This document shows, piece after piece, positions 1-64,000 of a stretch of 64,000 nucleotides of DNA; the first letter of the stretch is position 1; each line of letters begins with the position of its first letter. A model generated the notes under the pieces. That model did not search any database. It was not told where the DNA came from and saw only the letters and a list, made by a program, of their open reading frames with translations. The translations under genes and the position numbers were made by a program. Origin of the DNA: Sediminibacillus massiliensis (GTDB lineage: Bacteria > Bacillota > Bacilli > Bacillales > Amphibacillaceae); assembly GCF_900156915.1 (NCBI RefSeq), contig NZ_LT732535.1, positions 1,327,823 through 1,391,822 on the forward strand, read 5' to 3'.

Positions 1-980
1 GCATCACTGCTAATTTGAATCATTTCCGCAAAACTTGAAATTCGCTGAGGACTCTGTTCTGTTGGGAAAGGAAATACGCCGACAGATTCAATATCAAATC
101 CATCCGCTATCATGTTGGTATCAAACCAAGGGCCTTCTAATTGCATTGCTGCATCACCACTATAGAATGGCATTTTAGCCTCATTAGGATCTATTGTGAT
201 AAAACCCTCTGGAAAATACCCTTTTTCATTCCATTCATGCAGCTTGTCGTAAGTTTTCTGGACTGAATCATGGTCCCATGATTCTTCCAAATTAATTAAT
301 TTATCCTTTACTTCTGGCCCAGCAAAATGCTCTAATACAACTTCGGTAAATCTCATTGTATGCCAGCCAAACTTTCCACCAACAGAGATCGGTGTTATGC
401 CGTTTTCTTTCAATGTAGCCATAATAGATTCAAATTCTTCAAAAGTTGAGGGTTCTTCTAAACCATATTGATCAAAAATATCTTTACGATAAAAGATTCC
501 AAGTCCATTTAGTGAGATCGGCACACCGCTTAACTGATCCTCATATTTCACTAAATTCAAGGCTGCTTCCTGAAACTCTCCATCCCAACCATCCTGGCTG
601 GCATTCTCTGTCAAGTCAAGGGTCAGACCATTTTCCGGATAAAAACTACCGAGTGTTCCACCCCAGTTAAACCAAGCAGTTGGCAGTGTTCCTGAGGAAG
701 CTGCAACTTTCAACGCTTCTTTATGAGCATCTACAGCCCGAGTTGACATTTCGATTTTTATATCAGGATTTGCCTCTTCAAAGTCTTCGATAATCGGCTC
801 GTACATTCCTGAATCATCACTGAGTGTCCAGAATTGAACTGTAACCTTATCACTGTCGGAACTTTTCCCACCATTAGATTCACCTTCAGCAGACTGCCCA
901 TTACTTGCTCCTGAACTACAAGCAGTTAATACCAAAATTGTAAAAAGCATAAAGAATGTAGATGATAAAACCTTTTTCAA
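1..980 (-). CDS. Sugar ABC transporter substrate-binding lipoprotein (CUT1 type), 3' end outside window
   Basis: Extracellular solute-binding protein that should deliver an oligosaccharide or sugar to the two permeases encoded just upstream. It starts at a TTG (978-980) seven bases after a strong AGGAGGG, so a search limited to ATG would miss it. The N-terminus has a KK pair, a hydrophobic stretch and the lipobox LTAC with the lipid-anchored Cys at residue 21, followed by a Ser/Gly/Glu-rich linker and then the bacterial extracellular solute-binding fold (VTVQFWTL; later FNWGGTLGSF and GLGIFYRKD). About 326 codons are present and the reading frame runs off the left edge, so the usual C-terminal 80-100 residues are not visible. 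It is the third gene of a permease-permease-binding protein operon. No ATPase is present; CUT1 systems in Firmicutes often share one MsmX-type ATPase encoded elsewhere (family knowledge). Substrate unknown. Confidence 0.9.
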   Translation of the reverse strand, partial: MKKVLSSTFFMLFTILVLTACSSGASNGQSAEGESNGGKSSDSDKVTVQFWTLSDDSGMYEPIIEDFEEANPDIKIEMSTRAVDAHKEALKVAASSGTLPTAWFNWGGTLGSFYPENGLTLDLTENASQDGWDGEFQEAALNLVKYEDQLSGVPISLNGLGIFYRKDIFDQYGLEEPSTFEEFESIMATLKENGITPISVGGKFGWHTMRFTEVVLEHFAGPEVKDKLINLEESWDHDSVQKTYDKLHEWNEKGYFPEGFITIDPNEAKMPFYSGDAAMQLEGPWFDTNMIADGFDIESVGVFPFPTEQSPQRISSFAEMIQISSD

Positions 981-1082
981 TTCGATTCCCTCCTGTATTT
1001 TGGATTTAGAGTATCACCTATAAGTAAAATTTATTTTCTTTTGAGTTCCTACACCCCCTTTAGGAAACAACTTTCCAAATGA

Positions 1083-1907
1083 TTAACCTTTGACTGCACC
1101 GCCCATTCCTTGTACAAAATGACGCTGGAAGATGATATAAACAGCTAGCACTGGCAAAACTGACATAAGTACGCCAGCCATCATTAGTGGATAATTTGTG
1201 GAATGCTGACCTGTAAAACTCATGATCCCGGTAGTAACCGTTTTCAAATTATCTGAAGAAATAAATATTTGTGCTAATAGAAATTCATTCCAAGTAGCCA
1301 GGAAGTCCATGATAATCAAAGTTGCGATTGCAGGCTTAGCAACCGGAAGAATAATCCGAAAAAACAAACCCAAATCACTACATCCATCAATTCTGGCAGC
1401 CTCGTCCAACTCCTTTGGAATTCCCCTAAAGAAACCTGTCAAAATTAGCATCGCAAAAGGTATCCCAAAACCAATATAAAGGATAATCAACCCTACATAG
1501 GTGTCCATTAAGTTAGCATTGGTTAACATTATTACTAAAGGTACGAGACAAGCTTGAAATGGAATAGTCATTCCTAAGATGAAGAAAATATAAATCGGTT
1601 TTTCCCATTTGAAATTAAGCCGGGTGAGGCCAAATGCGGCCAATGCTGCTACAAGGATACCTAAAGGAACTTTTATAATGGAAATAAACGCACTATTTCT
1701 CATATATACAGCCATATCCCCTTCTCTGAAGGCTTCTATGAAATTTCCCCAATTATATTTTTGGGGTAGGGAAAACAAGGATCCTGAAAATAAATCTCCA
1801 GTAGATTTCAAAGCAGTAATTGCCAGAAAAAATACTGGAACTAACCATACTAAGCCAAATGTAATAATAAAAATATAAAACAACGTTTTAGATATTTTTC
1901 TCTTCAC
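1083..1907 (-). CDS. Sugar ABC transporter permease, MalG-like
   Basis: Inner-membrane permease of a carbohydrate importer, 274 aa, six predicted membrane segments. The EAA loop that docks the ATPase is visible as the stretch around ELDEAARIDGCS (about residues 168-179), and the C-terminus ends in the GMGGAVKG tail typical of MalG/LacG proteins. Translation starts at GTG (1905-1907) nine bases after AGGAGGGG. It lies 18 bp after the partner permease and about 100 bp before the binding-protein start, consistent with one transcript. Length is normal for the family. The transported sugar cannot be told from the sequence. Confidence 0.93.
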   Translation of the reverse strand: MKRKISKTLFYIFIITFGLVWLVPVFFLAITALKSTGDLFSGSLFSLPQKYNWGNFIEAFREGDMAVYMRNSAFISIIKVPLGILVAALAAFGLTRLNFKWEKPIYIFFILGMTIPFQACLVPLVIMLTNANLMDTYVGLIILYIGFGIPFAMLILTGFFRGIPKELDEAARIDGCSDLGLFFRIILPVAKPAIATLIIMDFLATWNEFLLAQIFISSDNLKTVTTGIMSFTGQHSTNYPLMMAGVLMSVLPVLAVYIIFQRHFVQGMGGAVKG

Positions 1908-1925
1908 TTTAAATACCCCTCCTGT

Positions 1926-2918
1926 TTATACGTGTGACTTCTTCTGTTGCCATAAGATATATGGAACAGCTACAATCATAACGACTATGAGCAAGATAAC
2001 AGAGATCGCAGACCCTATCCCTACATTGTTCAGGTTGAATGTCTGATAATACATCCATGAACCAAGAACCTGTGTGCTTTGAGATGGCCCACCGCCAGTC
2101 ATGGCATAAATTATGTCAAATACTCTCATCGAGTAGAACAAAGTGGTAGCGAATACAATAATATATGTCTCTCTTAAAAGAGGCAGGGTAATATGTGTCA
2201 ATGCCTGGAACGAATTTGCTCCATCCACCTTGGCTGATTCATAAGGTTCTTTCGGAATAGTTTGTAGTCCTGCCAGAAAGATAATCATTGAACTTCCTAC
2301 GTGTTGCCAGGAGGATGCTGCAAAAACAGAAAACAAAGCAAAATCAGGATTTGATAGCCAACCAACACTCGGAAGCCCGAGTGTGTTAAGTATTTCATTG
2401 AATAATCCAATGTTTGGATGATACATCCACACCCAAATCATAGCTACCACTATATTTGATAAAATAAAAGGGAAGTAGAAAACAGCCCGAAAAACAGTTC
2501 TTCCACGAAAAGACTTATTTAGCAGTAATGCTATTAGCAAAGCAAAAGTTAAATTAAATGCTAACGAACAGACTGTCCAGATAATATTGTTTGTAAAGCT
2601 TTTTAGGAAAACAGAGTCATTAACGAATAACTCGATATAATTTCCAAAACCAACAAAAACTTTCCCAGCTGCACTTACACCGTTAGTCTGGAAAAAACTT
2701 AAGTAAAATGTATAAATTGCTGGTCCTGCCACAACAAACAGGTAGATAAGTAATGCAGGGCCTATAAAGAAAAGCGGTTTCATTTTTTTTATTAACTTTT
2801 GCTTTTTCACAACTCTTTCTTCATCTAGTGGATCCTTATTCCTCAATTCTTTTATCGAAGAACTTGGTTGGACTTCCTCTTCTTGCAAGACATTCGCTGC
2901 AGCTCCCTCTTGTTTCAT
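1926..2918 (-). CDS. Sugar ABC transporter permease, MalF-like
   Basis: First gene of the CUT1 importer operon, 330 aa. A charged cytoplasmic N-terminal extension of about 45 residues precedes the first membrane helix (LFFIGPALLIYLFVV). The EAA loop is seen as EPYESAKVDGANS followed by ITLPLL. It pairs with the MalG-like permease downstream to form the membrane channel. The start follows AGGAGGAAATAAC. A cre-like operator lies 26 bp upstream of the start codon, so catabolite control or a LacI-type regulator is likely (inference). No ATPase gene accompanies it. Confidence 0.93.
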   Translation of the reverse strand: MKQEGAAANVLQEEEVQPSSSIKELRNKDPLDEERVVKKQKLIKKMKPLFFIGPALLIYLFVVAGPAIYTFYLSFFQTNGVSAAGKVFVGFGNYIELFVNDSVFLKSFTNNIIWTVCSLAFNLTFALLIALLLNKSFRGRTVFRAVFYFPFILSNIVVAMIWVWMYHPNIGLFNEILNTLGLPSVGWLSNPDFALFSVFAASSWQHVGSSMIIFLAGLQTIPKEPYESAKVDGANSFQALTHITLPLLRETYIIVFATTLFYSMRVFDIIYAMTGGGPSQSTQVLGSWMYYQTFNLNNVGIGSAISVILLIVVMIVAVPYILWQQKKSHV

Positions 2919-2943
2919 GTTATTTCCTCCTAAACCATAATTG

Positions 2944-2961
2944 TTTTAAGCGCTTTCAAAA
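2944..2961. promoter_or_regulatory. cre-like / LacI-family operator upstream of CUT1 importer
   Basis: On the minus strand this reads TTTTGAAAGCGCTTAAAA, a near-palindrome matching the CcpA cre consensus at almost all fixed positions. It sits just upstream of the MalF-like start, where binding would block transcription. A LacI-family local regulator is an alternative reader. Confidence 0.7.
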
Positions 2962-3100
2962 AATAACAAAAAATAAATACTCCCTTATTGTTTTAGTTGA
3001 TGTTTAGCTGTTGTTAATAGAATTTTATAATATTATAGATTAATAGTCAATAATTACTATAAATTTTCATAAATTTATTTATTGAATTTTTGCATTATGT

Positions 3101-3113
3101 ACTAAAATTTAGT
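3101..3113. promoter_or_regulatory. Perfect palindrome ACTAAAATTTAGT, candidate operator
   Basis: A 13-base perfect palindrome in the AT-rich region upstream of the CUT1 importer. The same half-sites ACTAAA/TTTAGT recur as inverted pairs upstream of the CUT2 importer (15319-15341 and 15476-15490), which suggests, but does not prove, a common regulator. Confidence 0.35.
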
Positions 3114-3182
3114 TCTCGGCTTTTCAACTTATCAATTTATGATAAGCAATCCTTCAAGCTTCATAGCGTTATAAAAAAATAA

Positions 3183-3223
3183 AACAAATGCCCCTTTTAT
3201 CAGGAAAAAAAGGGGCATTTGTT
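3183..3223 (-). terminator. Intrinsic terminator, minus strand
   Basis: Sixteen-base arms, AACAAATGCCCCTTTT and its complement, around a short loop. On the minus strand the stem is followed by TTTTATTTTTTT, a good U-tract. It lies about 270 bp beyond the stop of the DUF1593 gene and would insulate the CUT1 operon from it. Confidence 0.8.
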
Positions 3224-3490
3224 TGTGTTATTCAGCTTATATAGATACTCTTTAAGATGCCAAAAATAGATTTCATAATTAGACTGTTCACCTCTTTTAA
3301 CAGTTACCTTTCCAATATCCAACGGTTACAACTGCCTAGCTAAGTTTAGTATTAACCAATTGTTTATTGCTATGTTTAGGTTCTTAATTCATCTTTCACA
3401 ACACAATAATTATTACTCAGCACGGTCTCTCAGGCCGGATAATAGTTCGATAATATCTCTTCACACCTACCACCCTTCTTTGTTACCTTG
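3224..3490. other. Intergenic stretch, no gene recognised
   Basis: Between the DUF1593 stop and the terminator there is about 270 bp without a convincing ORF, ribosome site or repeat on either strand. It may be a long 3' untranslated region. Confidence 0.5.
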
Positions 3491-4996
3491 CTATCTAACT
3501 GTTAATATCACACGTTGATATCGCTTCAGTTCATGAATGCCATCATCTTTAACTTCCGCAATTAAATGAATTGTGTCTCCTGTTTTTGCATCTTTAGGAA
3601 TTGTTAGGGTTACAGTATCTGTATCACTGCCTGATAGCGCAATGCTATTCGTAACTTCCCCTCTATTTAATCTTCGATGTAGCCCAAGTTGCATACCACC
3701 TTCAAGCTTTTGTTCCACTATTAACGGAGGTGCCTTGGAATCTTCATACGTATCCGCCTCAAAATACCTCCACCAACTATAAGTTAAACTGTCACCATCT
3801 GGATCTGATCCTATAGCATGGAGAGTTACTTCTTCTCCTCTCTCAACCTCTAAATCCAGCCCTTCTTTAACTGTAAGAGTAGGATGATGGTTTGCATCTT
3901 TATAATCGTGAGCCACTACCCAGTCAGCACGTGCAGCAAAGTCACTCTGAATATCATCAAACCATCTCATAAGACTATACTCGGCTTCGTACCGATTTGT
4001 GTATATATCGAAATCTAACACGGTATTTTTATAAAGTTTTTCATTAACAGCACCAAAGCGTCCGCCCCATCCACCATATGATGGATCTTCCATACTTCTT
4101 AATCCATTATTAATTAAGTAAAAGAATGATGGAGAATCACCCTCGGATATAAAATCATACCGGTCATAGTGAGGATTATTCTTTAAATATTCTTCACTCC
4201 CACGTTGCTCTTCTGGATGTTCTCCCTCAATGAAATTACCATCTCCCATAAGGGCATATAAATCTAGTAATCTTCCATGACCATTCTTAATATGTTCATA
4301 ATTCCAACCTCCTTGCAACTTTCTGTTCACTTCATCTGCATGTAACTTCCATGCATATGCAAAATGCCAAAAATTTGACTGATCATTTATAATTCTAATA
4401 TCTGGCCAATACTCTGCAATATAGGAGCTATAACTCTCATCCTGATTCAATATAATATATATCACCAATTTATCACTAACCGTTTTCTTTATAGACTCCC
4501 AATCCTTCGTCCCCTCATACTCTTCCTCTATGGATTTAAGTGATCTGGCCGTAGTATTTGTTCCACCCCAGGTTTGAACATATAAATCTCTGTTATCATT
4601 ACTTAAAAATAGATCTTTCAGAAATTCTGATCCTTCTGTGACTGTGTCCATCTCTCCGGCCTCAGAAATATTTCCAATTTTCGTTACTTTTCTTATGTAG
4701 CTTGGTTCGGGATAACCATCCGCATGTTTTATTAAATTGGGGTACGCTTCCTCATAAGCATCAATTATGTTCATTAACCATCTTGTTCCAGTCCATCTAT
4801 ATGGTTTAACACCCTTTTTTTCATTTCCGGCATAGTGATACATGGAACTAGTAAGCACTATACCTTCCAGATTCACTTCATTTGAATACAAAAGAAAGCG
4901 GATAACAGAGTTCATATCATCTACTTCCCCGTCAGTTGTTACTACAGTACGAGGTCTAGATTCAAGCTTTGAATTCCTCTCGCCTTTTTTTACCAT
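3491..4996 (-). CDS. DUF1593 / nucleoside-hydrolase-like protein
   Basis: About 501 aa. The N-terminal domain opens with RPRTVVTTDGEVDDMNSV, the Asp-rich motif shared by the DUF1593 family and nucleoside hydrolases, followed by family blocks such as VQTWGGTNTTARSL. The last 100 residues (from about TLTVKEGLDLEVERGEEV) form an Ig-like beta domain as in other DUF1593 proteins. No signal peptide is visible, so it is probably cytoplasmic. Two starts are possible: ATG at 5017, with no good ribosome site, or ATG at 4996, preceded by GGTGAT six bases away; I chose the latter. DUF1593 proteins are usually found among polysaccharide-degradation genes and their biochemical role is unsettled. The position next to the isomerase/kinase/transketolase operon suggests that it acts on a glycoside of the same sugar (inference). 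Confidence 0.8.
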   Translation of the reverse strand: MVKKGERNSKLESRPRTVVTTDGEVDDMNSVIRFLLYSNEVNLEGIVLTSSMYHYAGNEKKGVKPYRWTGTRWLMNIIDAYEEAYPNLIKHADGYPEPSYIRKVTKIGNISEAGEMDTVTEGSEFLKDLFLSNDNRDLYVQTWGGTNTTARSLKSIEEEYEGTKDWESIKKTVSDKLVIYIILNQDESYSSYIAEYWPDIRIINDQSNFWHFAYAWKLHADEVNRKLQGGWNYEHIKNGHGRLLDLYALMGDGNFIEGEHPEEQRGSEEYLKNNPHYDRYDFISEGDSPSFFYLINNGLRSMEDPSYGGWGGRFGAVNEKLYKNTVLDFDIYTNRYEAEYSLMRWFDDIQSDFAARADWVVAHDYKDANHHPTLTVKEGLDLEVERGEEVTLHAIGSDPDGDSLTYSWWRYFEADTYEDSKAPPLIVEQKLEGGMQLGLHRRLNRGEVTNSIALSGSDTDTVTLTIPKDAKTGDTIHLIAEVKDDGIHELKRYQRVILTVR

Positions 4997-5276
4997 TTTG
5001 TAATCACCAATCCTCATTTTTTGTTACAGTTGCCCTTTTATTTCCTAAAACGAATAAACTCCCAAATAGCTATCTATTAGTTTTCTTTTGTCATACACCA
5101 AAGATAATAGTACCCCTATATGTACATGGGAAAAGCGAAGCATCGTTTTGTAAAATATTGATTCTATAAGAATGAACGTATTACTTCCTGCTAGTAATCA
5201 AACATTATCCCGTTATCCATTTTAAATTAGAATCTGAAATTCATCTGTTAATAATAATTATGCAATCAGGACAAGA

Positions 5277-5303
5277 CGATAGGTTTTGCTACACAACCTA
5301 TCG
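5277..5303 (-). terminator. Hairpin terminator after FGGY kinase gene
   Basis: Nine-base perfect arms CGATAGGTT/AACCTATCG, a few bases past the kinase stop. The U-tract is weak on the minus strand, so partial read-through into the DUF1593 gene is possible. Confidence 0.6.
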
Positions 5304-5311
5304 CCTTTTAT

Positions 5312-6820
5312 TTATATACTCACTGATTCATTTTCAGCAACAAGCACTCGGTTGACAGCCTCTTTCCATCCTGAGTAATTTCCATCCTTCAATTCATCTC
5401 TCATTTCTGAATAATAAGCTTTACTGTTGAAATTTATTTTTTTTATTTCTTCCATAGACTCCCAAATCCCTACTCCTAACCCTCCGAGAAAAACCGCCCC
5501 GATCACCGATAATTCGGCCGTGTCAGATGCTATTACCTTAACCCCTAACATGTCAGCGATAAATTGCATTAAAAATTGATTGCTGATTGCACCGCCATCT
5601 ACTTTCAGCGCTTTAATTTTAGTTCCGGCTTCCTGCTGCGTTAGTTCAATAATATCCCTCACTTGATAGGCAATACTTTCTAAACCAGCACGTATAAGGT
5701 GTGCTTTACCTGTTGCTCTGCTCATTCCAGTTATGGCAGCCCGTGTATCAGGACTCCAATAAGGCGCTCCTAATCCAACAAAAGCAGGGACTAGATAAAC
5801 ACCCTGGTTATCTGCTATCGATACAGCAAGTTTTTCTGCCTCATCAAAATCTTTAAATAATCCCAGATCATGACGCATCCAGTTGAGGATATCCCCTGTT
5901 GTGCGGATAATCCCCTCTAATGCATAGCTTACTTTACCTCCATACCCCCATGCGACCGATGTAACCAATCCATTCTCTGTTGTTCTTAGTTCCCCAGTAT
6001 GAACCAAAACAGATGTCCCCGTGCCAAATGTTGCTTTGGCCATCCCTATTTCAAAACACTGCTGGCCAAAAAGAGCTCCTTGAGAGTCACCAATCACTCC
6101 TGATATCGGCAATCCCTCTAAAACGATTTCCTTTTCTTGAATTTTTCCGAACAATGCATCTGAATTTTTGACAACAGGAAGCATGGCTAAAGGAACCGTA
6201 AAGAGGTCAAGCAAGTCATCATCCCACTTCAGGGTATGAATATTATATAAAAGTGTTCGGCTTGCATTGGTGACATCTGTTGCATGCGTCTGTCCGTTTG
6301 TCAGTTTCCAAATAAGCCAACTATCAATCGTTCCCGTTAAGAGTCTTCCTTTTACAGCTTTTTCCCTGGCACCGTCCACATAATCCAGCATCCATTTAAT
6401 CTTGGAGGCTGAAAAATAAGGATCAATAGTTAAGCCGGTTTTTTGTTTCACCATAAATTCAAAGCCTTTATCTATTAATTCCTGACAACTCTCCGAGGTT
6501 CTCTGGCACTGCCAAACGATTGCATTGCATATCGGAATTCCTGTTACCTTATCCCAAACAACGATTGTTTCTCTTTGATTTGTAATCGACAAGACTTTTA
6601 TTTCCTCCGCAGAAACGGTGGAAAATTCTACAGCTTCATTGATGAGCTGTTTAACATTTTCATAGATTTCCATCGCATCATGTCCTACCCAATCTTCCTC
6701 AGAATAATGCTGTTTGTGCTGCTTGGAATTTTTATAGACTATCTTACCTTCTGAATTCACAAGCAAAACTTTGGTTCCTGAAGTGCTCTGATCTATCCCA
6801 ATGATATAATTATTTTTCAT
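5312..6820 (-). CDS. FGGY-family carbohydrate kinase (glycerol-kinase-like)
   Basis: ATP-dependent sugar or polyol kinase, 502 aa, of the size of GlpK and XylB. The N-terminal FGGY domain begins IIGIDQSTSGTK and has the glycerol-kinase-like blocks ITNQRETIVVWDK and AIVWQCQRT. The C-terminal domain has the phosphate-binding stretch TFGTGTSVLV and the FGGY signature around LKVDGGAISNQFLMQF. ATG at 6820 is preceded by GAGGTG with six bases spacing; an in-frame GTG at 6829 lacks a site. It is the last gene of the operon isomerase, transketolase N, transketolase C, kinase. The expected role is to phosphorylate the ketose made by the isomerase, giving the transketolase substrate. Whether that is apulose (as in the described D-apiose pathway), another ketose, or dihydroxyacetone cannot be decided from sequence alone. 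Confidence 0.9.
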   Translation of the reverse strand: MKNNYIIGIDQSTSGTKVLLVNSEGKIVYKNSKQHKQHYSEEDWVGHDAMEIYENVKQLINEAVEFSTVSAEEIKVLSITNQRETIVVWDKVTGIPICNAIVWQCQRTSESCQELIDKGFEFMVKQKTGLTIDPYFSASKIKWMLDYVDGAREKAVKGRLLTGTIDSWLIWKLTNGQTHATDVTNASRTLLYNIHTLKWDDDLLDLFTVPLAMLPVVKNSDALFGKIQEKEIVLEGLPISGVIGDSQGALFGQQCFEIGMAKATFGTGTSVLVHTGELRTTENGLVTSVAWGYGGKVSYALEGIIRTTGDILNWMRHDLGLFKDFDEAEKLAVSIADNQGVYLVPAFVGLGAPYWSPDTRAAITGMSRATGKAHLIRAGLESIAYQVRDIIELTQQEAGTKIKALKVDGGAISNQFLMQFIADMLGVKVIASDTAELSVIGAVFLGGLGVGIWESMEEIKKINFNSKAYYSEMRDELKDGNYSGWKEAVNRVLVAENESVSI

Positions 6821-6835
6821 TCCAGCCACCTCAAT

Positions 6836-7801
6836 TTATTTTCCAATTAAATGCATTGCGAGTTTTGAAACATTTTCCGCACTAATACCATAGTGCGCAA
6901 ATACTTCCGGTGTTTTACCTGTAATAGCAGGTTCATCTGGAATTCCTACAATTTTCATCGGGACAGGATGATGTTGGGTGACAATTTCCGATACTGCAGC
7001 ACCTAACCCTCCATAAATACTGTGTTCCTCTAATGTAATGATCCTACGGGTTTCCATTGCTGCTTTAATGATAGCTTCTTCGTCCAATGGTTTTATCGTA
7101 TGCATATTGAGCACCCTGCACTTTATGCCGTCTTGGTGCAGGACATCAGCTGTATCCAAGGCAACTCTGACCGTCTCACCCGTACCAATAATTGTTATGT
7201 CATCGCCTTCATTCATTGTTATGGCTTTGCCAATCTCAAAATCAAAGTCGTCACTTGTATAACAATCATCAACAGGGTTTCTTCCAATTCTCAAATAAAC
7301 CGGTGTATCATAATTTACCAAGGCTTTAATCATATTCTTTGTTTCATGTCGGTCTGCCGGAAGCATCACATGCAACCCTGGAATTGCCCTTGTAACTGCA
7401 ATGTCCTGAACAGAGTGGTGAGACATTCCCAGCGCACCGTAGCTCACACCGCCGCTAATCCCGATTAATTTAACGTTTGTTCGGGAATAAGCCACGTCTA
7501 CCTTAATTTGTTCAATACTTCTCATACTTAAAAAACAAGCTGGCGAAGCAACAAAAGGCTTTTTCCCAGCTGATGCTAATCCCGCTGAAATTCCTACAAG
7601 ATTTTGCTCAGCAATGCCAACTTCAATCAATTGCTCAGGAAATGCTTCGCCAAACGGAACCATGGAAGCAGATCCTCTGGAGTCACTAGTCAGCACTAGG
7701 ATATCTTTGTTTGTTTTAGCTAATTCCAACAAAGTATCACTAACTACTTTACGATTTGCAATTTTATTTCCACTACTGGCTTTGAGGGCTATTTTGTTCA
7801 T
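6836..7801 (-). CDS. Transketolase, C-terminal subunit
   Basis: 321 aa, covering the pyrimidine-binding domain (about residues 20-180; GIAEQNLVGISAGLA with the Glu that activates thiamine diphosphate) and the C-terminal transketolase domain. It overlaps the N-terminal subunit gene by ATGA, so translation is coupled and the two subunits should be made in equal amounts to form one active enzyme. Split transketolases of this sort are known from several specialised sugar routes, for instance apulose-4-phosphate and sulfofructose transketolases, as well as from unassigned ones. The kinase gene follows after about 15 bp. Confidence 0.92.
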   Translation of the reverse strand: MNKIALKASSGNKIANRKVVSDTLLELAKTNKDILVLTSDSRGSASMVPFGEAFPEQLIEVGIAEQNLVGISAGLASAGKKPFVASPACFLSMRSIEQIKVDVAYSRTNVKLIGISGGVSYGALGMSHHSVQDIAVTRAIPGLHVMLPADRHETKNMIKALVNYDTPVYLRIGRNPVDDCYTSDDFDFEIGKAITMNEGDDITIIGTGETVRVALDTADVLHQDGIKCRVLNMHTIKPLDEEAIIKAAMETRRIITLEEHSIYGGLGAAVSEIVTQHHPVPMKIVGIPDEPAITGKTPEVFAHYGISAENVSKLAMHLIGK

Positions 7802-8628
7802 ATCAATACCTCCAATTGCTTCGTTAGTTCCTCCATTGCCATCCTATATTCTTTCTCACTTGGAACGCGATGATGCCAGCCGACTTGGTTCTCGGTAAAG
7901 GAAATGCCTTTTCCTTTCACAGTATTCGCCAATACCATGGTTGGTTTATCAGATTTAAATGGCGCTTGTTGAAATGTTCTGACCAGTGCAGCTACATCAT
8001 TCCCATCTACCTCGATAACTTCCCAGCCGAAACTTTCCCATTTTTCATCTAGGGGTTCATTGTTCATCACATCGTTCGTACTACCAGTTATCTGCAAACG
8101 ATTGCGGTCAATTATTCCAACTAAGTTATCCAGCTTATACTGGGAAGCAGCCATTGCAGCTTCCCAGACAGAACCTTCAGCTTGTTCTCCATCACCCATA
8201 AGGGTGAATACACGATACGATTTTTGATCTAATTTCGCGGCTAAAGCCATCCCTACCGAAACAGACAGCCCATGCCCCAAAGCACCGGTATTCATCTCGA
8301 CACCAGGCACTTTGTTATTTGGATGACCAATTAATCGAGAGTTATACCGTGAAAAAGTCTTCAATTCTTCTTTTGGGAAGAATCCCTTATCTGCCAAGAC
8401 TGCCCAGTAAGACTCTACTGCGTGACCTTTGCTTTGGACATAACGATCACGGTCTTCCCAATCCGGATTTTGGGGATTCACGTTCATCACGCCATAATAC
8501 AAAGCAGTTAAAATGTCTGTATTTGATAAAGATGAACCGGTGTGACCTGTTCCCGCTTCAAATATCATTTGGATAAAATCTTTACGAATTTGTGTAGCTT
8601 TTCGTTTTAAAAATAGTTCATCTATCAT
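7798..8628 (-). CDS. Transketolase, N-terminal (thiamine diphosphate) subunit
   Basis: 276 aa, matching the N-terminal half of transketolase. The thiamine-diphosphate/Mg motif is visible as MGDGEQAEGSVWEA (about residues 143-156) and the substrate-side His residues as GTGHTGSS, SKGHA and GALGHGLS. The start follows AGGAGGGTGTATATCT. The gene is 46 bp after the isomerase and overlaps the C subunit by four bases. Together the subunits would transfer a two-carbon (or dihydroxyacetone-derived) ketol unit from the phosphorylated ketose to an aldose phosphate, feeding the pentose phosphate pathway. The donor sugar is unknown. Confidence 0.92.
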   Translation of the reverse strand: MIDELFLKRKATQIRKDFIQMIFEAGTGHTGSSLSNTDILTALYYGVMNVNPQNPDWEDRDRYVQSKGHAVESYWAVLADKGFFPKEELKTFSRYNSRLIGHPNNKVPGVEMNTGALGHGLSVSVGMALAAKLDQKSYRVFTLMGDGEQAEGSVWEAAMAASQYKLDNLVGIIDRNRLQITGSTNDVMNNEPLDEKWESFGWEVIEVDGNDVAALVRTFQQAPFKSDKPTMVLANTVKGKGISFTENQVGWHHRVPSEKEYRMAMEELTKQLEVLI

Positions 8629-8674
8629 AGATATACACCCTCCTGAAAGAGAATTAAAATATTTTTATCTTTCA

Positions 8675-10141
8675 TTAATTGCGGCTAAGAACTGGCTCAG
8701 AAACCTGTTCATTAATATCACTACCTCGTAGCCAAGCCTGAATTTCTCTTTCTGTCGGGTCCACTGGATCAGGCTTCAAACCATTAATGTACTGACAAGC
8801 CTCATAGATAACTGGGATGACATTGGCATGAATACCAGTAGAGTGATGAATGTATGGTCCTTTCACTAGTGTTTCTTCCCATAACGGCCAATCGTTTACT
8901 TCTACCCATACATAAGATCCTCTAGAATAAGGTCCCTGTGTACCTTGGGCTTTACCAAGAAATATGGAATATTCACCATGATCGCCATCGAACCGGGCAA
9001 TGGTCATGTTGCCACCTTTAATTTCCCCCTCATGAGTTCCCGGGGAATGATCTTCAAATAAAAAGTGACGCTGCAACTTAGGTTTTTGTTCCTGGCTGAG
9101 AGAAACAGGAAAGTTACCGCAATGAAACAACAATTCACCATTTGGATTCTCGGGATGACGGACGGTAATATCCGCAAAGAATGTGGGTTGTGTATTTAAA
9201 GTAGCAGCCTGAACCATGACAGAAGTAATAGCTCCATGGATATCCGTTTCACAAGTTACCGGAATTTGTTCGTCGGTCAGAATAGCATTAGCAAGACATG
9301 GCATGATTCCTATAATGTCCTGAAGAGTAGACCAACACTGAATTGCAATTGCTGAGCTTCCAGTTTCAGTAGCCATCTGTTTCATGGCTACTTTTAAAGA
9401 TGCAATACGCCGTACGTGTTCATCCTCAACAGCACTCCAGTCCAATGTATCCTTGATATACTGAATAGCGTCATCCAATTCAGGGCTACCATGTTCTTCA
9501 ACTTTTAATGTTGCCTGCTTAATCTCATCTAAAGTTACAGGATGAATTTGAATACCAAACTTTTCTAACAACTCTCCCTCATTACAGATAACAGACCAGA
9601 AATCGGAAGGGCGAGTGGAAATTTGTAAAATCCTCAATTCTTTAAATCTCTTAACTACATTTGCAGCTCCGATAAAGTTTTTAAATCCACGTTCAAATAC
9701 TTTAGAGTCTACCGCGCTATTTGTAATGTAAGTAAATGGTACATTAAAACGTCGAAGTACTTTCCCAGTCGCAAACATTCCACACTGTGTATCACGGAGA
9801 CGCATACCATTTTCTAATGGCGCTTCATCTCTCGGCCCCCATAACAAGACTGGCTTATCAATTGCTTTAGCGACCCTGGCTACAATATCTTCTGTACCAA
9901 AATTACAATGAGGGAAGAATAAAGCATCAACCCCTGCGTCTTTAAACCGTTTAATAACAGCAGTTTCCTCCGCCCGGTTATAAAGTAATCCTTCATCATT
10001 GATTCCTTCCAAGTCTACAATTTCAATATCCAATCCGAAATTTTTTATTTGTTTCAGAATTAACCCTTTATATTTGTAAGCATCTTCTTTGCTGAAAACA
10101 AACCTTCTTGTGGGTGCAAAACCTAATTTGATCTTATCCAT
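8675..10141 (-). CDS. L-fucose/L-arabinose isomerase family protein
   Basis: 488 aa with the three-domain FucI-like architecture: N-terminal substrate domains (ALFFPHCNFGTED, LLWGPRDE) and a C-terminal metal/active-site domain. Candidate metal ligands are the Glu and Asp of CETDIHGAIT and a His near the C-terminus (IHHSTGIHAN). It should interconvert an aldose and a ketose using a divalent metal. It is the first gene of the operon and starts after GGAGGGG. It is shorter than E. coli FucI (about 590 aa) and belongs to the 'fucose isomerase-like' group whose substrates vary. There is no class II aldolase gene nearby, so the classical fucose route (aldolase cleavage of the 1-phosphate) is unlikely; the transketolase pair takes that place. 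Confidence 0.88.
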   Translation of the reverse strand: MDKIKLGFAPTRRFVFSKEDAYKYKGLILKQIKNFGLDIEIVDLEGINDEGLLYNRAEETAVIKRFKDAGVDALFFPHCNFGTEDIVARVAKAIDKPVLLWGPRDEAPLENGMRLRDTQCGMFATGKVLRRFNVPFTYITNSAVDSKVFERGFKNFIGAANVVKRFKELRILQISTRPSDFWSVICNEGELLEKFGIQIHPVTLDEIKQATLKVEEHGSPELDDAIQYIKDTLDWSAVEDEHVRRIASLKVAMKQMATETGSSAIAIQCWSTLQDIIGIMPCLANAILTDEQIPVTCETDIHGAITSVMVQAATLNTQPTFFADITVRHPENPNGELLFHCGNFPVSLSQEQKPKLQRHFLFEDHSPGTHEGEIKGGNMTIARFDGDHGEYSIFLGKAQGTQGPYSRGSYVWVEVNDWPLWEETLVKGPYIHHSTGIHANVIPVIYEACQYINGLKPDPVDPTEREIQAWLRGSDINEQVSEPVLSRN

Positions 10142-10238
10142 ACAGACCCCTCCATTTTTATTAATCTACTTATCTAATACACTACTCTATAAAAATATTA
10201 ATTAAGTAAGCAGTAAACTGACCTACAACCCCTCTAAA

Positions 10239-10252
10239 AGAAACCGCTATCA
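10239..10252. promoter_or_regulatory. cre-like site upstream of the isomerase operon
   Basis: Minus strand TGATAGCGGTTTCT differs from the cre consensus TGWNANCGNTNWCA only at the last base. It lies 98 bp upstream of the isomerase start, so CcpA repression by preferred sugars is plausible. Confidence 0.5.
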
Positions 10253-10447
10253 TTTTTAATTGAAGAAATCTAAAGGCTATACTTACTTAAATAGCTACCT
10301 TCCATAGTTCTTTGATGTTTAGTTAAATATTTAAGTTAATATTATCAACTGATATTAAAACCGTCAATAAATTTTACTAGAATTTTTTATAAAATTTAGC
10401 TTATTTTTTACAAACAACCCTTAATCATGTTTTTGTCATACCTAAAA

Positions 10448-10490
10448 AGCTAATTATTGCTGTATTTACAAAAAAAAAAGCTAAATAATC
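10448..10490. repeat. Two AGCTAA(T/A)TA-type direct repeats in the isomerase upstream region
   Basis: AGCTAATTATT (10448) and AGCTAAATAAT (10479) lie 31 bp apart, three helical turns, so a protein bound to both would sit on the same face of the DNA. A fuller palindromic version occurs upstream of the CUT2 importer at 15233-15248. The rest of the roughly 500 bp between 10142 and 10651 is AT-rich and holds no gene; an inverted pair TTAAGTAAG/CTTACTTAA (10202-10210 and 10282-10290) is also there. Confidence 0.4.
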
Positions 10491-10590
10491 GATTGTAAAT
10501 CACATAAAAAAATTTATATATATAAAGTTATTTTGACAATCAGTGATCTTTCATTCATTTGGTTAGCAGTTATAACTGAATTAATGAATG

Positions 10591-10626
10591 AAAAGGGGAT
10601 AGGTTTATTGTAAAACCTATCCTTTT
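10591..10626 (-). terminator. Terminator after RbsC-like permease
   Basis: Hairpin AAAAGGATAGGTTTT with its near-perfect complement, 25 bp past the permease stop. The minus-strand tail is CCTTTTCATT. It separates the CUT2 transporter transcript from the isomerase operon. Confidence 0.7.
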
Positions 10627-10651
10627 AACAAAGCTTTATTTAAAATAGAAT

Positions 10652-11737
10652 CTATGCCTGCTGTTCCAATACCACTTTATGCTGCATCTTGCCTTGAAGC
10701 TGATCCACTATAACAGCAAGTACAATAACACCACCTGTAATTACCATTTGCCAGAATTCAGAAATCCCCATCATAACCATCCCATCACTTAAAACCCCTA
10801 TTACAAATGCACCCATTATGGTACCGCCGATACTTCCTCTCCCTCCAGCAAGAGACGTGCCACCAAGTACTGTGGCTGCTATGGCGTTTAATTCCCACGT
10901 TTCTCCTGTTGCTGGATGTGCCGCTCCAAGCTGAGAGGCAACAATCAACCCTACCATTGCTGCACATAAACCTGATATCATGTAGACTAACATTTTAATC
11001 TTATTAACTTGAACTCCGGCTATATCGGCCGCCTTTTCATTTCCACCAACAGCAAAAATATGCCTGCCTAATGGAGTCTTTCTGAATATATATACTGCAA
11101 TAGCGCCAAACAAAACCATCACCCAGATAGATACCGGCATTCCCAACAAATTACCTGTACCAAGAAAAGAAAAGCCGGTATTTCCTAACTCCGGACTTCC
11201 GGCTAAATTTGGATATGTAGCTCCATCAGATATTAATAAAGCAATTCCGCGAGCTACATAAAGCATACCTAATGTAGCAATAAAAGGCGGAACATTAAAT
11301 TTTGTTATTAGTAAACCGTTCATCCCACCTATTAACGCCCCAAACAATAAGGTGATTAGAATGACGACTGGAACGGAAAAATACACAGTAGCATCTGCAA
11401 AATTCAGTACTAATCCTTCATAAATAAAACTTCCTGCAATCATACCTGCTAAACCAACTATAGAACCAACCGATAAATCAATTCCTCCTGTCACTATAAC
11501 AAAAGTCATACCCACTCCTAATAGAGCATACAACACGACATGCTTAGTAATTAATATAAGATTTTGCGGCTCTAAAAAATTAGGAATCAAAATGCTGAAT
11601 ACTATTAACAATAGAATCAAGGCGATAAAGGTTCTAGCCTTTAATAAAAGCATTCTAAACGATAAAGTTTTGACTTTGGCCGGTTTTGCTTTCTGTTCCG
11701 GTGTACCTTCTTTCATTTTTTCTATCGGCTTTACCAC
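10652..11737 (-). CDS. CUT2 sugar ABC permease, RbsC-like
   Basis: Membrane permease of a ribose/galactose/xylitol-type importer, about 361 aa, with the family blocks TGGIDLSVGSIVGL, NVPPFIATLGM, GGNEKAADIAGV and ATVLGGTSLAGGRGSIGG. The GTG at 11735-11737 stands nine bases after AAGGAGG and is the better start; the in-frame codons upstream have no site and would put the ribosome site inside the gene. It is the last gene of the binding protein, DUF2291, RbsA, RbsC operon. Because the isomerase/transketolase/kinase operon follows on the same strand, the importer probably brings in that pathway's sugar. Confidence 0.93.
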   Translation of the reverse strand: MVKPIEKMKEGTPEQKAKPAKVKTLSFRMLLLKARTFIALILLLIVFSILIPNFLEPQNLILITKHVVLYALLGVGMTFVIVTGGIDLSVGSIVGLAGMIAGSFIYEGLVLNFADATVYFSVPVVILITLLFGALIGGMNGLLITKFNVPPFIATLGMLYVARGIALLISDGATYPNLAGSPELGNTGFSFLGTGNLLGMPVSIWVMVLFGAIAVYIFRKTPLGRHIFAVGGNEKAADIAGVQVNKIKMLVYMISGLCAAMVGLIVASQLGAAHPATGETWELNAIAATVLGGTSLAGGRGSIGGTIMGAFVIGVLSDGMVMMGISEFWQMVITGGVIVLAVIVDQLQGKMQHKVVLEQQA

Positions 11738-11775
11738 AATAATTCCTCCTTTTTTCAACTATTATGAACCACTTA

Positions 11776-13299
11776 TTAAACTTTTGTAGCGGCTTCCATC
11801 AAAGCGTGTTCGGTTATTTCATCCCCTCTGAACTCTCCTGTTAACTTTCCTTTTGAGAGTACAATGACTCTGTTGGATCCATCGATAATTTCTTTCAGTT
11901 CGGATGATACCAAAATTACACCTAGACCGGATTCTGCCAGTTTGTTTACTATTTTGAATACATCTGCTTTTGCCGATACGTCAATACCCCTTGTCGGTTC
12001 ATCAAGTAATAAAATTCTAGGAGAAGTTAAAATAGCTTTACCTATTACGACCTTTTGCTGGTTACCACCACTTAATGAAAAAATCGGCAATGAAGTATTA
12101 GATACTTTTATAAAGAAATCTTTCACTGTTTGCTTTATTGCATGTTCCTCTTTAGAGTTAACTAAGTGAAAAGATTTAGTGTAATTATCCATACTTGACA
12201 AAGTCAAATTCTGAGCAATCGAAAGGGTTTGAACTAAGCCTTCTTTCTGCCGGTCTTCTGGTATATAGGCAAAACCGTTTTTAATTTGCTTATGCACCGA
12301 TGTTGGTTTAGTTAATGTACCATCAACAAAAACTTCACCCATTAGGTCGCCATAATTTTTGCCCATCAGGCTTTCCAACAATTCTGTCCTACCAGCTCCG
12401 AGCAAACCGTAAATACCTAGTATTTCTCCTTGATGCAGAGAAAACGAAACATTATCTAATGCAAGTCCGTCCGCCCGTGGGAGCACTAAATTCTTAACTG
12501 TTAAAATTTCCTTTCCGATGTTTTTGTTCTTTTTTATCTGCACTCTCTGGCGCTCTTCGCCAACCATATTTGTGACAATCCATTTCAAATCTATGGATTT
12601 CACTTTTTCGGAAGCTACCAATTTACCATCCCGAAGAATTGTAAGATAGTCACCAATTTGCATAATCTCTTCCATTCGGTGGGATATATAGACAATTGCT
12701 ACACCTTGTTGCTTTAATTCTTCAATCAGCCTGAACAATACTTTTACCTCTGCTCCACTTAATGAGGAGGTGGGTTCATCCATTATTAATATTTGAAGTT
12801 TTTTTTGAATCATCGTTTTAGCAATTTCAATGATTTGCTGTTGCCCTACTCTTAGTTCACCCACTAATGTGTTTGGATCGATGGCCTGCTCTAGTTTCTC
12901 TAACACTTCTTTCGTTCTTGCTTTTTGATCAGCTTCATTTATCTTGCCAAATTTGGCTATTTCCCTTGCCATAAATATATTTTCAGCCACTGTTAAATTG
13001 GGAAATAAATTCAGCTCCTGATGAATTATCCCGATTCCGGCTTCTCCTGCTTCTCTTGTATTATTGAATCGAACTTCTTTACCATTGAATATTATTTTGC
13101 CATCGCTTGGGCTTTCTACGCCGGCTATGATTTTCATCAATGTAGATTTCCCAGCACCGTTCTCTCCAATCAGTACATTCACTTTTCCTTTATAAAGTTT
13201 CATATTTACTTTATCTAAAGCTATTGTCCCGGGATAAAGTTTAGATACTTCTTTTGCCTCTAAGCAAACATCTGTGACGACTCCTGAATCACCAGACAT
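11776..13299 (-). CDS. CUT2 sugar ABC ATPase, RbsA-like (tandem ATP-binding domains)
   Basis: 507 aa with two fused ATPase domains. The N-domain has Walker A GENGAGKST, the unusual signature LRVGQQQIIEIAKTM and Walker B LIMDEPTSS. The C-domain has the degenerate GLLGAGRTE Walker A region, signature LSGGNQQKV and LLLDEPTRGIDV, as is normal for RbsA/XylG/MglA. It energises the RbsC-like permease. The start overlaps the DUF2291 stop by one base (TAATG), which couples translation. The C-domain Walker A lacks the Lys, a known family trait rather than a defect. Confidence 0.94.
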   Translation of the reverse strand: MSGDSGVVTDVCLEAKEVSKLYPGTIALDKVNMKLYKGKVNVLIGENGAGKSTLMKIIAGVESPSDGKIIFNGKEVRFNNTREAGEAGIGIIHQELNLFPNLTVAENIFMAREIAKFGKINEADQKARTKEVLEKLEQAIDPNTLVGELRVGQQQIIEIAKTMIQKKLQILIMDEPTSSLSGAEVKVLFRLIEELKQQGVAIVYISHRMEEIMQIGDYLTILRDGKLVASEKVKSIDLKWIVTNMVGEERQRVQIKKNKNIGKEILTVKNLVLPRADGLALDNVSFSLHQGEILGIYGLLGAGRTELLESLMGKNYGDLMGEVFVDGTLTKPTSVHKQIKNGFAYIPEDRQKEGLVQTLSIAQNLTLSSMDNYTKSFHLVNSKEEHAIKQTVKDFFIKVSNTSLPIFSLSGGNQQKVVIGKAILTSPRILLLDEPTRGIDVSAKADVFKIVNKLAESGLGVILVSSELKEIIDGSNRVIVLSKGKLTGEFRGDEITEHALMEAATKV

Positions 13300-13964
13300 T
13301 ATTCTCCACCTCCCCGGACAAGAACAGGAGTGAGTAAACTAACCTCTTCACTGGCTGTGAGCACTCCCGTATAAGATATTTCTAGACCTTCTTTTAATTC
13401 AATACCTTCTAAATTATCCTGATAGGATTTTGTGTTGTAAGTTGTGCCAAGCTGTGCCCATTCTATCTGGTTATTAAAGTCTTCAAACTTGATGTAGTCC
13501 AAAACATCTCTAATGGCATACCCTTCAAAGACAGGACCAATTTGCAAAGTAAAATCCGGACTGCCGTCATAGGGCTCCACGTCAATTTCTGAAACACCTT
13601 TTCTTGACTCCGTGTTAACACTTACTACTTCGCCCTTGCCGGCAACGATAAAATTAAAGCTGGAACCATCTTTTACACCCAGCTCTTCTCCAACAACTGC
13701 TAAGTCCTTTTCATTAATTTGATTAAAAATTTCCATTATATCCCTTTTGTTATCTTCGAAGTATGGAAGTACTTCGCTTTCCCATGTTTCTTCTACGTAC
13801 TCTTCTGCATTAAAATCTGTCGATGAAGCACTCGGGCCATCCGCATTGGCTTGCATATCTTCATTACTAACCACAGTACTTCCAGTGAATAAAATAACCA
13901 TGAATCCTATTAAAGTAAGAGTTGTTATTACTAAGCTTTTGTTCTTTTTCAAAAAGAATCCCAT
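13299..13964 (-). CDS. DUF2291 family membrane-anchored protein
   Basis: About 221 aa with one N-terminal membrane helix (SLVITTLTLIGFMVILF) and an extracellular domain. It matches the DUF2291 family, found almost only inside CUT2 sugar importer operons between the binding protein and the RbsA gene, as here; its function in transport is not established. ATG at 13964 has GGAGGAG nine bases upstream; codons further upstream (13985) overlap that site. A strong hairpin separates it from the binding-protein gene. Confidence 0.85.
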   Translation of the reverse strand: MGFFLKKNKSLVITTLTLIGFMVILFTGSTVVSNEDMQANADGPSASSTDFNAEEYVEETWESEVLPYFEDNKRDIMEIFNQINEKDLAVVGEELGVKDGSSFNFIVAGKGEVVSVNTESRKGVSEIDVEPYDGSPDFTLQIGPVFEGYAIRDVLDYIKFEDFNNQIEWAQLGTTYNTKSYQDNLEGIELKEGLEISYTGVLTASEEVSLLTPVLVRGGGE

Positions 13965-13999
13965 TTTTTTCAACTCCTCCATCACAAGTAACTTATAAG

Positions 14000-14030
14000 A
14001 AAGACTCTTTACTTTACATAAAGAGTCTTT
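14000..14030 (-). terminator. Intra-operon hairpin behind the binding-protein gene
   Basis: Twelve-base perfect arms AAAGACTCTTTA/TAAAGAGTCTTT with a seven-base loop, between the binding-protein stop and the DUF2291 start. The tail TTTCTTATAAG is only moderately T-rich. Such hairpins usually act as partial terminators or 3' stabilisers that keep binding-protein mRNA in excess (family knowledge). Confidence 0.65.
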
Positions 14031-14049
14031 TAGAAAGGGTTATTTAGGG

Positions 14050-15093
<1,044 letters not shown>

Positions 15094-15120
15094 TCAATCT
15101 TCAAGTAATTGCATAAAAAT

Positions 15121-15136
15121 TTTTAAAGCGCTTACA
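15121..15136. promoter_or_regulatory. cre-like operator before the CUT2 operon
   Basis: Minus strand TGTAAGCGCTTTAAAA, a close cre match with a palindromic AAGCGCTT core. It lies 43-58 bp upstream of the RbsB-like start, placing it at or just past the expected promoter. Confidence 0.72.
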
Positions 15137-15232
15137 TTTAACAAAAACATTTATCGGGCCGTACACTTGCAACCTCATCACCTTATTTTCGGTCACCCCC
15201 CATTCATAACTTGGTTATATTGTAAAAAAAAT

Positions 15233-15248
15233 AGCTAACTATTTAGCT
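15233..15248. promoter_or_regulatory. Near-perfect palindrome AGCTAACTATTTAGCT, candidate operator
   Basis: A 16-base palindrome with one mismatched pair, about 155 bp upstream of the CUT2 operon. Half-sites of the same form occur upstream of the isomerase operon (10448, 10479). No regulator gene for this regulon is intact in the window. Confidence 0.45.
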
Positions 15249-15318
15249 GTCTGGTTAAGTATTGCTTTACAATGTGAATTTTTTATCAAAAAATGACTGA
15301 AAATAACTAAAAAAATAA

Positions 15319-15490
15319 ACTAAATAATTATTCATTTTAGTTACATATAAACTCATAAGGTAATTAAACCCTGTGGAAAGAAGAAATGAATTGATTTATC
15401 TTTAAAAAAAAGATAACACACAGCTAAAATGAAGTCAATAAGTTTAGATATTTATTCATAAATTTTTAAGTATTTTTTAGTTTTACTAAA
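15319..15490. repeat. ACTAAA/TTTAGT inverted repeats upstream of CUT2 operon
   Basis: ACTAAA (15319-15324) faces TTTAGT (15336-15341), and TTTAGT-TTT-ACTAAA (15476-15490) is a perfect hairpin-like pair. The same half-sites make the palindrome at 3101-3113. The surrounding 500 bp is AT-rich and has no gene. Confidence 0.35.
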
Positions 15491-15572
15491 CTTCTTTTAT
15501 CGATTCCCTTACCAACACATGAGGGTTTGCCCGAAAAGTCTATGAAACCTTAAGTTTCCCTCTCTCAGAAAC

Positions 15573-15939
15573 TTACTTATCATATTTTTGATTGAAATTA
15601 TCCCGGTTATAGTCTTTCGACAGCTTTACAAACGCACTAACAGCAAAAGCATAATGCTGTCAAGATACAGAGAAGTACTGCTTTGGTGATTGTGTGTTGT
15701 TGATATTGCGATTTTCTAGCAAGGCTGTCTGTTAGATCACCTGTCTTGCGTAACCAATAAACTCCGAACCTTCAGGAATAAGATCGATTCCCTTATTCCT
15801 CAGGGAAAAGATCGTGATCCCCAATCCATTCCAATTCCTTGAATGCATTGGACATACTAAGTTCACTAATAAACAGCCGCTTTACCAATCAAATGATTCT
15901 CATCCCTTCGATCACATACTTCAATTGTAGTAATGTCAT
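15573..15939 (-). pseudogene. LysR-family regulator remnant (N-terminal third, broken)
   Basis: On the minus strand, AAGGTGAT then ATG at 15939 opens MTLLQLKYVIEG, the classic LysR start. Conserved pieces of the winged-helix and linker follow in shifting frames: KRLFISELSMSNAFKELE, EGSEFIGYARQ-like residues, and near the end QYFSVS, stop, QHYAFAVSAFVKLSKDYN. In-frame stops and at least two frameshifts interrupt it, and only about 120 of the usual 300 codons remain before TAA at 15573. It was a LysR transcription factor; it cannot now make a working protein. It may once have served the adjoining sugar genes, but LysR regulators normally neighbour a divergent target, which would be the GntR gene side. 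Confidence 0.8.
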
Positions 15940-16062
15940 CGACTCTATCACCTTGGCTTTTGCTATTAGGCTTTTATTTTAGCATAGGCAATTTGGGATA
16001 CTTGGTGGCTCTTACCCATTTTACCGGTTATAAATAAAAACTATTCGTTTATCGAATATCAT

Positions 16063-16085
16063 GTGTTATACTACGTATATAACAC
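16063..16085 (+). promoter_or_regulatory. GntR-type operator GTGTTATA-N7-TATAACAC over the promoter
   Basis: Perfect eight-base inverted repeat just upstream of the GntR gene, overlapping a TATACT -10-like box. Position and symmetry fit autorepression by the YtrA-subfamily GntR protein encoded next. Confidence 0.65.
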
Positions 16086-16105
16086 GCAAACAGGAGTGAA
16101 GAAAA

Positions 16106-16507
16106 TTGTATATTAATCTCGATCTACAATCAACGGATCCTATCTATTTACAATTGAGAAATCAAATTGTTGCCGGGATTGCAAAGAAAGAACTGGCATT
16201 GGGTGAACGGCTTCCCTCTGTTAGAAGTTTGGCTGCTGATATCGGGATAAATCTTCATACGGTCAATAAAGCTTATAAACAACTTAAGCAAGAGGGGTTT
16301 ATCTTGATTCACCGGCAAAAAGGAGTTGTGATCAATCCAGAGGGTATTCCTCAGGCAGACGAGGAATACAAGCACGGGCTGAGCAAATCATTAAACACAC
16401 TGATTGCCGAGTCCGTTTGCCGTGGGATAGAGAAAGAGGAATTTCTTAAAATGTGCAGCAGTTTGTATAAAGAATATGAATTAAGTGAGGGGGATCACAA
16501 TGAATAG
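16106..16507 (+). CDS. GntR-family transcriptional regulator, YtrA subfamily
   Basis: 133 aa. The winged-helix domain (residues about 10-75: PIYLQLRNQIVAGIAKKEL, LPSVRSLAADIGINLHTVNKAYKQL) is followed by only a short helical tail, which defines the YtrA subfamily. Start is TTG (16106) seven to eight bases after AGGAGTG. It overlaps the next gene by eight bases, so the two are translationally coupled, and should repress its own operon through the palindrome just upstream. The effector is unknown. Confidence 0.9.
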   Translation: MYINLDLQSTDPIYLQLRNQIVAGIAKKELALGERLPSVRSLAADIGINLHTVNKAYKQLKQEGFILIHRQKGVVINPEGIPQADEEYKHGLSKSLNTLIAESVCRGIEKEEFLKMCSSLYKEYELSEGDHNE

Positions 16508-17606
16508 CACGCTCATTTTGCTTTTGTTGATAACAGTCCTGCCTGTGTTCATCGGGATGATGTTCATGCCGTATTTGACGAGGCGAACAGAAAGTTTCGG
16601 GGTATGGATTCCGGAAGATGTGTACTACACCAAGGAACTACGTTTGATGAGAAAAAAATATGTAAAGCTTACAGGAGTTGTTAGTTTACTAACAGCTGCG
16701 GTTTATTTATTTGCACTTCCATTGGAAATAGATCCACAAACAATTACTGTCTTAATCAGTGTGTCTCTTCTTTTGTATATCTTCATCACGTTTTTGGTCT
16801 ATTTGTATTTTCATCGTAAAATGAAAACTCTAAAAGCTGAGCAAAAATGGGGGAAAGAGAAACCTCAGCGCACTGTCATCCAAACAGGGTTCCGTAACCA
16901 GAAACTCACATATTCAAATGGCTGGTTTCTTATTTCGTTTATCCTCTCGTTTGGAATGATACTGTTTTCTCTATCGGTCTATGATCAGATACCTGATCAG
17001 ATTCCAATGCAGTATAACTTTAACGGCGAGGTCACAAACTGGGAAAATAAGTCTTACCGTTCTATCCTCTTGATGCCAGCCATGATGGTGTATCTCTCCT
17101 TATTATTCTTGGGTATCAATACGGTAATAGCAAAGGCTAAACAGCAGTTGAATGCGGAAAATCCGGAAAAATCGATTCAACAATCGGTCATTTTCCGTAG
17201 AAGATGGTCAGCGTTCATTATCATCACTGGTATAGCAATGACGCTATTGTTCTCTCTTATCCAGCTTTCGTTTATTTATCCAATTAACTCGAAGTTCCTA
17301 GTCATCGCACCACTTGTATTAGGAGGCGGCGTGACAATTGGTGCAATAGTCCTCTCCTTTACAACCGGGCAGGGAGGAAGCCGTGTGAAGACAGGGACAG
17401 GGAAAAAAGGCGAAATTATCGATCGTGATGATGACAAGTATTGGAAGCTCGGTCAGTTCTACTATAACCCTAATGATCCAGCCCTGTTTTTAGAAAAACG
17501 CTTTGGTGTAGGATGGACACTCAACCTTGCACGCCCGCTGGCATGGGTTCTCTTTCTATCAATTATTATACTTGCAGTCGGGATACCTCTGTTGCTGGGA
17601 GCATAA
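16500..17606 (+). CDS. DUF1648 / DUF5808 membrane protein
   Basis: 368 aa with about eight membrane helices. A DUF1648 segment is seen around PDQIPMQYNFNGEVTNWENKS (SdpI/YhgE-like), and the C-terminal part (KYWKLGQFYYNPNDPALF) matches the DUF5808 motif. ATG at 16500 follows GAGGGGGATCACA inside the end of the GntR gene; the in-frame upstream codons at 16485 have no site. Related proteins include the SdpI immunity protein, so a role in membrane stress or toxin immunity is possible but unproven. The pair GntR plus DUF1648 is common in Bacillaceae. Confidence 0.85.
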   Translation: MNSTLILLLLITVLPVFIGMMFMPYLTRRTESFGVWIPEDVYYTKELRLMRKKYVKLTGVVSLLTAAVYLFALPLEIDPQTITVLISVSLLLYIFITFLVYLYFHRKMKTLKAEQKWGKEKPQRTVIQTGFRNQKLTYSNGWFLISFILSFGMILFSLSVYDQIPDQIPMQYNFNGEVTNWENKSYRSILLMPAMMVYLSLLFLGINTVIAKAKQQLNAENPEKSIQQSVIFRRRWSAFIIITGIAMTLLFSLIQLSFIYPINSKFLVIAPLVLGGGVTIGAIVLSFTTGQGGSRVKTGTGKKGEIIDRDDDKYWKLGQFYYNPNDPALFLEKRFGVGWTLNLARPLAWVLFLSIIILAVGIPLLLGA

Positions 17607-17638
17607 ATACGGCCGTCCGGCAGACAGTTCAAATTAAT

Positions 17639-17675
17639 AAGGCACTCCATATTGTATGTTGGAGTGCCTTTTTTC
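17639..17675 (+). terminator. Intrinsic terminator after the DUF1648 gene
   Basis: AAGGCACTCCA, ten-base loop, TGGAGTGCCTT, then TTTTC. Strong rho-independent terminator 33 bp after the stop. Confidence 0.9.
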
Positions 17676-17767
17676 TATTGTTGATAGAGGTGAGTTTTAC
17701 GAATGTCCTAAAGGGTAATGTACTAATATTTACCAACAATCAAAGAAGTTCAGATAGGAGGAATATC

Positions 17768-18838
17768 ATGGAATACATTAATTTAGGGAATTCCGGCTTG
17801 CGGGTACCGAAGTACATTCTAGGAACCATTCCATTCAGTGGTACAAATGGATTTGAACCTGCAGGAAATATAAACGAAAACGACGCACGCAGAATGGTTG
17901 ATATATCTCTGGAAGCAGGGATCAACATGTTTGATACAGCGAACCTCTATTCCAAAGGGGATGCCGAACGCGTACTTGGCGCGGCCATCAAAGGACGCCG
18001 GGACGAGGTACTGCTCACATCGAAGACAGGGTTCCATTTAGGAGAAAACCCGAACGCCCGCGGGGCTTCGCGCAGCAATATAGAAGCTTCCATCGATCGT
18101 ACTTTGGAAAGACTTGGAACAGACCATCTCGACTTGTATTTCGTCCATTTATGGGACGGGCGCACCCCTGTTGAAGAAACGGTTGAAACGATGACAAACC
18201 TGGTCAGATCCGGCAAAATCCGCTACTGGGGCGTGTCCAACTATAGCGGTTGGGCGCTCGCGAGGACGTACTCTGTTGCAGAGCAGTCCGGTTATATCCC
18301 GCCGATCACCCAGCAAATTTACTACACACCGGAAGCGCGTGAAGCAGAATATGAACTACTTCCGGCAGGCAGCGAGCTCGGTATTGGTTCGATGATTTGG
18401 AGTCCGCTCGGCGAAGGACTTCTAAATGGAAAAATCGGTCGAAATAAAACAGCGCCGGAAAACACCCGGCAAGGCGGAGGCTGGCCAGAGCCATGGGTTT
18501 ATGACCAAGAGCGCCTCTACCGAGTAATTGATGCACTGGAAGAAGTAGCGGCAAATCATGATGCCACCGTGCCGCAAATTGCTTACACATGGGTTAAAGA
18601 TCGTCCGAATGTCGGTCCGATCGTAATTGCGGCTCGAAATGAGGAGCAGTTGCAGGAAAACATTGCTTCCTTCGATATCCAGCTGACAAAGGAAGAACAT
18701 GACCGTATCGAATCGGTTGCCCGTCCGGCACCTTTTTATCCACTATGGCACCGCGCCATGGGTTCCTTTGAAATGGGAAGCCCATCCGAAATGCCTTATT
18801 TGGAAGGATACAAAAAGTCGATGGGGATGGAAGATTAA
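17768..18838 (+). CDS. Aldo/keto reductase
   Basis: 356 aa NADPH-dependent oxidoreductase of the large AKR group (YajO/IolS-like). Catalytic tetrad pieces are visible: Asp and Tyr in MFDTANLYSKG, Lys in LLTSKTG, His in YFVHLWDG. The C-terminal cofactor stretch is IVIAARNEEQLQENI. ATG at 17768 follows AGGAGGAATATC; the frame is open further upstream (to 17513) but crosses the DUF1648 gene and the terminator, so that extension is not real. Codon use is more GC-rich than in its neighbours. Substrate unknown; it stands alone between two terminators. Confidence 0.92.
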   Translation: MEYINLGNSGLRVPKYILGTIPFSGTNGFEPAGNINENDARRMVDISLEAGINMFDTANLYSKGDAERVLGAAIKGRRDEVLLTSKTGFHLGENPNARGASRSNIEASIDRTLERLGTDHLDLYFVHLWDGRTPVEETVETMTNLVRSGKIRYWGVSNYSGWALARTYSVAEQSGYIPPITQQIYYTPEAREAEYELLPAGSELGIGSMIWSPLGEGLLNGKIGRNKTAPENTRQGGGWPEPWVYDQERLYRVIDALEEVAANHDATVPQIAYTWVKDRPNVGPIVIAARNEEQLQENIASFDIQLTKEEHDRIESVARPAPFYPLWHRAMGSFEMGSPSEMPYLEGYKKSMGMED

Positions 18839-18858
18839 CCAGATAGGTTCAGAACGAC

Positions 18859-18911
18859 AAAACGTACCGGCACCAGAGCTCTTTCCGAGTTCTGTCGCAG
18901 GTACGTTTTTT
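18859..18911 (+). terminator. Terminator after aldo/keto reductase
   Basis: AAAACGTACC and GGTACGTTTT form the base of a longer imperfect hairpin, followed by TT. It sits 20 bp after the stop. Confidence 0.8.
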
Positions 18912-18969
18912 AAATTACGAATTATTTAAACAATTTAAAGCAGAAAGCTGTTTTGGTTGCAGGCAGGTG

Positions 18970-19410
18970 TCACCACCCATAAACACTTTCACACGTGTCA
19001 GGCTGTGGTTCATAATAACAATGCTGTTTATATTGCCCTGTAAAGGGTTGATCGTACCATGTAGGCGGACATGGACCATATGGATTGAAATACCAGAGTG
19101 CGAACTTGGAAGGGTGTTCTCTCCAATAGTCCAAAACCTGCCTTGCCAGCCTTCTTTCGGATTCTCTCGCTCTGTTGTAAAAAACGTTTCCCTTCTGAAC
19201 AGCTTCAAAAGAGTAATTTCCGCCTTGCACTTGATAGATTACATCCCTGATGGACCTTACATCAGCAAAGTCCAAACAATCGGCCTTTGACCGATTTACA
19301 ATGACATTTCCGACCATCAACATTCCCTGTTTCCCTTCGCCTATGGCTTCTGCCCTCATCATCCTTGCCACTAAATCAACATCGCTGTCAGTATATTTCA
19401 CTCTTGCCAC
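18970..19410 (-). CDS. cwlJ: Spore cortex-lytic enzyme CwlJ-like cell wall hydrolase
   Basis: 146 aa, the length of B. subtilis CwlJ (142 aa). Hydrolase_2 (SleB-type) domain over the whole protein: LVARMMRAEAIGEGKQGM with the catalytic Glu, VGNVIVNR, FYNRARESERRLARQVLDYWR and ALWYFNPYGPCPP. No signal peptide, as for CwlJ, which is made in the mother cell and placed in the spore coat to degrade cortex during Ca-dipicolinate germination. It marks the organism as spore-forming. No gerQ gene, the usual partner in Bacillus, is next to it. Confidence 0.9.
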   Translation of the reverse strand: MARVKYTDSDVDLVARMMRAEAIGEGKQGMLMVGNVIVNRSKADCLDFADVRSIRDVIYQVQGGNYSFEAVQKGNVFYNRARESERRLARQVLDYWREHPSKFALWYFNPYGPCPPTWYDQPFTGQYKQHCYYEPQPDTCESVYGW

Positions 19411-19460
19411 TTGTCATCACCCCTAAAGAATGGCTCTAAAAGAATTGTATGAAAAAAGCC

Positions 19461-19492
19461 GCTAAAAATGTGAGTTTTTTTCACTTTTAGCC
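19461..19492 (-). terminator. Hairpin with T-tract upstream of cwlJ (minus strand)
   Basis: Minus strand GGCTAAAAGTGA, loop of A residues, TCACATTTTTAGC, then GGCTTTTTTC. It would end a transcript arriving from the right, where only a tiny candidate ORF (19587-19691) is found. Confidence 0.55.
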
Positions 19493-19586
19493 TGTTGGAC
19501 ATGTTGAATTTTCACTGTCATTCCCTTTGACTGCTTCCGTACACTCCCTACTGGAAATTCAGATAAGAATGAAAGGATTTTAGCAG

Positions 19587-19691
19587 CTATCGTAGGCTCC
19601 AAACTCTTTTATTAAACACTAATTTAATCAAGTCTTTTGTCTTTTTACGATATGTATCTATCCAAGCAAAGAATATAGAATCTAGTTCCAC
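19587..19691 (-). CDS. Candidate 34-aa small protein, unknown
   Basis: GTG start ten bases after AAGGAGG, followed by 34 codons and a stop, then the terminator at 19461-19492. The peptide has an N-terminal hydrophobic/aromatic part (SIFFAWID) and a basic C-terminal half (YRKKTKDLIKLVFNKR), the look of a small membrane-associated peptide. I do not recognise it. The support is the ribosome site and the downstream terminator only; it could be chance. The remaining bases between it and the betaine-binding gene (19692-20010) hold only promoter-like AT-rich DNA. Confidence 0.3.
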   Translation of the reverse strand: MELDSIFFAWIDTYRKKTKDLIKLVFNKRVWSLR

Positions 19692-20027
19692 CTTTGCATT
19701 TCCTCCTTATATGTCAATTAAATTCTTTCAATACTATATTAATTACTATATTAATGGAAGACGGAGTTATATATAGAAATTAGATATAAAGTCCTTCGAA
19801 TGTTCTGCTAATTTAAAATTTTGCATGCTATTTGTATAAAAATGATATTATTTGCAGTTTGAATGAACTATATAAAAAGATATAGAATGGAAAATAGTTT
19901 CGCTTAATTAACTAGCTTGCTTATCTATTTCGCTATTGAGCAAGGTAATAAAACACTTAAAACTATTCGAAAAATTGCTACATAATAGAATTAGCAAAAA
20001 CTATAAACTTAAGGAGTGTTATTCAAC

Positions 20028-20939
20028 ATGTTTAACTTCACATGGAAGAGATTAGGAGTAATTGCTGGTTTAACTTTATCCCTTGTAGTAGCCGGTTGTG
20101 GACAAGAGGGAAATGGGGAGACTGAAGCCACCGCAAGTGTTAGTGAACAATTGGAATATAAAATTACTGGTATTGAGCCTGGCGCCGGACAAACAGAGAC
20201 AAATGAACAAGCTATAGCAGAATATGAAAGTCTTGCAGGTTGGGAGCAAGAAACATCCTCAGCTGCTGCTATGTTGACCTCGTTAGGTGATGCTATCGAA
20301 AAAGAAGAACCAATTATCGTTGCAGCATGGTCACCACACTATATGTTCGCTAAATATGATATAAAATACTTAGAAGATCCTGAACTTGTATTTGGCGAGG
20401 AAGAACACATAACAACAATTGTTAGAAATGGCTTAAAAGAAGACATGCCTAATGCTTATACAATTCTAGATAGACTCTACTGGGAACTACCAGTATTGGA
20501 AGAAGCCTTACTTACAGCTCAAGAAATGGATTTTGATTTTGAAAAAGTAGCCAAACAGTGGGTAGATGAGAACGGGGAAAAAGTCGCAGAATGGACAGAA
20601 GGAGTAGAATCTGTAAATGGTACTTCAATAGACTTAGTTTTAACTCCATGGGATGCAGAAAGTTTTTCAACGAATGTAGCTAAAATTGTATTAGAACAAC
20701 AAGGTTTCGATGTTTCGCTTACACCAGTTGACCCATCTGTTATGTTTGAAGCAATAGCATCAGGTGATTCCGATGCCACTCTATCTCCTTGGATGCCTGC
20801 AACACATGGCGCATTTTATGAAGAGTATGAAGGTCAATTTGAAGATTTAGGACCGAACGTAGAAGGGGCCAGGATTGGGTTAGCCGTGCCATCCTATATG
20901 GACATCGATTCCATTGAAGACCTGGAACCTGCAGAGTAA
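20028..20939 (+). CDS. Glycine betaine/choline-type ABC binding lipoprotein (OpuAC-like), orphan copy 1
   Basis: 303 aa lipoprotein with lipobox VAGC (Cys 24). Type II binding-protein fold; three Trp in ligand-cage positions (AAWSPHYMF, LTPWDAES, LSPWMPATHG) agree with the tryptophan prism of OpuAC that holds the quaternary ammonium group. ATG at 20028 is ten bases after AAGGAGTG; an in-frame GTG at 20016 lies inside the ribosome site. It should bind glycine betaine, proline betaine or a like osmolyte outside the cell. No permease or ATPase gene is beside it, so it must serve a transporter encoded elsewhere or act differently. A close paralog is at 61794-62708. Confidence 0.88.
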   Translation: MFNFTWKRLGVIAGLTLSLVVAGCGQEGNGETEATASVSEQLEYKITGIEPGAGQTETNEQAIAEYESLAGWEQETSSAAAMLTSLGDAIEKEEPIIVAAWSPHYMFAKYDIKYLEDPELVFGEEEHITTIVRNGLKEDMPNAYTILDRLYWELPVLEEALLTAQEMDFDFEKVAKQWVDENGEKVAEWTEGVESVNGTSIDLVLTPWDAESFSTNVAKIVLEQQGFDVSLTPVDPSVMFEAIASGDSDATLSPWMPATHGAFYEEYEGQFEDLGPNVEGARIGLAVPSYMDIDSIEDLEPAE

Positions 20940-20960
20940 ATAAATCTAATATATCTTAAA

Positions 20961-20999
20961 AGCTCCCTATTAGGTATCTGGATACTTAATGGGGAGTTT
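20961..20999 (+). terminator. Terminator after OpuAC-like copy 1
   Basis: AGCTCCCTATTAGGTATC pairs with GATACTTAATGGGGAGTTT across a two-base loop region. It is about 20 bp past the stop. The following 290 bp up to the next hairpin hold no recognisable gene. Confidence 0.75.
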
Positions 21000-21290
21000 G
21001 TATTTCACAGGCTTACTCCATAGATGTCTGTTTTTCGAGAAATAACATTATTCACGAAAAACACCTTCAGGAAAGCAACGTCAACTTCTTTGGCTATTTT
21101 TGAAAGTATTTAGATAACCATCCTTGTTTCAGCACTGCCTATCGGGACACGATCATCTGATATCAAAGTCACTAAAGACATTATGAGACAGACACTTCCC
21201 CCCTGTCAGTATTTCCTCATTTTCATGGATTGACATCAGGAAACCCTTCCTGCTCCTCTCTTTATAATACTATAACTCACAAACAACATA

Positions 21291-21325
21291 AAAAAGCCCT
21301 ACCATTAAAAGACAGCAAGGCTTTT
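21291..21325 (-). terminator. Weak terminator after GH42 gene
   Basis: Minus strand AAAAGCC and GGGCTTTTTT frame an unstructured 18-base middle. About 95 bp past the stop. The stem is short, so confidence is limited. Confidence 0.4.
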
Positions 21326-21418
21326 CGTTAATTATAGCTTAAAAATCTTGGAATGCTTACAATAGTATACTGGTTGTACAGATATTCATCCTAAAAACCC
21401 ATATTTTCTTATCTTCCT

Positions 21419-23437
21419 TTACCTTTTTATAATTTTTACTCCATAAGCCTCTACTGAAGTAATTCCTTTTAATTCTTCACCTGTCAACAGGTCCGTTCCT
21501 TCACTTATCTCGAAATCTACTTTTAAGGAGTTGTGGTTCATAATGAAGAAGTAAGAGCGGCCATCTTTTCTTCTCTCTGTCACTTCCACCCCTTTTGGAA
21601 GTTCGAGCAATGGTTTTACTCCTTTTTCATCACAAATCGTTTTCACGAAATCTGTCAAAAACGCCTGGTCGGGACAGGTGCCGACATAGTATGCTTTACC
21701 TTGTCCGAAAGAATTACAGGTAATGACCGGGGTACCTGCATAAAAATCGGAACCATATTCAGCAAGCACTTCCGCACCCTCTGTGTGCATAATGTCAAAC
21801 AACAAACTGCACTCGTAGCTGCCTGCCAGACTCCCTGTGTCTTTTTTCAGGACAATCTGGTTCTTTTCTTCAGGCGGCAGGGCATCGATTTCTTCCACCC
21901 AAATCCCCAGAATATCGCGCAATTCCCCTGGATAACCGCCAGTCGTGACAAGATCAAGTTCATTAACGATTCCGCTGAAGAATGTTGTGATGAAAGTTCC
22001 TCCATTTTGAACATATTGTCTCACTTTATCCGCGTATCCTGATTTCACCATGTATAACACTGGCGCGAAGACGATATCATACTTGCTCAAATCCTCTTCG
22101 ACACCAACCATATCAACCGCTATGTTTTCCTCGAACAAGGCTGCGTAATATTTATGGACTTCATTTACATAATCCAATGCCTTTGACGGGCCGCTGGATA
22201 ATTCTGTTGCCCAGCGATTTTCCCAATCGAACACGATGGCGACTTTTGCATGGACTCGTGCATCCAGCAATGTATCGGAGAGTTGTGTCAATTCCCGTCC
22301 CAGTTCGGCTGTCTCACGAAATACCCTTGTGTTCTCATGGCCAACATGCTCGATTACGGCCCCATGGTATTTTTCACAGGCGCCGACCGACCTTCTCAGT
22401 TGGAAAAACATGACCGTATCTGCCCCGCGGGCCACTGCCTGATAGCTCCATAACCGCATTACACCCGGCCGTTTCAACGAATTATATGGCTGCCAGTTTT
22501 GCTGGCTCGGCGTCTGCTCCATCAGCATGAATGGCTGGCCGCTTTTCAAGCCCCTCATAAGATCATGCCTCATCGCCGTGAAACTCTCAGGTGTATTATA
22601 AGCAGGATAGTTGTCCCAGGAAACGACATCCATTTCTCTGCCCCACTTAAAGTAATCGAGCTCATTGTAAGTGCCCATCAAATTCGTTGTGACAGGAATA
22701 GCGGGTGTGTGCTTTTTCAAGACATCCCTTTCAATTTTAAAGCACTCTAGTAAACTGTCAGACTGAAAGATCCGGTAATCTAACGATATTCCTTGAAAAC
22801 TAGTCGAATCCCCATTCCACTCTTCACTTAACTCGTTCGGGGGGACGATTTCATCCCACTCGTAGAATGTATGGCCCCAGAAACGCGTGTTCCAAGCTTT
22901 ATTCAAACTTTCCAGGCTTCCGTATTTTTCCTTTAGCCAGTTTCTGAAACCATCCGCACAGTTATCACAATAACAGTATCCGCCATATTCGTTGGATACA
23001 TGCCAAATAAGTACTCCCGGATGTTCCTTATACCTTTCTCCCAACCGGTCTGCCATCCGCTCTGCATATTTGCGATAGGTCGGACTGTTAGGACAGGAAT
23101 TGTGCCTCCCGCCAAACTTTCGCTTCCTCCCTTGATAATCAACCCTTAGTACGTCTGGATACTTTTTCGCCATCCAGGCGGGATGCGCTGCAGTACTTGT
23201 TGCAAGACACGTATAAATTCCATTTTCATACAACCGGTCAATCTGTTCATCAAGCCATTCAAAATCATAGGTTTCTTCATCAGGTTGAATTAATGCCCAG
23301 GAAAAAACATTCAATGTCGCTACATCAATTCCCGCTAGTTTAAACATGCGGACATCTTCATCCCAGTCCTCTTTCTCCCATTGTTCAGGATTATAGTCTC
23401 CGCCATACCAAATCTTTGGAAGTTTTTCATTGATCAC
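21419..23437 (-). CDS. Beta-galactosidase, GH42
   Basis: About 672 aa. Glycoside hydrolase family 42 TIM barrel (IWYGGDYNPEQWE at the start), acid/base Glu in HVSNEYGGYC, nucleophile Glu in LMEQTPSQQNW, and the zinc-binding Cys group (NSCPNS, CYCDNC). The middle trimerisation domain (VAIVFDWENRW, DIVFAPVLYMV) and small C-terminal domain are present. No signal peptide, so it acts on imported oligosaccharides, cleaving terminal beta-galactose. GTG at 23437 is preceded by AAAGGAAAGG; an ATG at 23464 in the same frame would add nine residues and has a weaker site. It is divergent from the AraC regulator, which is likely its activator. GH42 enzymes sometimes act on alpha-L-arabinosides as well. 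Confidence 0.93.
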   Translation of the reverse strand: MINEKLPKIWYGGDYNPEQWEKEDWDEDVRMFKLAGIDVATLNVFSWALIQPDEETYDFEWLDEQIDRLYENGIYTCLATSTAAHPAWMAKKYPDVLRVDYQGRKRKFGGRHNSCPNSPTYRKYAERMADRLGERYKEHPGVLIWHVSNEYGGYCYCDNCADGFRNWLKEKYGSLESLNKAWNTRFWGHTFYEWDEIVPPNELSEEWNGDSTSFQGISLDYRIFQSDSLLECFKIERDVLKKHTPAIPVTTNLMGTYNELDYFKWGREMDVVSWDNYPAYNTPESFTAMRHDLMRGLKSGQPFMLMEQTPSQQNWQPYNSLKRPGVMRLWSYQAVARGADTVMFFQLRRSVGACEKYHGAVIEHVGHENTRVFRETAELGRELTQLSDTLLDARVHAKVAIVFDWENRWATELSSGPSKALDYVNEVHKYYAALFEENIAVDMVGVEEDLSKYDIVFAPVLYMVKSGYADKVRQYVQNGGTFITTFFSGIVNELDLVTTGGYPGELRDILGIWVEEIDALPPEEKNQIVLKKDTGSLAGSYECSLLFDIMHTEGAEVLAEYGSDFYAGTPVITCNSFGQGKAYYVGTCPDQAFLTDFVKTICDEKGVKPLLELPKGVEVTERRKDGRSYFFIMNHNSLKVDFEISEGTDLLTGEELKGITSVEAYGVKIIKR

Positions 23438-23589
23438 GCGATAGCACCCTTTCCTTTGTATCATTATATTTCCATTTTATCCGATTACAAAGTCTGATTA
23501 TATATAATATAATGGTAAGGCATATAAGAATAAGGAACTCTTAACGAAAAGGAAGTCGCCAATGAAAAAGCATATTCTCATCCCATTAA

Positions 23590-24396
23590 ATGAAAGCAGG
23601 CTGCCGCTTTTCGCAGAAACAATTGGTTTCTGACCAGGAAAATATAAGCAGGCCGAACGGATATCCTTACTATCACTGGATCCAAACTGTCGCAGGCCAA
23701 GGTTCTATCACGATTCAAAATCAACAGATGACTCTTACTCCCAATAACGGGGCCCTGCTTTTACCAAATGCTGCCCATTCCTATAGAAATGAAAAAAGCG
23801 CCGCCACTCCTTGGGAGACACTTTATGTAACATTTGGCGGGATGATGGTGAAAGAGATGTTAATCACACTTGGTCTCCATCAGTCAGCTGTATATCACTG
23901 GGAACAACAGGCGCCGATTGCCACCTTTATTGCTGACGTGTTAAATCAAAGGGACGAGACAAAGGAAAGCCTTAGTATAAGCACCTCCTCGGATGTTTAT
24001 GAATTTCTTCTGCTCTTGAAAAAGTACGGGAAAGCGACGAAGAGCAGTATGAAAGATACAAACAACTTAGCCACCCTTTACGCACTCGTCGACTGGATGA
24101 AGTCCCAGCTTTCCAATCCAGATATCGGTCTTGAAGAAATGGCTCTTTTTATCGGTACATCAAAGCGTCATTTGAATTCCTTGTTCCAAAAAAATTTTCA
24201 CGTTACGCCTTATGCATATTTTGTGAATTTACGTGTCCAGCAGGCGAAAAAATACCTGTTGGAAAACAGTTTATCCACGATCAGGGAAATTTCCATGCAG
24301 GTAGGCTTTCGTTCCACAAGCCACTTTGTCGCTACATTCAGAAGAATAGTCGGGATTCCCCCTGAGAAATACCGTCACCTGAATGGAGGGGTGTAA
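23590..24396 (+). CDS. AraC-family regulator, 5' end frameshifted
   Basis: 268 aa as it can be read. N-terminal cupin-like sensing domain (NGYPYYHWIQTVAGQGSITI; LLLPNAAHSY) and C-terminal AraC double helix-turn-helix (IGLEEMALFIGTSKRHLNSLFQ; TIREISMQVGFRSTSHFVATFRRIVGIPP). The original start is almost surely ATG 23562, which follows AAAGGAAG and encodes MKKHILIPLNESRLPLFAETIG, the usual opening of this subfamily, but that frame hits TGA at 23631, and the homologous sequence continues one frame over. A one-base gain in the TTT at 23626-23628 (or a two-base loss) would explain this. The remaining start at 23590 has no ribosome site. Likely controls the divergent GH42 gene. Confidence 0.8.
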   Translation: MKAGCRFSQKQLVSDQENISRPNGYPYYHWIQTVAGQGSITIQNQQMTLTPNNGALLLPNAAHSYRNEKSAATPWETLYVTFGGMMVKEMLITLGLHQSAVYHWEQQAPIATFIADVLNQRDETKESLSISTSSDVYEFLLLLKKYGKATKSSMKDTNNLATLYALVDWMKSQLSNPDIGLEEMALFIGTSKRHLNSLFQKNFHVTPYAYFVNLRVQQAKKYLLENSLSTIREISMQVGFRSTSHFVATFRRIVGIPPEKYRHLNGGV

Positions 24397-24569
24397 ATTC
24401 AACTGTCTCAATCATGGCACCTAGCAACTATAAAAGTTAGAATTTTCCAAACACTTCTTGACAAGCATGCCACATCTCCTTACAATTTAATTGTGCTGTC
24501 TATATCCCAACTATACCAACCAGATTATACTGCACTTTTTTGAAAACGATTACAAAAGAGGTGTTAGGT

Positions 24570-25526
24570 ATGAAAAACCGAGTAAATCCAGAATTATTAC
24601 AAGGTTTGGAAACATTTCAAGACCTTGATTTACAGCCGGATTATTTGCAAACAATCAGAGAGGAAGCAGCCAAATTGAGGCCGCCTACCGTGGTGGATGA
24701 GTCCATTTCCATTACAGATGAAGTGATTGAGGGGCCCGATGCCAATCCATTACCATTGCGGATTTACCGACCGAAATCCATCAACGAAACGTCACCCGTT
24801 TTACTATGGATACATGGTGGCGGTTATATCTTAGGGTCTGTAGAAGATGATGATGATCTTTGTATGAATTTTGTTAATGAAGCAAATTGTGTAGTTGTTT
24901 CGGTCGACTACCGGTTAGCTCCGGAAAATCCTTACCCTGCACCAATTGAGGATTGTTATGCAGCCTTAAAATGGATTGCTGATAATGCACAGCTGTTAAA
25001 TATTGATCCAGACCGCATCGGTATTGCAGGAGCCAGCGCCGGCGGGGGATTGACAGCTGCATTGTCTTTGTTGGCACGAGATCGTCAATATCCTTCTGTC
25101 TGTTTTCAAATGCCCCTCTATCCGATGATTGATGATCAAAACAATACACCTTCTGCCAATGAAATTAAAGAGGGTATGGTTTGGAATCAAAAAACAAATG
25201 ATGCCGGCTGGAAAATGTATTTGGGCGATTTATATGGAAAAGATAATATCCCTTCCTACGCAGCTCCCGCCCGGGCAGAAGATTATAGTAATTTACCATA
25301 TACTTACACATGTGTCGGTCAATTGGATCCCTTCCGCAGCGAAACATTAACATATGTCTCCAAACTGGCAGAAGCTGGAGTGGATGTTGAATTTCATTTA
25401 TACCCCGGTGCCTACCACGGCTTCGAAGGATTAAACCCAACAGCCGAGGTGTCTGTACGCGCTGCGACCGAATATGTCCAAGCAGTAAGGAAAGGCTTTG
25501 ATAGAGCCGCAAAAATACAGGCTTAA
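24570..25526 (+). CDS. Alpha/beta hydrolase, hormone-sensitive-lipase (HSL) family esterase
   Basis: 318 aa. Oxyanion motif HGGGYI, nucleophile elbow GASAGGG, catalytic Asp in VGQLDPFRSE and His in GAYHGFE, in HSL-family order, plus the typical YRLAPENPYPAPIEDCYAALKW. A carboxylesterase for short acyl esters; natural substrate unknown. ATG at 24570 follows AAGAGGTGTTAGGT; the in-frame TTG at 24540 has no site. It follows the AraC gene by about 170 bp and ends in a shared terminator. Confidence 0.92.
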   Translation: MKNRVNPELLQGLETFQDLDLQPDYLQTIREEAAKLRPPTVVDESISITDEVIEGPDANPLPLRIYRPKSINETSPVLLWIHGGGYILGSVEDDDDLCMNFVNEANCVVVSVDYRLAPENPYPAPIEDCYAALKWIADNAQLLNIDPDRIGIAGASAGGGLTAALSLLARDRQYPSVCFQMPLYPMIDDQNNTPSANEIKEGMVWNQKTNDAGWKMYLGDLYGKDNIPSYAAPARAEDYSNLPYTYTCVGQLDPFRSETLTYVSKLAEAGVDVEFHLYPGAYHGFEGLNPTAEVSVRAATEYVQAVRKGFDRAAKIQA

Positions 25527-25539
25527 TTTTCCACAAAAT

Positions 25540-25574
25540 AACCCCCTCACATTTTCACAGAATTGTGAGGGGTT
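25540..25574. terminator. Bidirectional terminator between esterase and histidine kinase genes
   Basis: AACCCCCTCACA...TGTGAGGGGTT, loop about 12 bases, between convergent genes. The right-side tail is CCTATTT; left side has ATTTTGTGG. Confidence 0.75.
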
Positions 25575-25621
25575 CCTATTTGAAACTGACATGCTTGCTG
25601 GACCTGCTTTGATTTCCGGAA

Positions 25622-26518
25622 TCAAAGTTCCCATTCACAAACCATTGTTAATTGTTTATCAATTAACTCAGCATAAATACTTCCGTTCATTTTTTCCACC
25701 AAGCTTTTGGCAATCGGCAAGCCCAGTCCGGTACCTTTACCCATCCTCGTCTGGTCGGCCTTGAAAAACCGGTCAAACATTTGATTCACATCTTGTTCTG
25801 TCAGCACATCGACCGAATTGGCGACCTTTAGCCGTACGGTATTTTTACGTTTCTGGAGCGAAATGGTAACTTCGCCGCTGGAATATCTAATTGCATTAAC
25901 GACAAGGTTTTCTATTACTCTTTTGGCAGCAGAAGGATCAAGCAGCAAAATAACATCCTCGTCCGGAATATGGATCGCCGGCTCTATGTTTCTCTTATTG
26001 AATTCCTCATAAAAACCAAACAGTGCTTCTAAAACTAAGTCATTGAACCTGATATTCTCCATTTTCACAGGATAATCCGCTTGCTCTATGATCGATAGTT
26101 CGAAAAAATCTTCCAGCAGAACCTTTAATCTTCCCGCACTTTTTTTAATCGTGTCTATATATTCTTTTTTCATGTCAGGAGTTATTTCATCCGATTCCAA
26201 AAATTGAATGTAACCCACTATCGAGGTCATAGGTGTACGAATGTCATGGGAAATATGGGAGACTGCCTGTTTTAACTCGTTTTCAGACGAACGTTTCTCT
26301 GCCTTTGCCTTGTTCGTCAAATCGATTTGATTATTAATTTCCTTCGCCAGCTCCTCAAAGTCACGGTCATGATAATCAATGTCTATTTTCTTGCCTGTTT
26401 TGTGCCGGTTTAATTGATGGAGCTGCCTTGTTGCACTTTTCACTTCTTTTTTCAGTAAATACAAACGAGTGATGACATATGCAAAAGCAATGATGACAAT
26501 GATGGTTATATAGAGCAT
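25622..26518 (-). CDS. Sensor histidine kinase of ABC-linked two-component system
   Basis: About 298 aa. One N-terminal membrane helix (MLYITIIVIIAFAYVI) and no extracellular sensing domain, then a HisKA dimerisation domain with the phospho-His in ISHDIRTPMTS and a HATPase domain (N box ENLVVNAIRYSS, G box GKGTGLGLPIA). Such kinases, with almost no outside domain, usually sense through the partner ABC transporter or within the membrane. The start could be GTG 26527 or ATG 26518; neither has an ideal site. It is the last of four genes: response regulator, ATPase, permease, kinase. Functions of this gene order include lantibiotic or peptide resistance, which is inference here. Confidence 0.9.
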   Translation of the reverse strand: MLYITIIVIIAFAYVITRLYLLKKEVKSATRQLHQLNRHKTGKKIDIDYHDRDFEELAKEINNQIDLTNKAKAEKRSSENELKQAVSHISHDIRTPMTSIVGYIQFLESDEITPDMKKEYIDTIKKSAGRLKVLLEDFFELSIIEQADYPVKMENIRFNDLVLEALFGFYEEFNKRNIEPAIHIPDEDVILLLDPSAAKRVIENLVVNAIRYSSGEVTISLQKRKNTVRLKVANSVDVLTEQDVNQMFDRFFKADQTRMGKGTGLGLPIAKSLVEKMNGSIYAELIDKQLTMVCEWEL

Positions 26519-26539
26519 ATGCCTCACCCACTTCCTTTT

Positions 26540-27289
26540 TTACTTAATTTCTTTCCGTTGGAAGATAAAGCTTCCCAAAGCTCCAAACGCCAAGAATGTA
26601 ACAATCGGCACCACTACAAGGGTCGCCACTTCCATGCTTTCCAACGTGTCAACAATGAGGATATCGTATATTAACTTAAAAACAGAATGATTGAGAATAG
26701 GTTCAAAAAAAGGCACTTTAACTGCTAAAAGTTGCAGTGGCCAGTCAACAAATATAAAAAACATAAGCAGGAATCCAATCGTTTTCCCGCTATCGGTGAA
26801 CAAGATAGAAAACACTGCCATTATAGATGCAAAGCCTGCACCATACAATATAATCAGTCCGACTGTCTGGAAGTAAAATGTCCATTCAGGCATGTCCTGG
26901 AAGCCAAAGTAAATCGCACTGGCTCCCGTCATAAAAATCGGCAGAATTAAAGAGATAATAATCGTTCCCGCTGAGAATACCATCAGCTTGGCAAAATAGA
27001 TCCGCACCCTGCTGTTACCGGAGGAAACGATACTCTTCATCGTTCCCATGGAGTATTCGCCCGAAATAAAAAATCCCGCCAAAATACTTGGAATGAGCTT
27101 GACGATATTACCATGGGTGCCAAGGACACTTTCCAAATAATAATCCTTTACCGCAGGCAGTCCTGGTGCGCCATTATCAAATTCGATTAAAGGAAACAAC
27201 ACGGCAGCAGCGAACAACATCCAGGTCAAGAAACGAAACGACCGATCCTTCTTCAATTTATACCATTCTGTTTTCAGTAGATTACCCAT
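26540..27289 (-). CDS. ABC-2 type permease
   Basis: 249 aa, six membrane helices, beginning MGNLLKTEWYKLKKDRSFRF, the usual opening of ABC2 permeases of the lantibiotic-immunity/NatB-like type. ATG at 27289 is preceded by GGAGGGGTACAGC and overlaps the ATPase gene by eight bases; the longer frame to 27406 only shadows the ATPase. It forms the membrane part of an exporter with the ATPase upstream. Likely exported or expelled substrate: a cell-envelope-active peptide (inference from neighbouring two-component system). Confidence 0.88.
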   Translation of the reverse strand: MGNLLKTEWYKLKKDRSFRFLTWMLFAAAVLFPLIEFDNGAPGLPAVKDYYLESVLGTHGNIVKLIPSILAGFFISGEYSMGTMKSIVSSGNSRVRIYFAKLMVFSAGTIIISLILPIFMTGASAIYFGFQDMPEWTFYFQTVGLIILYGAGFASIMAVFSILFTDSGKTIGFLLMFFIFVDWPLQLLAVKVPFFEPILNHSVFKLIYDILIVDTLESMEVATLVVVPIVTFLAFGALGSFIFQRKEIK

Positions 27290-28205
27290 GCTGTACCCCT
27301 CCGATCCGGTTGCTGAAGTATGTTTCCAAATCTTCCCCCATCGGCATGAATTCTTCGATGACCAATCCCTCTTGGGACAAAATTCGGGATACTTTACCTG
27401 GTACATTTACATAGGCAAACAACTTGATGGTCCCACCTGGCATTACTTCAAATTCTTGCGTTGACAAGCGGTTTTCTATAATGGTTGCTGCTTTATTTGG
27501 GTTATCCACTTTGATATGCAAGTATTGCTGGCATTTCTCCTGCAGTTCTTTCGCCGATAGCTGCTCTAATAATTCACCATTATGGATAATTCCATAATCG
27601 GTAGCCAACAAGTGTAATTCACTGAGAATATGGCTCGAGATCAATATGGTAATGCCATACTCCCGGTTAAGCTTTTTAAGTAATTCCCGTATTTCCACTA
27701 CTCCCATTGGATCCAGTCCGTTGACAGGCTCATCAAGCACCAGGAATTCCGGATCTCCCAATAAAGCAATTGCAAGCCCCAGACGCTGCTTCATACCCAA
27801 AGAAAAATTTTTCGCTTTCTTTTTTCCGGTCTCGTGCAGTCCGACAATCTTAAGTGTTTTTTCAATACAATCTTTCCCGGGAATACCTTTCAACAGCCGA
27901 TGCGCTTCCAAATTTTCTGCGGCCGTCATTTGTGGATATAAAGCAGGACCTTCGATTATTGTTCCAATTCGTTTCCTGGCTTCGATCAACTCTCGTTCAC
28001 TGTTTTCTCCGAATAATTCAAATGTTCCAGTAGTTGGATATGCAAGACCAGTTATGAGACGGATCAGCGTTGATTTTCCGGCGCCGTTTTGCCCGATGAA
28101 TCCATAAATAGCCCCTTTTTTTATCCTTACACTAACATTGTCCAATGCCAGTTTATTCTGGTATTTTTTGGACAATTGATTGGTTGTTAAAACATACTCA
28201 CTCAT
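27282..28205 (-). CDS. ABC transporter ATPase
   Basis: 307 aa. Walker A GQNGAGKST, signature FSLGMKQRLGLAIAL, Walker B FLVLDEPVNGLDP, then a C-terminal domain of about 80 residues as in BcrA/LanF-type exporters. ATG at 28205 lies nine bases after AAGGAGG. It pairs with the ABC2 permease. The promoter region just upstream (28206-28325) has a run of phased TTAAG repeats, good candidates for response-regulator boxes. Confidence 0.92.
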   Translation of the reverse strand: MSEYVLTTNQLSKKYQNKLALDNVSVRIKKGAIYGFIGQNGAGKSTLIRLITGLAYPTTGTFELFGENSERELIEARKRIGTIIEGPALYPQMTAAENLEAHRLLKGIPGKDCIEKTLKIVGLHETGKKKAKNFSLGMKQRLGLAIALLGDPEFLVLDEPVNGLDPMGVVEIRELLKKLNREYGITILISSHILSELHLLATDYGIIHNGELLEQLSAKELQEKCQQYLHIKVDNPNKAATIIENRLSTQEFEVMPGGTIKLFAYVNVPGKVSRILSQEGLVIEEFMPMGEDLETYFSNRIGGVQHG

Positions 28206-28272
28206 CAAGGTTTTCCTCCTTAAATCATTATCTAACTTGCTCAAAAGATTGCTTTTTGAACACTCTTTTACT

Positions 28273-28325
28273 ATAAGAAGGAAAACATAAGAAAGTCTTA
28301 AGTAAATCCTTAAGAAAACCTTAAG
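28273..28325. repeat. Phased (T/A)TAAG repeats, probable response-regulator boxes
   Basis: ATAAG at 28273 and 28287, TTAAG at 28298, 28310 and 28321: the last four are spaced 11, 12 and 11 bp, one helical turn apart. OmpR-type regulators bind direct repeats with about this period (SaeR uses GTTAAG-N6-GTTAAG). The run lies between the response-regulator stop and the ATPase start, so it should control the transporter and kinase genes. Confidence 0.6.
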
Positions 28326-29013
28326 TTTTTAGTTTGTATCCCATCCCCCAAATGGTTTCGATATACTCTTCATCCGGATTTGCCTTTGCGAGCTTGCTCC
28401 TGATGTGGCTCAAATGGACATTAATCGTATTATCATCCCCGTAGAACTGCTCTTTCCAGACACGTTCGAACAAATTGGCTTTGGTAAAGACTTTATGAGG
28501 GGAAGACATCATCAAGAATAGTATTTCATATTCCCGGGCCGTTAATTTAAGTTCAATTCCATTCACAGTTATTACTTTCGCATCAGGGTCCAGAACCATA
28601 TCTTTATGGGTGATCTGGTTGGTGAGCGACACACCCGTTACATCTTGGTATCTCCGGAGGCATGAATCAATTCTGGCAGAAACCTCTTCAATATCAAAAG
28701 GTTTGGTAATGTAGTCATCCGCGCCCGCCCTTAATGCATTGATTTTTGCTTGTGTTTCAAGCTTTGCAGATATAATGATGATAGGGATATTGCTCTCTTT
28801 TGTTACCTTTTTCAGTATATCTTCCCCTGACAGACCAGGCAGCATAAGATCAATCAGGACCATGTCCCATTTCTGGCTGTCCAGATAGATCATTGCTTCC
28901 GTCCCTGAATATGCTGGTTTGGGAAAATAACCACTTTTAAGGACAATATCACACAGCAAGCGATTAATGTCTTCATCATCTTCAATTATCAATATATTTA
29001 CCGGGTCCTTCAT
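28321..29013 (-). CDS. OmpR-family response regulator
   Basis: 230 aa. Receiver domain with acidic pair IIEDDED, phospho-Asp in LIDLMLPG and switch Lys in ITKPFD; C-terminal winged helix (ELKLTAREYEILFLMMSSP; TINVHLSHIRSKL; IWGMGYKL). It should be phosphorylated by the kinase encoded three genes later and act on the phased repeats immediately downstream. Starts after GAGGATGATTGG. Confidence 0.94.
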   Translation of the reverse strand: MKDPVNILIIEDDEDINRLLCDIVLKSGYFPKPAYSGTEAMIYLDSQKWDMVLIDLMLPGLSGEDILKKVTKESNIPIIIISAKLETQAKINALRAGADDYITKPFDIEEVSARIDSCLRRYQDVTGVSLTNQITHKDMVLDPDAKVITVNGIELKLTAREYEILFLMMSSPHKVFTKANLFERVWKEQFYGDDNTINVHLSHIRSKLAKANPDEEYIETIWGMGYKLKT

Positions 29014-29155
29014 CCAATCATCCTCGACAACTTAATCATTTATCTAAATCATTCCTGTAATTTTACTCGATGTCAAATCTTACACAAACGAACACTAGTT
29101 TACCCGATGTTTAGGTAAGTTCTATTGTCCAAGTATTCCAGCATGTTATAACGAC

Positions 29156-29188
29156 AAAAAGCACCTATCGATTAAAACTCGGTAGGTA
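29156..29188 (-). terminator. Terminator after the ABC2 permease gene
   Basis: ACCTACCGA...TCGATAGGT hairpin followed on the minus strand by GCTTTTTGTCG. About 35 bp past the stop. Confidence 0.75.
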
Positions 29189-29223
29189 CCTTCGTCCCCA
29201 TTCGGTCCGTTTAACGAAAACAT

Positions 29224-29829
29224 TCAGAACGCTTTTCGTTCGTAAATAACCGATGTAATCCCCCATGAAGCAATATAGAATACAAGAACAGCAAGCGACA
29301 ATCCAGTATATAAGACGGGAATGGATAAATTCATGATAAAATTCGTAATCACTGTCAGGTGGTCAGCCAGATACAATACAATTCTTGGTCCTATACCTGC
29401 CAAAAGCAGAAAGCTGATAAGGACTGTTGAAAAAATATGCCCTGGTTTTAATAAATAAAACAATGGAAAGGTTAATGCAGCAAATAAAAAAAACAAACCA
29501 CTGGCAACCGCTATATCATGCAGCGTGAACGATTTATTGAAAATAAACAACGCCAGACTCGCCACCCCGATTTCTATTACCAAGTACACAACTGCACCAA
29601 GATAACGTGAGGCGATAATTTCCTTACGCGTGTAGGGCAAAGAATTCAACAATATATTCGTCTCTGCTTTTTCATCGTATGCAAAAGAATTAAATGGAAT
29701 AAAAATACTGGCAACCAAAAAAGTCATAGCTGGATGCGAATCCATGATTATAAAGAATGCGATAAAAGGAATGAAAGTCAATAACAGTCTTTTCTGCAGG
29801 ATGACATCACGTCTGATTAAATTAAACAT
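29224..29829 (-). CDS. ABC-2 type permease (ABC2_membrane_5-like)
   Basis: 201 aa with six membrane helices (FNLIRRDVILQKRLLL at the start; SILLNSLPYTRKEIIASRY-like cytoplasmic loop). Matches the small permeases found with YtrA-type GntR and YtrB-like ATPase genes. The gene overlaps the ATPase by eight bases and starts after GGGAGG. Last gene of the operon. These transporters respond to cell-wall-active agents in B. subtilis (ytr) but the substrate here is unknown. Confidence 0.86.
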   Translation of the reverse strand: MFNLIRRDVILQKRLLLTFIPFIAFFIIMDSHPAMTFLVASIFIPFNSFAYDEKAETNILLNSLPYTRKEIIASRYLGAVVYLVIEIGVASLALFIFNKSFTLHDIAVASGLFFLFAALTFPLFYLLKPGHIFSTVLISFLLLAGIGPRIVLYLADHLTVITNFIMNLSIPVLYTGLSLAVLVFYIASWGITSVIYERKAF

Positions 29830-30688
29830 GGTGCACGCCTCCCTTCAGGTGATACATAATATCTTCCAAAGAGGCTGGCTCAATCACTACACTGTTTCCG
29901 AAAGTGTTTCTCACTGCTTCCATATTGTCGGTTAATGCCTCAAATCCTGTGGGTGCACGATGAATATGGACGAAGGCCTTTTCCGTGTCTCTATCCAGAA
30001 GCTCCCTACCGCCTTTTACGAGCGCATAGTTTTCGGCTATGTCGTGGATGGATTGGTTAAACACCAATTCGCCTTTTTGTATAAAAGCTATGTAATCGGC
30101 GACCCTGTCTAAATCCGTTGTAATATGCGTGGAAAAGAAAATGGTCCGATTGCCATCCACCATTATTTCCTGTAAAAGGGCCAACAATTCCCGCCTGAAA
30201 ATGGGATCCAAACCGGCTGTCGGTTCATCCATGATGATCAGTTCTGCATGATGGGATAATGCAATCGCCAGTGAGGCTTTCATCTGCATCCCTTTTGAAA
30301 AAGTTTTTATTGCTTTATTCATCGGCAATTCGAACTGTTCGATGTACCGATGAAAGATTGCATCATCCCAACTTTTGTATGCAGGGGAAACTATCCGCTT
30401 TATATCTTTCAAATTAAGCCCTTCAAAAAATACGTTGCCATCATATACAAATCCAATCCGTTCCTTGATCGCCTTCTCATGCGTCCTGTAATCCATACCA
30501 AAAAGCTTCACTTCACCTGCATCTGGCTTTAAAAGGTTCATCATCATTTTAATGGTTGTCGACTTTCCAGCTCCGTTTGCCCCGATGAATCCCGTAACAA
30601 AACCTTGTTTCACTTGTAAATCAATGTTTTTGACGGAGAAATCTTTAAATCTCTTCGATACGTTTATTAATTCAACCACATTTTCCAT
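29822..30688 (-). CDS. ABC transporter ATPase (YtrB/YhcG-like)
   Basis: 288 aa. Walker A GANGAGKST, signature FSKGMQMKASLAIAL, Walker B LIIMDEPTAGLDP, H-loop FFSTHITTD. C-terminal segment has the family ending (SLEDIMYHLKGGVHHV). ATG at 30688 follows GAGGAG by eight bases and just overlaps the GntR gene end; a GTG at 30697 would lie too close to the site. Works with the permease that follows. Confidence 0.92.
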   Translation of the reverse strand: MENVVELINVSKRFKDFSVKNIDLQVKQGFVTGFIGANGAGKSTTIKMMMNLLKPDAGEVKLFGMDYRTHEKAIKERIGFVYDGNVFFEGLNLKDIKRIVSPAYKSWDDAIFHRYIEQFELPMNKAIKTFSKGMQMKASLAIALSHHAELIIMDEPTAGLDPIFRRELLALLQEIMVDGNRTIFFSTHITTDLDRVADYIAFIQKGELVFNQSIHDIAENYALVKGGRELLDRDTEKAFVHIHRAPTGFEALTDNMEAVRNTFGNSVVIEPASLEDIMYHLKGGVHHV

Positions 30689-30693
30689 TACCT

Positions 30694-31065
30694 TCACTCC
30701 TCGTACAAGATTTTCAACAGTTCCTGCAACTCATCAAACGACAGACCGATCTCTTTGCTGTTTGTTATCACCGCACTCAGCTGCTCCTCAATCACCTTAA
30801 GCTTCTTCTCCTTTATGACCTCTAAATTTTGCTCTGCCACAAAAGATCCCTTTCCGACGATCGAATAGATAAAGCCCGCCTTCTCCAATTCCTCATAAGC
30901 ACGTTTCGTCGTTATCACACTTATTTGTAAATCCTTCGCCAGCTTCCGTATCGAAGGCAACGCTGTCCCTTCTTGTAATTCACCAGCTAAAATGGACGAT
31001 TTAATTTGATTGGTAATTTGTTCATAAATCGGCTCCTTTGAAGTGTTGGAAATAATTATTTGCAT
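30694..31065 (-). CDS. GntR-family regulator, YtrA subfamily
   Basis: 123 aa. Winged helix (EPIYEQITNQIKSSILAGEL; LPSIRKLAKDLQISVITTKRAYEELEKAG) and a short C-terminal dimer helix (IEEQLSAVITNSKEIGLSFDELQELL). First gene of the GntR, ATPase, permease operon; likely a repressor released by cell-envelope stress or a ligand. A perfect inverted repeat lies 32-66 bp upstream. Starts after AGAGGGGATTGC. Confidence 0.92.
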   Translation of the reverse strand: MQIIISNTSKEPIYEQITNQIKSSILAGELQEGTALPSIRKLAKDLQISVITTKRAYEELEKAGFIYSIVGKGSFVAEQNLEVIKEKKLKVIEEQLSAVITNSKEIGLSFDELQELLKILYEE

Positions 31066-31096
31066 GCAATCCCCTCTTCTGTCTGTTTTTTATCTT

Positions 31097-31131
31097 CATA
31101 TATTGTATATATACTATATTAACAATATATG
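31097..31131. promoter_or_regulatory. GntR operator candidate CATATATTGT-N15-ACAATATATG
   Basis: Perfect ten-base inverted repeat in the GntR promoter, with a nested palindrome GTATATATAC at 31105-31114 that resembles known YtrA-type sites. Fits autorepression. Confidence 0.55.
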
Positions 31132-31284
31132 CACAAAAATAATTGAGTGCAACCCTTTTTTGAAGGAAAAGCACTTATACATTCTTTGAACATCTATTAC
31201 GTTTTCCTAAAGACAAACAGAAAGAGCATGAATGAATAATAGATTTATCCATCCATGCCCTTATGAAAATATTATAGGAGGCTT

Positions 31285-32859
31285 TTATCTCTCTTTATAA
31301 TGAAAATAGCGAAAGAAAGACGGTTTCTTTTGCCCGCTCAAATCTTGCGAACAGACACCGACAAACGTGCCGGTGAAACGAATATAGTCAGCATCGTCAT
31401 CAGACAGGTGGCCGATATCGATTTTTCCACCGATTTCTTTCCACTCGTTCTCAAATTCTGTATAGAAAAACTGTAACCATTGATTGTCTATCGTTGCCTT
31501 CAACTTCACAGACGAGGCGTTTAAAGGAATGTCATTATCCAACAGCTCATCATATTTTCCATACTTCGATTCGATGATTCCCAAGCATTTTCCTAATTCC
31601 TCATGGTGTGTCACCCGCAGATACACGTAGTCATCTGTATCATAGTACACAATCAACCCAGCCATTTGTTGAAAATGATCAGGTGAAATTTCTACTTCCG
31701 TTTCTATATCCGCATGGAAGTTTTCCAATCTGCGCGCGAGCAGGCTTTGGTAATGTGTAGATTGCATGGACTCTCCGCCTGTCAATCTCAAGTAACCTGG
31801 TCTTTCTGTTAGAGATACCCAATCTTCTGTAAATGGCCTGCGTAGAGAATTCCAATATTTCTTCAATGTATCTTCCGAAAAATCATCGTAGTTGTTTTCC
31901 GGGTCAAACGGGTGCTCTTCTAGATTTGGCGCCTCTACTTCTGTTTGCGGATGCGGCCCGCCTTCCACTCGAAGCCAGTCATCATCTGTCCAATAGCATT
32001 TTTGCAAAGCAGTTTCCCTGCCCAGGATACATTTTTTATCGACAACTGGCCGGCCGCACAAATGCGCCATATACCATTCGCCCGTCTGGGTCTCTACCAA
32101 ACTGCCATGACCAGCTTTTTGAAGCTCGCTTAAATCCTCTTGGTTCGATGTCAGAATCGGATTAGCCGGATCTATTTCATATGGACCGAATAAAGAAGTA
32201 GAGCGGGCAACTGTCACTGCATGGGTGTACCATGTTCCTCCCTCTGCTGTAAGTAAGTAATAGTAACCATTCCGCTTATAAAGATGTGGTGCTTCTGTCA
32301 AACCAATATTTGACCCCTTAAAAATGTTCCGGATCGGGCCGACTAGCTTCTTCTCTTCCGGAGAATATTGCTGGAGCGCGATTCCGGCGAAAGAGTTCGT
32401 TCCTTTTCTAAAATCCCAAATCATGTTGACCAACCATTTTGTCCCATCTTCCTCATGATAAAGCGATGGATCGAACCCGCTGCTGTTGAGATAAACCGGT
32501 TCCGACCATGGACCCTCGATATTCTGCGCTGTTACCAGATAGTTATGTGTGTCTTTGAAGGCCCCTGTTCTACTTTTCACATCGGTGAAGATAAGGTAAA
32601 ACAGGCCGTCCTTTTCCGAATAACTCAAGGCCGGAGCCCAGACACCGCCCGAGTCAATATTACCGATCATGTTTAGTTGGGAGGACCTTGTCAACGGGTA
32701 AGTCAACAGCCTCCAGTTGATCATGTCCTTTGAATGATGGATTTGGACACCCGGAAACCACTCAAAAGTAGAAGTCGCTATATAGTAGTCATCCCCCACT
32801 CTGAGGATGGATGGATCCGGGTGATAACCTGGCAAAATTGGATTGGTTATTTTCTTCAT
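31285..32859 (-). CDS. GH43 beta-xylosidase/alpha-arabinofuranosidase
   Basis: 524 aa with the layout of XynB-type GH43 enzymes: five-bladed propeller (residues about 1-310) and a C-terminal beta-sandwich. Catalytic residues: Asp base in GYHPDPSI, pKa-modulating Asp in SGFDPSLYHEEDG, Glu acid in TEAPHLYKR. No signal peptide, so it hydrolyses imported xylo-oligosaccharides to xylose in the cytoplasm. Starts after GAGGGGAGAATCTCT. It follows the GPH symporter gene by 82 bp, the same pair as xynP-xynB in B. subtilis. Confidence 0.94.
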   Translation of the reverse strand: MKKITNPILPGYHPDPSILRVGDDYYIATSTFEWFPGVQIHHSKDMINWRLLTYPLTRSSQLNMIGNIDSGGVWAPALSYSEKDGLFYLIFTDVKSRTGAFKDTHNYLVTAQNIEGPWSEPVYLNSSGFDPSLYHEEDGTKWLVNMIWDFRKGTNSFAGIALQQYSPEEKKLVGPIRNIFKGSNIGLTEAPHLYKRNGYYYLLTAEGGTWYTHAVTVARSTSLFGPYEIDPANPILTSNQEDLSELQKAGHGSLVETQTGEWYMAHLCGRPVVDKKCILGRETALQKCYWTDDDWLRVEGGPHPQTEVEAPNLEEHPFDPENNYDDFSEDTLKKYWNSLRRPFTEDWVSLTERPGYLRLTGGESMQSTHYQSLLARRLENFHADIETEVEISPDHFQQMAGLIVYYDTDDYVYLRVTHHEELGKCLGIIESKYGKYDELLDNDIPLNASSVKLKATIDNQWLQFFYTEFENEWKEIGGKIDIGHLSDDDADYIRFTGTFVGVCSQDLSGQKKPSFFRYFHYKER

Positions 32860-32917
32860 AGAGATTCTCCCCTCGTGTGAAGCAGAACTGGCCTGATCCA
32901 GTCCTGCAACATAGTAA

Positions 32918-32929
32918 TTGAACGTTCAA
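32918..32929. promoter_or_regulatory. Perfect palindrome TTGAACGTTCAA
   Basis: Twelve-base palindrome in the 82-bp gap between the symporter stop and GH43 start. Could be an operator for separate GH43 control; no regulator identified. Confidence 0.3.
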
Positions 32930-32940
32930 ACTCCAATAAA

Positions 32941-34341
32941 TCATTGTGCGTTCCTTGCTCTTAAATCTTCTATGATCTTCGGATATTTTTTATCCAGATT
33001 ATAAAAGGCCAAAAGGATCATAATTAAGACGGTGATCCCCATTGGAATATAGACAAAAAGTGCCTGAATCGACAGAATCGCTGAACCGGATTGCACACTG
33101 CTTCCGCCGACATAACCACCGTAGGCTAAGACCCAGCCAATAATGGCGGTACCAAGACCACTTCCGACTTTAATTCCCATACTGCCACCGCTATAGACCA
33201 TTCCTTCGTTACGGATACCGGTTTTCCATTCCCCATACTCGATGGTATCGCCAAGTAGAGCGAACATGCTTCCATTGATAGGAGCTTTTCCTATTCCCCT
33301 TACGACAGTGCCGATGACGATTAACGTGATGCTTGATAAATCAATCAACATAATCAGGTAACCGACGATGGTTATAATTTCCCCGACGATAATGGCATTT
33401 CTTTTTCCAAATCTCTTCGTTATTGGCGCAACAATGGACATTCCGACAAGGATAAACACGGTATAGGCCGTTGTAACGAGACCAACCAACAAGGGATTAT
33501 CCAAAATATACTCCGCATAATAAACAACTGCTCCAGAGTTAAGTGCATTAAATATATAGGTTAATAGAATAAAAGCACTGGCAAGCGCCCAATACTTATT
33601 TTTACCAAGCGTTTTCAAACTGTCTTTCAAAGGAACCGTTTTCTTTTGTTGTTCGACACTTACTGGTTTGACTCTTTCTTTTGTTGTTTTGAAAGTGAAA
33701 ATGAATAGAGCAGTTCCAATCGAACCAAAAATCATGAATGTAATCACCCAGCCAAACTGCTGGCCGCCAAGTGCATTGGCTATTGGAAGTGTTAAGTTAC
33801 TGACAACGAGCACACCGATCAAAGCGATACTCATCCGGAAGACGTTTAGGACTGAGCGTTGGTATTGATCCTGTGTTATCAGGGAATTCAATGTTCCATA
33901 AGGGACGTTTAATCCGGTGTAAACTAGACAAACAACGTTATACGTAATTGCTATGTACACTACCTGCCAAGTTGTACTAACATCCGGTACCATAAATAAC
34001 AGAACAGCTGAAACTGCAAATGGAACAGATAACCAAAGCAGCCAAGGGCGCGCTTTTCCGTGCTTGGACTTTGTCTTATCAATAACGTAGCCCATCAGCA
34101 CATCGGAAACACCATCAAAAATCCGGGAAAACAGCATAATCGAACCGACGATTCCTGCTGCAATTCCAATTACATCCGTGTAGTAGTAAACAATAAATGT
34201 ACTCATCGCTGTCCATATGAAGTTGCTCGCTAAGTCACCAGTACCATATCCTACTTTTTCAAGAAGTCCTATTTTTTCATCCGCAGCCTTCCCAGCCTTT
34301 TTTTCATCTGGTATTTTTTCAGCGGTAGAATTAATTGCCAT
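32941..34341 (-). CDS. GPH-family (MFS) sugar symporter, XynP-like
   Basis: 466 aa, twelve membrane helices. GPH motifs are visible: KVGYGTGDLASNFIW, RIFDGVSDVLMGYVIDKTKSKHGKARPWLLW, and LLGDTIEYGEWKTGIRNEG. Cation-coupled import of a glycoside, most likely xylosides given the GH43 partner. ATG at 34341 follows GGAGGAATATAC; the frame is open to 34449 but that part lacks a site and contains a cre box. Second gene group after the dehydratase and aldolase. Confidence 0.92.
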   Translation of the reverse strand: MAINSTAEKIPDEKKAGKAADEKIGLLEKVGYGTGDLASNFIWTAMSTFIVYYYTDVIGIAAGIVGSIMLFSRIFDGVSDVLMGYVIDKTKSKHGKARPWLLWLSVPFAVSAVLLFMVPDVSTTWQVVYIAITYNVVCLVYTGLNVPYGTLNSLITQDQYQRSVLNVFRMSIALIGVLVVSNLTLPIANALGGQQFGWVITFMIFGSIGTALFIFTFKTTKERVKPVSVEQQKKTVPLKDSLKTLGKNKYWALASAFILLTYIFNALNSGAVVYYAEYILDNPLLVGLVTTAYTVFILVGMSIVAPITKRFGKRNAIIVGEIITIVGYLIMLIDLSSITLIVIGTVVRGIGKAPINGSMFALLGDTIEYGEWKTGIRNEGMVYSGGSMGIKVGSGLGTAIIGWVLAYGGYVGGSSVQSGSAILSIQALFVYIPMGITVLIMILLAFYNLDKKYPKIIEDLRARNAQ

Positions 34342-34358
34342 GTATATTCCTCCTTCTA

Positions 34359-34373
34359 ATATAACGCTTACAA
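34359..34373. promoter_or_regulatory. cre-like site just upstream of the symporter gene
   Basis: Minus strand TTGTAAGCGTTATAT, close to the cre consensus, 18-32 bp before the ATG, so bound CcpA would block elongation or a nearby promoter. Confidence 0.6.
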
Positions 34374-34463
34374 GATTTGCTTGAAGGGACGCCAACTTCA
34401 ATCTCCTGGAGTATCCCGACAAATTGCCAGTCAAACGTTTACCCTCCATTATCCGACTAGTAT

Positions 34464-36446
34464 TTATACGTGTGATTTTTCTCTAGCTAATGCCTTCTTA
34501 CCTGCTTCTAAAATTTCTAAAATCCTATCTGTATCGTAGACACTTCCCCGCCATGTACCGCCACTAGCCGCCTGCAGTGCAGCCCAAAGCCGCGTATCAT
34601 CAGGTAAATCTTTATGTGGCTTCAATTCAGGGTGTGGTTCGCGTTCATCCAAGACTGATGCTCCCTCCTCAGGAGAAATCCGCTTGGATTCTGTACCGAT
34701 AAAGTTCACACCACCAACAAGGTTCCGGCAATCAACCTCTATCTCGATTAAATCGCCATCGCGCAATTTCCCAATCGGTCCGTCTGCCAATGCTTCCGGA
34801 CCGACATGGCCAATACAAGCTCCTGTCGATACTCCCGAAAAACGGGCATCCGTTATCAATGAAACGTTTTTTCCGAAAGGTAAGTATTTTAATGCTGAAG
34901 TCAGTTGATAAGTCTCTTCCATTCCGGTTCCAGCAGGACCGCCGCCGATGACTACCATAATATCTCCAGCAACAATCCCACCTGTTTTAATCGCTTTGAT
35001 GGCTGATTTTTCGGATGTGAACACCTTGGCACTGCCTGTATGACGATAAAAACCTTGTTCATCAATAACCGATGGATCGATGGAAGTCGATTTTATGACA
35101 GATCCTTCAGGGGCGATATTTCCAGTCGGGAAAGTAACAGTAGATGTAAGTCCCCGCTTCTTCGCTTGGTCCGGGCTCATAATCACATCATCTGGGGAAA
35201 CACCATCCGCTTCTTCCAATCTTTTTCTTACTTGTTGACGACGTTCTGACTGTTCCCACCAATCGAGGTTAACACCTAACGTGTCACCCGTGACAGTAAG
35301 CACATCTTCATGCAGGAGACCTAATTTACGTAAATGGAGCATCACTTCCGGTACGCCTCCTGCTAAGAATGCCCTTACTGTTGCATGGTTTTCAGGCCCG
35401 TTTGGCAGAACACTTACTAATCGCGGTGTCTTTTTGTTGATACGGACCCAATCCTCTACTGTCGGGATCTTGCTTTTGGCAGCATGGGCGATGGCCGGAA
35501 TGTGCAGAAGCAAGTTGGTTGAGCCCCCGAATGCCGCATGAAGAACCATTGCATTTTCGATTGCTTTATCTGTAATGATGTCCTTCGTGGTGATTCCTTT
35601 TTTCTCCATTTCCAGAGCAGCTCTGGCGGATTGCTTTGCCATTTCCGCCCAGATTTTCTGTCCTGAAGGGGCAAGTGCAGAGTGTGTAATTGCCATGCCG
35701 AGCGCTTCAGCAACAACCTGTGATGTGCCTGCAGTCCCCAGGAACTGGCATCCCCCGCCAGAAGACCCGCATGCACTGCAACCAAGCTCGGCTGCTTCTT
35801 TCAGTGTGATTTCCTTATTTGCAAATCTTGCTCCGATGGTTTGTACTTTCCCAGCGTCTTCCCCGTTCGTAGCCGGCAGGGTGACACCACCGGGAACTAT
35901 GATAGTGGGAAGATCATGCGTTCCAGCAAGAGAGATCATCATGGCCGGCAGCCCCTTATCACAGGTCGCTACTCCCATCACAGCCTGCCTTGTCGGCAAG
36001 GAACGAATTAACCTGCGCAAAACAACGGCAGCATCGTTCCGATAAGGAAATGAATCGAACATTCCCAATGTGCCTTGTGACCGTCCGTCACAAGGATCAC
36101 TGACAAATCCGGCAAAGGGCACGCCTTTATGTTCGCGTATTTCTTCTGCAGCCGCTTTCATTAATAAGTCAACTTCCCAATGGCCGGTATGATACCCTAA
36201 CGCCAAAGGATTTCCCTTGTCATCCCTCAATCCACCCTTTGTTCCGAGAATAAGCACTTGCGCCCCGAGTAGTTCTTTTGGGTTCCAGCCCATTCCGACA
36301 TTTTGTGTCATACCAAACAAATCACCACTCGGAGACTCCTCGAGCATCTGCGGCGTAAGCGGCAACGCGCCGACAGGCCCGCTCGCGTGCGTTTTAACTT
36401 GATATGACGATTGATCATCATGTTTAAAAATTGTTTTTATTGACAT
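34464..36446 (-). CDS. D-xylonate dehydratase, YjhG/YagF type (IlvD/EDD family)
   Basis: 660 aa, close to E. coli YjhG/YagF (655 aa) and longer than IlvD or Edd. Iron-sulfur Cys residues are visible in [17 protein letters not shown] and [22 protein letters not shown]; the C-terminal beta domain has [14 protein letters not shown] and [15 protein letters not shown]. Dehydrates xylonate to 2-keto-3-deoxyxylonate. ATG at 36446 is six bases from AGGAGG; the adjacent ATG 36449 is too close. Lies nine to eleven bp after the aldolase gene, so one operon. The assignment rests on family resemblance and on the aldolase and IclR neighbours, which mirror the E. coli yag cluster; gluconate or arabinonate are alternatives. 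Confidence 0.86.
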
Positions 36447-36457
36447 CATGTGCCTCC

Positions 36458-37441
36458 TTAATGAAAATGCTTTTGAACTTTCTGCCTTCGGAGTTGGTCA
36501 AAATAAGATTGTTCACCTGTTGTCGATTCCTTAGGAAGCACCTCCGCTATTTCCAAAATCCCTCTCATTTGTTTTAATTTCTCTTCTCTTAACTTTTGCG
36601 ATGGTGCCAAGACTTCTGTCGAAACGTTTATTCCACACATTTTAGTAGCTTCTTTGACGACGTTTACAAATGGGGAATCCAGCTTGTATAAAGAAGGCAA
36701 AATCGCCAATTTCCTATGTAATTCTGCGGCTTTAGACAAGTCGCCATTTTGACAAGCCTCGTAAATTCCTATCGAGAGCTGTGGGGCGAAATTCGCGCTC
36801 GCTGAAATCGCTCCATCTCCGCCTAGTTGCAATGTATTGAATAAGTGATCATCAAACCCGCAAAACACGGAAAAGTGAGGATGCTTCCCTTTGACTTTTG
36901 TAATGACTTCGCGAATATGACCAATTGAATCTACAGTATCTTTGATTCCTACAATATTTTCATTTTGATCAGCTATCTTTAAAACTAACTCGGGTGTTAA
37001 GTCCTGACCGGTTAAATTAGGAAAATTATAAAGAATGATCGGCAGGTTCACGGAATCGGATACTTGCTTGTAGTAGTTCAATAGATTCTCTTCTGTTAAG
37101 TTCCAATAAAATGGATTGATGACTACAATTCCATCCGCACCCACTCTCTCAGCATGCTGACTTAATCGGACAGATTCCCGTGTGCTTGTACTTCCGGTAC
37201 CAATCAAGACTGGTACCCTCTTATTTATGTAATTTACGGCAAAAGAAGCAACTTTCTCTCTTTCTTGGACAGACATTTGTGAAAACTCGCCGCCTGTTCC
37301 CAAGAAGAACAAACCATCAACACCAGCTTCTATTAAATGATCAATGAGCTGACCCATTTGCTCTTTCTCTAACGTTCCTTCATCATTTACGATGGTTGAA
37401 ACAGGTGGGATAATCCCTTTAAATCTTGTAAATGGATACAT
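36458..37441 (-). CDS. 2-keto-3-deoxy-sugar-acid aldolase, YagE/YjhH-like (DapA family)
   Basis: 327 aa class I aldolase of the DHDPS superfamily: [36 protein letters not shown], Tyr of YNFPNLTG and Schiff-base Lys of [10 protein letters not shown]. Expected to split 2-keto-3-deoxyxylonate to pyruvate and glycolaldehyde, finishing the Dahms route started by the dehydratase. ATG 37441 follows AAGGAAGGAATAAT. First gene of the minus-strand operon and divergent from the IclR gene. The substrate could also be a deoxy-hexonate. Confidence 0.87.
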
Positions 37442-37529
37442 ATTATTCCTTCCTTCCAAAAATTATCTCCTACTGCAACAGAAAAACTGTCTGTTTCTCT
37501 TTTTTGTTTTATATTATAAAACTACATTT

Positions 37530-37541
37530 TACTATATAGTA
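37530..37541. promoter_or_regulatory. Palindrome TACTATATAGTA in the IclR/aldolase divergent promoter
   Basis: Perfect 12-base palindrome roughly 90 bp upstream of the aldolase start and 220 bp upstream of the IclR start. Good candidate for the IclR operator. Confidence 0.45.
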
Positions 37542-37763
37542 TTTACAAATGAGATTATAGCATATCACTTATAAAAGTAAACCCTTTCAACTTAAGTGGT
37601 GGAATGATGTTTCTTGAATTATTAAAAAATAGTACAATAAGTGTATGTCGGAAAAATTTCACTCACGTTTTTTTATTGCAGCAAAGACTCTTGTGACCTT
37701 TACTGAAAATAAATGAACTTTTTAAACTAGTCGCAGTGTTAAATTATGAAAGAGGTAATGTTG

Positions 37764-38531
37764 ATGCCAATCATTCAATCTGTCGAACGGTCTCTCTTGA
37801 TACTGGACCTTTTCGATGAACATACAACAGAATTAAAGATTACAGATATCAGTGAACAAATGGGACTTCATAAGAGTACTGTCCACTCCCTGTTGAAAAC
37901 GCTTGAAAAATTCCGGTATATAGATCAAAATCCGGAAAACGGCAAATATCGACTGGGGTTAAAATTAGTGGAACGGGGAAATTTTGTCATCAATACGATG
38001 GATATCAGGAAGGTAGCAAAGAAACACCTCCGTGAATTGTCTATCAAAACCGGCCAAACCTGTCACCTTGGTATATTGGATGGCAGTGCCGGTGTTTACA
38101 TTGATAAAGAGGAAGGAAAGATGGCAGTAATCCGTTATTCGCGTATCGGTAGAAGAATACCGCTTCACTGTACGGCGATCGGGAAAGTACTGCTGTCCTT
38201 GCAGCCACCGGAAGAGGTAGAGAAACTGTTAGAAGGATATGAATACACACAGCACACCGTCCATACCATTAAAAATGAGCAGGAGTTACGGCATGAAATA
38301 AGTAAAACAGCGGAACTTGGATATGGAATCGATGATGAGGAAAATGAACAAGGTGTCCGTTGTATTGCAGTTCCTATCAAGAATCAAGATAACCAGGTAC
38401 TTGCCGCTATTAGTATTTCCACTCTGGTTTCCAGTGTGGATGACCAGAAACTAAATTATTTTATTGAACTATTACAGAATGCCGGCCGGGAACTGTCGGA
38501 AGAATTGAAATACAGCTCACCGAATGTCTGA
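37764..38531 (+). CDS. IclR-family transcriptional regulator
   Basis: 255 aa. N-terminal winged helix (SVERSLLILDLFDEH; LKITDISEQMGLHKSTVHSLLKTLEKF) and C-terminal GAF-like effector domain (GQTCHLGILDGSAGVYID; RIGRRIPLHCTAIGKVLL; GIDDEENEQGVRCIAVPI). ATG at 37764 is seven bases after AAAGAGGT. Divergent to the aldolase/dehydratase operon, like E. coli YagI (XynR) and YjhI, which control xylonate genes, so it probably responds to xylonate or its keto-deoxy product. Confidence 0.93.
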   Translation: MPIIQSVERSLLILDLFDEHTTELKITDISEQMGLHKSTVHSLLKTLEKFRYIDQNPENGKYRLGLKLVERGNFVINTMDIRKVAKKHLRELSIKTGQTCHLGILDGSAGVYIDKEEGKMAVIRYSRIGRRIPLHCTAIGKVLLSLQPPEEVEKLLEGYEYTQHTVHTIKNEQELRHEISKTAELGYGIDDEENEQGVRCIAVPIKNQDNQVLAAISISTLVSSVDDQKLNYFIELLQNAGRELSEELKYSSPNV

Positions 38532-38620
38532 TACAAACATCTCGTTCAAGTATGTATCCATTTTCAACTAAACATGCTAATTGAAAATAATCAACCTATT
38601 ATTTAACTCGGTTGATAGAT

Positions 38621-38660
38621 AGCAAAAAAAGACCACCCAGATTCTGGACGGTCTTTTTTG
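38621..38660. terminator. Bidirectional terminator between IclR and catalase genes
   Basis: GCAAAAAAAGACC...GGTCTTTTTTGC with a 15-base loop region; T-tracts on both strands. Convergent genes flank it. Confidence 0.9.
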
Positions 38661-38676
38661 CGTTCCATCGTTTAAA

Positions 38677-40326
38677 TTAATAAGGATCGGCTTCGTGGCT
38701 CTTCTGCACGGCATCTTCAGTTGCTTCATGCTGAGCGATAGAACCTTCGCCATACTTCGATTTACCTGATTCACGACCGGGAACTTTGTTGTCATCCTGC
38801 ATTTCTTTCATTTCCATCATCTTGGCTTCAAGACCTTCTCTTACACGGCGACCATAGTCTTCATCAGCTTGAGTGAAATGGTCAATCATAGCGTCTTGAA
38901 TCCTTTTGTCGCATACTGCCAAGGCTTCGGAAAGGTTTTTTATCAATTCATCTCGTTCCCAATCCTCAAAACTGCGGTATGTTTCACCGGCTTGGCCGTA
39001 ATTGTTAGGACGATCAATCGGCTCACTCATTACCGCCGCGTTGTAAGTTGGCTCATGTGGAATTCTTTCTGATTTATCCGCTTCTTTGAAGCCGCCTTTC
39101 ATTGAAGGCTCGTAATTTATATGCGGATTGTCGCCCGATTCCCTCGGATCACGGGTATCCATTTGTCCGCGCTGCTGGTTTGTCCGGATACCTGTCTTCG
39201 GAGCGTTAACAGGTACTTTCAAATAGTTCGCACCCACGCGGTAGCGCTGTGTATCGGAGTAGGAGAAAGTACGTCCCTGCAGCATTTTGTCATCAGAAAA
39301 GTCCATTCCATCGACAAGGACCCCTGTACCGAATGCAGCTTGTTCGATTTCAGCGTGGAAGTCCTCTGGATTGCGGTCGAGCACCATACGCCCGACAGGA
39401 AGCCAAGGGAACTGATCTTCCGGCCAAAGCTTGGTATCGTCAAGCGGATCGAAGTCAAGCTCTGGATGATAATCGTCTTCCATAATTTGTACGAATAATT
39501 CCCATTCCGGATACTCGCCACGCTCAATCGCTTCATACAAATCCTGTGTGGCATGACCAACGTTTTTGGATTGGATTTCGTTTGCTTCTTCCTGGGTCAG
39601 ATTTCGGATTCCTTGTTTTGGTTCCCAGTGATATTTTACCAACACTGCTTCCCCTTTATCATTAACCCACTTATACGTGTTCACGCCTGATCCCTGCATA
39701 TGGCGGTATGTAGCCGGGATACCCCATGGAGAAAACAGGAAAGTAATCATATGAGTTGCCTCTGGCGTACGGGAAACGAAGTCAAACATACGCTCAGGAT
39801 TCGGCACATTCGAAGCCGGATCCGCTTTAAAAGCATGAATCATATCAGGAAACTTCATCGCATCGCGAATAAAGAAAATTTTCAAGTTGTTTCCTACTAA
39901 ATCCCAGTTGCCATCTTCTGTGTACATTTTCACCGCAAAACCTCGCGGGTCACGATCTGTTTCAGGAGAATGTTTAGCTCCTGCTACTGTGGAAAAACGG
40001 ACCATTAGCGGTGTTTTCTTGCCGGCACCTGAGAATACTTTCGCACGCGTGTACTTCTCTACTGGTTCATCCCCGACTTTTCCATAAGTTTCGAAGTATC
40101 CAAAAGCTCCGGATCCTCGCGCGTGGACGACACGCTCTGGCACCTCTTCCCGGTCAAAATGGGAAATCTTTTCGATAAAATGGTAATTCTCGAGTGTGGC
40201 CGGCCCACGATTACCAACCGTACGAATATTTTGATTATCTGTTACCGGGCGGCCTTGACGTGTTGTCAAAGTGTCACGTTTAACTTCTTGGTCATTCGGA
40301 GCATTCATATCTTTGTCATTTGCCAT
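38677..40326 (-). CDS. Heme catalase (small-subunit clade 3 type core, extended C-terminus)
   Basis: 549 aa monofunctional catalase converting hydrogen peroxide to water and oxygen in the cytoplasm. Active His in [16 protein letters not shown], Asn in WDLVGNN, proximal heme Tyr in [11 protein letters not shown]. The core ends near residue 480; a hydrophilic Glu/Lys-rich tail follows ([13 protein letters not shown]...), as in Bacillus KatX/KatB-like enzymes. Starts after AAGGAGGTTTCTTT. A PerR-like box lies 70 bp upstream, so peroxide induction is likely. Confidence 0.95.
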
Positions 40327-40395
40327 AAAGAAACCTCCTTAAGAATTTAGTCACACTTACCTTACCTCTTTACAGAGAGTTTATTCTTTCATAAG

Positions 40396-40410
40396 TTATT
40401 AAAATTATTA
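40396..40410. promoter_or_regulatory. PerR-box-like palindrome upstream of catalase
   Basis: TTATTAAAATTATTA matches the PerR consensus TTATAATNATTATAA at 11 of 14 defined positions, located 70-84 bp upstream of the catalase start. Confidence 0.5.
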
Positions 40411-40771
40411 TCAACAAATAATTTATATAACTTATTCACTAACAATGATAATGCATTAACAAAACCGATGCAAATAAAAGGAATAAACATAGAATGGCTT
40501 TTTAAAACACCCACCCCATCCCTTAGTAAGCGCCTTCACATAACTTTACTTGCCTATTTAATATACCCTCCTCAAGAGTCTCTTTGAACAGACTCTTGAC
40601 TTACACAACTTCTATCAAGTAATTTACCCTTACCCAAACGCGGACTTGTCCAAACGCTTTTTTTTTAATTAACCTTTTCACAAACAAGGAGAATATGCTG
40701 ATAATTTATCCAATTCAGCTCATGATAACTCTATACATGTCCACTAATGCTTGAAGAATCAATTATCTCAA
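40411..40771. other. Intergenic region, only a hairpin seen
   Basis: About 360 bp between the catalase promoter and the VOC gene end. Besides a ten-base inverted repeat TCAAGAGTCT/AGACTCTTGA at 40572-40599, which may end the VOC transcript, no gene or RNA is recognisable. Confidence 0.5.
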
Positions 40772-41146
40772 TTAACCCGTACAAATCATGATAATATTTC
40801 CATCCGGATCGCTAATATTGAAATAGGCAAAGTCATCAAACTCTACGATATCAGTTTCTATTGCGCAGCCTAACTCTTTCACAAATTCATAAGATTCCCG
40901 GATTTCATCCGTATGAAAATTGAACAGTGGATTTGAAGATGGACTTATTTCTTTATGTTCTCCCGGAGGACCTGCGTCCAGTGTAAGCCCAGTATATTGA
41001 TTCATCACTAAGTTATGTACCGGTTTTGCAACTTCTGTTAAGTCCACCTCTTGATTTAGTAATCGGCTGTACCATTGTACTGATTTTTTCAAGTCACTAA
41101 CATGAATGAAAATAGTGTTAATTTGGTTCTTAATCGGTCTACTCAA
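40772..41146 (-). CDS. VOC (glyoxalase/bleomycin-resistance) superfamily protein
   Basis: 124 aa, one vicinal-oxygen-chelate module repeated in half: INTIFIHVSDLKKSVQWYSRLL and the C-terminal FAYFNISDPDGNIIMI. TTG at 41146 is six bases after AGGAGG; the ATG at 41164 would contain that site. Function unknown; such single-domain proteins may bind small ligands or antibiotics. Stands alone. Confidence 0.82.
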   Translation of the reverse strand: MSRPIKNQINTIFIHVSDLKKSVQWYSRLLNQEVDLTEVAKPVHNLVMNQYTGLTLDAGPPGEHKEISPSSNPLFNFHTDEIRESYEFVKELGCAIETDIVEFDDFAYFNISDPDGNIIMICTG

Positions 41147-41362
41147 AATATCCCTCCTGGGCATCTCATATTATCGTACTTGTTCGGAAAAGGAGATAGC
41201 CTCTTTTCTATTTACGTACATTCTATAAGAAAGACTCTTTATCCTCCCGATCAGGACGAAAAGAAGATATCGATGAGAAAATTCAGTATTTTATTACTTT
41301 TAACTTATCTGTTGTTTATTTGAATCAGCTCTGCTAAAATGCATTAATCAACTTCATACGAT

Positions 41363-41431
41363 CCTTATATATCTATGGAAATATGGTCCATAAGTTTCTA
41401 CCCGGCAGCCGTAAAATGCCGGACTATAAGG
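41363..41431 (+). ncRNA. Purine (guanine-type) riboswitch aptamer
   Basis: All parts of the purine aptamer are present: P1 CCTTATA/TATAAGG, P2 TATGGA/TCCATA with loop AATATGG, junction GTTTCTACC, P3 CCGGCA/TGCCGG with loop GCCGTAAAA. The ligand-pairing base corresponds to C in GGACTATAAGG (41424), which in the xpt class means guanine/hypoxanthine rather than adenine. It precedes a terminator and a nucleoside transporter gene, so guanine should switch the transporter off. Confidence 0.93.
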
Positions 41432-41458
41432 AAGGTCAGCGTGCAAAGGTGAAAACTA

Positions 41459-41507
41459 GGTGCATTCTTTTCTTTCTTTATAGATTGGGAGGATGCGCCT
41501 TTTTTTA
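41459..41507 (+). terminator. Riboswitch expression-platform terminator
   Basis: GGTGCAT...ATGCGCC hairpin with a T-tract of eight, 28 bp after the aptamer and 67 bp before the gene. It is the regulated terminator of the guanine riboswitch. Confidence 0.85.
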
Positions 41508-41573
41508 TTCCTGGAATGAGGTCTGACGTCTAACGAGAATAAGGGTCTATGAAGACATCCTAGGGAGGTCATC

Positions 41574-42767
41574 ATGAATATTTTATCTGGTATATTATCG
41601 CTGGCAGGGTTACTGTTTCTGGCTTGGCTTCTAAGCAAAAATAAAAAAGCTATCAAATGGCGGACTATCATAACAGGTGTTGTATTAGAAGGTGCTTTCG
41701 TTTACTTTATGCTCCATGTGCCCCTTGGTCGCTGGATTCTTAAACATGCTGCCCTGGGAGTACAGCACGTTCTGGACTACAGCCAGGCAGGTGTCGATTT
41801 CTTATTTGGCGGATTGTTCGAGGAGGGAACCAATGTAGGGTTTGTTTTTGCGATTCAGGTTTTATCCGTGATTATTTTCATCTCTGCACTTGTCTCCGCA
41901 CTCTATTATTTACGGATCATCCCTGTCGTTGTCCGCGGCCTCGGCTGGGTCGTCGGCAAGGTGTTCGGCACTACACGTGTAGAGTCTTTCAATACAGTCG
42001 GCAATACGATGTTAGGCATTGTAGAATCTCCATTACTCATCAGACCTTATCTGGCAAAACTCACCCGTTCGGAATTATTCACCGTTATGGTTGGCGGAAC
42101 AGCTTCTGCGAGTGGTGCCATCTTGTTGTCTTATGCTCAAATGGGCATCGATATCAGGTATTTACTCATCTCCGTATTCTCCGTGCCATTTGTGGCTATT
42201 GTCATGTCTAAAATCATGGAACCTGAAACAGAGGAGTCTGTGACAAACAAGGATGTGACAATGGAATCCGCAGGCCATACGAACATTTTTGAAGCCATTT
42301 CGGAAGGAGCTGTCAGCGGAGTGAAGCTTGCTGCCAGCATTGGCGGGCTGCTTATCGCATTTATCTCTATTTTGGCTCTTGCAGACGGCATGCTCGGTAT
42401 CTTTGGACTGGATTTAGCGACCATCTTTGGTTATGTATTCTACCCTTTTGCTTTGCTTGTCGGAATTCCTGTTGAAGATGCTTTTCGTGCGGCATCGATT
42501 ATCGGCACAAAGCTTACAGCAAATGAACTTATCGCATTCCAGGACGTACTCAAAATACAAGATCAACTTAATCCACAAACGGTTGCGATCCTATCTGTTG
42601 CCTTGTGCAATTTTGCAAACTTTTCTTCTATCGGACAATTAATTGTGGGCCTAGGCTCCCTGGCACCTTCAAAGAAAAATCAAATTTCGTCTCTTAGTTT
42701 TAAAGCGATTATCGCAGGTACAATGGGGAGTTTTATCACAGCGATTTTTGTGAGTATGTTTATTTAA
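41574..42767 (+). CDS. nupG: Concentrative nucleoside transporter (NupG/NupC family)
   Basis: 397 aa CNT-family membrane protein. Family blocks: VGFVFAIQVLSVIIFISALVS region, MLGIVESPLLIRPYL, TVMVGGTASASGAIL, FRAASIIGTKLTANELIAF and LCNFANFSSIGQLIVGLG. Imports nucleosides with a cation. Start ATG after GGGAGGTCATC. The upstream guanine riboswitch identifies it as the purine nucleoside importer, equivalent to B. subtilis NupG (YxjA), which is under the same control. Confidence 0.93.
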   Translation: MNILSGILSLAGLLFLAWLLSKNKKAIKWRTIITGVVLEGAFVYFMLHVPLGRWILKHAALGVQHVLDYSQAGVDFLFGGLFEEGTNVGFVFAIQVLSVIIFISALVSALYYLRIIPVVVRGLGWVVGKVFGTTRVESFNTVGNTMLGIVESPLLIRPYLAKLTRSELFTVMVGGTASASGAILLSYAQMGIDIRYLLISVFSVPFVAIVMSKIMEPETEESVTNKDVTMESAGHTNIFEAISEGAVSGVKLAASIGGLLIAFISILALADGMLGIFGLDLATIFGYVFYPFALLVGIPVEDAFRAASIIGTKLTANELIAFQDVLKIQDQLNPQTVAILSVALCNFANFSSIGQLIVGLGSLAPSKKNQISSLSFKAIIAGTMGSFITAIFVSMFI

Positions 42768-42812
42768 TATAACCGGCAATGGTACACTAGATGGAACTAT
42801 ATTATAGGTATC

Positions 42813-42851
42813 GGCTATCCTTCTTCCCAATGAAAGAGATGGAGGATAGTC
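42813..42851 (+). terminator. Hairpin after the nucleoside transporter
   Basis: GGCTATCCTTC...GGAGGATAGTC, 11 pairs including wobbles, 46 bp past the stop; no T-run follows, so it may be a weak terminator. Confidence 0.45.
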
Positions 42852-43160
42852 TGACTTCCTATAAGTTTTTCAGCCTCCTGGTAAAGTTCTTTTTTCCTTG
42901 TTGCTCCCCATTCGATTCTTCCCCTCTTAGAAGCTGTTATTAAATCCCCGCAGAATAAAATGGCTTCTTACTCTAACGTAAAAATATACTTTATCAAACT
43001 ACACTAGATCAAATCGATTTTACTATTTATAGTGAATATTGCTGGAGGGATTTATGTTAATATTAACCTGGAATTTAGTTGAAAAGGGAGCTATGGACAA
43101 TAAGAATAATAGATTCCCGTAGTGACAAAACATGACAAACTTGTAGGAGAGACTTACAAA
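42852..43160. other. Intergenic region without recognisable gene
   Basis: About 300 bp before the next gene. No ORF with a ribosome site on either strand; presumably promoter DNA of the 43161 gene. Confidence 0.5.
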
Positions 43161-43724
43161 ATGATTCAAAGAATAATGTCGACAATGTTTTTGGCTGGCT
43201 TGCGTTTCTCCTTGCACCTAACAGTAAGAAAGAGAAGTGCTAAAAACAGGAAGAAAAGGGCTTATAAAGAAACAGTCAAAACAATGAAGATGCTCCATGA
43301 AAAGCTGATTGAGGGAAAGCAATTGAATGAAGACTTTACGATAGGACCAAAACCGGTCTCTACGAAAGCTACCAAACGAGTGCTAGCTGCATTTTTATCC
43401 CAAAAAGATAAACGGGAGGATGAAGATTTTTATTTGTATGCAGCCCAGACCTGGGTGAAGGACCTGGACCGAAAAAGCCGGAGGACTTCGATATTCTTTA
43501 TTGTTCTATTCTTCGTTTTAACCTTTGGCACCATCGGCCTTACTCAAATAATCGGAGGCTTTGGAGGAACTCCAGCCCTGCTTATATTATTATGTACTAT
43601 ATTATCACCCGTCCTCGGAATCTTTCATGCAATGAGAACAAAAGGATGGCAGCGATGGGCACTGATTGTCATAAATGCCGTCATTCTTTACGGGTTCATT
43701 TTTTATTTTTTCGCTGTAAATTAG
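43161..43724 (+). CDS. Hypothetical membrane protein
   Basis: 187 aa. A basic N-terminal segment (about residues 1-110) followed by three membrane helices (TSIFFIVLFFVLTFGTIGL; LLILLCTILSPVLGIF; WALIVINAVILYGFIFYFF). The arrangement resembles DUF1129-type proteins but I cannot assign it firmly. ATG 43161 follows GTAGGAGAG; an upstream GTG at 43122 has no site. It stands alone before a strong terminator. Confidence 0.75.
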   Translation: MIQRIMSTMFLAGLRFSLHLTVRKRSAKNRKKRAYKETVKTMKMLHEKLIEGKQLNEDFTIGPKPVSTKATKRVLAAFLSQKDKREDEDFYLYAAQTWVKDLDRKSRRTSIFFIVLFFVLTFGTIGLTQIIGGFGGTPALLILLCTILSPVLGIFHAMRTKGWQRWALIVINAVILYGFIFYFFAVN

Positions 43725-43753
43725 CTCAGAGTACAATACTCTGAGCCTTTTTA
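43724..43753 (+). terminator. Intrinsic terminator
   Basis: GCTCAGAGTA-CAA-TACTCTGAGC then CTTTTTATT, overlapping the stop codon end of the preceding gene. Very strong. Confidence 0.92.
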
Positions 43754-43769
43754 TTCGAAGAAGTGATCA

Positions 43770-43967
43770 TTAATTCTTCTCGAGTCTTTTTCTATGATTT
43801 AAGTCTATTACTATATCACCAATCCCCATTGCCATCAAACCGTTGATTAAAGCAAATAAAGGTATAAGCGGATTTACGTTGTCTGCGAAAAACGTCATTA
43901 TCATGACAACGATGCTGACGACAACAAAAAGAATACCGATTATGTACAAAGAACGACCTACAAACAA
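43770..43967 (-). CDS. Small two-helix membrane protein of the PadR/DUF4097 operon
   Basis: About 65 aa with two membrane helices (LYIIGILFVVVSIVVMIMTFF; PLIPLFALINGLMAMGIGDIVI) and a basic tail. TTG at 43967 stands seven bases after GGTGG; GTG 43985 and ATG 43982 are possible but have no site. Last of four genes with PadR, HAAS and DUF4097 proteins. Function unknown. Confidence 0.65.
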   Translation of the reverse strand: MFVGRSLYIIGILFVVVSIVVMIMTFFADNVNPLIPLFALINGLMAMGIGDIVIDLNHRKRLEKN

Positions 43968-43988
43968 TATTTCACCACCCATCACACA

Positions 43989-44891
43989 TTATTCCAAATG
44001 GAAATCACCCGAACTTGTTTTTACCTGAATTTGATACTTACCTTCCCCTTTTTGCCCCATCACTTCATGCTCGGCTCGTCGTTCATAATCTATCCCATCC
44101 ATGTCTATGCGCTCATCTCCAGAACTAGAGGAATAATCGATTATAAACGAAGAAGGTGTCTCCTCAAAAGACAAGTCCACTTCCCCACTGGATGTATCAG
44201 CAAAAAAATCGCCCGCCAATTCAGAGTAGGTGAGATTCACATCCCCTGACGATGTTTTGGCTTCTGTGTGACCAAGTGATAAGTCCTCTCCGGATACTTC
44301 ACCACTGCTTGTGTGGATCTCTGTCCTGCCCACCCCTTTAAGGTGACGCAGTGTTACATCACCGCTGGATGAACGGATATCCAACTCTTCATTGATTTGC
44401 TGGTTTTCCATTAAGATGTTACCAGAGCTTGTTTTTACTGACGCTACAGAGGATGCAATCCCATCAAGCTTTACATCTGCTGAGGATGTTTGCAATGTCA
44501 GCGTTTGAAACGCTTGATCAGGAACCGTGACGAACAAATCCAGAGAATCTTTGGCAAATAGCCCAAATGAAAAGCCCAGCCAGTTTTTCCTCTTATCAAG
44601 TTCAATCGACAACTCTCCACCTTTCAAGTTGACCTCAAAATCATGTTTTTTCCAAGCAGTAGTTTGACCAGCAAGCTCGACTTGCACCTGCCTGTTCTCT
44701 CCATTAATCAAGTGAACGTTAGTAAATGCTGTCTCGATGTTAATATCCTGCACCTGATCCCCAGGAAAAGACTCTTCCTTATGAACCTTCTCCTTACCGT
44801 TCCCTAATGCATCTGTCACTTGAATCGAAATCAATGTTCCTGCTGCCCCTAAAAACAAAACAATCAAAGCAAACCATGCTATCTTTTTCAT
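43989..44891 (-). CDS. DUF4097 (LiaG-like) membrane-anchored adhesin-type protein
   Basis: 300 aa. One N-terminal membrane helix (WFALIVLFLGAAGTLISI) then a right-handed beta repeat domain of about 200 residues in which a TSSGD/SSGEV motif recurs every 20-25 residues (at least eight times), the mark of DUF4097/LiaG proteins. Outside-facing. LiaG belongs to the cell-envelope stress operon of B. subtilis; the exact task is unknown. Start overlaps the DUF1700 gene by ATGA. Confidence 0.88.
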   Translation of the reverse strand: MKKIAWFALIVLFLGAAGTLISIQVTDALGNGKEKVHKEESFPGDQVQDINIETAFTNVHLINGENRQVQVELAGQTTAWKKHDFEVNLKGGELSIELDKRKNWLGFSFGLFAKDSLDLFVTVPDQAFQTLTLQTSSADVKLDGIASSVASVKTSSGNILMENQQINEELDIRSSSGDVTLRHLKGVGRTEIHTSSGEVSGEDLSLGHTEAKTSSGDVNLTYSELAGDFFADTSSGEVDLSFEETPSSFIIDYSSSSGDERIDMDGIDYERRAEHEVMGQKGEGKYQIQVKTSSGDFHLE

Positions 44892-45445
44892 ATGCTTTTC
44901 TCCCCTTTCACAACGGAAATGTTAAATTGAATGTAACGAGTAAAATAGGGTACACCCTTTTTCACTGCAATAATTAAGCCTATGCCTATCAGGATACCTA
45001 TAGCGCTTAAACATATCGAAAGAAAAAATGTAGGCCATATGTAATATATTTCTCCAAACCATAAATTAAATAAAAATATAAATGGAGAAACGGCTAACGC
45101 TATTGATGAAATGCCCACTGCTGCAAGTACTACAAGAAAAGTAAGGAAGGGTACAGCTACTAAAAGTCCATTAAATAAACTCAAACCTATCAGAGATAAA
45201 AGAACCCTGGCTATGTTAGATAGGGATTGATCCTTTTTTGCCTGACCGATCCGATAATCTGCTAGTAGTTCCTTGCCTATTTTGTGAGGGTCGCCTAATT
45301 CCTCAGCGATTTGCATATCTGTTTTCCCTTCTTCCCGGCCCAAACTGAAATGTTCTTCAAAATCATAAAGCATATCTGAACGTTCCGTGCCGGGCATCTT
45401 CTTCAGCGACTGTTCCAATTTGACAAGATACTGTTGCTTATCCAC
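44888..45445 (-). CDS. HAAS/DUF1700 domain membrane protein
   Basis: 185 aa. N-terminal helical HAAS domain (YLVKLEQSLKKM; MLYDFEEHFSLGREEGKTDMQIAEELGDP) and three to four membrane helices. GTG at 45445 lies seven bases after GAGGAG, overlapping the PadR gene end. HAAS proteins are typically encoded next to a PadR repressor and thought to act in signalling or membrane stress; here the set is followed by DUF4097. Confidence 0.88.
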   Translation of the reverse strand: MDKQQYLVKLEQSLKKMPGTERSDMLYDFEEHFSLGREEGKTDMQIAEELGDPHKIGKELLADYRIGQAKKDQSLSNIARVLLSLIGLSLFNGLLVAVPFLTFLVVLAAVGISSIALAVSPFIFLFNLWFGEIYYIWPTFFLSICLSAIGILIGIGLIIAVKKGVPYFTRYIQFNISVVKGEKSI

Positions 45446-45761
45446 GATCCATCTCCTCCTCAATCAATTGATTGACAGCTATAGTAAATGCATTCCACTC
45501 TTTGATTAGTTCGTTCTTATAAATACGTCCCTTTTGGGTCAAGGAGTAGTACTTCCTGGATGGTCCTTCTTTTGACGGAGTGAAATACGTAGTTAAGTAC
45601 TCTTCCTTGGTAAGACGTCTTAGCATCGGATATAAAGTGCCTTCAGCAATTTGTATATGTTTGGAAATGTTTTGAGCAAGCTCATATCCATATTGATCTT
45701 TCGAATCAATCATCACAAGTACACAAAGCTCTAAAGCTCCTTTTTTAAATTGAATATTCAT
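45438..45761 (-). CDS. PadR-family transcriptional regulator
   Basis: 107 aa. PadR winged helix (LELCVLVMIDSKDQYGYELAQNISKH; IAEGTLYPMLRRLTKEEYL; KYYSLTQKGR) with a short C-terminal helix, PadR-s2 type. First gene of the operon and probably its repressor. Start at ATG 45761 (GGAG 11 bases away) or GTG 45767 (five bases away). A consensus promoter lies upstream. Confidence 0.92.
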   Translation of the reverse strand: MNIQFKKGALELCVLVMIDSKDQYGYELAQNISKHIQIAEGTLYPMLRRLTKEEYLTTYFTPSKEGPSRKYYSLTQKGRIYKNELIKEWNAFTIAVNQLIEEEMDRG

Positions 45762-45822
45762 TTCCACATCTACTCCACTTCAATCAGTATTGAATTATAT
45801 TCACTAGGTATTTATTAAGGCG

Positions 45823-45851
45823 ATTATATCCCATGCTACTGAATAATGCAA
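45823..45851 (-). promoter_or_regulatory. Sigma-A promoter of the PadR operon
   Basis: Minus strand TTGCAT, 17-base spacer, TATAAT (45823-45828), about 60 bp upstream of the PadR start. Close to the consensus for vegetative sigma factor. Confidence 0.7.
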
Positions 45852-45865
45852 GGTAGTAAGAGTAA

Positions 45866-46310
45866 ATGATTGAATTAATTTTTCACTTAACCCTGCGAGT
45901 TTCCCTCATAATTATAATGTGGAAATGCTGCAATAGGATTTCTTACTTGATAGATCGCCCTAGAAAAGATAACGTTGAACAACCAACGGCAAAAATCCTA
46001 GCGAAATACAAAAATAAGATGATGGACGGAATCAAGAATAGATTCTTTAACATGGTAATGTGAATCGATAGTAGGCAAAAATGTTTTTCTTTTTGTATGC
46101 GAGGTAACATTGCTTTTCTTTGCAATATGGGCAAATCTACCAGCTTCCCAAGTAAAGGATGTTATCTTTCTCCCGGAATAGGTCTTATACCTAATTAACG
46201 CTCGATTAATATTTGTGATAAATGACATCAGATCATCCAATAAAAGAACGCTATATAATAATTATACATAGCGTCCAGAATAGTTTCTTCAGTTATGAAC
46301 ATCAGCTTAA
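45866..46310. other. Gene-poor stretch with possible transposase debris
   Basis: Several short overlapping ORFs on both strands, none with a ribosome site. The plus-strand peptide near 45950-46060 (RPRKDNVEQPTAKILAKY) looks faintly like a C-terminal piece of a DDE transposase, but I cannot confirm it. No terminal inverted repeats were seen. Confidence 0.2.
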
Positions 46311-46607
46311 CTACCAAAGAGGTTCTTCTTCATTCGATAACTCTATTAGAAATGGAAAAACTCCCATTATTAAAATACAATAAACAAGATAAACTCCGAC
46401 TAAAATATAAGGTGAAATGTCTAAAAAATTCAGCAGAATAATGAAGGGAGTGAGAAAGGTTAAGAGAGCAGTTCTTCTTCTTGCTTGCTTTGTATAATAC
46501 TGCTTTTCACCACAGTGAGGACATTCCATAGCTGTATTTAAGGTAATCATCTTTTTAAACGTTTGTTTCCAACTCCACTCTCTGCCACAATTTCGACAAG
46601 TTGGCAT
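46311..46607 (-). CDS. TIGR04104-type zinc-ribbon membrane protein (CXXC-20-CXXC)
   Basis: 98 aa. N-terminal zinc ribbon with Cys pairs CRNC and CPHC 20-odd residues apart, then two membrane helices (ALLTFLTPFIILLNFL; ILVGVYLVYCILIMGVFPF). Matches the small cxxc_20_cxxc family of Bacillaceae, function unknown. Starts at ATG 46607 following GGAGATATGAAC. Single gene. Confidence 0.8.
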   Translation of the reverse strand: MPTCRNCGREWSWKQTFKKMITLNTAMECPHCGEKQYYTKQARRRTALLTFLTPFIILLNFLDISPYILVGVYLVYCILIMGVFPFLIELSNEEEPLW

Positions 46608-46876
46608 ATGTTCATATCTCCTTTATTCCTAAACTCTTTTGCTCTTTAATTAATGTAAAAATTTCACTTAATCCTGTTTCCATTACAATATAACAAGTTT
46701 TTGACTTTGTTCTAAAATAAACCAAATTGAGAGTAATTCCCATTTACTATAATATTTGGCAATGAAATATCATACAAATACATTCCTACTATTACCTAAT
46801 AGTAATATGTTGATTATTATGTTATTTTAAGTGCTAATACAAAGAATATTATAACAAAAAATTGATAGACCAAAAA
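46608..46876. other. AT-rich intergenic region, nothing recognised
   Basis: About 270 bp of AT-rich sequence, presumably promoter DNA for the zinc-ribbon gene; no ORF or structured RNA was recognised. Confidence 0.45.
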
Positions 46877-46916
46877 AAATAGCAGACTAATCACTAAGCG
46901 ACTTAGTATGCTATTT
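46877..46916 (-). terminator. Orphan minus-strand terminator upstream of esterase gene
   Basis: AAATAGCAGACTAA...TTAGTATGCTATTT hairpin; on the minus strand it is followed by TTTTTTTT (46872-46879). It faces away from the plus-strand esterase and has no minus-strand gene to its right within about 900 bp. Confidence 0.6.
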
Positions 46917-46983
46917 CACTTATGGATTTAGGTTTTCTCCATAGAAAGTGAATTACTTAATTTCACCCAAGGAGGCTTATATA

Positions 46984-47769
46984 ATGACACATGTATTATG
47001 GCCTGAAGGTGCCCCATTTCATCTTGCTGATCAGGACTATTCTCCAAGTCTTGTCTCCTATCTTGTCGATCGACAAGAAAAACATGGAGCTATCATTATT
47101 TGTCCTGGCGGAGGATATCAACATCGAGCCCCTCACGAAGGTGAACCTGTCGCAAAATGGTTGAACGGTTTAGGCATTTCAGCGTTTGTACTAAACTATC
47201 GTGTATCCCCTTTTAGACACCCTGCTCCATTGGCAGATGCTCAACGCGCGATAAGATATGTCCGCAGTAATGCCGACGAGTGGAACATTGATAGAAATAG
47301 AGTCGGCATATTGGGGTTTTCAGCAGGGGGGCATCTGGCATCGACAGCATCCACCCACTTTGAGCAAGGCTGCTATGAAGCAGTGGATAAAATTGATTCG
47401 GAAAACTGCCGTCCTGATATTACTGTTCTTTGTTATCCGGTTATTTCATTTACCCAGCACTTTCATGAAGGTTCCTCCAACAATTTACTAGGTGAAAATG
47501 CCCCTGAACAACTACGAAGCTCCTTATCGAACGAATACAATGTTTCCTCGGATGTGCCACCTGCCTTTTTATGGCATACGGCTGATGATGAAGCAGTGCC
47601 AGTGGAGAACAGCATGCTCTATGCACAAGCTTTAAGCAAACACGGCATCCCTTTTGAAATGCACATTTTTCCTCATGGAAGGCACGGATTGGGACTAGCT
47701 GAAAATGAACCTGAGGTCAGAAAATGGAGTGAGTTGTGTGGGAGCTGGCTTGGTAAGCAAGGGTTTTAA
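46984..47769 (+). CDS. Acetyl-xylan-esterase-like alpha/beta hydrolase
   Basis: 261 aa, no signal peptide. Oxyanion region CPGGGYQHRAPHEGEPVAKWL, nucleophile in ILGFSAGGHLAS, catalytic Asp in HTADDEAVP and His in GRHGLGL. This pattern belongs to the BD-FAE/Axe-like esterases often found with xylan genes; deacetylation of imported xylo-oligosaccharides fits the GH43/GPH block at 31-34 kb, but it is not in that operon. ATG 46984 follows AAGGAGG. Confidence 0.88.
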   Translation: MTHVLWPEGAPFHLADQDYSPSLVSYLVDRQEKHGAIIICPGGGYQHRAPHEGEPVAKWLNGLGISAFVLNYRVSPFRHPAPLADAQRAIRYVRSNADEWNIDRNRVGILGFSAGGHLASTASTHFEQGCYEAVDKIDSENCRPDITVLCYPVISFTQHFHEGSSNNLLGENAPEQLRSSLSNEYNVSSDVPPAFLWHTADDEAVPVENSMLYAQALSKHGIPFEMHIFPHGRHGLGLAENEPEVRKWSELCGSWLGKQGF

Positions 47770-47777
47770 ATTTGATA

Positions 47778-47817
47778 AAAAGGATAGTCAGTCCTCCAAT
47801 CAAACTGACTATCCTTT
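47778..47817. terminator. Bidirectional terminator
   Basis: AAAGGATAGTCAGT...ACTGACTATCCTTT, 14-base perfect arms between convergent genes. Confidence 0.9.
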
Positions 47818-47847
47818 CCATTTCTATCTAAATCGACTATTACTAAT

Positions 47848-48720
47848 CTACACATCACGCCTTTTAAAACTATAGATGGAAAGAAGTACGGCAATGACAC
47901 CGTAAATTACCGCATACCAAACCATCACATTACTAGGACTGGATACACTCGTAAACATCCCGCCCTGGGCAAACGACAATGGATTATCCGTCGTATCAAA
48001 CAGCAAGATGGTCATTTTACGGTACATGGAGTCAATCGGAAAAACGAGACTCATAATAATACCGGTATTCTCCAAACTCGTTTTTTCTATCAGGGCACCG
48101 ATTTGCTCGATAAATCCCCCGATAAAAGCAGCCCCATACATGATAATGGCCACAATTCCTGCATTTAATGTTGTCATTCGTGTACTTAATAATAAACCGA
48201 ACCCAATCAAAACAAACGGCTGAATCGCAAACACACTTACGGCTTTGATCACCTGCATCGGTTTGATGTCCAATGCCATCAAGTCTCCTCCAATCCCTTG
48301 GTGAAGAAGGAGGATACTGAGAAATAAACCGACTGCATATCCAACCATTAGGAGTGCTAATCCTATAAACTTTCCAAATACAAATTGAGATCTTGAAATC
48401 GGACGCATCAACCAGGTATCAATTTGATGGCTTGAAACTTCACCTGAGATTGCACTAACACTAGACAATATCGCAAGCAAGGCTGTAATAAATGAGGAAA
48501 AATAAAGACCGATTCCTAAAAGCTGTGAAGCGAAAAACTGTTGCATTAAAATAGCATCTGTCCCTTGAGCTTCATCTGCCACAATATCCGCTGATTCCTT
48601 AGCAGCAAAATAAATGGCTGTCCCATAAAGACACAGAAAAACAAAGGTCATAATGATTGTAATTAAAAAAATCCGCTTTGATATAATCTCCTTAGAGGTC
48701 AACTTAGTGATTGTCCACAT
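47848..48720 (-). CDS. ABC-2 type permease
   Basis: 290 aa, six membrane helices, cytoplasmic loop with SSHQIDTWLMRPISRSQFVFGKF, typical of ABC2 permeases of the YhaP/NosY kind. Overlaps its ATPase gene by 17 bases and starts after AAAGGAG. Probably an exporter or membrane-remodelling transporter; substrate unknown. Confidence 0.87.
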   Translation of the reverse strand: MWTITKLTSKEIISKRIFLITIIMTFVFLCLYGTAIYFAAKESADIVADEAQGTDAILMQQFFASQLLGIGLYFSSFITALLAILSSVSAISGEVSSHQIDTWLMRPISRSQFVFGKFIGLALLMVGYAVGLFLSILLLHQGIGGDLMALDIKPMQVIKAVSVFAIQPFVLIGFGLLLSTRMTTLNAGIVAIIMYGAAFIGGFIEQIGALIEKTSLENTGIIMSLVFPIDSMYRKMTILLFDTTDNPLSFAQGGMFTSVSSPSNVMVWYAVIYGVIAVLLSIYSFKRRDV

Positions 48721-49639
48721 AAGCGTTCTCCTTTTTCTGATTCACCCAATGCAAGAACACATCCTCTAAATGAGGTATGATCGGTTTAACTTCATAAATA
48801 GCAATTCGATTAGAAGATAAGTAATCGATAAATTTTGGTATATCGGATTCGTTTTCAAGCTGAACCACCCACCGTGTACGCGTTTCTTCCTCTTTTACTT
48901 TTTGATAATGCACCACAAATGAAGGCAGCGGCACATTTATAGGCTTATCTGTTACAATTTCTACTTTTGCTTCGGCCATCATCAATTCCCGCCAAGGCCC
49001 TTGTACCACCATTTCTCCTTGGTGGACAATCGAGACATGGTCGCATACAGACTCTACTTCATATAACAAATGACTATTCAGAAAAACTGTTTTTCCTTGT
49101 TCGCGAAGATAAAGCATGAGATCCCGGACATCTTTTCGCCCAATTGGATCTAGTGCAGAAGTGGGCTCATCAAGAAAAACTACTTTTGGATCATTTAAAA
49201 TCGCGCATGCAAGTCCGATTCGTTGGGACATTCCCTTTGAAAACCCGCTGATCTTTCCGTTTTCTCTTCCAGTCATTCCGACTAACTCTACTACTTCTTC
49301 AATTCTTTTTCTTCGGTTCCGAACTGGTATCTTACATAATTCAGCATGACTTTCCAACAATTGCTTTCCTGTCAACCAGTCTGGATAACGGAATAATTCA
49401 GGTAAGTATCCCACTTGTTCCCGCGACTTTGTGGTTCCGATCGGTTCTCCGAGAATATAACCTTCCCCACTCGTCGGTTGCAATAATCCAAGAAGCGTAC
49501 GGACGAATGTACTTTTTCCGGAGCCATTGGGTCCTAAAAATCCATACACAATCCCCTCACCGATGGATAATGTCACATCTGAAATGCCGCCTTTCCCATT
49601 GTATGTTTTCGTCAAAGATTTCGTCTGAATAACGTTCAT
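48704..49639 (-). CDS. ABC transporter ATPase
   Basis: 311 aa. Walker A GPNGSGKST, signature FSKGMSQRIGLACAIL, Walker B VVFLDEPTSALDP, and a C-terminal regulatory domain ending PHLEDVFLHWV. Partner of the overlapping permease. Start after TTGGAGGAAGCTG. A terminator separates it from the upstream 49706-50554 gene, so it may have its own promoter. Confidence 0.92.
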   Translation of the reverse strand: MNVIQTKSLTKTYNGKGGISDVTLSIGEGIVYGFLGPNGSGKSTFVRTLLGLLQPTSGEGYILGEPIGTTKSREQVGYLPELFRYPDWLTGKQLLESHAELCKIPVRNRRKRIEEVVELVGMTGRENGKISGFSKGMSQRIGLACAILNDPKVVFLDEPTSALDPIGRKDVRDLMLYLREQGKTVFLNSHLLYEVESVCDHVSIVHQGEMVVQGPWRELMMAEAKVEIVTDKPINVPLPSFVVHYQKVKEEETRTRWVVQLENESDIPKFIDYLSSNRIAIYEVKPIIPHLEDVFLHWVNQKKENAYVDNH

Positions 49640-49665
49640 CAGCTTCCTCCAAACTATATATTAAG

Positions 49666-49701
49666 AAAAGTTCAGAGAGTACCAGACTGCTCTGAACTTT
49701 T
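49666..49701 (-). terminator. Terminator between secreted-protein gene and ABC exporter
   Basis: AAAAGTTCAGAG...CTCTGAACTTTT with 12-base perfect arms, five bp after the upstream stop; minus-strand tail TTTTCTTAAT. Confidence 0.78.
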
Positions 49702-49705
49702 CATT

Positions 49706-50554
49706 TTAATTAATTTGCCTGCCTAAATGAATTAGTTCATCCACACCTATTTTACTTTCAGAAGTGAGCATATGAATATCCCCATTTTCCTGCCACACAA
49801 GCGATGAATTCTGTTCACTTTCCATTACCAAACCCTGAGCTTCACCTACGTGAACCTCACTGACTTTAGATTGCTCCGTTTCTACATATGGGATTGGTAA
49901 TGTCGTTCCAATATCCTCAATTCCCGCAAGCTGTGTCTTTACATTTTCAGGTATAAACGGCAGAGAGAGCAGTGTAGCTCTCAACTCATCGACCGACACT
50001 CCTTTCGGGACTTTCAGTTCCGGAGACTTTGTATGCCTATATGAGATTTGCTGGTCTTTCAACATGTAAACTGCTTCAAGCACATCAAATGTTGATACAG
50101 AGAATGGCTTTCCATCTAATAATGCATCAAATTGATGTTTTGATCCCAACTGGGTCAATAATTGATTCGCTTTTTCTACATTCAGGGTAAAGGTTATCGT
50201 TGAGGCTGGAATTACATTGACTCCCTCAACATCAAACTCGTCTAATTCAGGTACCGTATAGCCAGCTTTTTCAGCTGATTCAATCGTCCCAAAGCTTTTC
50301 GGCTCTCCAGCCGCCTCTGACATTTCCAGCTTTCCAATCCCCTTCAGGTCGATCGCTCCAGCTTCATTTTGACTAACCCAATTCTCGATTTCGCTTATGT
50401 CATTTTGCGTCAGCTTTACCATTTCAAATTGATCCACACGGAACAACGATAACAATTGATTCGCTCCCACCTGAACTTGCGGAATTGCGAGTGAGCTGAA
50501 GATAGCTGCTGCAGCGACTCCTGAAATAAGTAAACGTTTTGTTTTGATTTTCAT
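49706..50554 (-). CDS. Secreted/anchored protein, DUF4367-like, unknown function
   Basis: 282 aa. N-terminal signal or anchor (LLISGVAAAAIFSSLAIPQ) followed by an extracellular domain. Resembles proteins encoded behind sigma factors or next to ABC exporters that carry DUF4367-type domains, but I am not certain. ATG 50554 follows GGAATGGAGCGCA; an upstream start (50581) has no site. The ABC exporter genes follow after the terminator. Confidence 0.7.
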   Translation of the reverse strand: MKIKTKRLLISGVAAAAIFSSLAIPQVQVGANQLLSLFRVDQFEMVKLTQNDISEIENWVSQNEAGAIDLKGIGKLEMSEAAGEPKSFGTIESAEKAGYTVPELDEFDVEGVNVIPASTITFTLNVEKANQLLTQLGSKHQFDALLDGKPFSVSTFDVLEAVYMLKDQQISYRHTKSPELKVPKGVSVDELRATLLSLPFIPENVKTQLAGIEDIGTTLPIPYVETEQSKVSEVHVGEAQGLVMESEQNSSLVWQENGDIHMLTSESKIGVDELIHLGRQIN

Positions 50555-50689
50555 TGCGCTCCATTCCTTTCTGATTTTCAAATCCTTCTTTTCTACTTCT
50601 TATTGATTTGGAGGGTGCTGAAAATTATTCTCGAATTTTGCCCATGCCTGTTCTATGACCATTAAATTTCGAACACTATGAGCATAATT

Positions 50690-50833
50690 TAGCTTAAATC
50701 AATCCTGAAACGTTCCACTCTTTGACGGATTGTCGGGATTTCCCGACAAGTTCGCCCCCACCTCCATCACCGGTTCCTCCCTTCCAAGAGCTCTCACAAT
50801 AAGGACACCAGAATAGATAATTTTGTGACAGTG
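50690..50833 (-). repeat. Degenerate coding-like stretch with palindrome, possible dispersed repeat
   Basis: Minus strand has AGGGAGGAACCGGTG then ATG and a frame giving MEVGANLSGNPDNPSKSGTF, a stop, and an open continuation to about 50615. It contains the palindrome TTGTCGGGA-AA-TCCCGACAA without a T-tract. Similar bits (ATGGAGG...TTGTCGGGA) occur at 34409-34449. It may be a dispersed repeat or a decayed gene; not resolved. Confidence 0.25.
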
Positions 50834-51619
50834 TTAATAATAATTTTTCTTTTGGTCGTCTTGTATCCCCCCATACCGTCTCGCGCGTTGACGATATGCT
50901 TCCAATGCATGCACAAATTCCTTCTCGGAAAACTCCGGCCATAGAACATCGGTAAACCAGAACTCCGTGTAGGCCAGCTGCCAAAGCAGGAAATTGCTCA
51001 AGCGTTGTTCCCCACCCGTGCGAATGAGCAAGTCAGGGTCTTTCATGCCGTCTGTGTCCAGATATCTTGAAAATTGCTGTTCATCCAGTTCGTCAAGTGA
51101 CATTTCCCCATTGTCTATATCCATGAGCAACACTTTCATCGCTTTCAGAATCTCATGTCTGCTTCCATAGTTGAGGGCAAAATTTAGCTGTAGTCCGTCA
51201 TTATCCCGGGTTCGGTCAATCGCATACTGTACAGCTTCCCGAGTATGGACCGGAAGATTCGCCATATCACCGATTGCCTCAATACGCACATTATTAGAGA
51301 TTAAGTCTGGAAGATAAATAGATAGAAACTCCTTTGGAAGTCTCAGTATTGTATCTACCTCGGACTTTGGACGTTTCCAGTTTTCTGTGGAAAAGGTATA
51401 AAGGGTCAGAACCTTCACTTTGCATTTGACCGCTGCCTTGACAATTTTCACTACGGTAGAAATCCCTTCTTTATGACCGGCAACTCTGGGCATGCCCCGC
51501 TTTTTTGCCCAGCGCCCGTTTCCGTCCATGATGATGGCTACATGGTCCGGTGTATTTTGATCCGGATAGTGCATATTGAATGCTCCCGGTTGTTTATTAT
51601 TGAAAAAAGGAATTTTCAT
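50834..51619 (-). CDS. uppS: Isoprenyl transferase (undecaprenyl diphosphate synthase-like)
   Basis: 261 aa cis-prenyltransferase. Catalytic Asp in AIIMDGNGRWAKKRG, further motifs TLYTFSTENWKRP, LNFALNYGSRHEI and LIRTGGEQRLSNFLLWQ. Makes the undecaprenyl carrier used in peptidoglycan and wall polymer synthesis. Starts after GGGAGGCGAGAGTCA. It lies alone, not in the frr-uppS-cdsA operon where Bacillaceae keep their main copy, so it is probably a second, paralogous enzyme (inference). Confidence 0.93.
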   Translation of the reverse strand: MKIPFFNNKQPGAFNMHYPDQNTPDHVAIIMDGNGRWAKKRGMPRVAGHKEGISTVVKIVKAAVKCKVKVLTLYTFSTENWKRPKSEVDTILRLPKEFLSIYLPDLISNNVRIEAIGDMANLPVHTREAVQYAIDRTRDNDGLQLNFALNYGSRHEILKAMKVLLMDIDNGEMSLDELDEQQFSRYLDTDGMKDPDLLIRTGGEQRLSNFLLWQLAYTEFWFTDVLWPEFSEKEFVHALEAYRQRARRYGGIQDDQKKNYY

Positions 51620-51813
51620 TGACTCTCGCCTCCCGAAATCTTGTAGATCTCTTCCATTTTTCTTCGAGTAATATTAAAGGTGTAAAAAGCACTCATTAAT
51701 TCTTTGTCATTTGAAATTTACCATACTTTTTATCGATAAACAATAAATTTTTATTATAAATTATATATGTTTTATTTTATTATAGATAATTTTTATTGAA
51801 AATAAGCAAAATT

Positions 51814-51845
51814 AATGCCCCCTTGTCTAGTATCAAGAGGGCATT
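51814..51845 (-). terminator. Terminator after GH4 gene
   Basis: AATGCCCCCTTG...CAAGAGGGCATT with one mismatch, 15 bp past the GH4 stop; minus-strand tail is AATTTTGC. Confidence 0.75.
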
Positions 51846-51860
51846 TTCCATAAAACTACC

Positions 51861-53366
51861 TTATACTTTCCCTGCAGGTCTATCTTTCGACTTATCTGCT
51901 TCCCCGGCGTTCCGGCTGGCCTTTTCTCTGTTTTCAGCCATTTCTTCAACTGTCTTCACTTTTAATCGCGCAGCGCCATTATAGTCTTTCACCGGAAGCA
52001 ATTCGTCTGTCCGCAATCTGTATTTGGCCTGTTCAATCGCTTCGGTGTACTGGGGCAGCCAGTCTTCTCCAGCGACGAGCATTTCATCGACCATTTGCCA
52101 GATTTCCTTGGGATTGCAGACTGCCCCGACGAGCGGGTCCATCATCATCGCCTGGCGCAGCAGCTTGTCATCCCCATTAACGGCAGCTTCCACGGATAAT
52201 CTCTGTACGGAAATACTCACATTGCAAACCGCTGCACACCCTAACGGCAGGTCTCCAACTTTTGGCATATTGATGCCATTTCTATCTACATAGCCGGGAG
52301 CTTCGATGATGGCATCATCCGGCAAATTGGAAATGATGCCGCTGTTCACTGTGTTAAAGTGTCCGCGATACAACCGGCCTGTCTCAAGTCCCTCCACTAT
52401 ATAGGAACCATGTTCTTCTCCACGGTTTTCCGGTTTATACTCAAAAGCGGGCTCCTTCAGCCAGTTAGGAAAATCCGTTTCAAACCAGTTCCGCCCTTCT
52501 GTACAAACACGCAAGTATCCACCTGTTTCACCGTTAATCCACGAACCGAGGTCGATCCATTCCTTGATTTCCTTTGTCCTTTTACGGTACCATGGCACGT
52601 ATTCACTAAGATGTCCATTCGATTCGGTGCTGTAATAGCCAAACCTTCTAAGCATATCGATTCTCACTTTTTCAGTACGGCTGTATTCGGGATGGTTTTC
52701 GAAAGCTTCCAGCAGTCCGCCTGTGAGATCCTTACCTTGATGGTTGATTTTTATGTACCATGTCTGGTGGTTGATTCCTGCACATACAATATCCACGTCT
52801 TCTTTCTCCAGACCAAACACTTCTGCAATCTGTTTGTGACCGTTCTGTACACCATGGCACAGTCCAATGGTATTTACCCGGCCATATTTGTTGCATGCCC
52901 ACATCATCATCGCCATCGGATTGGCGTAATTCAGTAGAAGGCAGTCATCATGAGCTACTTCGCGGATATCCTTGCAAATATCCAGCACCTCCGCAATCCC
53001 GCGCTGGCCATACATGATGCCACCGGCACTCAGCGTGTCACCCACACACTGATCGACGCCATATTTCAGCGGAATCTCGATATCCGTTTGGAAAGCTTCA
53101 AGTCCCCCGATCCGCACAACATTGAAAATATACTTCGCTCCCTGTAGTGCCTGGCGGCGATTAGTTGTCGCCTCAATCGTGATATCCAATCCATTTGCTT
53201 CGATGTCCCGTTGACAAAGTTGTGTCACCATATCCAGATTTTTATCGTTGATATCGGTGAAAGATACATCAATGTCCCGAAATTCTTTTACAGCCAGCAA
53301 ATCCCTAAGCAGCCCGCGAGTAAATCCAATACTTCCAGCACCCATAAATGCAACTTTGAATGACAT
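51861..53366 (-). CDS. GH4 glycosidase, alpha-galactosidase (MelA)-like
   Basis: 501 aa. Family 4 enzyme using NAD and Mn through a redox mechanism: Rossmann start KVAFMGAGSIGFTRGL, NYANPMAMMMWA, metal-site motif CHGVQ (Cys and His), GINHQTWYI. Cytoplasmic. ATG 53366 follows AAGGAGGATGTTC. The CH-G-V motif is nearest to MelA-type alpha-galactosidases; alpha-galacturonidase or alpha-glucosidase cannot be ruled out. A cre-like site is 47 bp upstream. No transporter gene is adjacent. Confidence 0.9.
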   Translation of the reverse strand: MSFKVAFMGAGSIGFTRGLLRDLLAVKEFRDIDVSFTDINDKNLDMVTQLCQRDIEANGLDITIEATTNRRQALQGAKYIFNVVRIGGLEAFQTDIEIPLKYGVDQCVGDTLSAGGIMYGQRGIAEVLDICKDIREVAHDDCLLLNYANPMAMMMWACNKYGRVNTIGLCHGVQNGHKQIAEVFGLEKEDVDIVCAGINHQTWYIKINHQGKDLTGGLLEAFENHPEYSRTEKVRIDMLRRFGYYSTESNGHLSEYVPWYRKRTKEIKEWIDLGSWINGETGGYLRVCTEGRNWFETDFPNWLKEPAFEYKPENRGEEHGSYIVEGLETGRLYRGHFNTVNSGIISNLPDDAIIEAPGYVDRNGINMPKVGDLPLGCAAVCNVSISVQRLSVEAAVNGDDKLLRQAMMMDPLVGAVCNPKEIWQMVDEMLVAGEDWLPQYTEAIEQAKYRLRTDELLPVKDYNGAARLKVKTVEEMAENREKASRNAGEADKSKDRPAGKV

Positions 53367-53412
53367 GAACATCCTCCTTAAGTGGTTTGTATATAATGGT
53401 ACCATAGCGCAC

Positions 53413-53428
53413 TTGTAAGCGCTTTAAA
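53413..53428. promoter_or_regulatory. cre-like site upstream of GH4 gene
   Basis: TTGTAAGCGCTTTAAA, close cre match with palindromic AAGCGCTT core, 47-62 bp upstream of the GH4 start. Indicates carbon catabolite repression. Confidence 0.7.
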
Positions 53429-53544
53429 TAAATCTCTGAATAACTGCCTTTTTTGAAGAAAAGCACAGAAACCAAATTCCAATTTATGTTAAAATATACC
53501 TTAGGTTAACGTAATGAATAAGGCTTTTGTTCAGGGAGGAAGAA

Positions 53545-54039
53545 ATGAAAATAGTCTTAGAAACACTGCGGTTTATTTTTATATTTTTTATACTCTCGAC
53601 GATTTTTTCCGGGATTTATCACCTTGCTTTTTCGGAAACGATGTCAGACGCTGAAAAGTATAGTTGGTGTATATTTGCTGTCTCTTTTATCTTTATGTTG
53701 GTTCTATATGGAAGAATGGGGTGGGGGAAGGTATTTAACAAAAAGATTCTCTGGGCTTCCGTTACTTTTATTGTTCTTCTTACCTTGATAATCCCAGATG
53801 TTTCTCCTGCCCAATTGCATTCCGGTGTGTACGTTTATTCGTATGGTTTTCCCTTTAAGTTTTTCACCTTACATGTAGAGGATGGGACCAAATTCGTACT
53901 CACAAATCTTTTTTCAGAAGGAATGACTACTTGGCATGCGGACATGTGGATGTTTGTGAATTTTATATTGTTTTATATGTGTTTTCATTTTATATCTAGG
54001 AACTTCTCTACTAAAGCTTTCCTAAATAAGGAAAATTAA
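53545..54039 (+). CDS. Hypothetical membrane protein
   Basis: 164 aa with four membrane helices (FIFIFFILSTIFSGIYHL; YSWCIFAVSFIFMLVLY; ILWASVTFIVLLTLII; MWMFVNFILFYMCFHFI). ATG 53545 follows AGGGAGGAAGAA. I do not recognise the family. It is followed after 25 bp by another small membrane protein gene, probably co-transcribed. Confidence 0.75.
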   Translation: MKIVLETLRFIFIFFILSTIFSGIYHLAFSETMSDAEKYSWCIFAVSFIFMLVLYGRMGWGKVFNKKILWASVTFIVLLTLIIPDVSPAQLHSGVYVYSYGFPFKFFTLHVEDGTKFVLTNLFSEGMTTWHADMWMFVNFILFYMCFHFISRNFSTKAFLNKEN

Positions 54040-54064
54040 TAAATGCCAACTTGAAGGTGATCTA

Positions 54065-54388
54065 TTGAAAAAAATGGTTTACTGTTTATTTAAACTGATG
54101 GAATTCCCTCTGATATTGGCGTTAGGTTTATTAGTTACAATCTTCATCTTAAAACCACTATATGAGGGCTCAGGAATCCTGTTTATAGGGAATGTATGGG
54201 TTAACTGGTTCGGCGTATCTTATATGCTTTTCGTCTTATATAACTTGATTTTTGGATTGTTTTTAAGGATGGAAACAGAAAATAACTTATTCAGACAACG
54301 TCTTTCTTCTGTACTCTTTTGGCTGCCTTTCCTTTGGGCTAGTTATGTTGTTTTTATCCCTTTTGTAAAAGGGGAAAACCCATTCTAG
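54065..54388 (+). CDS. Hypothetical membrane protein
   Basis: 107 aa with three membrane helices. TTG start (54065) six to seven bases after AAGGTGATC. Function unknown. Same operon as the preceding gene, closed by a strong terminator. Confidence 0.7.
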   Translation: MKKMVYCLFKLMEFPLILALGLLVTIFILKPLYEGSGILFIGNVWVNWFGVSYMLFVLYNLIFGLFLRMETENNLFRQRLSSVLFWLPFLWASYVVFIPFVKGENPF

Positions 54389-54398
54389 ACACAAAAAA

Positions 54399-54444
54399 AT
54401 ACAAACAGAACACCCGGTTCAATCCCCGCGTGTTCTGTTTGTAT
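54399..54444. terminator. Bidirectional terminator
   Basis: ATACAAACAGAACAC...GTGTTCTGTTTGTAT, 15-base perfect arms; minus-strand T7 tail. Ends both the membrane-protein and the SMR operons. Confidence 0.92.
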
Positions 54445-54461
54445 GAAAATAGCATCTTCTC

Positions 54462-54773
54462 CTACGAGATTAACTTCAATCCAACTGCCGATGAAAGAAT
54501 GATACAAATGAACAAAATCCGCTTCCATTCTTTAGGTTCATCATATAAGATCATTCCCATCACAGTAGAACCGACCGTCCCGATACCTGTCCAAATGGCG
54601 TACACCGTACCCATCGGCAGAGTTTGCATGGCATAGGAAAGCAGCGCGAGGCTAACTCCAAAGGTGACGATGCAATAGACCAATGCATCCCACTTTTTCA
54701 TTGCCAACCTCTTGATATTGATAACTCCCAATACTTCACAGATTCCTGCTATAATAATTGCCGACCAGGCCAT
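54462..54773 (-). CDS. SMR-family multidrug efflux subunit (YvdR-like)
   Basis: 103 aa, four membrane helices, with the SMR Glu in helix 1 (IAGICEVLGVINIKR) and TVYAIWTGIGTVGS. One half of a heterodimeric small multidrug resistance pump; partner gene ends at the base where this one begins. Gene order TetR, SMR, SMR matches yvdT-yvdS-yvdR of B. subtilis. Could export quaternary ammonium compounds or guanidine-type cations. Confidence 0.9.
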   Translation of the reverse strand: MAWSAIIIAGICEVLGVINIKRLAMKKWDALVYCIVTFGVSLALLSYAMQTLPMGTVYAIWTGIGTVGSTVMGMILYDEPKEWKRILFICIILSSAVGLKLIS

Positions 54774-55114
54774 TAGGCTGTCCCCTCCCTTTCAGAAGGT
54801 TCACCGGAAACTTTCTTCAACCCAATCACCCCAATTAGAAGCAAGCCGATCAACAGAACTTTTAACAGTTTGAAAGGCTCTCCAAATACGACAATTTCCA
54901 CTATTACGGTTCCCGCTGTCCCCAGACCTGCAAAAATAGCATACACGGTTCCAATGGGAAGGTATTTCGCAGAAACGGGTAAGAGAATAAAAGTCGTGAT
55001 AATGGCCAGTATGGTCAAACTCCATTCTAACAGGTTCCCGGCATGTTTCAGACCTGCCACCCAACACACTTCAAAAAGGGAGGCGAGTAACACATACATC
55101 CAATATTTATTCAT
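54773..55114 (-). CDS. SMR-family multidrug efflux subunit (YvdS-like)
   Basis: 113 aa, four membrane helices; SMR Glu in LLASLFEVCWVAGLKHAG and signature GTVYAIFAGLGTAGTV. The start overlaps the TetR gene by four bases and follows AAAAGGAG. Second half of the heterodimer. The hydrophilic C-terminal tail (SGEPSEREG) is typical of the longer partner. Confidence 0.91.
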   Translation of the reverse strand: MNKYWMYVLLASLFEVCWVAGLKHAGNLLEWSLTILAIITTFILLPVSAKYLPIGTVYAIFAGLGTAGTVIVEIVVFGEPFKLLKVLLIGLLLIGVIGLKKVSGEPSEREGTA

Positions 55115-55707
55115 CTTTCTTTCTCCTTTTCAATCGATGTGATTCCTTGCCAATAAATGGGGAACGAGGCGTTCACACGTTCAAAGTATTTATTTTTACC
55201 TGTAAACAGCAGCTCGATTACCACACCATCAATCAAGGTGATATAAGCCAGAGATGCGTTGTGAATATCGACGCCGTTTAATTCTCCACTTTCTTGGTGG
55301 TTTTGCATCAGCTTCTTTAAAAGACGCTGCATGCCCTCAATGAAAGCATTCACTATTTTGGCCACTTCGAACTTCAGGTTCCACGGTGGAAAAAAACACA
55401 TTCTTAATAAAAATTTCACCGTATTGGACTGATTGAATCCCTCTTCAATAAAGTCAAAAAAACCCTTAAGTTTAGCTTTCATGGATTTATGCTTGGAAGT
55501 TTGGAAATACACAAGTATCCTTCTTCTTTCCACATCGAATACATATCGGACAACGGTCAAAAACAAATCGTCCTTCCCCTTGTAATGAGAATAAATGGTC
55601 GGTTTCTTAATCCCTGCCTCTTTGGCAATTTCACTTAAGGAAGCACCCTCATACCCATAATTAGCAAAATGCGAAAGAGCAACATCCCGTATTTTGACAG
55701 CACTCAT
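55111..55707 (-). CDS. TetR-family regulator (YvdT-like)
   Basis: 198 aa. N-terminal HTH (IRDVALSHFANYGYEGASLSEIAKEAGIKKPTIYSHYKGKDDLF) and a helical C-terminal ligand domain. First gene of the SMR operon and likely its repressor through the operator just upstream. Starts after AGGTGAAATT. Confidence 0.93.
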   Translation of the reverse strand: MSAVKIRDVALSHFANYGYEGASLSEIAKEAGIKKPTIYSHYKGKDDLFLTVVRYVFDVERRRILVYFQTSKHKSMKAKLKGFFDFIEEGFNQSNTVKFLLRMCFFPPWNLKFEVAKIVNAFIEGMQRLLKKLMQNHQESGELNGVDIHNASLAYITLIDGVVIELLFTGKNKYFERVNASFPIYWQGITSIEKEKER

Positions 55708-55715
55708 AATTTCAC

Positions 55716-55738
55716 CTACCTACCGTTCGGTTGGGTAG
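55716..55738. promoter_or_regulatory. TetR operator candidate
   Basis: CTACC-TACCG-TT-CGGTTG-GGTAG, an inverted repeat with the ACCG/CGGT core typical of TetR sites, 9 bp upstream of the TetR start. Confidence 0.6.
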
Positions 55739-55785
55739 ATTTTCTCACCTTTATTATTGTTTGTCAAATTTACCAGCATCAAAAA

Positions 55786-55810
55786 AAAGAACTTGAAAAT
55801 CAAGTTCTTT
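55786..55810 (-). terminator. Terminator after racemase gene
   Basis: AAAGAACTTGA-AAA-TCAAGTTCTTT, then T5 more on the minus strand. About 85 bp past the racemase stop. Confidence 0.85.
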
Positions 55811-55896
55811 AAATAAGTTCTATTTTCTGTTTCAACTGTAATCGCTTTTAAAAACCCTATAAACGCTATCCAATGAATTTTCTTTAAGCAAACATT

Positions 55897-56586
55897 TTAT
55901 TCCAACGCCATATTCACTGCTTCAATCGCATGAATAGCTGCCGTATCGAACAATGGAACTGCTGATTCTTCCTGCTTAACTAATAATCCTATTTCCGTGC
56001 ATCCGAGGATGATTCCATCAGCTCCATTGCCAACTAGATGTTCGATGACTTTTTTATAATAATCTTTTGAAGACTGGTTAATATGTCCCTTACATAACTC
56101 ATCAAAAATAATGCTGTTCACTTTATTCCATTCTTCTTTATTCGGTACCACGACTTTGATTCCATGGGATTCTATCTTGGATCTGTAATAATCTTGTTCC
56201 ATCGTATATTTTGTCCCCAGTAGTCCAACAGTGTTTACCTTAAACTTTTTAACTTCATCTGCTGTTGCATCAGCAATATGCAAAATAGGTATGTTCACCT
56301 TTTCTTCAATATACTCAACTACTTTGTGCATCGTATTCGTGCAAAGAACAATAAAATCCGCGCCTGCTTTTTGTAAAGAAGATGCTATTTCTCCTAATCT
56401 TTCCCCGGCACTTTTCCAATCCCCTTCAGCCTGCCAGCGCTCAATCTCGGCAAAATCGACACTATATAACAAACATTTGGCGGAATGTAACCCACCTAAT
56501 CTTCGTTTTACTTCTTCATTAATAATCCGATAATACTCTAAAGAAGACTCCCAACTCATTCCTCCTATAAGTCCAATCGTTTTCAC
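55897..56586 (-). CDS. Aspartate/glutamate racemase family protein
   Basis: About 229 aa, the size of YgeA/RacX. Begins KTIGLIGGMSWESSLEYYRIIN; the two catalytic Cys are in VLCTNTMHK (about residue 84) and ILGCTEIGLL (about 196). Racemises an amino acid, probably broad specificity, without cofactor. GTG 56586 lies six bases after GGGGGG; ATG 56592 is next to the site, and the longer frame to 56628 overlaps the decayed hydrolase gene. Confidence 0.88.
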   Translation of the reverse strand: MKTIGLIGGMSWESSLEYYRIINEEVKRRLGGLHSAKCLLYSVDFAEIERWQAEGDWKSAGERLGEIASSLQKAGADFIVLCTNTMHKVVEYIEEKVNIPILHIADATADEVKKFKVNTVGLLGTKYTMEQDYYRSKIESHGIKVVVPNKEEWNKVNSIIFDELCKGHINQSSKDYYKKVIEHLVGNGADGIILGCTEIGLLVKQEESAVPLFDTAAIHAIEAVNMALE

Positions 56587-56624
56587 AAACATCCCCCCCG
56601 AATTTGCAAATACCCATCCCTGCA

Positions 56625-57645
56625 TCACCTTAAATTATCACGTAACCAATCATAAGACTTCCTGCCGCTTACTTCATGTTTCCCTGGAAAAATATCACAA
56701 GCAAGCCATGCCTTTCCCGTCCCAGTCCTGATAAATTTTTTTCAAGCGGGATAGTGCTGTTCGTACATGTTCCACTGGAAAAATCGGATCCTCTTCACCA
56801 GCTTCAACAAATAAAGGCCTTGGCGCAATAAGTCCGATAATGTCGGGAAGTTCGGCATATCTCAAGATGCCGGGTAAATAGTTATCGATACAGTGATGCA
56901 TGGCCATAATGCTTCCTTTGAACGTATTGGTAAAACCGCTCAGAACCGTTGCTTTGACTCTTTCATCAAGGGCTGCTGTAAAGGCGGCGACCATGCCCCC
57001 CTCCTGAAAAACCCATGATTCCTGTACTGTCTTTTTGCGCATCTGAATATGTATCGATTAAATCAAGAACTCTCATAGTTTCAAATATTCGTAGTCCAGC
57101 CAAAGTGCGTCCGCTCATTAATAATTGAACGGCCATTAATTCGCACGAACAGGGCATGTCATTCTGTTTGTCACGGGACAGCATCCTGTCCCCGAACCCG
57201 ATTAATTCCGGGGCAATTACCTTCACCCCCGTTCCACGAGTTGAACGCCAAAATGCTGGTGGCCTCCGGTTGTCCCGTGGTCTTCCAGGTCATGTTCTGT
57301 CAAACCTACGATTGCCCGGCTGCCATATCCATGTCCATGTAAAGCCAGAACTGCCGGGTGTGTGTCTTGCTCGTCTTTTGGCGTTAATACATAAACAGGG
57401 ACCCACAAATCTTCCGCCGTCTGGAATGCTATCCTTTCACGCACAAAACTGTCCAATTCTTGTCGTTGCAACAGGATTGGCTGAACGTTTTTCACTTCTC
57501 CGCCAACCTCGGGGAAATCACCAAGAGATTCAGAAAGCCCCTGTCGAATATATTTTTTCGCTTCCGGGTTATCAACAAAACGTTTTTGATCTGCTACCGT
57601 TTTCCGATAAAGTGATTCAAAAAAAAATTCTTGGTTAAAATCCAT
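56625..57645 (-). pseudogene. Alpha/beta hydrolase broken by three frameshifts
   Basis: Read across frames this is one hydrolase of about 335 residues. Frame one (57645 to about 57226) ends after HQHFGVQLVERG; homology continues in a second frame with KVIAPELIGFGDR to GIMGFSGGG (nucleophile Ser); a third frame starts with GGMVAAFTAALDERV and runs to IYQDWDGK; a fourth gives CDIFPGKHEVSGRKSYDWL and stops at 56625. The breaks fall at runs of G: five (57226-57230), six (near 57000) and three (near 56718). With one base added or removed at each, the catalytic Ser, Asp (EEDPIFP) and His (KHEVSG) line up. Probably inactive, unless these are sequencing errors. Starts after GGGGATCAAGG. Confidence 0.85.
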
Positions 57646-57807
57646 CCTTGATCCCCTTTTTGTTCCATTTTCGGATCATCAAACTCTCCTCGATTAGAAG
57701 TCGTGACTTAATGCTGCTTAGCCTTATTTTACCCTCTCAGCTAGATTTGTCATCCATTAATCTTTATAAATGAAGGCTGATGCCCCGATTGAAACTAAAT
57801 CCGAAAA

Positions 57808-57841
57808 AAACTACCGATTTCGGGAAGAAAATAGGTAGTTT
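57808..57841 (-). terminator. Terminator after radical SAM gene
   Basis: AAACTACC...GGTAGTTT hairpin directly after the stop codon, with a T7 run on the minus strand. Confidence 0.8.
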
Positions 57842-57842
57842 A

Positions 57843-58676
57843 TTATTGCGGAAAGGCTTCTTTCTTCGACACTCTCACCATTTCACCGGGAAAGAATTTA
57901 TTAAAATATTTTTTTACTTTTATATGCAAATTATGCTGATACCATTTTTCTAAACCATTTTCTTGAAAAAGCGCCGGCATTCCTAGTCTTTCTGATCGTT
58001 TCCCCATTGCTCCGTCTCCAATACTCAAAGTGTCTATCCAGATGTGATCGACTATGCCTGCCAATGTTTTTGGAAAATCAGGGGTAAATGGTAAAACGGG
58101 AGAAATGGAGGCTTGGGTCGTTATCCCCGCATCATGTACTTCCTTCAAAGCTTTTAATCGTAATTTGATTCCGGGAGCATAGGGAGCAAACACTCTCTTG
58201 ATATCTTCCCTATCTGTTTCGATTGTCACAGATACTATGACCTTGCATTTCTCTTTTAATTTGAGCAGCAAGTCGATATCCCTTGTAATGAGCGGTCCGC
58301 GTGTTTGTACTTGGAGAAAATCAGGAGGATTGATAATCATTTCCTCCAGCAGTTCTCTCGTTATTTCCGCTTTACGTTCAATTGGTTGATAGGGATCTGT
58401 GGCAGAAGACATGAAGATGTTCACCGACTTGGCTTTCTTCCGAAGTTTCTCTATTTCTTTACGGTAACTTTCAGCGGCATTTTTCTTAATAGTTACCCAT
58501 TCTCCCCAAGGAATCTCTTTGAATCTTTGAATGGGCATTTCTCTCACATAACAATATCGGCAGGAAAAGCCACAACCACTATATGGATTCAAGGAATGGG
58601 TAAAACCAACATCCAGATATCCCTTTGCTTCTGTCAATATATTCCTTGCAATTGTTTCTTGTATGGAAATCTCCAT
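57843..58676 (-). CDS. Radical SAM protein of the SPL/Rv2578c-like group
   Basis: 277 aa. Iron-sulfur motif CGFSCRYCYVRE (CxxxCxxC) near residue 35, preceded by THSLNPYSG, and the SPL-like FMSSATDPYQPIE, a set shared with spore-photoproduct-lyase-related proteins of unknown role. ATG 58676 has GGGGGCGGG upstream; the longer frame to 58757 lacks a site. Not the true SplB, which is larger and has its own Cys motif. Confidence 0.85.
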   Translation of the reverse strand: MEISIQETIARNILTEAKGYLDVGFTHSLNPYSGCGFSCRYCYVREMPIQRFKEIPWGEWVTIKKNAAESYRKEIEKLRKKAKSVNIFMSSATDPYQPIERKAEITRELLEEMIINPPDFLQVQTRGPLITRDIDLLLKLKEKCKVIVSVTIETDREDIKRVFAPYAPGIKLRLKALKEVHDAGITTQASISPVLPFTPDFPKTLAGIVDHIWIDTLSIGDGAMGKRSERLGMPALFQENGLEKWYQHNLHIKVKKYFNKFFPGEMVRVSKKEAFPQ

Positions 58677-58781
58677 AACTAATCCCGCCCCCTTTCCATA
58701 TCTTTCCTGAACAGCCTTTCTGCTAAGCCATACCACTATATCTTGCAACCTAGTCAACAGTCAATGGCCAAGAAACCCAGT

Positions 58782-59354
58782 TTACAAGAAGTCTCTCCCG
58801 GTAACCCGCCTGACCGCCTTGTTAAAATCTTCCCATTCATCCGGAAATTGATTATCTCCGTGCTTTTTCAGGTTCTTTCCATCTCTAACAAGCTCCACTT
58901 CCCACTGGGTGCCATCCATTATACCTGGATTAGGATAATCAGCCCGCCAATCCAAAAGCTGTACTTTTTTCAAGTCATTCTTGAAATTTTGCATAGCATT
59001 TTCTTTTACCGTCTTCTTATCGGAATCGACCTTCTCTCCCTGCTCATAATGCTCCCAGGTCACTGTTCCTGAAGTGAACTCTATTTCTACATGGGAATGG
59101 CCACCGAAAAATCCCCCCACCGAAGCCTTTACCCCTTTTATCCTGGCATATGCCGCTTCAATGGCTTGTTCCTTATTCCACTCTTGTTCGCATTCCACAC
59201 AGTAATATTCCGGCCCGTTTTCCAAAATGCTGCATCCGCTAAGCTTTATTTGACCTTCCGCTCTTTGGAAGATCTCCGTATTCGGCATCCCGTAAATAAT
59301 TTTCTGGACATTTCCCGATCCACAATTCGGGCATTGTCTATAGTTAATGGCCAT
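58782..59354 (-). CDS. Hypothetical protein with zinc-ribbon Cys pairs
   Basis: 190 aa. CPNCGS near the N-terminus and CVECEQEW about 45 residues later could hold one zinc. The middle (ARIKGVKASVGGFFGGHSHVEIEF, then a beta-rich part with TWEHYEQGEK) is not recognised. ATG 59354 is preceded by GGGGAAACAA. Single gene. Confidence 0.7.
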   Translation of the reverse strand: MAINYRQCPNCGSGNVQKIIYGMPNTEIFQRAEGQIKLSGCSILENGPEYYCVECEQEWNKEQAIEAAYARIKGVKASVGGFFGGHSHVEIEFTSGTVTWEHYEQGEKVDSDKKTVKENAMQNFKNDLKKVQLLDWRADYPNPGIMDGTQWEVELVRDGKNLKKHGDNQFPDEWEDFNKAVRRVTGRDFL

Positions 59355-59429
59355 TTGTTTCCCCGCTTCCCGGAATAATCTCTTTCTACTATTATACAAA
59401 AAAATACCGAATACATTTAATCTAGTACC

Positions 59430-59942
59430 CTACTCTCCTGGAGTCCACCTCTTCCTGCTGTCTTCCGGATAATCCACCCCATCCGGATAGCTGATCAACT
59501 CCAGCAACATACCCCAGGGCGCCTGTCCATAAACCGTAACATTTCTTGGACCAGATTCAACTCCGGGCAATGGGAAAGGTTCGGACAACAAACATCCTCC
59601 CGCTGTCTGGAATTTTTCCGTGGCAGAACCTATGTCATCCACATACAACGCAAGATGGGTCAATCCGTACCCAGGCAGCTGGACCGGTTCTGTCTGTTCA
59701 GCCTTGCCGATTTGAAACAGTTCGATGTTGCTGCTATTTCCGAGGCGAAGCAGACGTATGTGGTAAATCTCCGCTCCCTCAGGCAAACCAAGGTGATGCT
59801 CAGCTTTCACCCCTTTTTGGGAAGACTGGTCCGGAGTCAGTACGTCATAACAGATCTCTGCCCCAAATGCTTTTTGAAAGAAATCTGTAGCTTGATCGAT
59901 GTCCGGTACCGTAATACCTGCATGCTCTATTCCTCGTGTCAT
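59430..59942 (-). CDS. VOC-family (glyoxalase-like) protein
   Basis: 170 aa, two betaalphabetabetabeta halves: GIEHAGITVPDIDQATDFFQKAFGAE and LTHLALYVDDIGSATEKF, metal ligands His/Glu plausible (IEHAGI, LTHLAL, MLLELISYP). ATG 59942 follows AGGAGGAGAAATT. A dioxygenase-, glyoxalase- or epimerase-like metal enzyme of unknown substrate. Confidence 0.85.
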   Translation of the reverse strand: MTRGIEHAGITVPDIDQATDFFQKAFGAEICYDVLTPDQSSQKGVKAEHHLGLPEGAEIYHIRLLRLGNSSNIELFQIGKAEQTEPVQLPGYGLTHLALYVDDIGSATEKFQTAGGCLLSEPFPLPGVESGPRNVTVYGQAPWGMLLELISYPDGVDYPEDSRKRWTPGE

Positions 59943-60129
59943 AATTTCTCCTCCTCTTATATCGTCTATAACACTCTTTCCGGATTCCTTCCTGTTTAAT
60001 CCTGTCACAGTTTATTAAGAGGAAAATGTTCCCTCAATAAAAACATCACTACATTCACTAATTATTTATTGTAAAACGATAAAAAATATATTAAACTCAA
60101 TATGACAATAAATAAGTGAGGTGCTTTTC

Positions 60130-60612
60130 ATGAAAAAAGGAACAACATTGTTTTTAAAATTAGCAGTTATTCTGATCGGCCTCCCCATTCTCGCTTTGTG
60201 CATATTCGTGGTACCTGAGATCGGGAACTTCGCAGCAGAATTATATCCGGATAATGCTTACCTGAAATATCTTGTTTACATCGATTTGTATGCTGCGGCC
60301 ATCCCCTTTTACTTTGCTCTATATCAAGCTTTTATTCTTTTAACTTATATCGACAAGAACAAAGCGTTCTCGGAAGCCTCAGTAAAAGCGTTGAAGACTA
60401 TAAAATATTGTGCCATAACCATCAGCGGCTTATTTGTCATCGGCATGCCACTCTTTTACCTTGTGGCGGAGAGGGATGACGCACCGGGTATCATCCTCAT
60501 TGGAATGGTCCTCATACTTGCATCAATGGTCATTGCGGTCTTTGCCGCTGTTCTACAGAAACTTCTGGAAGATGCAATCGAAATAAAATCAGAAAATGAC
60601 TTAACGGTCTGA
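60130..60612 (+). CDS. DUF2975 membrane protein
   Basis: 160 aa, four membrane helices (LFLKLAVILIGLPILALCIFVV; YIDLYAAAIPFYFALYQAFIL). ATG 60130 follows GAGGTGCTTTTC. It overlaps nothing but is ten bp before the XRE gene; DUF2975-XRE pairs are common (B. subtilis YozG-like set). Function unknown. Confidence 0.85.
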   Translation: MKKGTTLFLKLAVILIGLPILALCIFVVPEIGNFAAELYPDNAYLKYLVYIDLYAAAIPFYFALYQAFILLTYIDKNKAFSEASVKALKTIKYCAITISGLFVIGMPLFYLVAERDDAPGIILIGMVLILASMVIAVFAAVLQKLLEDAIEIKSENDLTV

Positions 60613-60622
60613 GGTGATAACT

Positions 60623-60841
60623 ATGCCCATAATAATCAATATTGATGTGATGCTGGCAAAAAGGAAAATGAGCGTGACAGAACTTTCGGAAAGGGTCGGA
60701 ATAACGATGGCCAACCTTTCCATATTGAAAAATGGAAAAGCTAAGGCAATCCGGATATCTACATTAGAGGCAATATGTAAAGCGTTAGACTGCCAGCCCG
60801 GTGATATTCTGGAATACCGAAGTGATGAAGACACGCAATAA
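60623..60841 (+). CDS. XRE-family small helix-turn-helix regulator (YozG-like)
   Basis: 72 aa, a single Cro/C1-type HTH (MLAKRKMSVTELSERVGITMANLSILKNGKAKAIRISTLEAICKALDCQPGDIL). ATG 60623 is six bases after GAGGTGAT. Likely regulates its own operon with DUF2975. Confidence 0.9.
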   Translation: MPIIINIDVMLAKRKMSVTELSERVGITMANLSILKNGKAKAIRISTLEAICKALDCQPGDILEYRSDEDTQ

Positions 60842-60868
60842 GCGAAATAATCTTGGGAGGCACCAATC

Positions 60869-61696
60869 ATGAGAGCCATAAAACAACTCATTCATTTTGG
60901 TTGGGAGCAGGCTCTGTCGTGTTTGTTCCCTGTCGTCATTTTTGCCTCTTTAGCTGTTACGCAAATCATTCCGCTCCCCTTCCTTCCACGATATGACTGG
61001 CTGCTCCTTATCTGCCTGCTGATGCAGTGGGTTATGCTGCAATCTGGACTGGAAACCAGGGATGAATTGAAGGTGATCACCTTGTTCCACCTTATCGGTC
61101 TTGCTCTGGAACTTTTCAAGGTGCATATGGGCTCCTGGGCTTATCCGGAAGCAGGATATTCAAAAATTCTCGGGGTGCCATTGTATAGTGGCTTCATGTA
61201 TGCAAGTGTAGCGAGTTATCTCTGCCAGGCATGGAGAAGGTTGAAAGTTGACCTCATCAACTGGCCGCCGTTTTGGCTGGTTGTGCCTCTGGCAGCTGCT
61301 ATCTATTTGAACTTTTTCACGCATCATTATTGGATGGATGTCCGTTGGATTTTATCGGTACTTGTCATACTCGTCTTTTGGCGTTCATGGGTGGTATATG
61401 AGGTCAATCAATCCCGTTACCGCATGCCTCTGGCACTCTCTTTCGTCTTGATCGGTTTTTTCATTTGGATAGCCGAAAATATCGCGACATTTTTGGGAGC
61501 ATGGGAATATCCGAACCAATCCGATGCCTGGAGTCTCGTACACTTGGGAAAAGTGAGTTCATGGCTGCTACTGGTAATTGTCAGTTTCCTTATAGTGGCG
61601 ACATTAAAGAGGGTTAAGCAGGGAAGCTATATGAAGAGAGATTCAAATACAGTTACTGGACTATCTGAGGATGGCAATAAATACAGTCAAATCTAG
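60869..61696 (+). CDS. DUF817 family membrane protein
   Basis: 275 aa, about eight helices, matching DUF817 (HFGWEQALSCLFPVVIFASLA at the start; HLIGLALELFKVHMGSWAYPE; MDVRWILSVLVILVF; GAWEYPNQSDAW). Function unknown. ATG 60869 follows GGGAGGCACCAATC. Third gene after DUF2975 and XRE. Confidence 0.88.
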   Translation: MRAIKQLIHFGWEQALSCLFPVVIFASLAVTQIIPLPFLPRYDWLLLICLLMQWVMLQSGLETRDELKVITLFHLIGLALELFKVHMGSWAYPEAGYSKILGVPLYSGFMYASVASYLCQAWRRLKVDLINWPPFWLVVPLAAAIYLNFFTHHYWMDVRWILSVLVILVFWRSWVVYEVNQSRYRMPLALSFVLIGFFIWIAENIATFLGAWEYPNQSDAWSLVHLGKVSSWLLLVIVSFLIVATLKRVKQGSYMKRDSNTVTGLSEDGNKYSQI

Positions 61697-61741
61697 ATCT
61701 GTACATGGCAGTGTTACAGTGTATCATACAAACAATAATAA

Positions 61742-61782
61742 AAAATACTCCCCTTTCAGACAATCTGAAGGAGAGTATTTTT
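61742..61782. terminator. Bidirectional terminator
   Basis: AAAATACTCCCCTTTCAGA-CAA-TCTGAAGGAGAGTATTTT with one mismatch; T-tracts both sides, between convergent genes. Confidence 0.9.
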
Positions 61783-61793
61783 TAATTATTCTT

Positions 61794-62708
61794 TTATTCT
61801 GCCGGTTCAAGATCTTCAATGGATTCGATATCCATGTAAGTCGGTACAACTAATCCGATCTTGGCACCTTTTAGGTTTTCTCCTAAATCCACAAAGTCTT
61901 CTTCATACTTTTTATAGAAATCACCATGGGTTGCCGGCATCCATGGAGCAAGGGAAGCGTCGGCATCCCCAGAGGCAATCGCTTCAAACACGACGGATGG
62001 ATCAACCGGTGTAAGCTTAACGTCGTACCCTTGTTCTTCCAATACAATTTTGGCCACATTGGCTGAAGCACGTTCTGTATCCCAAGGTGTCAGAGCTAAT
62101 TCAATTGATTCTCCCTCTACGGAGGCTACTCCTTCCGTCCACTCTGCAATTGTGTCCTCATTCTCATCCACCCACTGTTGGGCGGCCTCTTCAAATTCCA
62201 TTTCCTGTGCAGAAAGCATAACCGATTCCATGTCAGATGATTCCCACTGGAACCTGTCAAGAATTGTATAAGCCTCAGGCATTTCTTCTTCTAAACCTTT
62301 TCTTGCAATGGTTTTAATGGATTCTTCGCCACCATAAACGCCTTTTGGATCTTCTAAGTATTTCAAGTCCCATTGAGCAAACATGTAGTGGGGAGACCAC
62401 CCAGTAACGACTATCGGTTCTTCATTGTCAATCGCATCACCCAACGCTGTCAACATAGCAGCCGTAGATGATTTTTCGTGTTCCCAACCTTCAAGGTTTT
62501 CATATTCCGTTACTGCATTATCAGTTGCCTGGGCAATTCCGGCACCAGGCTCAATACCTGTGATGGTGTATTCTGTGGCTTCACCGATACTTGCAGCCGA
62601 TTCGCCATCTCCACTGTCATCACCCTCATCTTGACCACAGCCAGCTGCTACGAGGGCTAAAGATAATCCAGCAGCAGCTCCTAATCTTTTCCACTTGAAA
62701 TTAAACAT
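61794..62708 (-). CDS. Glycine betaine/choline-type ABC binding lipoprotein (OpuAC-like), orphan copy 2
   Basis: 304 aa, about the same length as the copy at 20028 and very similar along its whole length (MFNF-WKRLG start, lipobox AAGC with Cys 24, ITGIEPGAG, WSPHYMFA, LTPWDTE, LAPWMPATHG, ending IESIEDLEPAE). The three cage Trp are kept. ATG 62708 follows AAGGAGTGTCCAAAGAT. Like copy 1 it has no permease or ATPase next to it. The acidic linker after the Cys (DEGDDSGDGES) fits a salt-tolerant lifestyle. Confidence 0.9.
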   Translation of the reverse strand: MFNFKWKRLGAAAGLSLALVAAGCGQDEGDDSGDGESAASIGEATEYTITGIEPGAGIAQATDNAVTEYENLEGWEHEKSSTAAMLTALGDAIDNEEPIVVTGWSPHYMFAQWDLKYLEDPKGVYGGEESIKTIARKGLEEEMPEAYTILDRFQWESSDMESVMLSAQEMEFEEAAQQWVDENEDTIAEWTEGVASVEGESIELALTPWDTERASANVAKIVLEEQGYDVKLTPVDPSVVFEAIASGDADASLAPWMPATHGDFYKKYEEDFVDLGENLKGAKIGLVVPTYMDIESIEDLEPAE

Positions 62709-63057
62709 ATCTTTGGACACTCCTTCAAATTCACTATTGCTATTCTATTTTTTTATTTGTTCCGTTTCCTATTCCGTCAAAGGCCTGTTCGCGACTTCCT
62801 TTATTACTATATCTTTTTTTGCGCATAAAGTTCAAACACTAAATTCAGACGATTTTAAGTAAATAGTACGAACAGTTTAAACTGTATAAAATATTTACGG
62901 AACTTTTTATTCATATCCTTTCTTTTTCATCAATTTTCGTCACTATTTGCTATTTGATTTTTCCATACGTAAATGAAGACTTCCACTTAATGAGGATGGT
63001 TTGAATTCAATCCGTGGATAGTATTTTGCCGCTAAACAAGAACTTAGACGTAAAAAA
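62709..63057. other. Upstream region of OpuAC-like copy 2
   Basis: About 350 AT-rich bases with no ORF. Holds the promoter of the binding-protein gene; no operator was recognised. Confidence 0.45.
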
Positions 63058-63086
63058 GCGGTAATAGAAATTAATTCTACTACCGC
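63058..63086 (-). terminator. Terminator after SDR gene
   Basis: GCGGTAATAGAA...TTCTACTACCGC, then T6 on the minus strand, 28 bp past the stop. Confidence 0.85.
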
Positions 63087-63113
63087 CGATCTATGGCTAT
63101 TCATCATTATTAT

Positions 63114-63860
63114 TTACTCATCGGGTGTCCCCAACGTCATCCCGCCATCAACGACCATTTCCATGCCTGTACAATAAGAGCTTTCGTCAGAGGAAAGAAA
63201 TGCTATAGCTTTGGCAATTTCGATCGGCTGCCCAATACGCCCTAGTGGTACGGAATCGTAATAAGCAGGAACACCCTCATTCTGGGTTGCCATCTCTGTT
63301 TCGATTCCACCAGGATGGACTATATTCACCCGGATTCCTTTCGGGCCTAGTTCAATAGCTGCAGCCTTTGACATAGCAACCACCGCAGCTTTTGTCGCTG
63401 CATAAGCAGAAGACCTGCTAATTGGAGCAAAAGCAGATATCGAGACATTATTCACAATAGATCCTTTTTGTTGCTTTTCCATATGTGGAATCACTGCCTG
63501 CATCCCCATAAATACTCCTAGTTGATTAACTTGAATCAAATGCTGATAATCATCGAGCGTTATTTCTGTGAACTTTTCTCGTTTTAAACTCCCAGCATTA
63601 TTCACTAAAACATCAATCTTATTGAACTTATTAACCACTTTGTCGACTGCTGACTTCCACTCCGATTCACTTGTGACATCCAGCTGAACTGGAATTGCTT
63701 GCTCTTCACCAATCGTTTTCGCTACTTCTTCAGCCGAGGTGTAACTCCTGGCCCCTACTCCTATCTTAGCCCCTAATGCAGCAAGATGCTGTGCAATAGC
63801 CTTTCCTTGCCCGCGGTTGGCACCAGTAACTAAGACGACTTGTTCTTTTAAATCTGGCAT
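63114..63860 (-). CDS. Short-chain dehydrogenase/reductase (SDR)
   Basis: 248 aa classical SDR. Cofactor motif VTGANRGQGKAIA, NNAG, catalytic Ser in NNVSISAFAPI and Tyr-Lys in SSAYAATKAAV, C-terminal CTGMEMVVDGGM. ATG 63860 follows AAGGAGCAATATA; upstream frame (to 63950) lacks a site. Could be a sugar or acyl dehydrogenase; a xylose dehydrogenase role for the xylonate module would need testing. The last 140 bp of the window hold no gene. Confidence 0.92.
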   Translation of the reverse strand: MPDLKEQVVLVTGANRGQGKAIAQHLAALGAKIGVGARSYTSAEEVAKTIGEEQAIPVQLDVTSESEWKSAVDKVVNKFNKIDVLVNNAGSLKREKFTEITLDDYQHLIQVNQLGVFMGMQAVIPHMEKQQKGSIVNNVSISAFAPISRSSAYAATKAAVVAMSKAAAIELGPKGIRVNIVHPGGIETEMATQNEGVPAYYDSVPLGRIGQPIEIAKAIAFLSSDESSYCTGMEMVVDGGMTLGTPDE

Positions 63861-64000
63861 TATATTGCTCCTTCGTTTTATAAGCTTTAAACATGCATGT
63901 GGATCTTCGGTTTTATGGAATGAAGTCATTCTTTTAAAAAGGAATTCCATCCTTCGTTAAAGAATAGATATGTATAGTAAAATACCTTGTTTTCAAACTA

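Follow-up and report, generated by a model that had tools for sequence, protein, structure and literature searches.

A phased array of CTTAAG repeats between a response-regulator gene and an ABC exporter gene in Sediminibacillus massiliensis as a putative VanR/CiaR-type operator

Direct repeats of 11 bp built on a TTAAG core are known operators, so the type of switch discussed here is already known (PMC3091779, PMC4938410, PMC6222199). The CiaR box of streptococci reads NTTAAG-N5-TTTAAG, and a distance of 10 bp to the -10 box was used in the corresponding promoter search (PMC3091779). The RR_1586 site of Clostridioides difficile consists of DRTTAAGNWWW occurring twice (PMC6222199), and the VanR box reads (T/C)CGTANGAAA(T/A)T; the vanG promoter carries it as three direct repeats of 12 bp (PMC4405338). 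A published description of the array and system treated here was not found in the literature searched, which was thin on subscription papers.

The window, by which we mean the whole stretch of 64,000 nucleotides of Sediminibacillus massiliensis DNA that was analysed (contig NZ_LT732535.1, positions 1,327,823 to 1,391,822), holds four genes on its minus strand in the order regulator, ABC ATPase, ABC-2 permease and histidine kinase:

28321..29013, minus strand: response regulator, 230 aa, recognition helix INVHLSHIRSKL (open reading frame and Pfam)
27282..28205, minus strand: ABC ATPase, 307 aa (Pfam ABC_tran)
26540..27289, minus strand: ABC-2 permease, 249 aa (Pfam ABC2_membrane_4)
25622..26527, minus strand: histidine kinase, 301 aa (Pfam HisKA, HATPase_c)

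The regulator is an OmpR/PhoB-family response regulator composed of a receiver and a winged-helix domain (Pfam Response_reg PF00072 and Trans_reg_C PF00486, both above cut-off). Its best NCBIfam matches are the VanR, MtrA and PhoB models, of which the VanR model reaches 186 bits against a cut-off of 350; the kinase likewise reaches 169.5 bits with the VanS model against a cut-off of 400. By simple hydropathy the kinase has a single N-terminal hydrophobic stretch (residues 7-25) and no extracellular domain, and in two of the three plasmid copies described below, which have shorter annotated starts, it shows no hydrophobic stretch above threshold. The ATPase is nearest to lantibiotic-protection proteins of the LanF type (TIGR03740, 241.6 bits, the best of 188 matched families, with the cut-off of 309.75 missed). 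The permease has six hydrophobic windows and matches the MutG family at E 1.7e-6, under the cut-off. A neighbouring upstream operon (29224-31065, minus strand) resembles a PSM exporter, with an ABC2_membrane_5 permease, a GntR regulator near PmtR (151.9 of 200 bits) and an ATPase near PmtA (338.4 of 350 bits).

A preliminary description of this locus had placed five (T/A)TAAG copies, the last four 11-12 bp apart, between the response-regulator gene and the ATPase gene. Both the letters and the placement are correct: read directly on the plus strand, ATAAG stands at 28273-28277 and 28287-28291 and TTAAG at 28298-28302, 28310-28314 and 28321-28325, with steps of 14, 11, 12 and 11 bp between successive TAAG copies. 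On the minus strand, which is that of the operon, the same stretch reads CTTAAG GTTTT CTTAAG GATTTA CTTAAG ACTTT CTTATG TTTTCCTTCT TATAGT, so that the array has the formula CTTAAG-N5-CTTAAG-N6-CTTAAG-N5-CTTATG. As CTTAAG is a palindrome, the repeats do not fix the strand on which a protein would read them. The elements of the region are:

29048..29076, minus strand: promoter-like site of the regulator gene, TTGACA-17-AATGAT, without an array (10/12 matches)
28320..28325, minus strand: repeat R1, CTTAAG, overlapping the stop codon of the regulator gene
28309..28314, minus strand: repeat R2, CTTAAG, 11 bp after R1
28297..28302, minus strand: repeat R3, CTTAAG, 12 bp after R2
28286..28291, minus strand: repeat R4, CTTATG, 11 bp after R3
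28274..28286, minus strand: GTTTTCCTTCTTA, complementary to the ATPase Shine-Dalgarno region in the read-through transcript, a putative anti-Shine-Dalgarno stretch
28270..28275, minus strand: -10 box TATAGT, beginning 16 bp after the start of R4
28215..28220, minus strand: Shine-Dalgarno AGGAGG of the ATPase gene (read from the sequence)

Between the end of R4 and the -10 box lie 10 bp, and the promoter scan listed no -35 partner for TATAGT. The fifth of the originally counted copies does not survive as a repeat. This copy 1 (TATAAG, 28272-28277) overlaps and complements the -10 box, and in relatives beyond the nearest its place is occupied by CATACT, TATACT, CATAAT and similar letters with no TAAG repeat; a five-repeat array was therefore rejected. 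The promoter-like site of the regulator gene is weak, as the region holds 7 such sites against 3.9 expected.

The array is confirmed as a real, non-random feature of the spacer. When the window was scanned on both strands for four-site arrays scoring at least 17/24, only this place and its shifted registers came up, and against 300 dinucleotide shuffles of the spacer the array reached the floor value of p = 1/301. The exact pair CTTAAG-N5/6-CTTAAG has no second copy in the 4.35-Mb genome. A loose pair-plus-(-10) pattern with three mismatches allowed gave 8 matches compared with 24 for the reversed control, and because of this ratio we take the seven matches other than the site itself as chance. 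The search for further motif copies, proposed as a way to find the regulon, thus had a divided outcome: a second array site, as a larger regulon would require, was sought in the window's own genome and not found, while in relatives the array was found before a further gene, here called X.

The array is conserved behind the regulator gene. A regulator ortholog at E<=1e-65 is present in 36 of 159 genomes of the family, and the loci inspected were the window's own and 29 others, then the remaining six and the second copy of G061. By eye, the array is recognisable in 35 of the 36 genome-best loci, with those of G111 and G018 degenerate; G058 (regulator 50% identical) and the second copy of G061 have TTTAA-type rows in its place. 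The preliminary description had looked to natural relatives without the repeats as a possible refutation; at the level of the letters, every inspected locus with a regulator at least 53% identical retains a recognisable array, the two degenerate ones included.

A formal test was applied to loci with an ATPase match no more than 320 bp downstream, which left 59, the window among them. Where the regulator is at least 54% identical and the ATPase adjacent, which is the case in 45 loci, the array scores at least 20/24 at the floor p (1/301) without exception. The R2-R3 spacing in these close loci is 12 bp in 42 and 11 bp in three (L114, L167, L168), R1 overlaps the regulator stop in 40, and the -10 box at +16 matches at five or more of six positions in 44. 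Of the 14 loci with an adjacent ATPase and less than 54% identity, only seven reached p<=0.01, and four of these seven are Clostridia with TTCTTTA-type rows. As a control, the 250 bp in front of each of these 45 regulator genes were scored; they reach at most 17, except for a single 20 (L101, in G148). This one upstream score belongs to a site that precedes a divergent hydrolase gene.

In its exact form the triple repeat was found at 20 places in the 159 genomes, all of them immediately 3' of the regulator gene. At up to two mismatches the triple pattern is found in 56 of the 159 genomes and its reversed control in about 58 (hand count); since the control matches about as many genomes, two-mismatch matches alone mean nothing. 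It has to be considered that the array could be chance or an A+T-rich repeat without function, as the region is A+T-rich, CTTAAG is a palindrome of common letters and the two-mismatch pattern is no commoner than its control. However, the spacing is fixed and conserved across the class and the exact pair stands nowhere else in the genome, so we assign this explanation a negligible probability.

Several individual loci depart from the common layout. In G053 (L283) the array is kept although the start of the ATPase gene seems to be missing, and in G082 (L122) regulator and ATPase are separated by about 220 bp more than is usual. L196 in G146, at the end of a contig, consists of an array and a truncated ATPase followed by kinase fragments; this locus and that of G154 look like decayed copies. 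Among the matches listed in a plasmid search, the four best records carry regulators 57-58% identical. Three of these, the plasmid copies L251-L253, have the same gene order and arrays scoring 21, 20 and 23 of 24; their hosts are, in this order, Staphylococcus xylosus, Enterococcus faecalis and S. saprophyticus, and they lie near erm(48), apmA and msr(A). On the L251 plasmid a serine hydrolase gene follows the kinase gene.

The sixth base of the repeats changes together with the recognition helix of the regulator. Among 81 regulators with an adjacent ATPase, helix places 2-3 are NV in 54 and KT in 21. The KT loci, which form one clade and come mostly from one other family, have CTTAAC-N5-CTAAAC instead of the CTTAAG array, again with the -10 box at +16. 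The best-pair search used for the helix comparison left base 6 unscored, and this base is C at both best-pair sites in 20 of the 21 KT loci, the lone exception (L268) being a locus in which the array lies right at the end of the regulator frame. Of the 108 base-6 positions in the 54 NV loci, 79 hold G, 28 hold A or T and one holds C. As the KT clade is monophyletic, the change from NV to KT with that from G to C amounts to a single event, and we interpret it as consistency rather than as a statistic. Two TV loci (L187, L189) hold a CTTAAC and score poorly. The VanR-like L200 has the helix VAVH, yet CTTAAG repeats stand before its gene; this is a two-mismatch match and may be chance. The paired change of helix and repeat makes the DNA specificity of the OmpR family directly testable with natural sequences.

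Reuse of the array at a second promoter is seen before gene X, where it nearly always has the 11-12-11-16 geometry, often with TATATT as the -10 box. The product of X, 196 aa long, matched no family at the default limit, and a comparison with solved structures at E<=1 gave nothing either; this protein is possibly a papain-like hydrolase, judging from a resemblance to Peptidase_C92 that lies under the Pfam cut-off (E 0.0069, 16.9 bits against 27). X-like genes occur in 128 of the 159 genomes, and the X loci examined were the best-scoring ones among the matches listed, from 34 genomes with an intact X. In these best-scoring loci the array reaches at least 21/24 in 14 of 14 genomes in which the regulator stands in the same locus, compared with 4 of 20 (G060, G151, G105 and G154) in which no full regulator is linked to X. 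The remainder of these 20 consists of one borderline locus (G087, score 19) and 15 loci without an array (scores up to 16). In G004 and G020 a broken X lies beside the regulator, and no array stands upstream of the pieces (score 11). The stretch surrounding the X homolog of the window's own genome (L245) contains no array at 19/24 or more.

The exceptions among the unlinked loci differ in kind. In the G151 draft the regulator lies on contig C5 and X on contig C1, each with an array of its own, as trans control by one protein predicts. In G154 (L195) the array and X are followed by a regulator remnant of 48 residues, 58% identical. G060 (L148) and G105 (L247) have the array before X and no regulator ortholog at E<=1e-65, which suggests that another regulator may read such arrays there, and these two genomes speak against a strict one-to-one pairing of regulator and array. 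The array ties protein X, for which there is no curated family, to this two-component system.

Pattern matches away from the regulator were followed at 26 loci. Those kept stand before X in G154, G153 and G075 and before the ATPase gene in G146, together with weak single cases in G148, G019 and G107; most other matches were dropped as chance, being situated inside reading frames or without a clear gene downstream. The three weak cases are two-mismatch arrays and possibly chance: one before a beta-lactamase-family hydrolase gene divergent from the regulator (G148, L197), one before a VanY-type carboxypeptidase gene with a full -10 match at +16 (G019, L248/L201) and one before a VanR-like regulator gene (G107, L200).

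These observations bear on the possibility that another OmpR-family regulator, such as a VanR-like paralog, is the main reader of the array and that the adjacent regulator acts elsewhere or by cross-talk. The arrays without a close regulator in G060 and G105 would agree with this, as would the two-mismatch arrays before the VanR-like and VanY-type genes of G107 (L200) and G019 (L201) and the presence of a VanR-like paralog (L002, 39% identity) in the window's own genome. By contrast, the array stands behind the adjacent regulator's own gene in all 45 close loci, and a change in the recognition helix of this regulator is accompanied by a change in the array, while the VanR-like paralog has a different helix, VAVHIRKIREKI. 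None of the 10 paralog loci scanned in the same genome has a comparable array, their best two-site-plus-(-10) score being 13/16 compared with 15 at the site, and we therefore consider another main reader improbable.

Very probably, the array is a VanR/CiaR-type operator at which the phosphorylated adjacent regulator activates the exporter and the kinase in a positive feedback, as sequence and comparison with described systems suggest. The regulator would be made at a basal level from its own upstream promoter, the weak predicted site without an array. After phosphorylation by the kinase, two regulator dimers would bind head to tail, one at R1-R2 and one at R3-R4, with 11 bp within each repeat pair and 12 bp between the pairs. 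From the layout, cooperative binding is plausible. The dimer next to the -10 box would then occupy the place of a poor -35 and recruit RNA polymerase in a CiaR-like manner. PhoB recruits RNA polymerase in this way. Transcription would start at about 28263 and cover ATPase, permease and kinase; as more kinase would be made, the feedback would be positive, and the regulator, whose putative promoter has no array, would stay basal when exporter and kinase are induced. Since the kinase possesses a single membrane helix and lacks an extracellular domain, the signal probably arrives through the exporter, whose substrate may be an envelope-active peptide. Of the earlier interpretation, the tandem OmpR/PhoB-type box before the ATPase gene, its tie to the regulator and the implied feedback are thus upheld by comparison, and the fifth copy and the use of SaeR as a model (see below) are given up.

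Alternatively, the bound regulator may block the promoter, with a change in phosphorylation releasing the block. Such repression has a precedent in RR_1586: in an E. coli reporter, two promoters with perfect matches were expressed less in its presence, and phosphorylation released its binding at most of the tested sites, the perfect ones excepted (PMC6222199). The sites in the window, however, end 10 bp before a -10 box for which the promoter scan listed no -35 partner, which is the layout of CiaR-activated promoters (PMC3091779), and repression appears unlikely to us.

A further explanation places the function of the conserved sequence in RNA, as a leader or attenuator between regulator and ATPase. 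Folding of the spacer is slightly favoured over that of its shuffles (z -2.33), and between R4 and the -10 box lies GUUUUCCUUCUUA, which is predicted to pair with the ATPase Shine-Dalgarno region in the read-through RNA. Because it lies upstream of the predicted start, this stretch would be absent from RNA started at the array, and the predicted probability that the window's Shine-Dalgarno is unpaired is 0.01 in read-through compared with 0.34 in array-started RNA. Against an RNA function, the phased direct repeats are kept, before gene X too, where the leader is a different one, the spacer scan listed no terminator-like site, and the pairing is not general across NV and KT loci: it falls in the lowest 10% of shuffles in 13 of 44 NV loci (L122 being left out for its long spacer) and in 1 of 21 KT loci. 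An RNA leader was rejected as the main explanation on these three grounds, and we hold it to be very improbable. Nine of the 13 paired NV loci fall in the same part of the tree as the window, and for the subclade of the window, as well as for L170 and L173, the pairing (28210-28286, minus strand, in the window) is predicted to silence read-through RNA. Beside activation at the array, this anti-Shine-Dalgarno layer would at best be a local refinement.

Taken together, these elements permit a wider reading, which we put forward tentatively and which may well prove wrong. The array would be the shared switch of a mobile envelope-defence regulon that is carried by chromosomes as well as by staphylococcal and enterococcal resistance plasmids. 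The regulon would include the exporter and the possibly papain-like X; a serine hydrolase of the beta-lactamase family and a carboxypeptidase of the VanY type may belong to it in single genomes. A kinase without a sensing domain would read the exporter, and in the window's subclade the anti-Shine-Dalgarno would silence read-through RNA so that only array-started transcripts are translated. Helix and base 6 would have switched together once, from NV/G to KT/C, leaving a natural pair for decoding OmpR-family specificity. As a sharply defined putative operator whose exact form is unique in the genome, the array predicts which targets this uncharacterised two-component system has throughout the class, and the predicted targets include plasmid-borne copies beside drug-resistance genes.

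Among the known systems, the SaeR motif had been named as similar. The SaeR box is GTTAA-N6-GTTAA, and its period of 11 bp agrees with the array. SaeR was dropped as a model: the best families of the regulator are VanR, MtrA and PhoB, and in the comparison with solved structures RegX3 and MtrA come well ahead of the SaeR DNA-binding domains.

The likeness to VanR lies in the several direct repeats and in VanR and VanS being the best NCBIfam models of regulator and kinase, both far below their cut-offs. Between 28200 and 28340 the two best fits to the VanR consensus are R2 and R3 on the plus strand, each with 9 of 11 specified positions, followed by R4 with 8/11 and R1 with 7/11; the G of CGTA is never kept. 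The VanRG sites lie upstream of the -35 box (PMC4405338), unlike the array here. With the RR_1586 site the array shares the 11-bp direct repeat and the TTAAG core followed by A/T, while RR_1586 differs in its other predicted targets, which include sporulation and germination genes, and in the repression reported for it (PMC6222199).

In gene content, the BceRS-BceAB and CprABC-type modules likewise wire a two-component system to a peptide-resistance ABC transporter. The Bce-type permease, however, has 10 helices and a large outside loop, compared with 249 aa and six hydrophobic windows here, and the Cpr-type kinase has a loop of about 113 aa, compared with a kinase that has one hydrophobic stretch and no loop (PMC5786555). 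An intramembrane-sensing kinase of the BceRS type has two helices and a short loop and thereby also differs from the single stretch found here.

A further likeness is to the CiaR box (PMC3091779) and to BAS0540 of Bacillus anthracis (PMC4938410), with which the locus shares an 11-bp direct repeat with a TTAAG core, the same distance to the -10 box and a regulator of the OmpR family. R3-R4 have the spacing of the CiaR box and its 10 bp to the -10 box, TATAGT, while R4 (CTTATG) has C for the first T of the box and T for its second A, a position that does not vary in the CiaR set. The two published systems have two repeats, whereas the locus described here has four in an 11-12-11 array; the recognition helix of CiaR is VVEVYVSKVRKKL, compared with that of the regulator given above; and CiaR acts at 15 promoters in S. 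pneumoniae, compared with one exact place in the genome studied here (PMC3091779).
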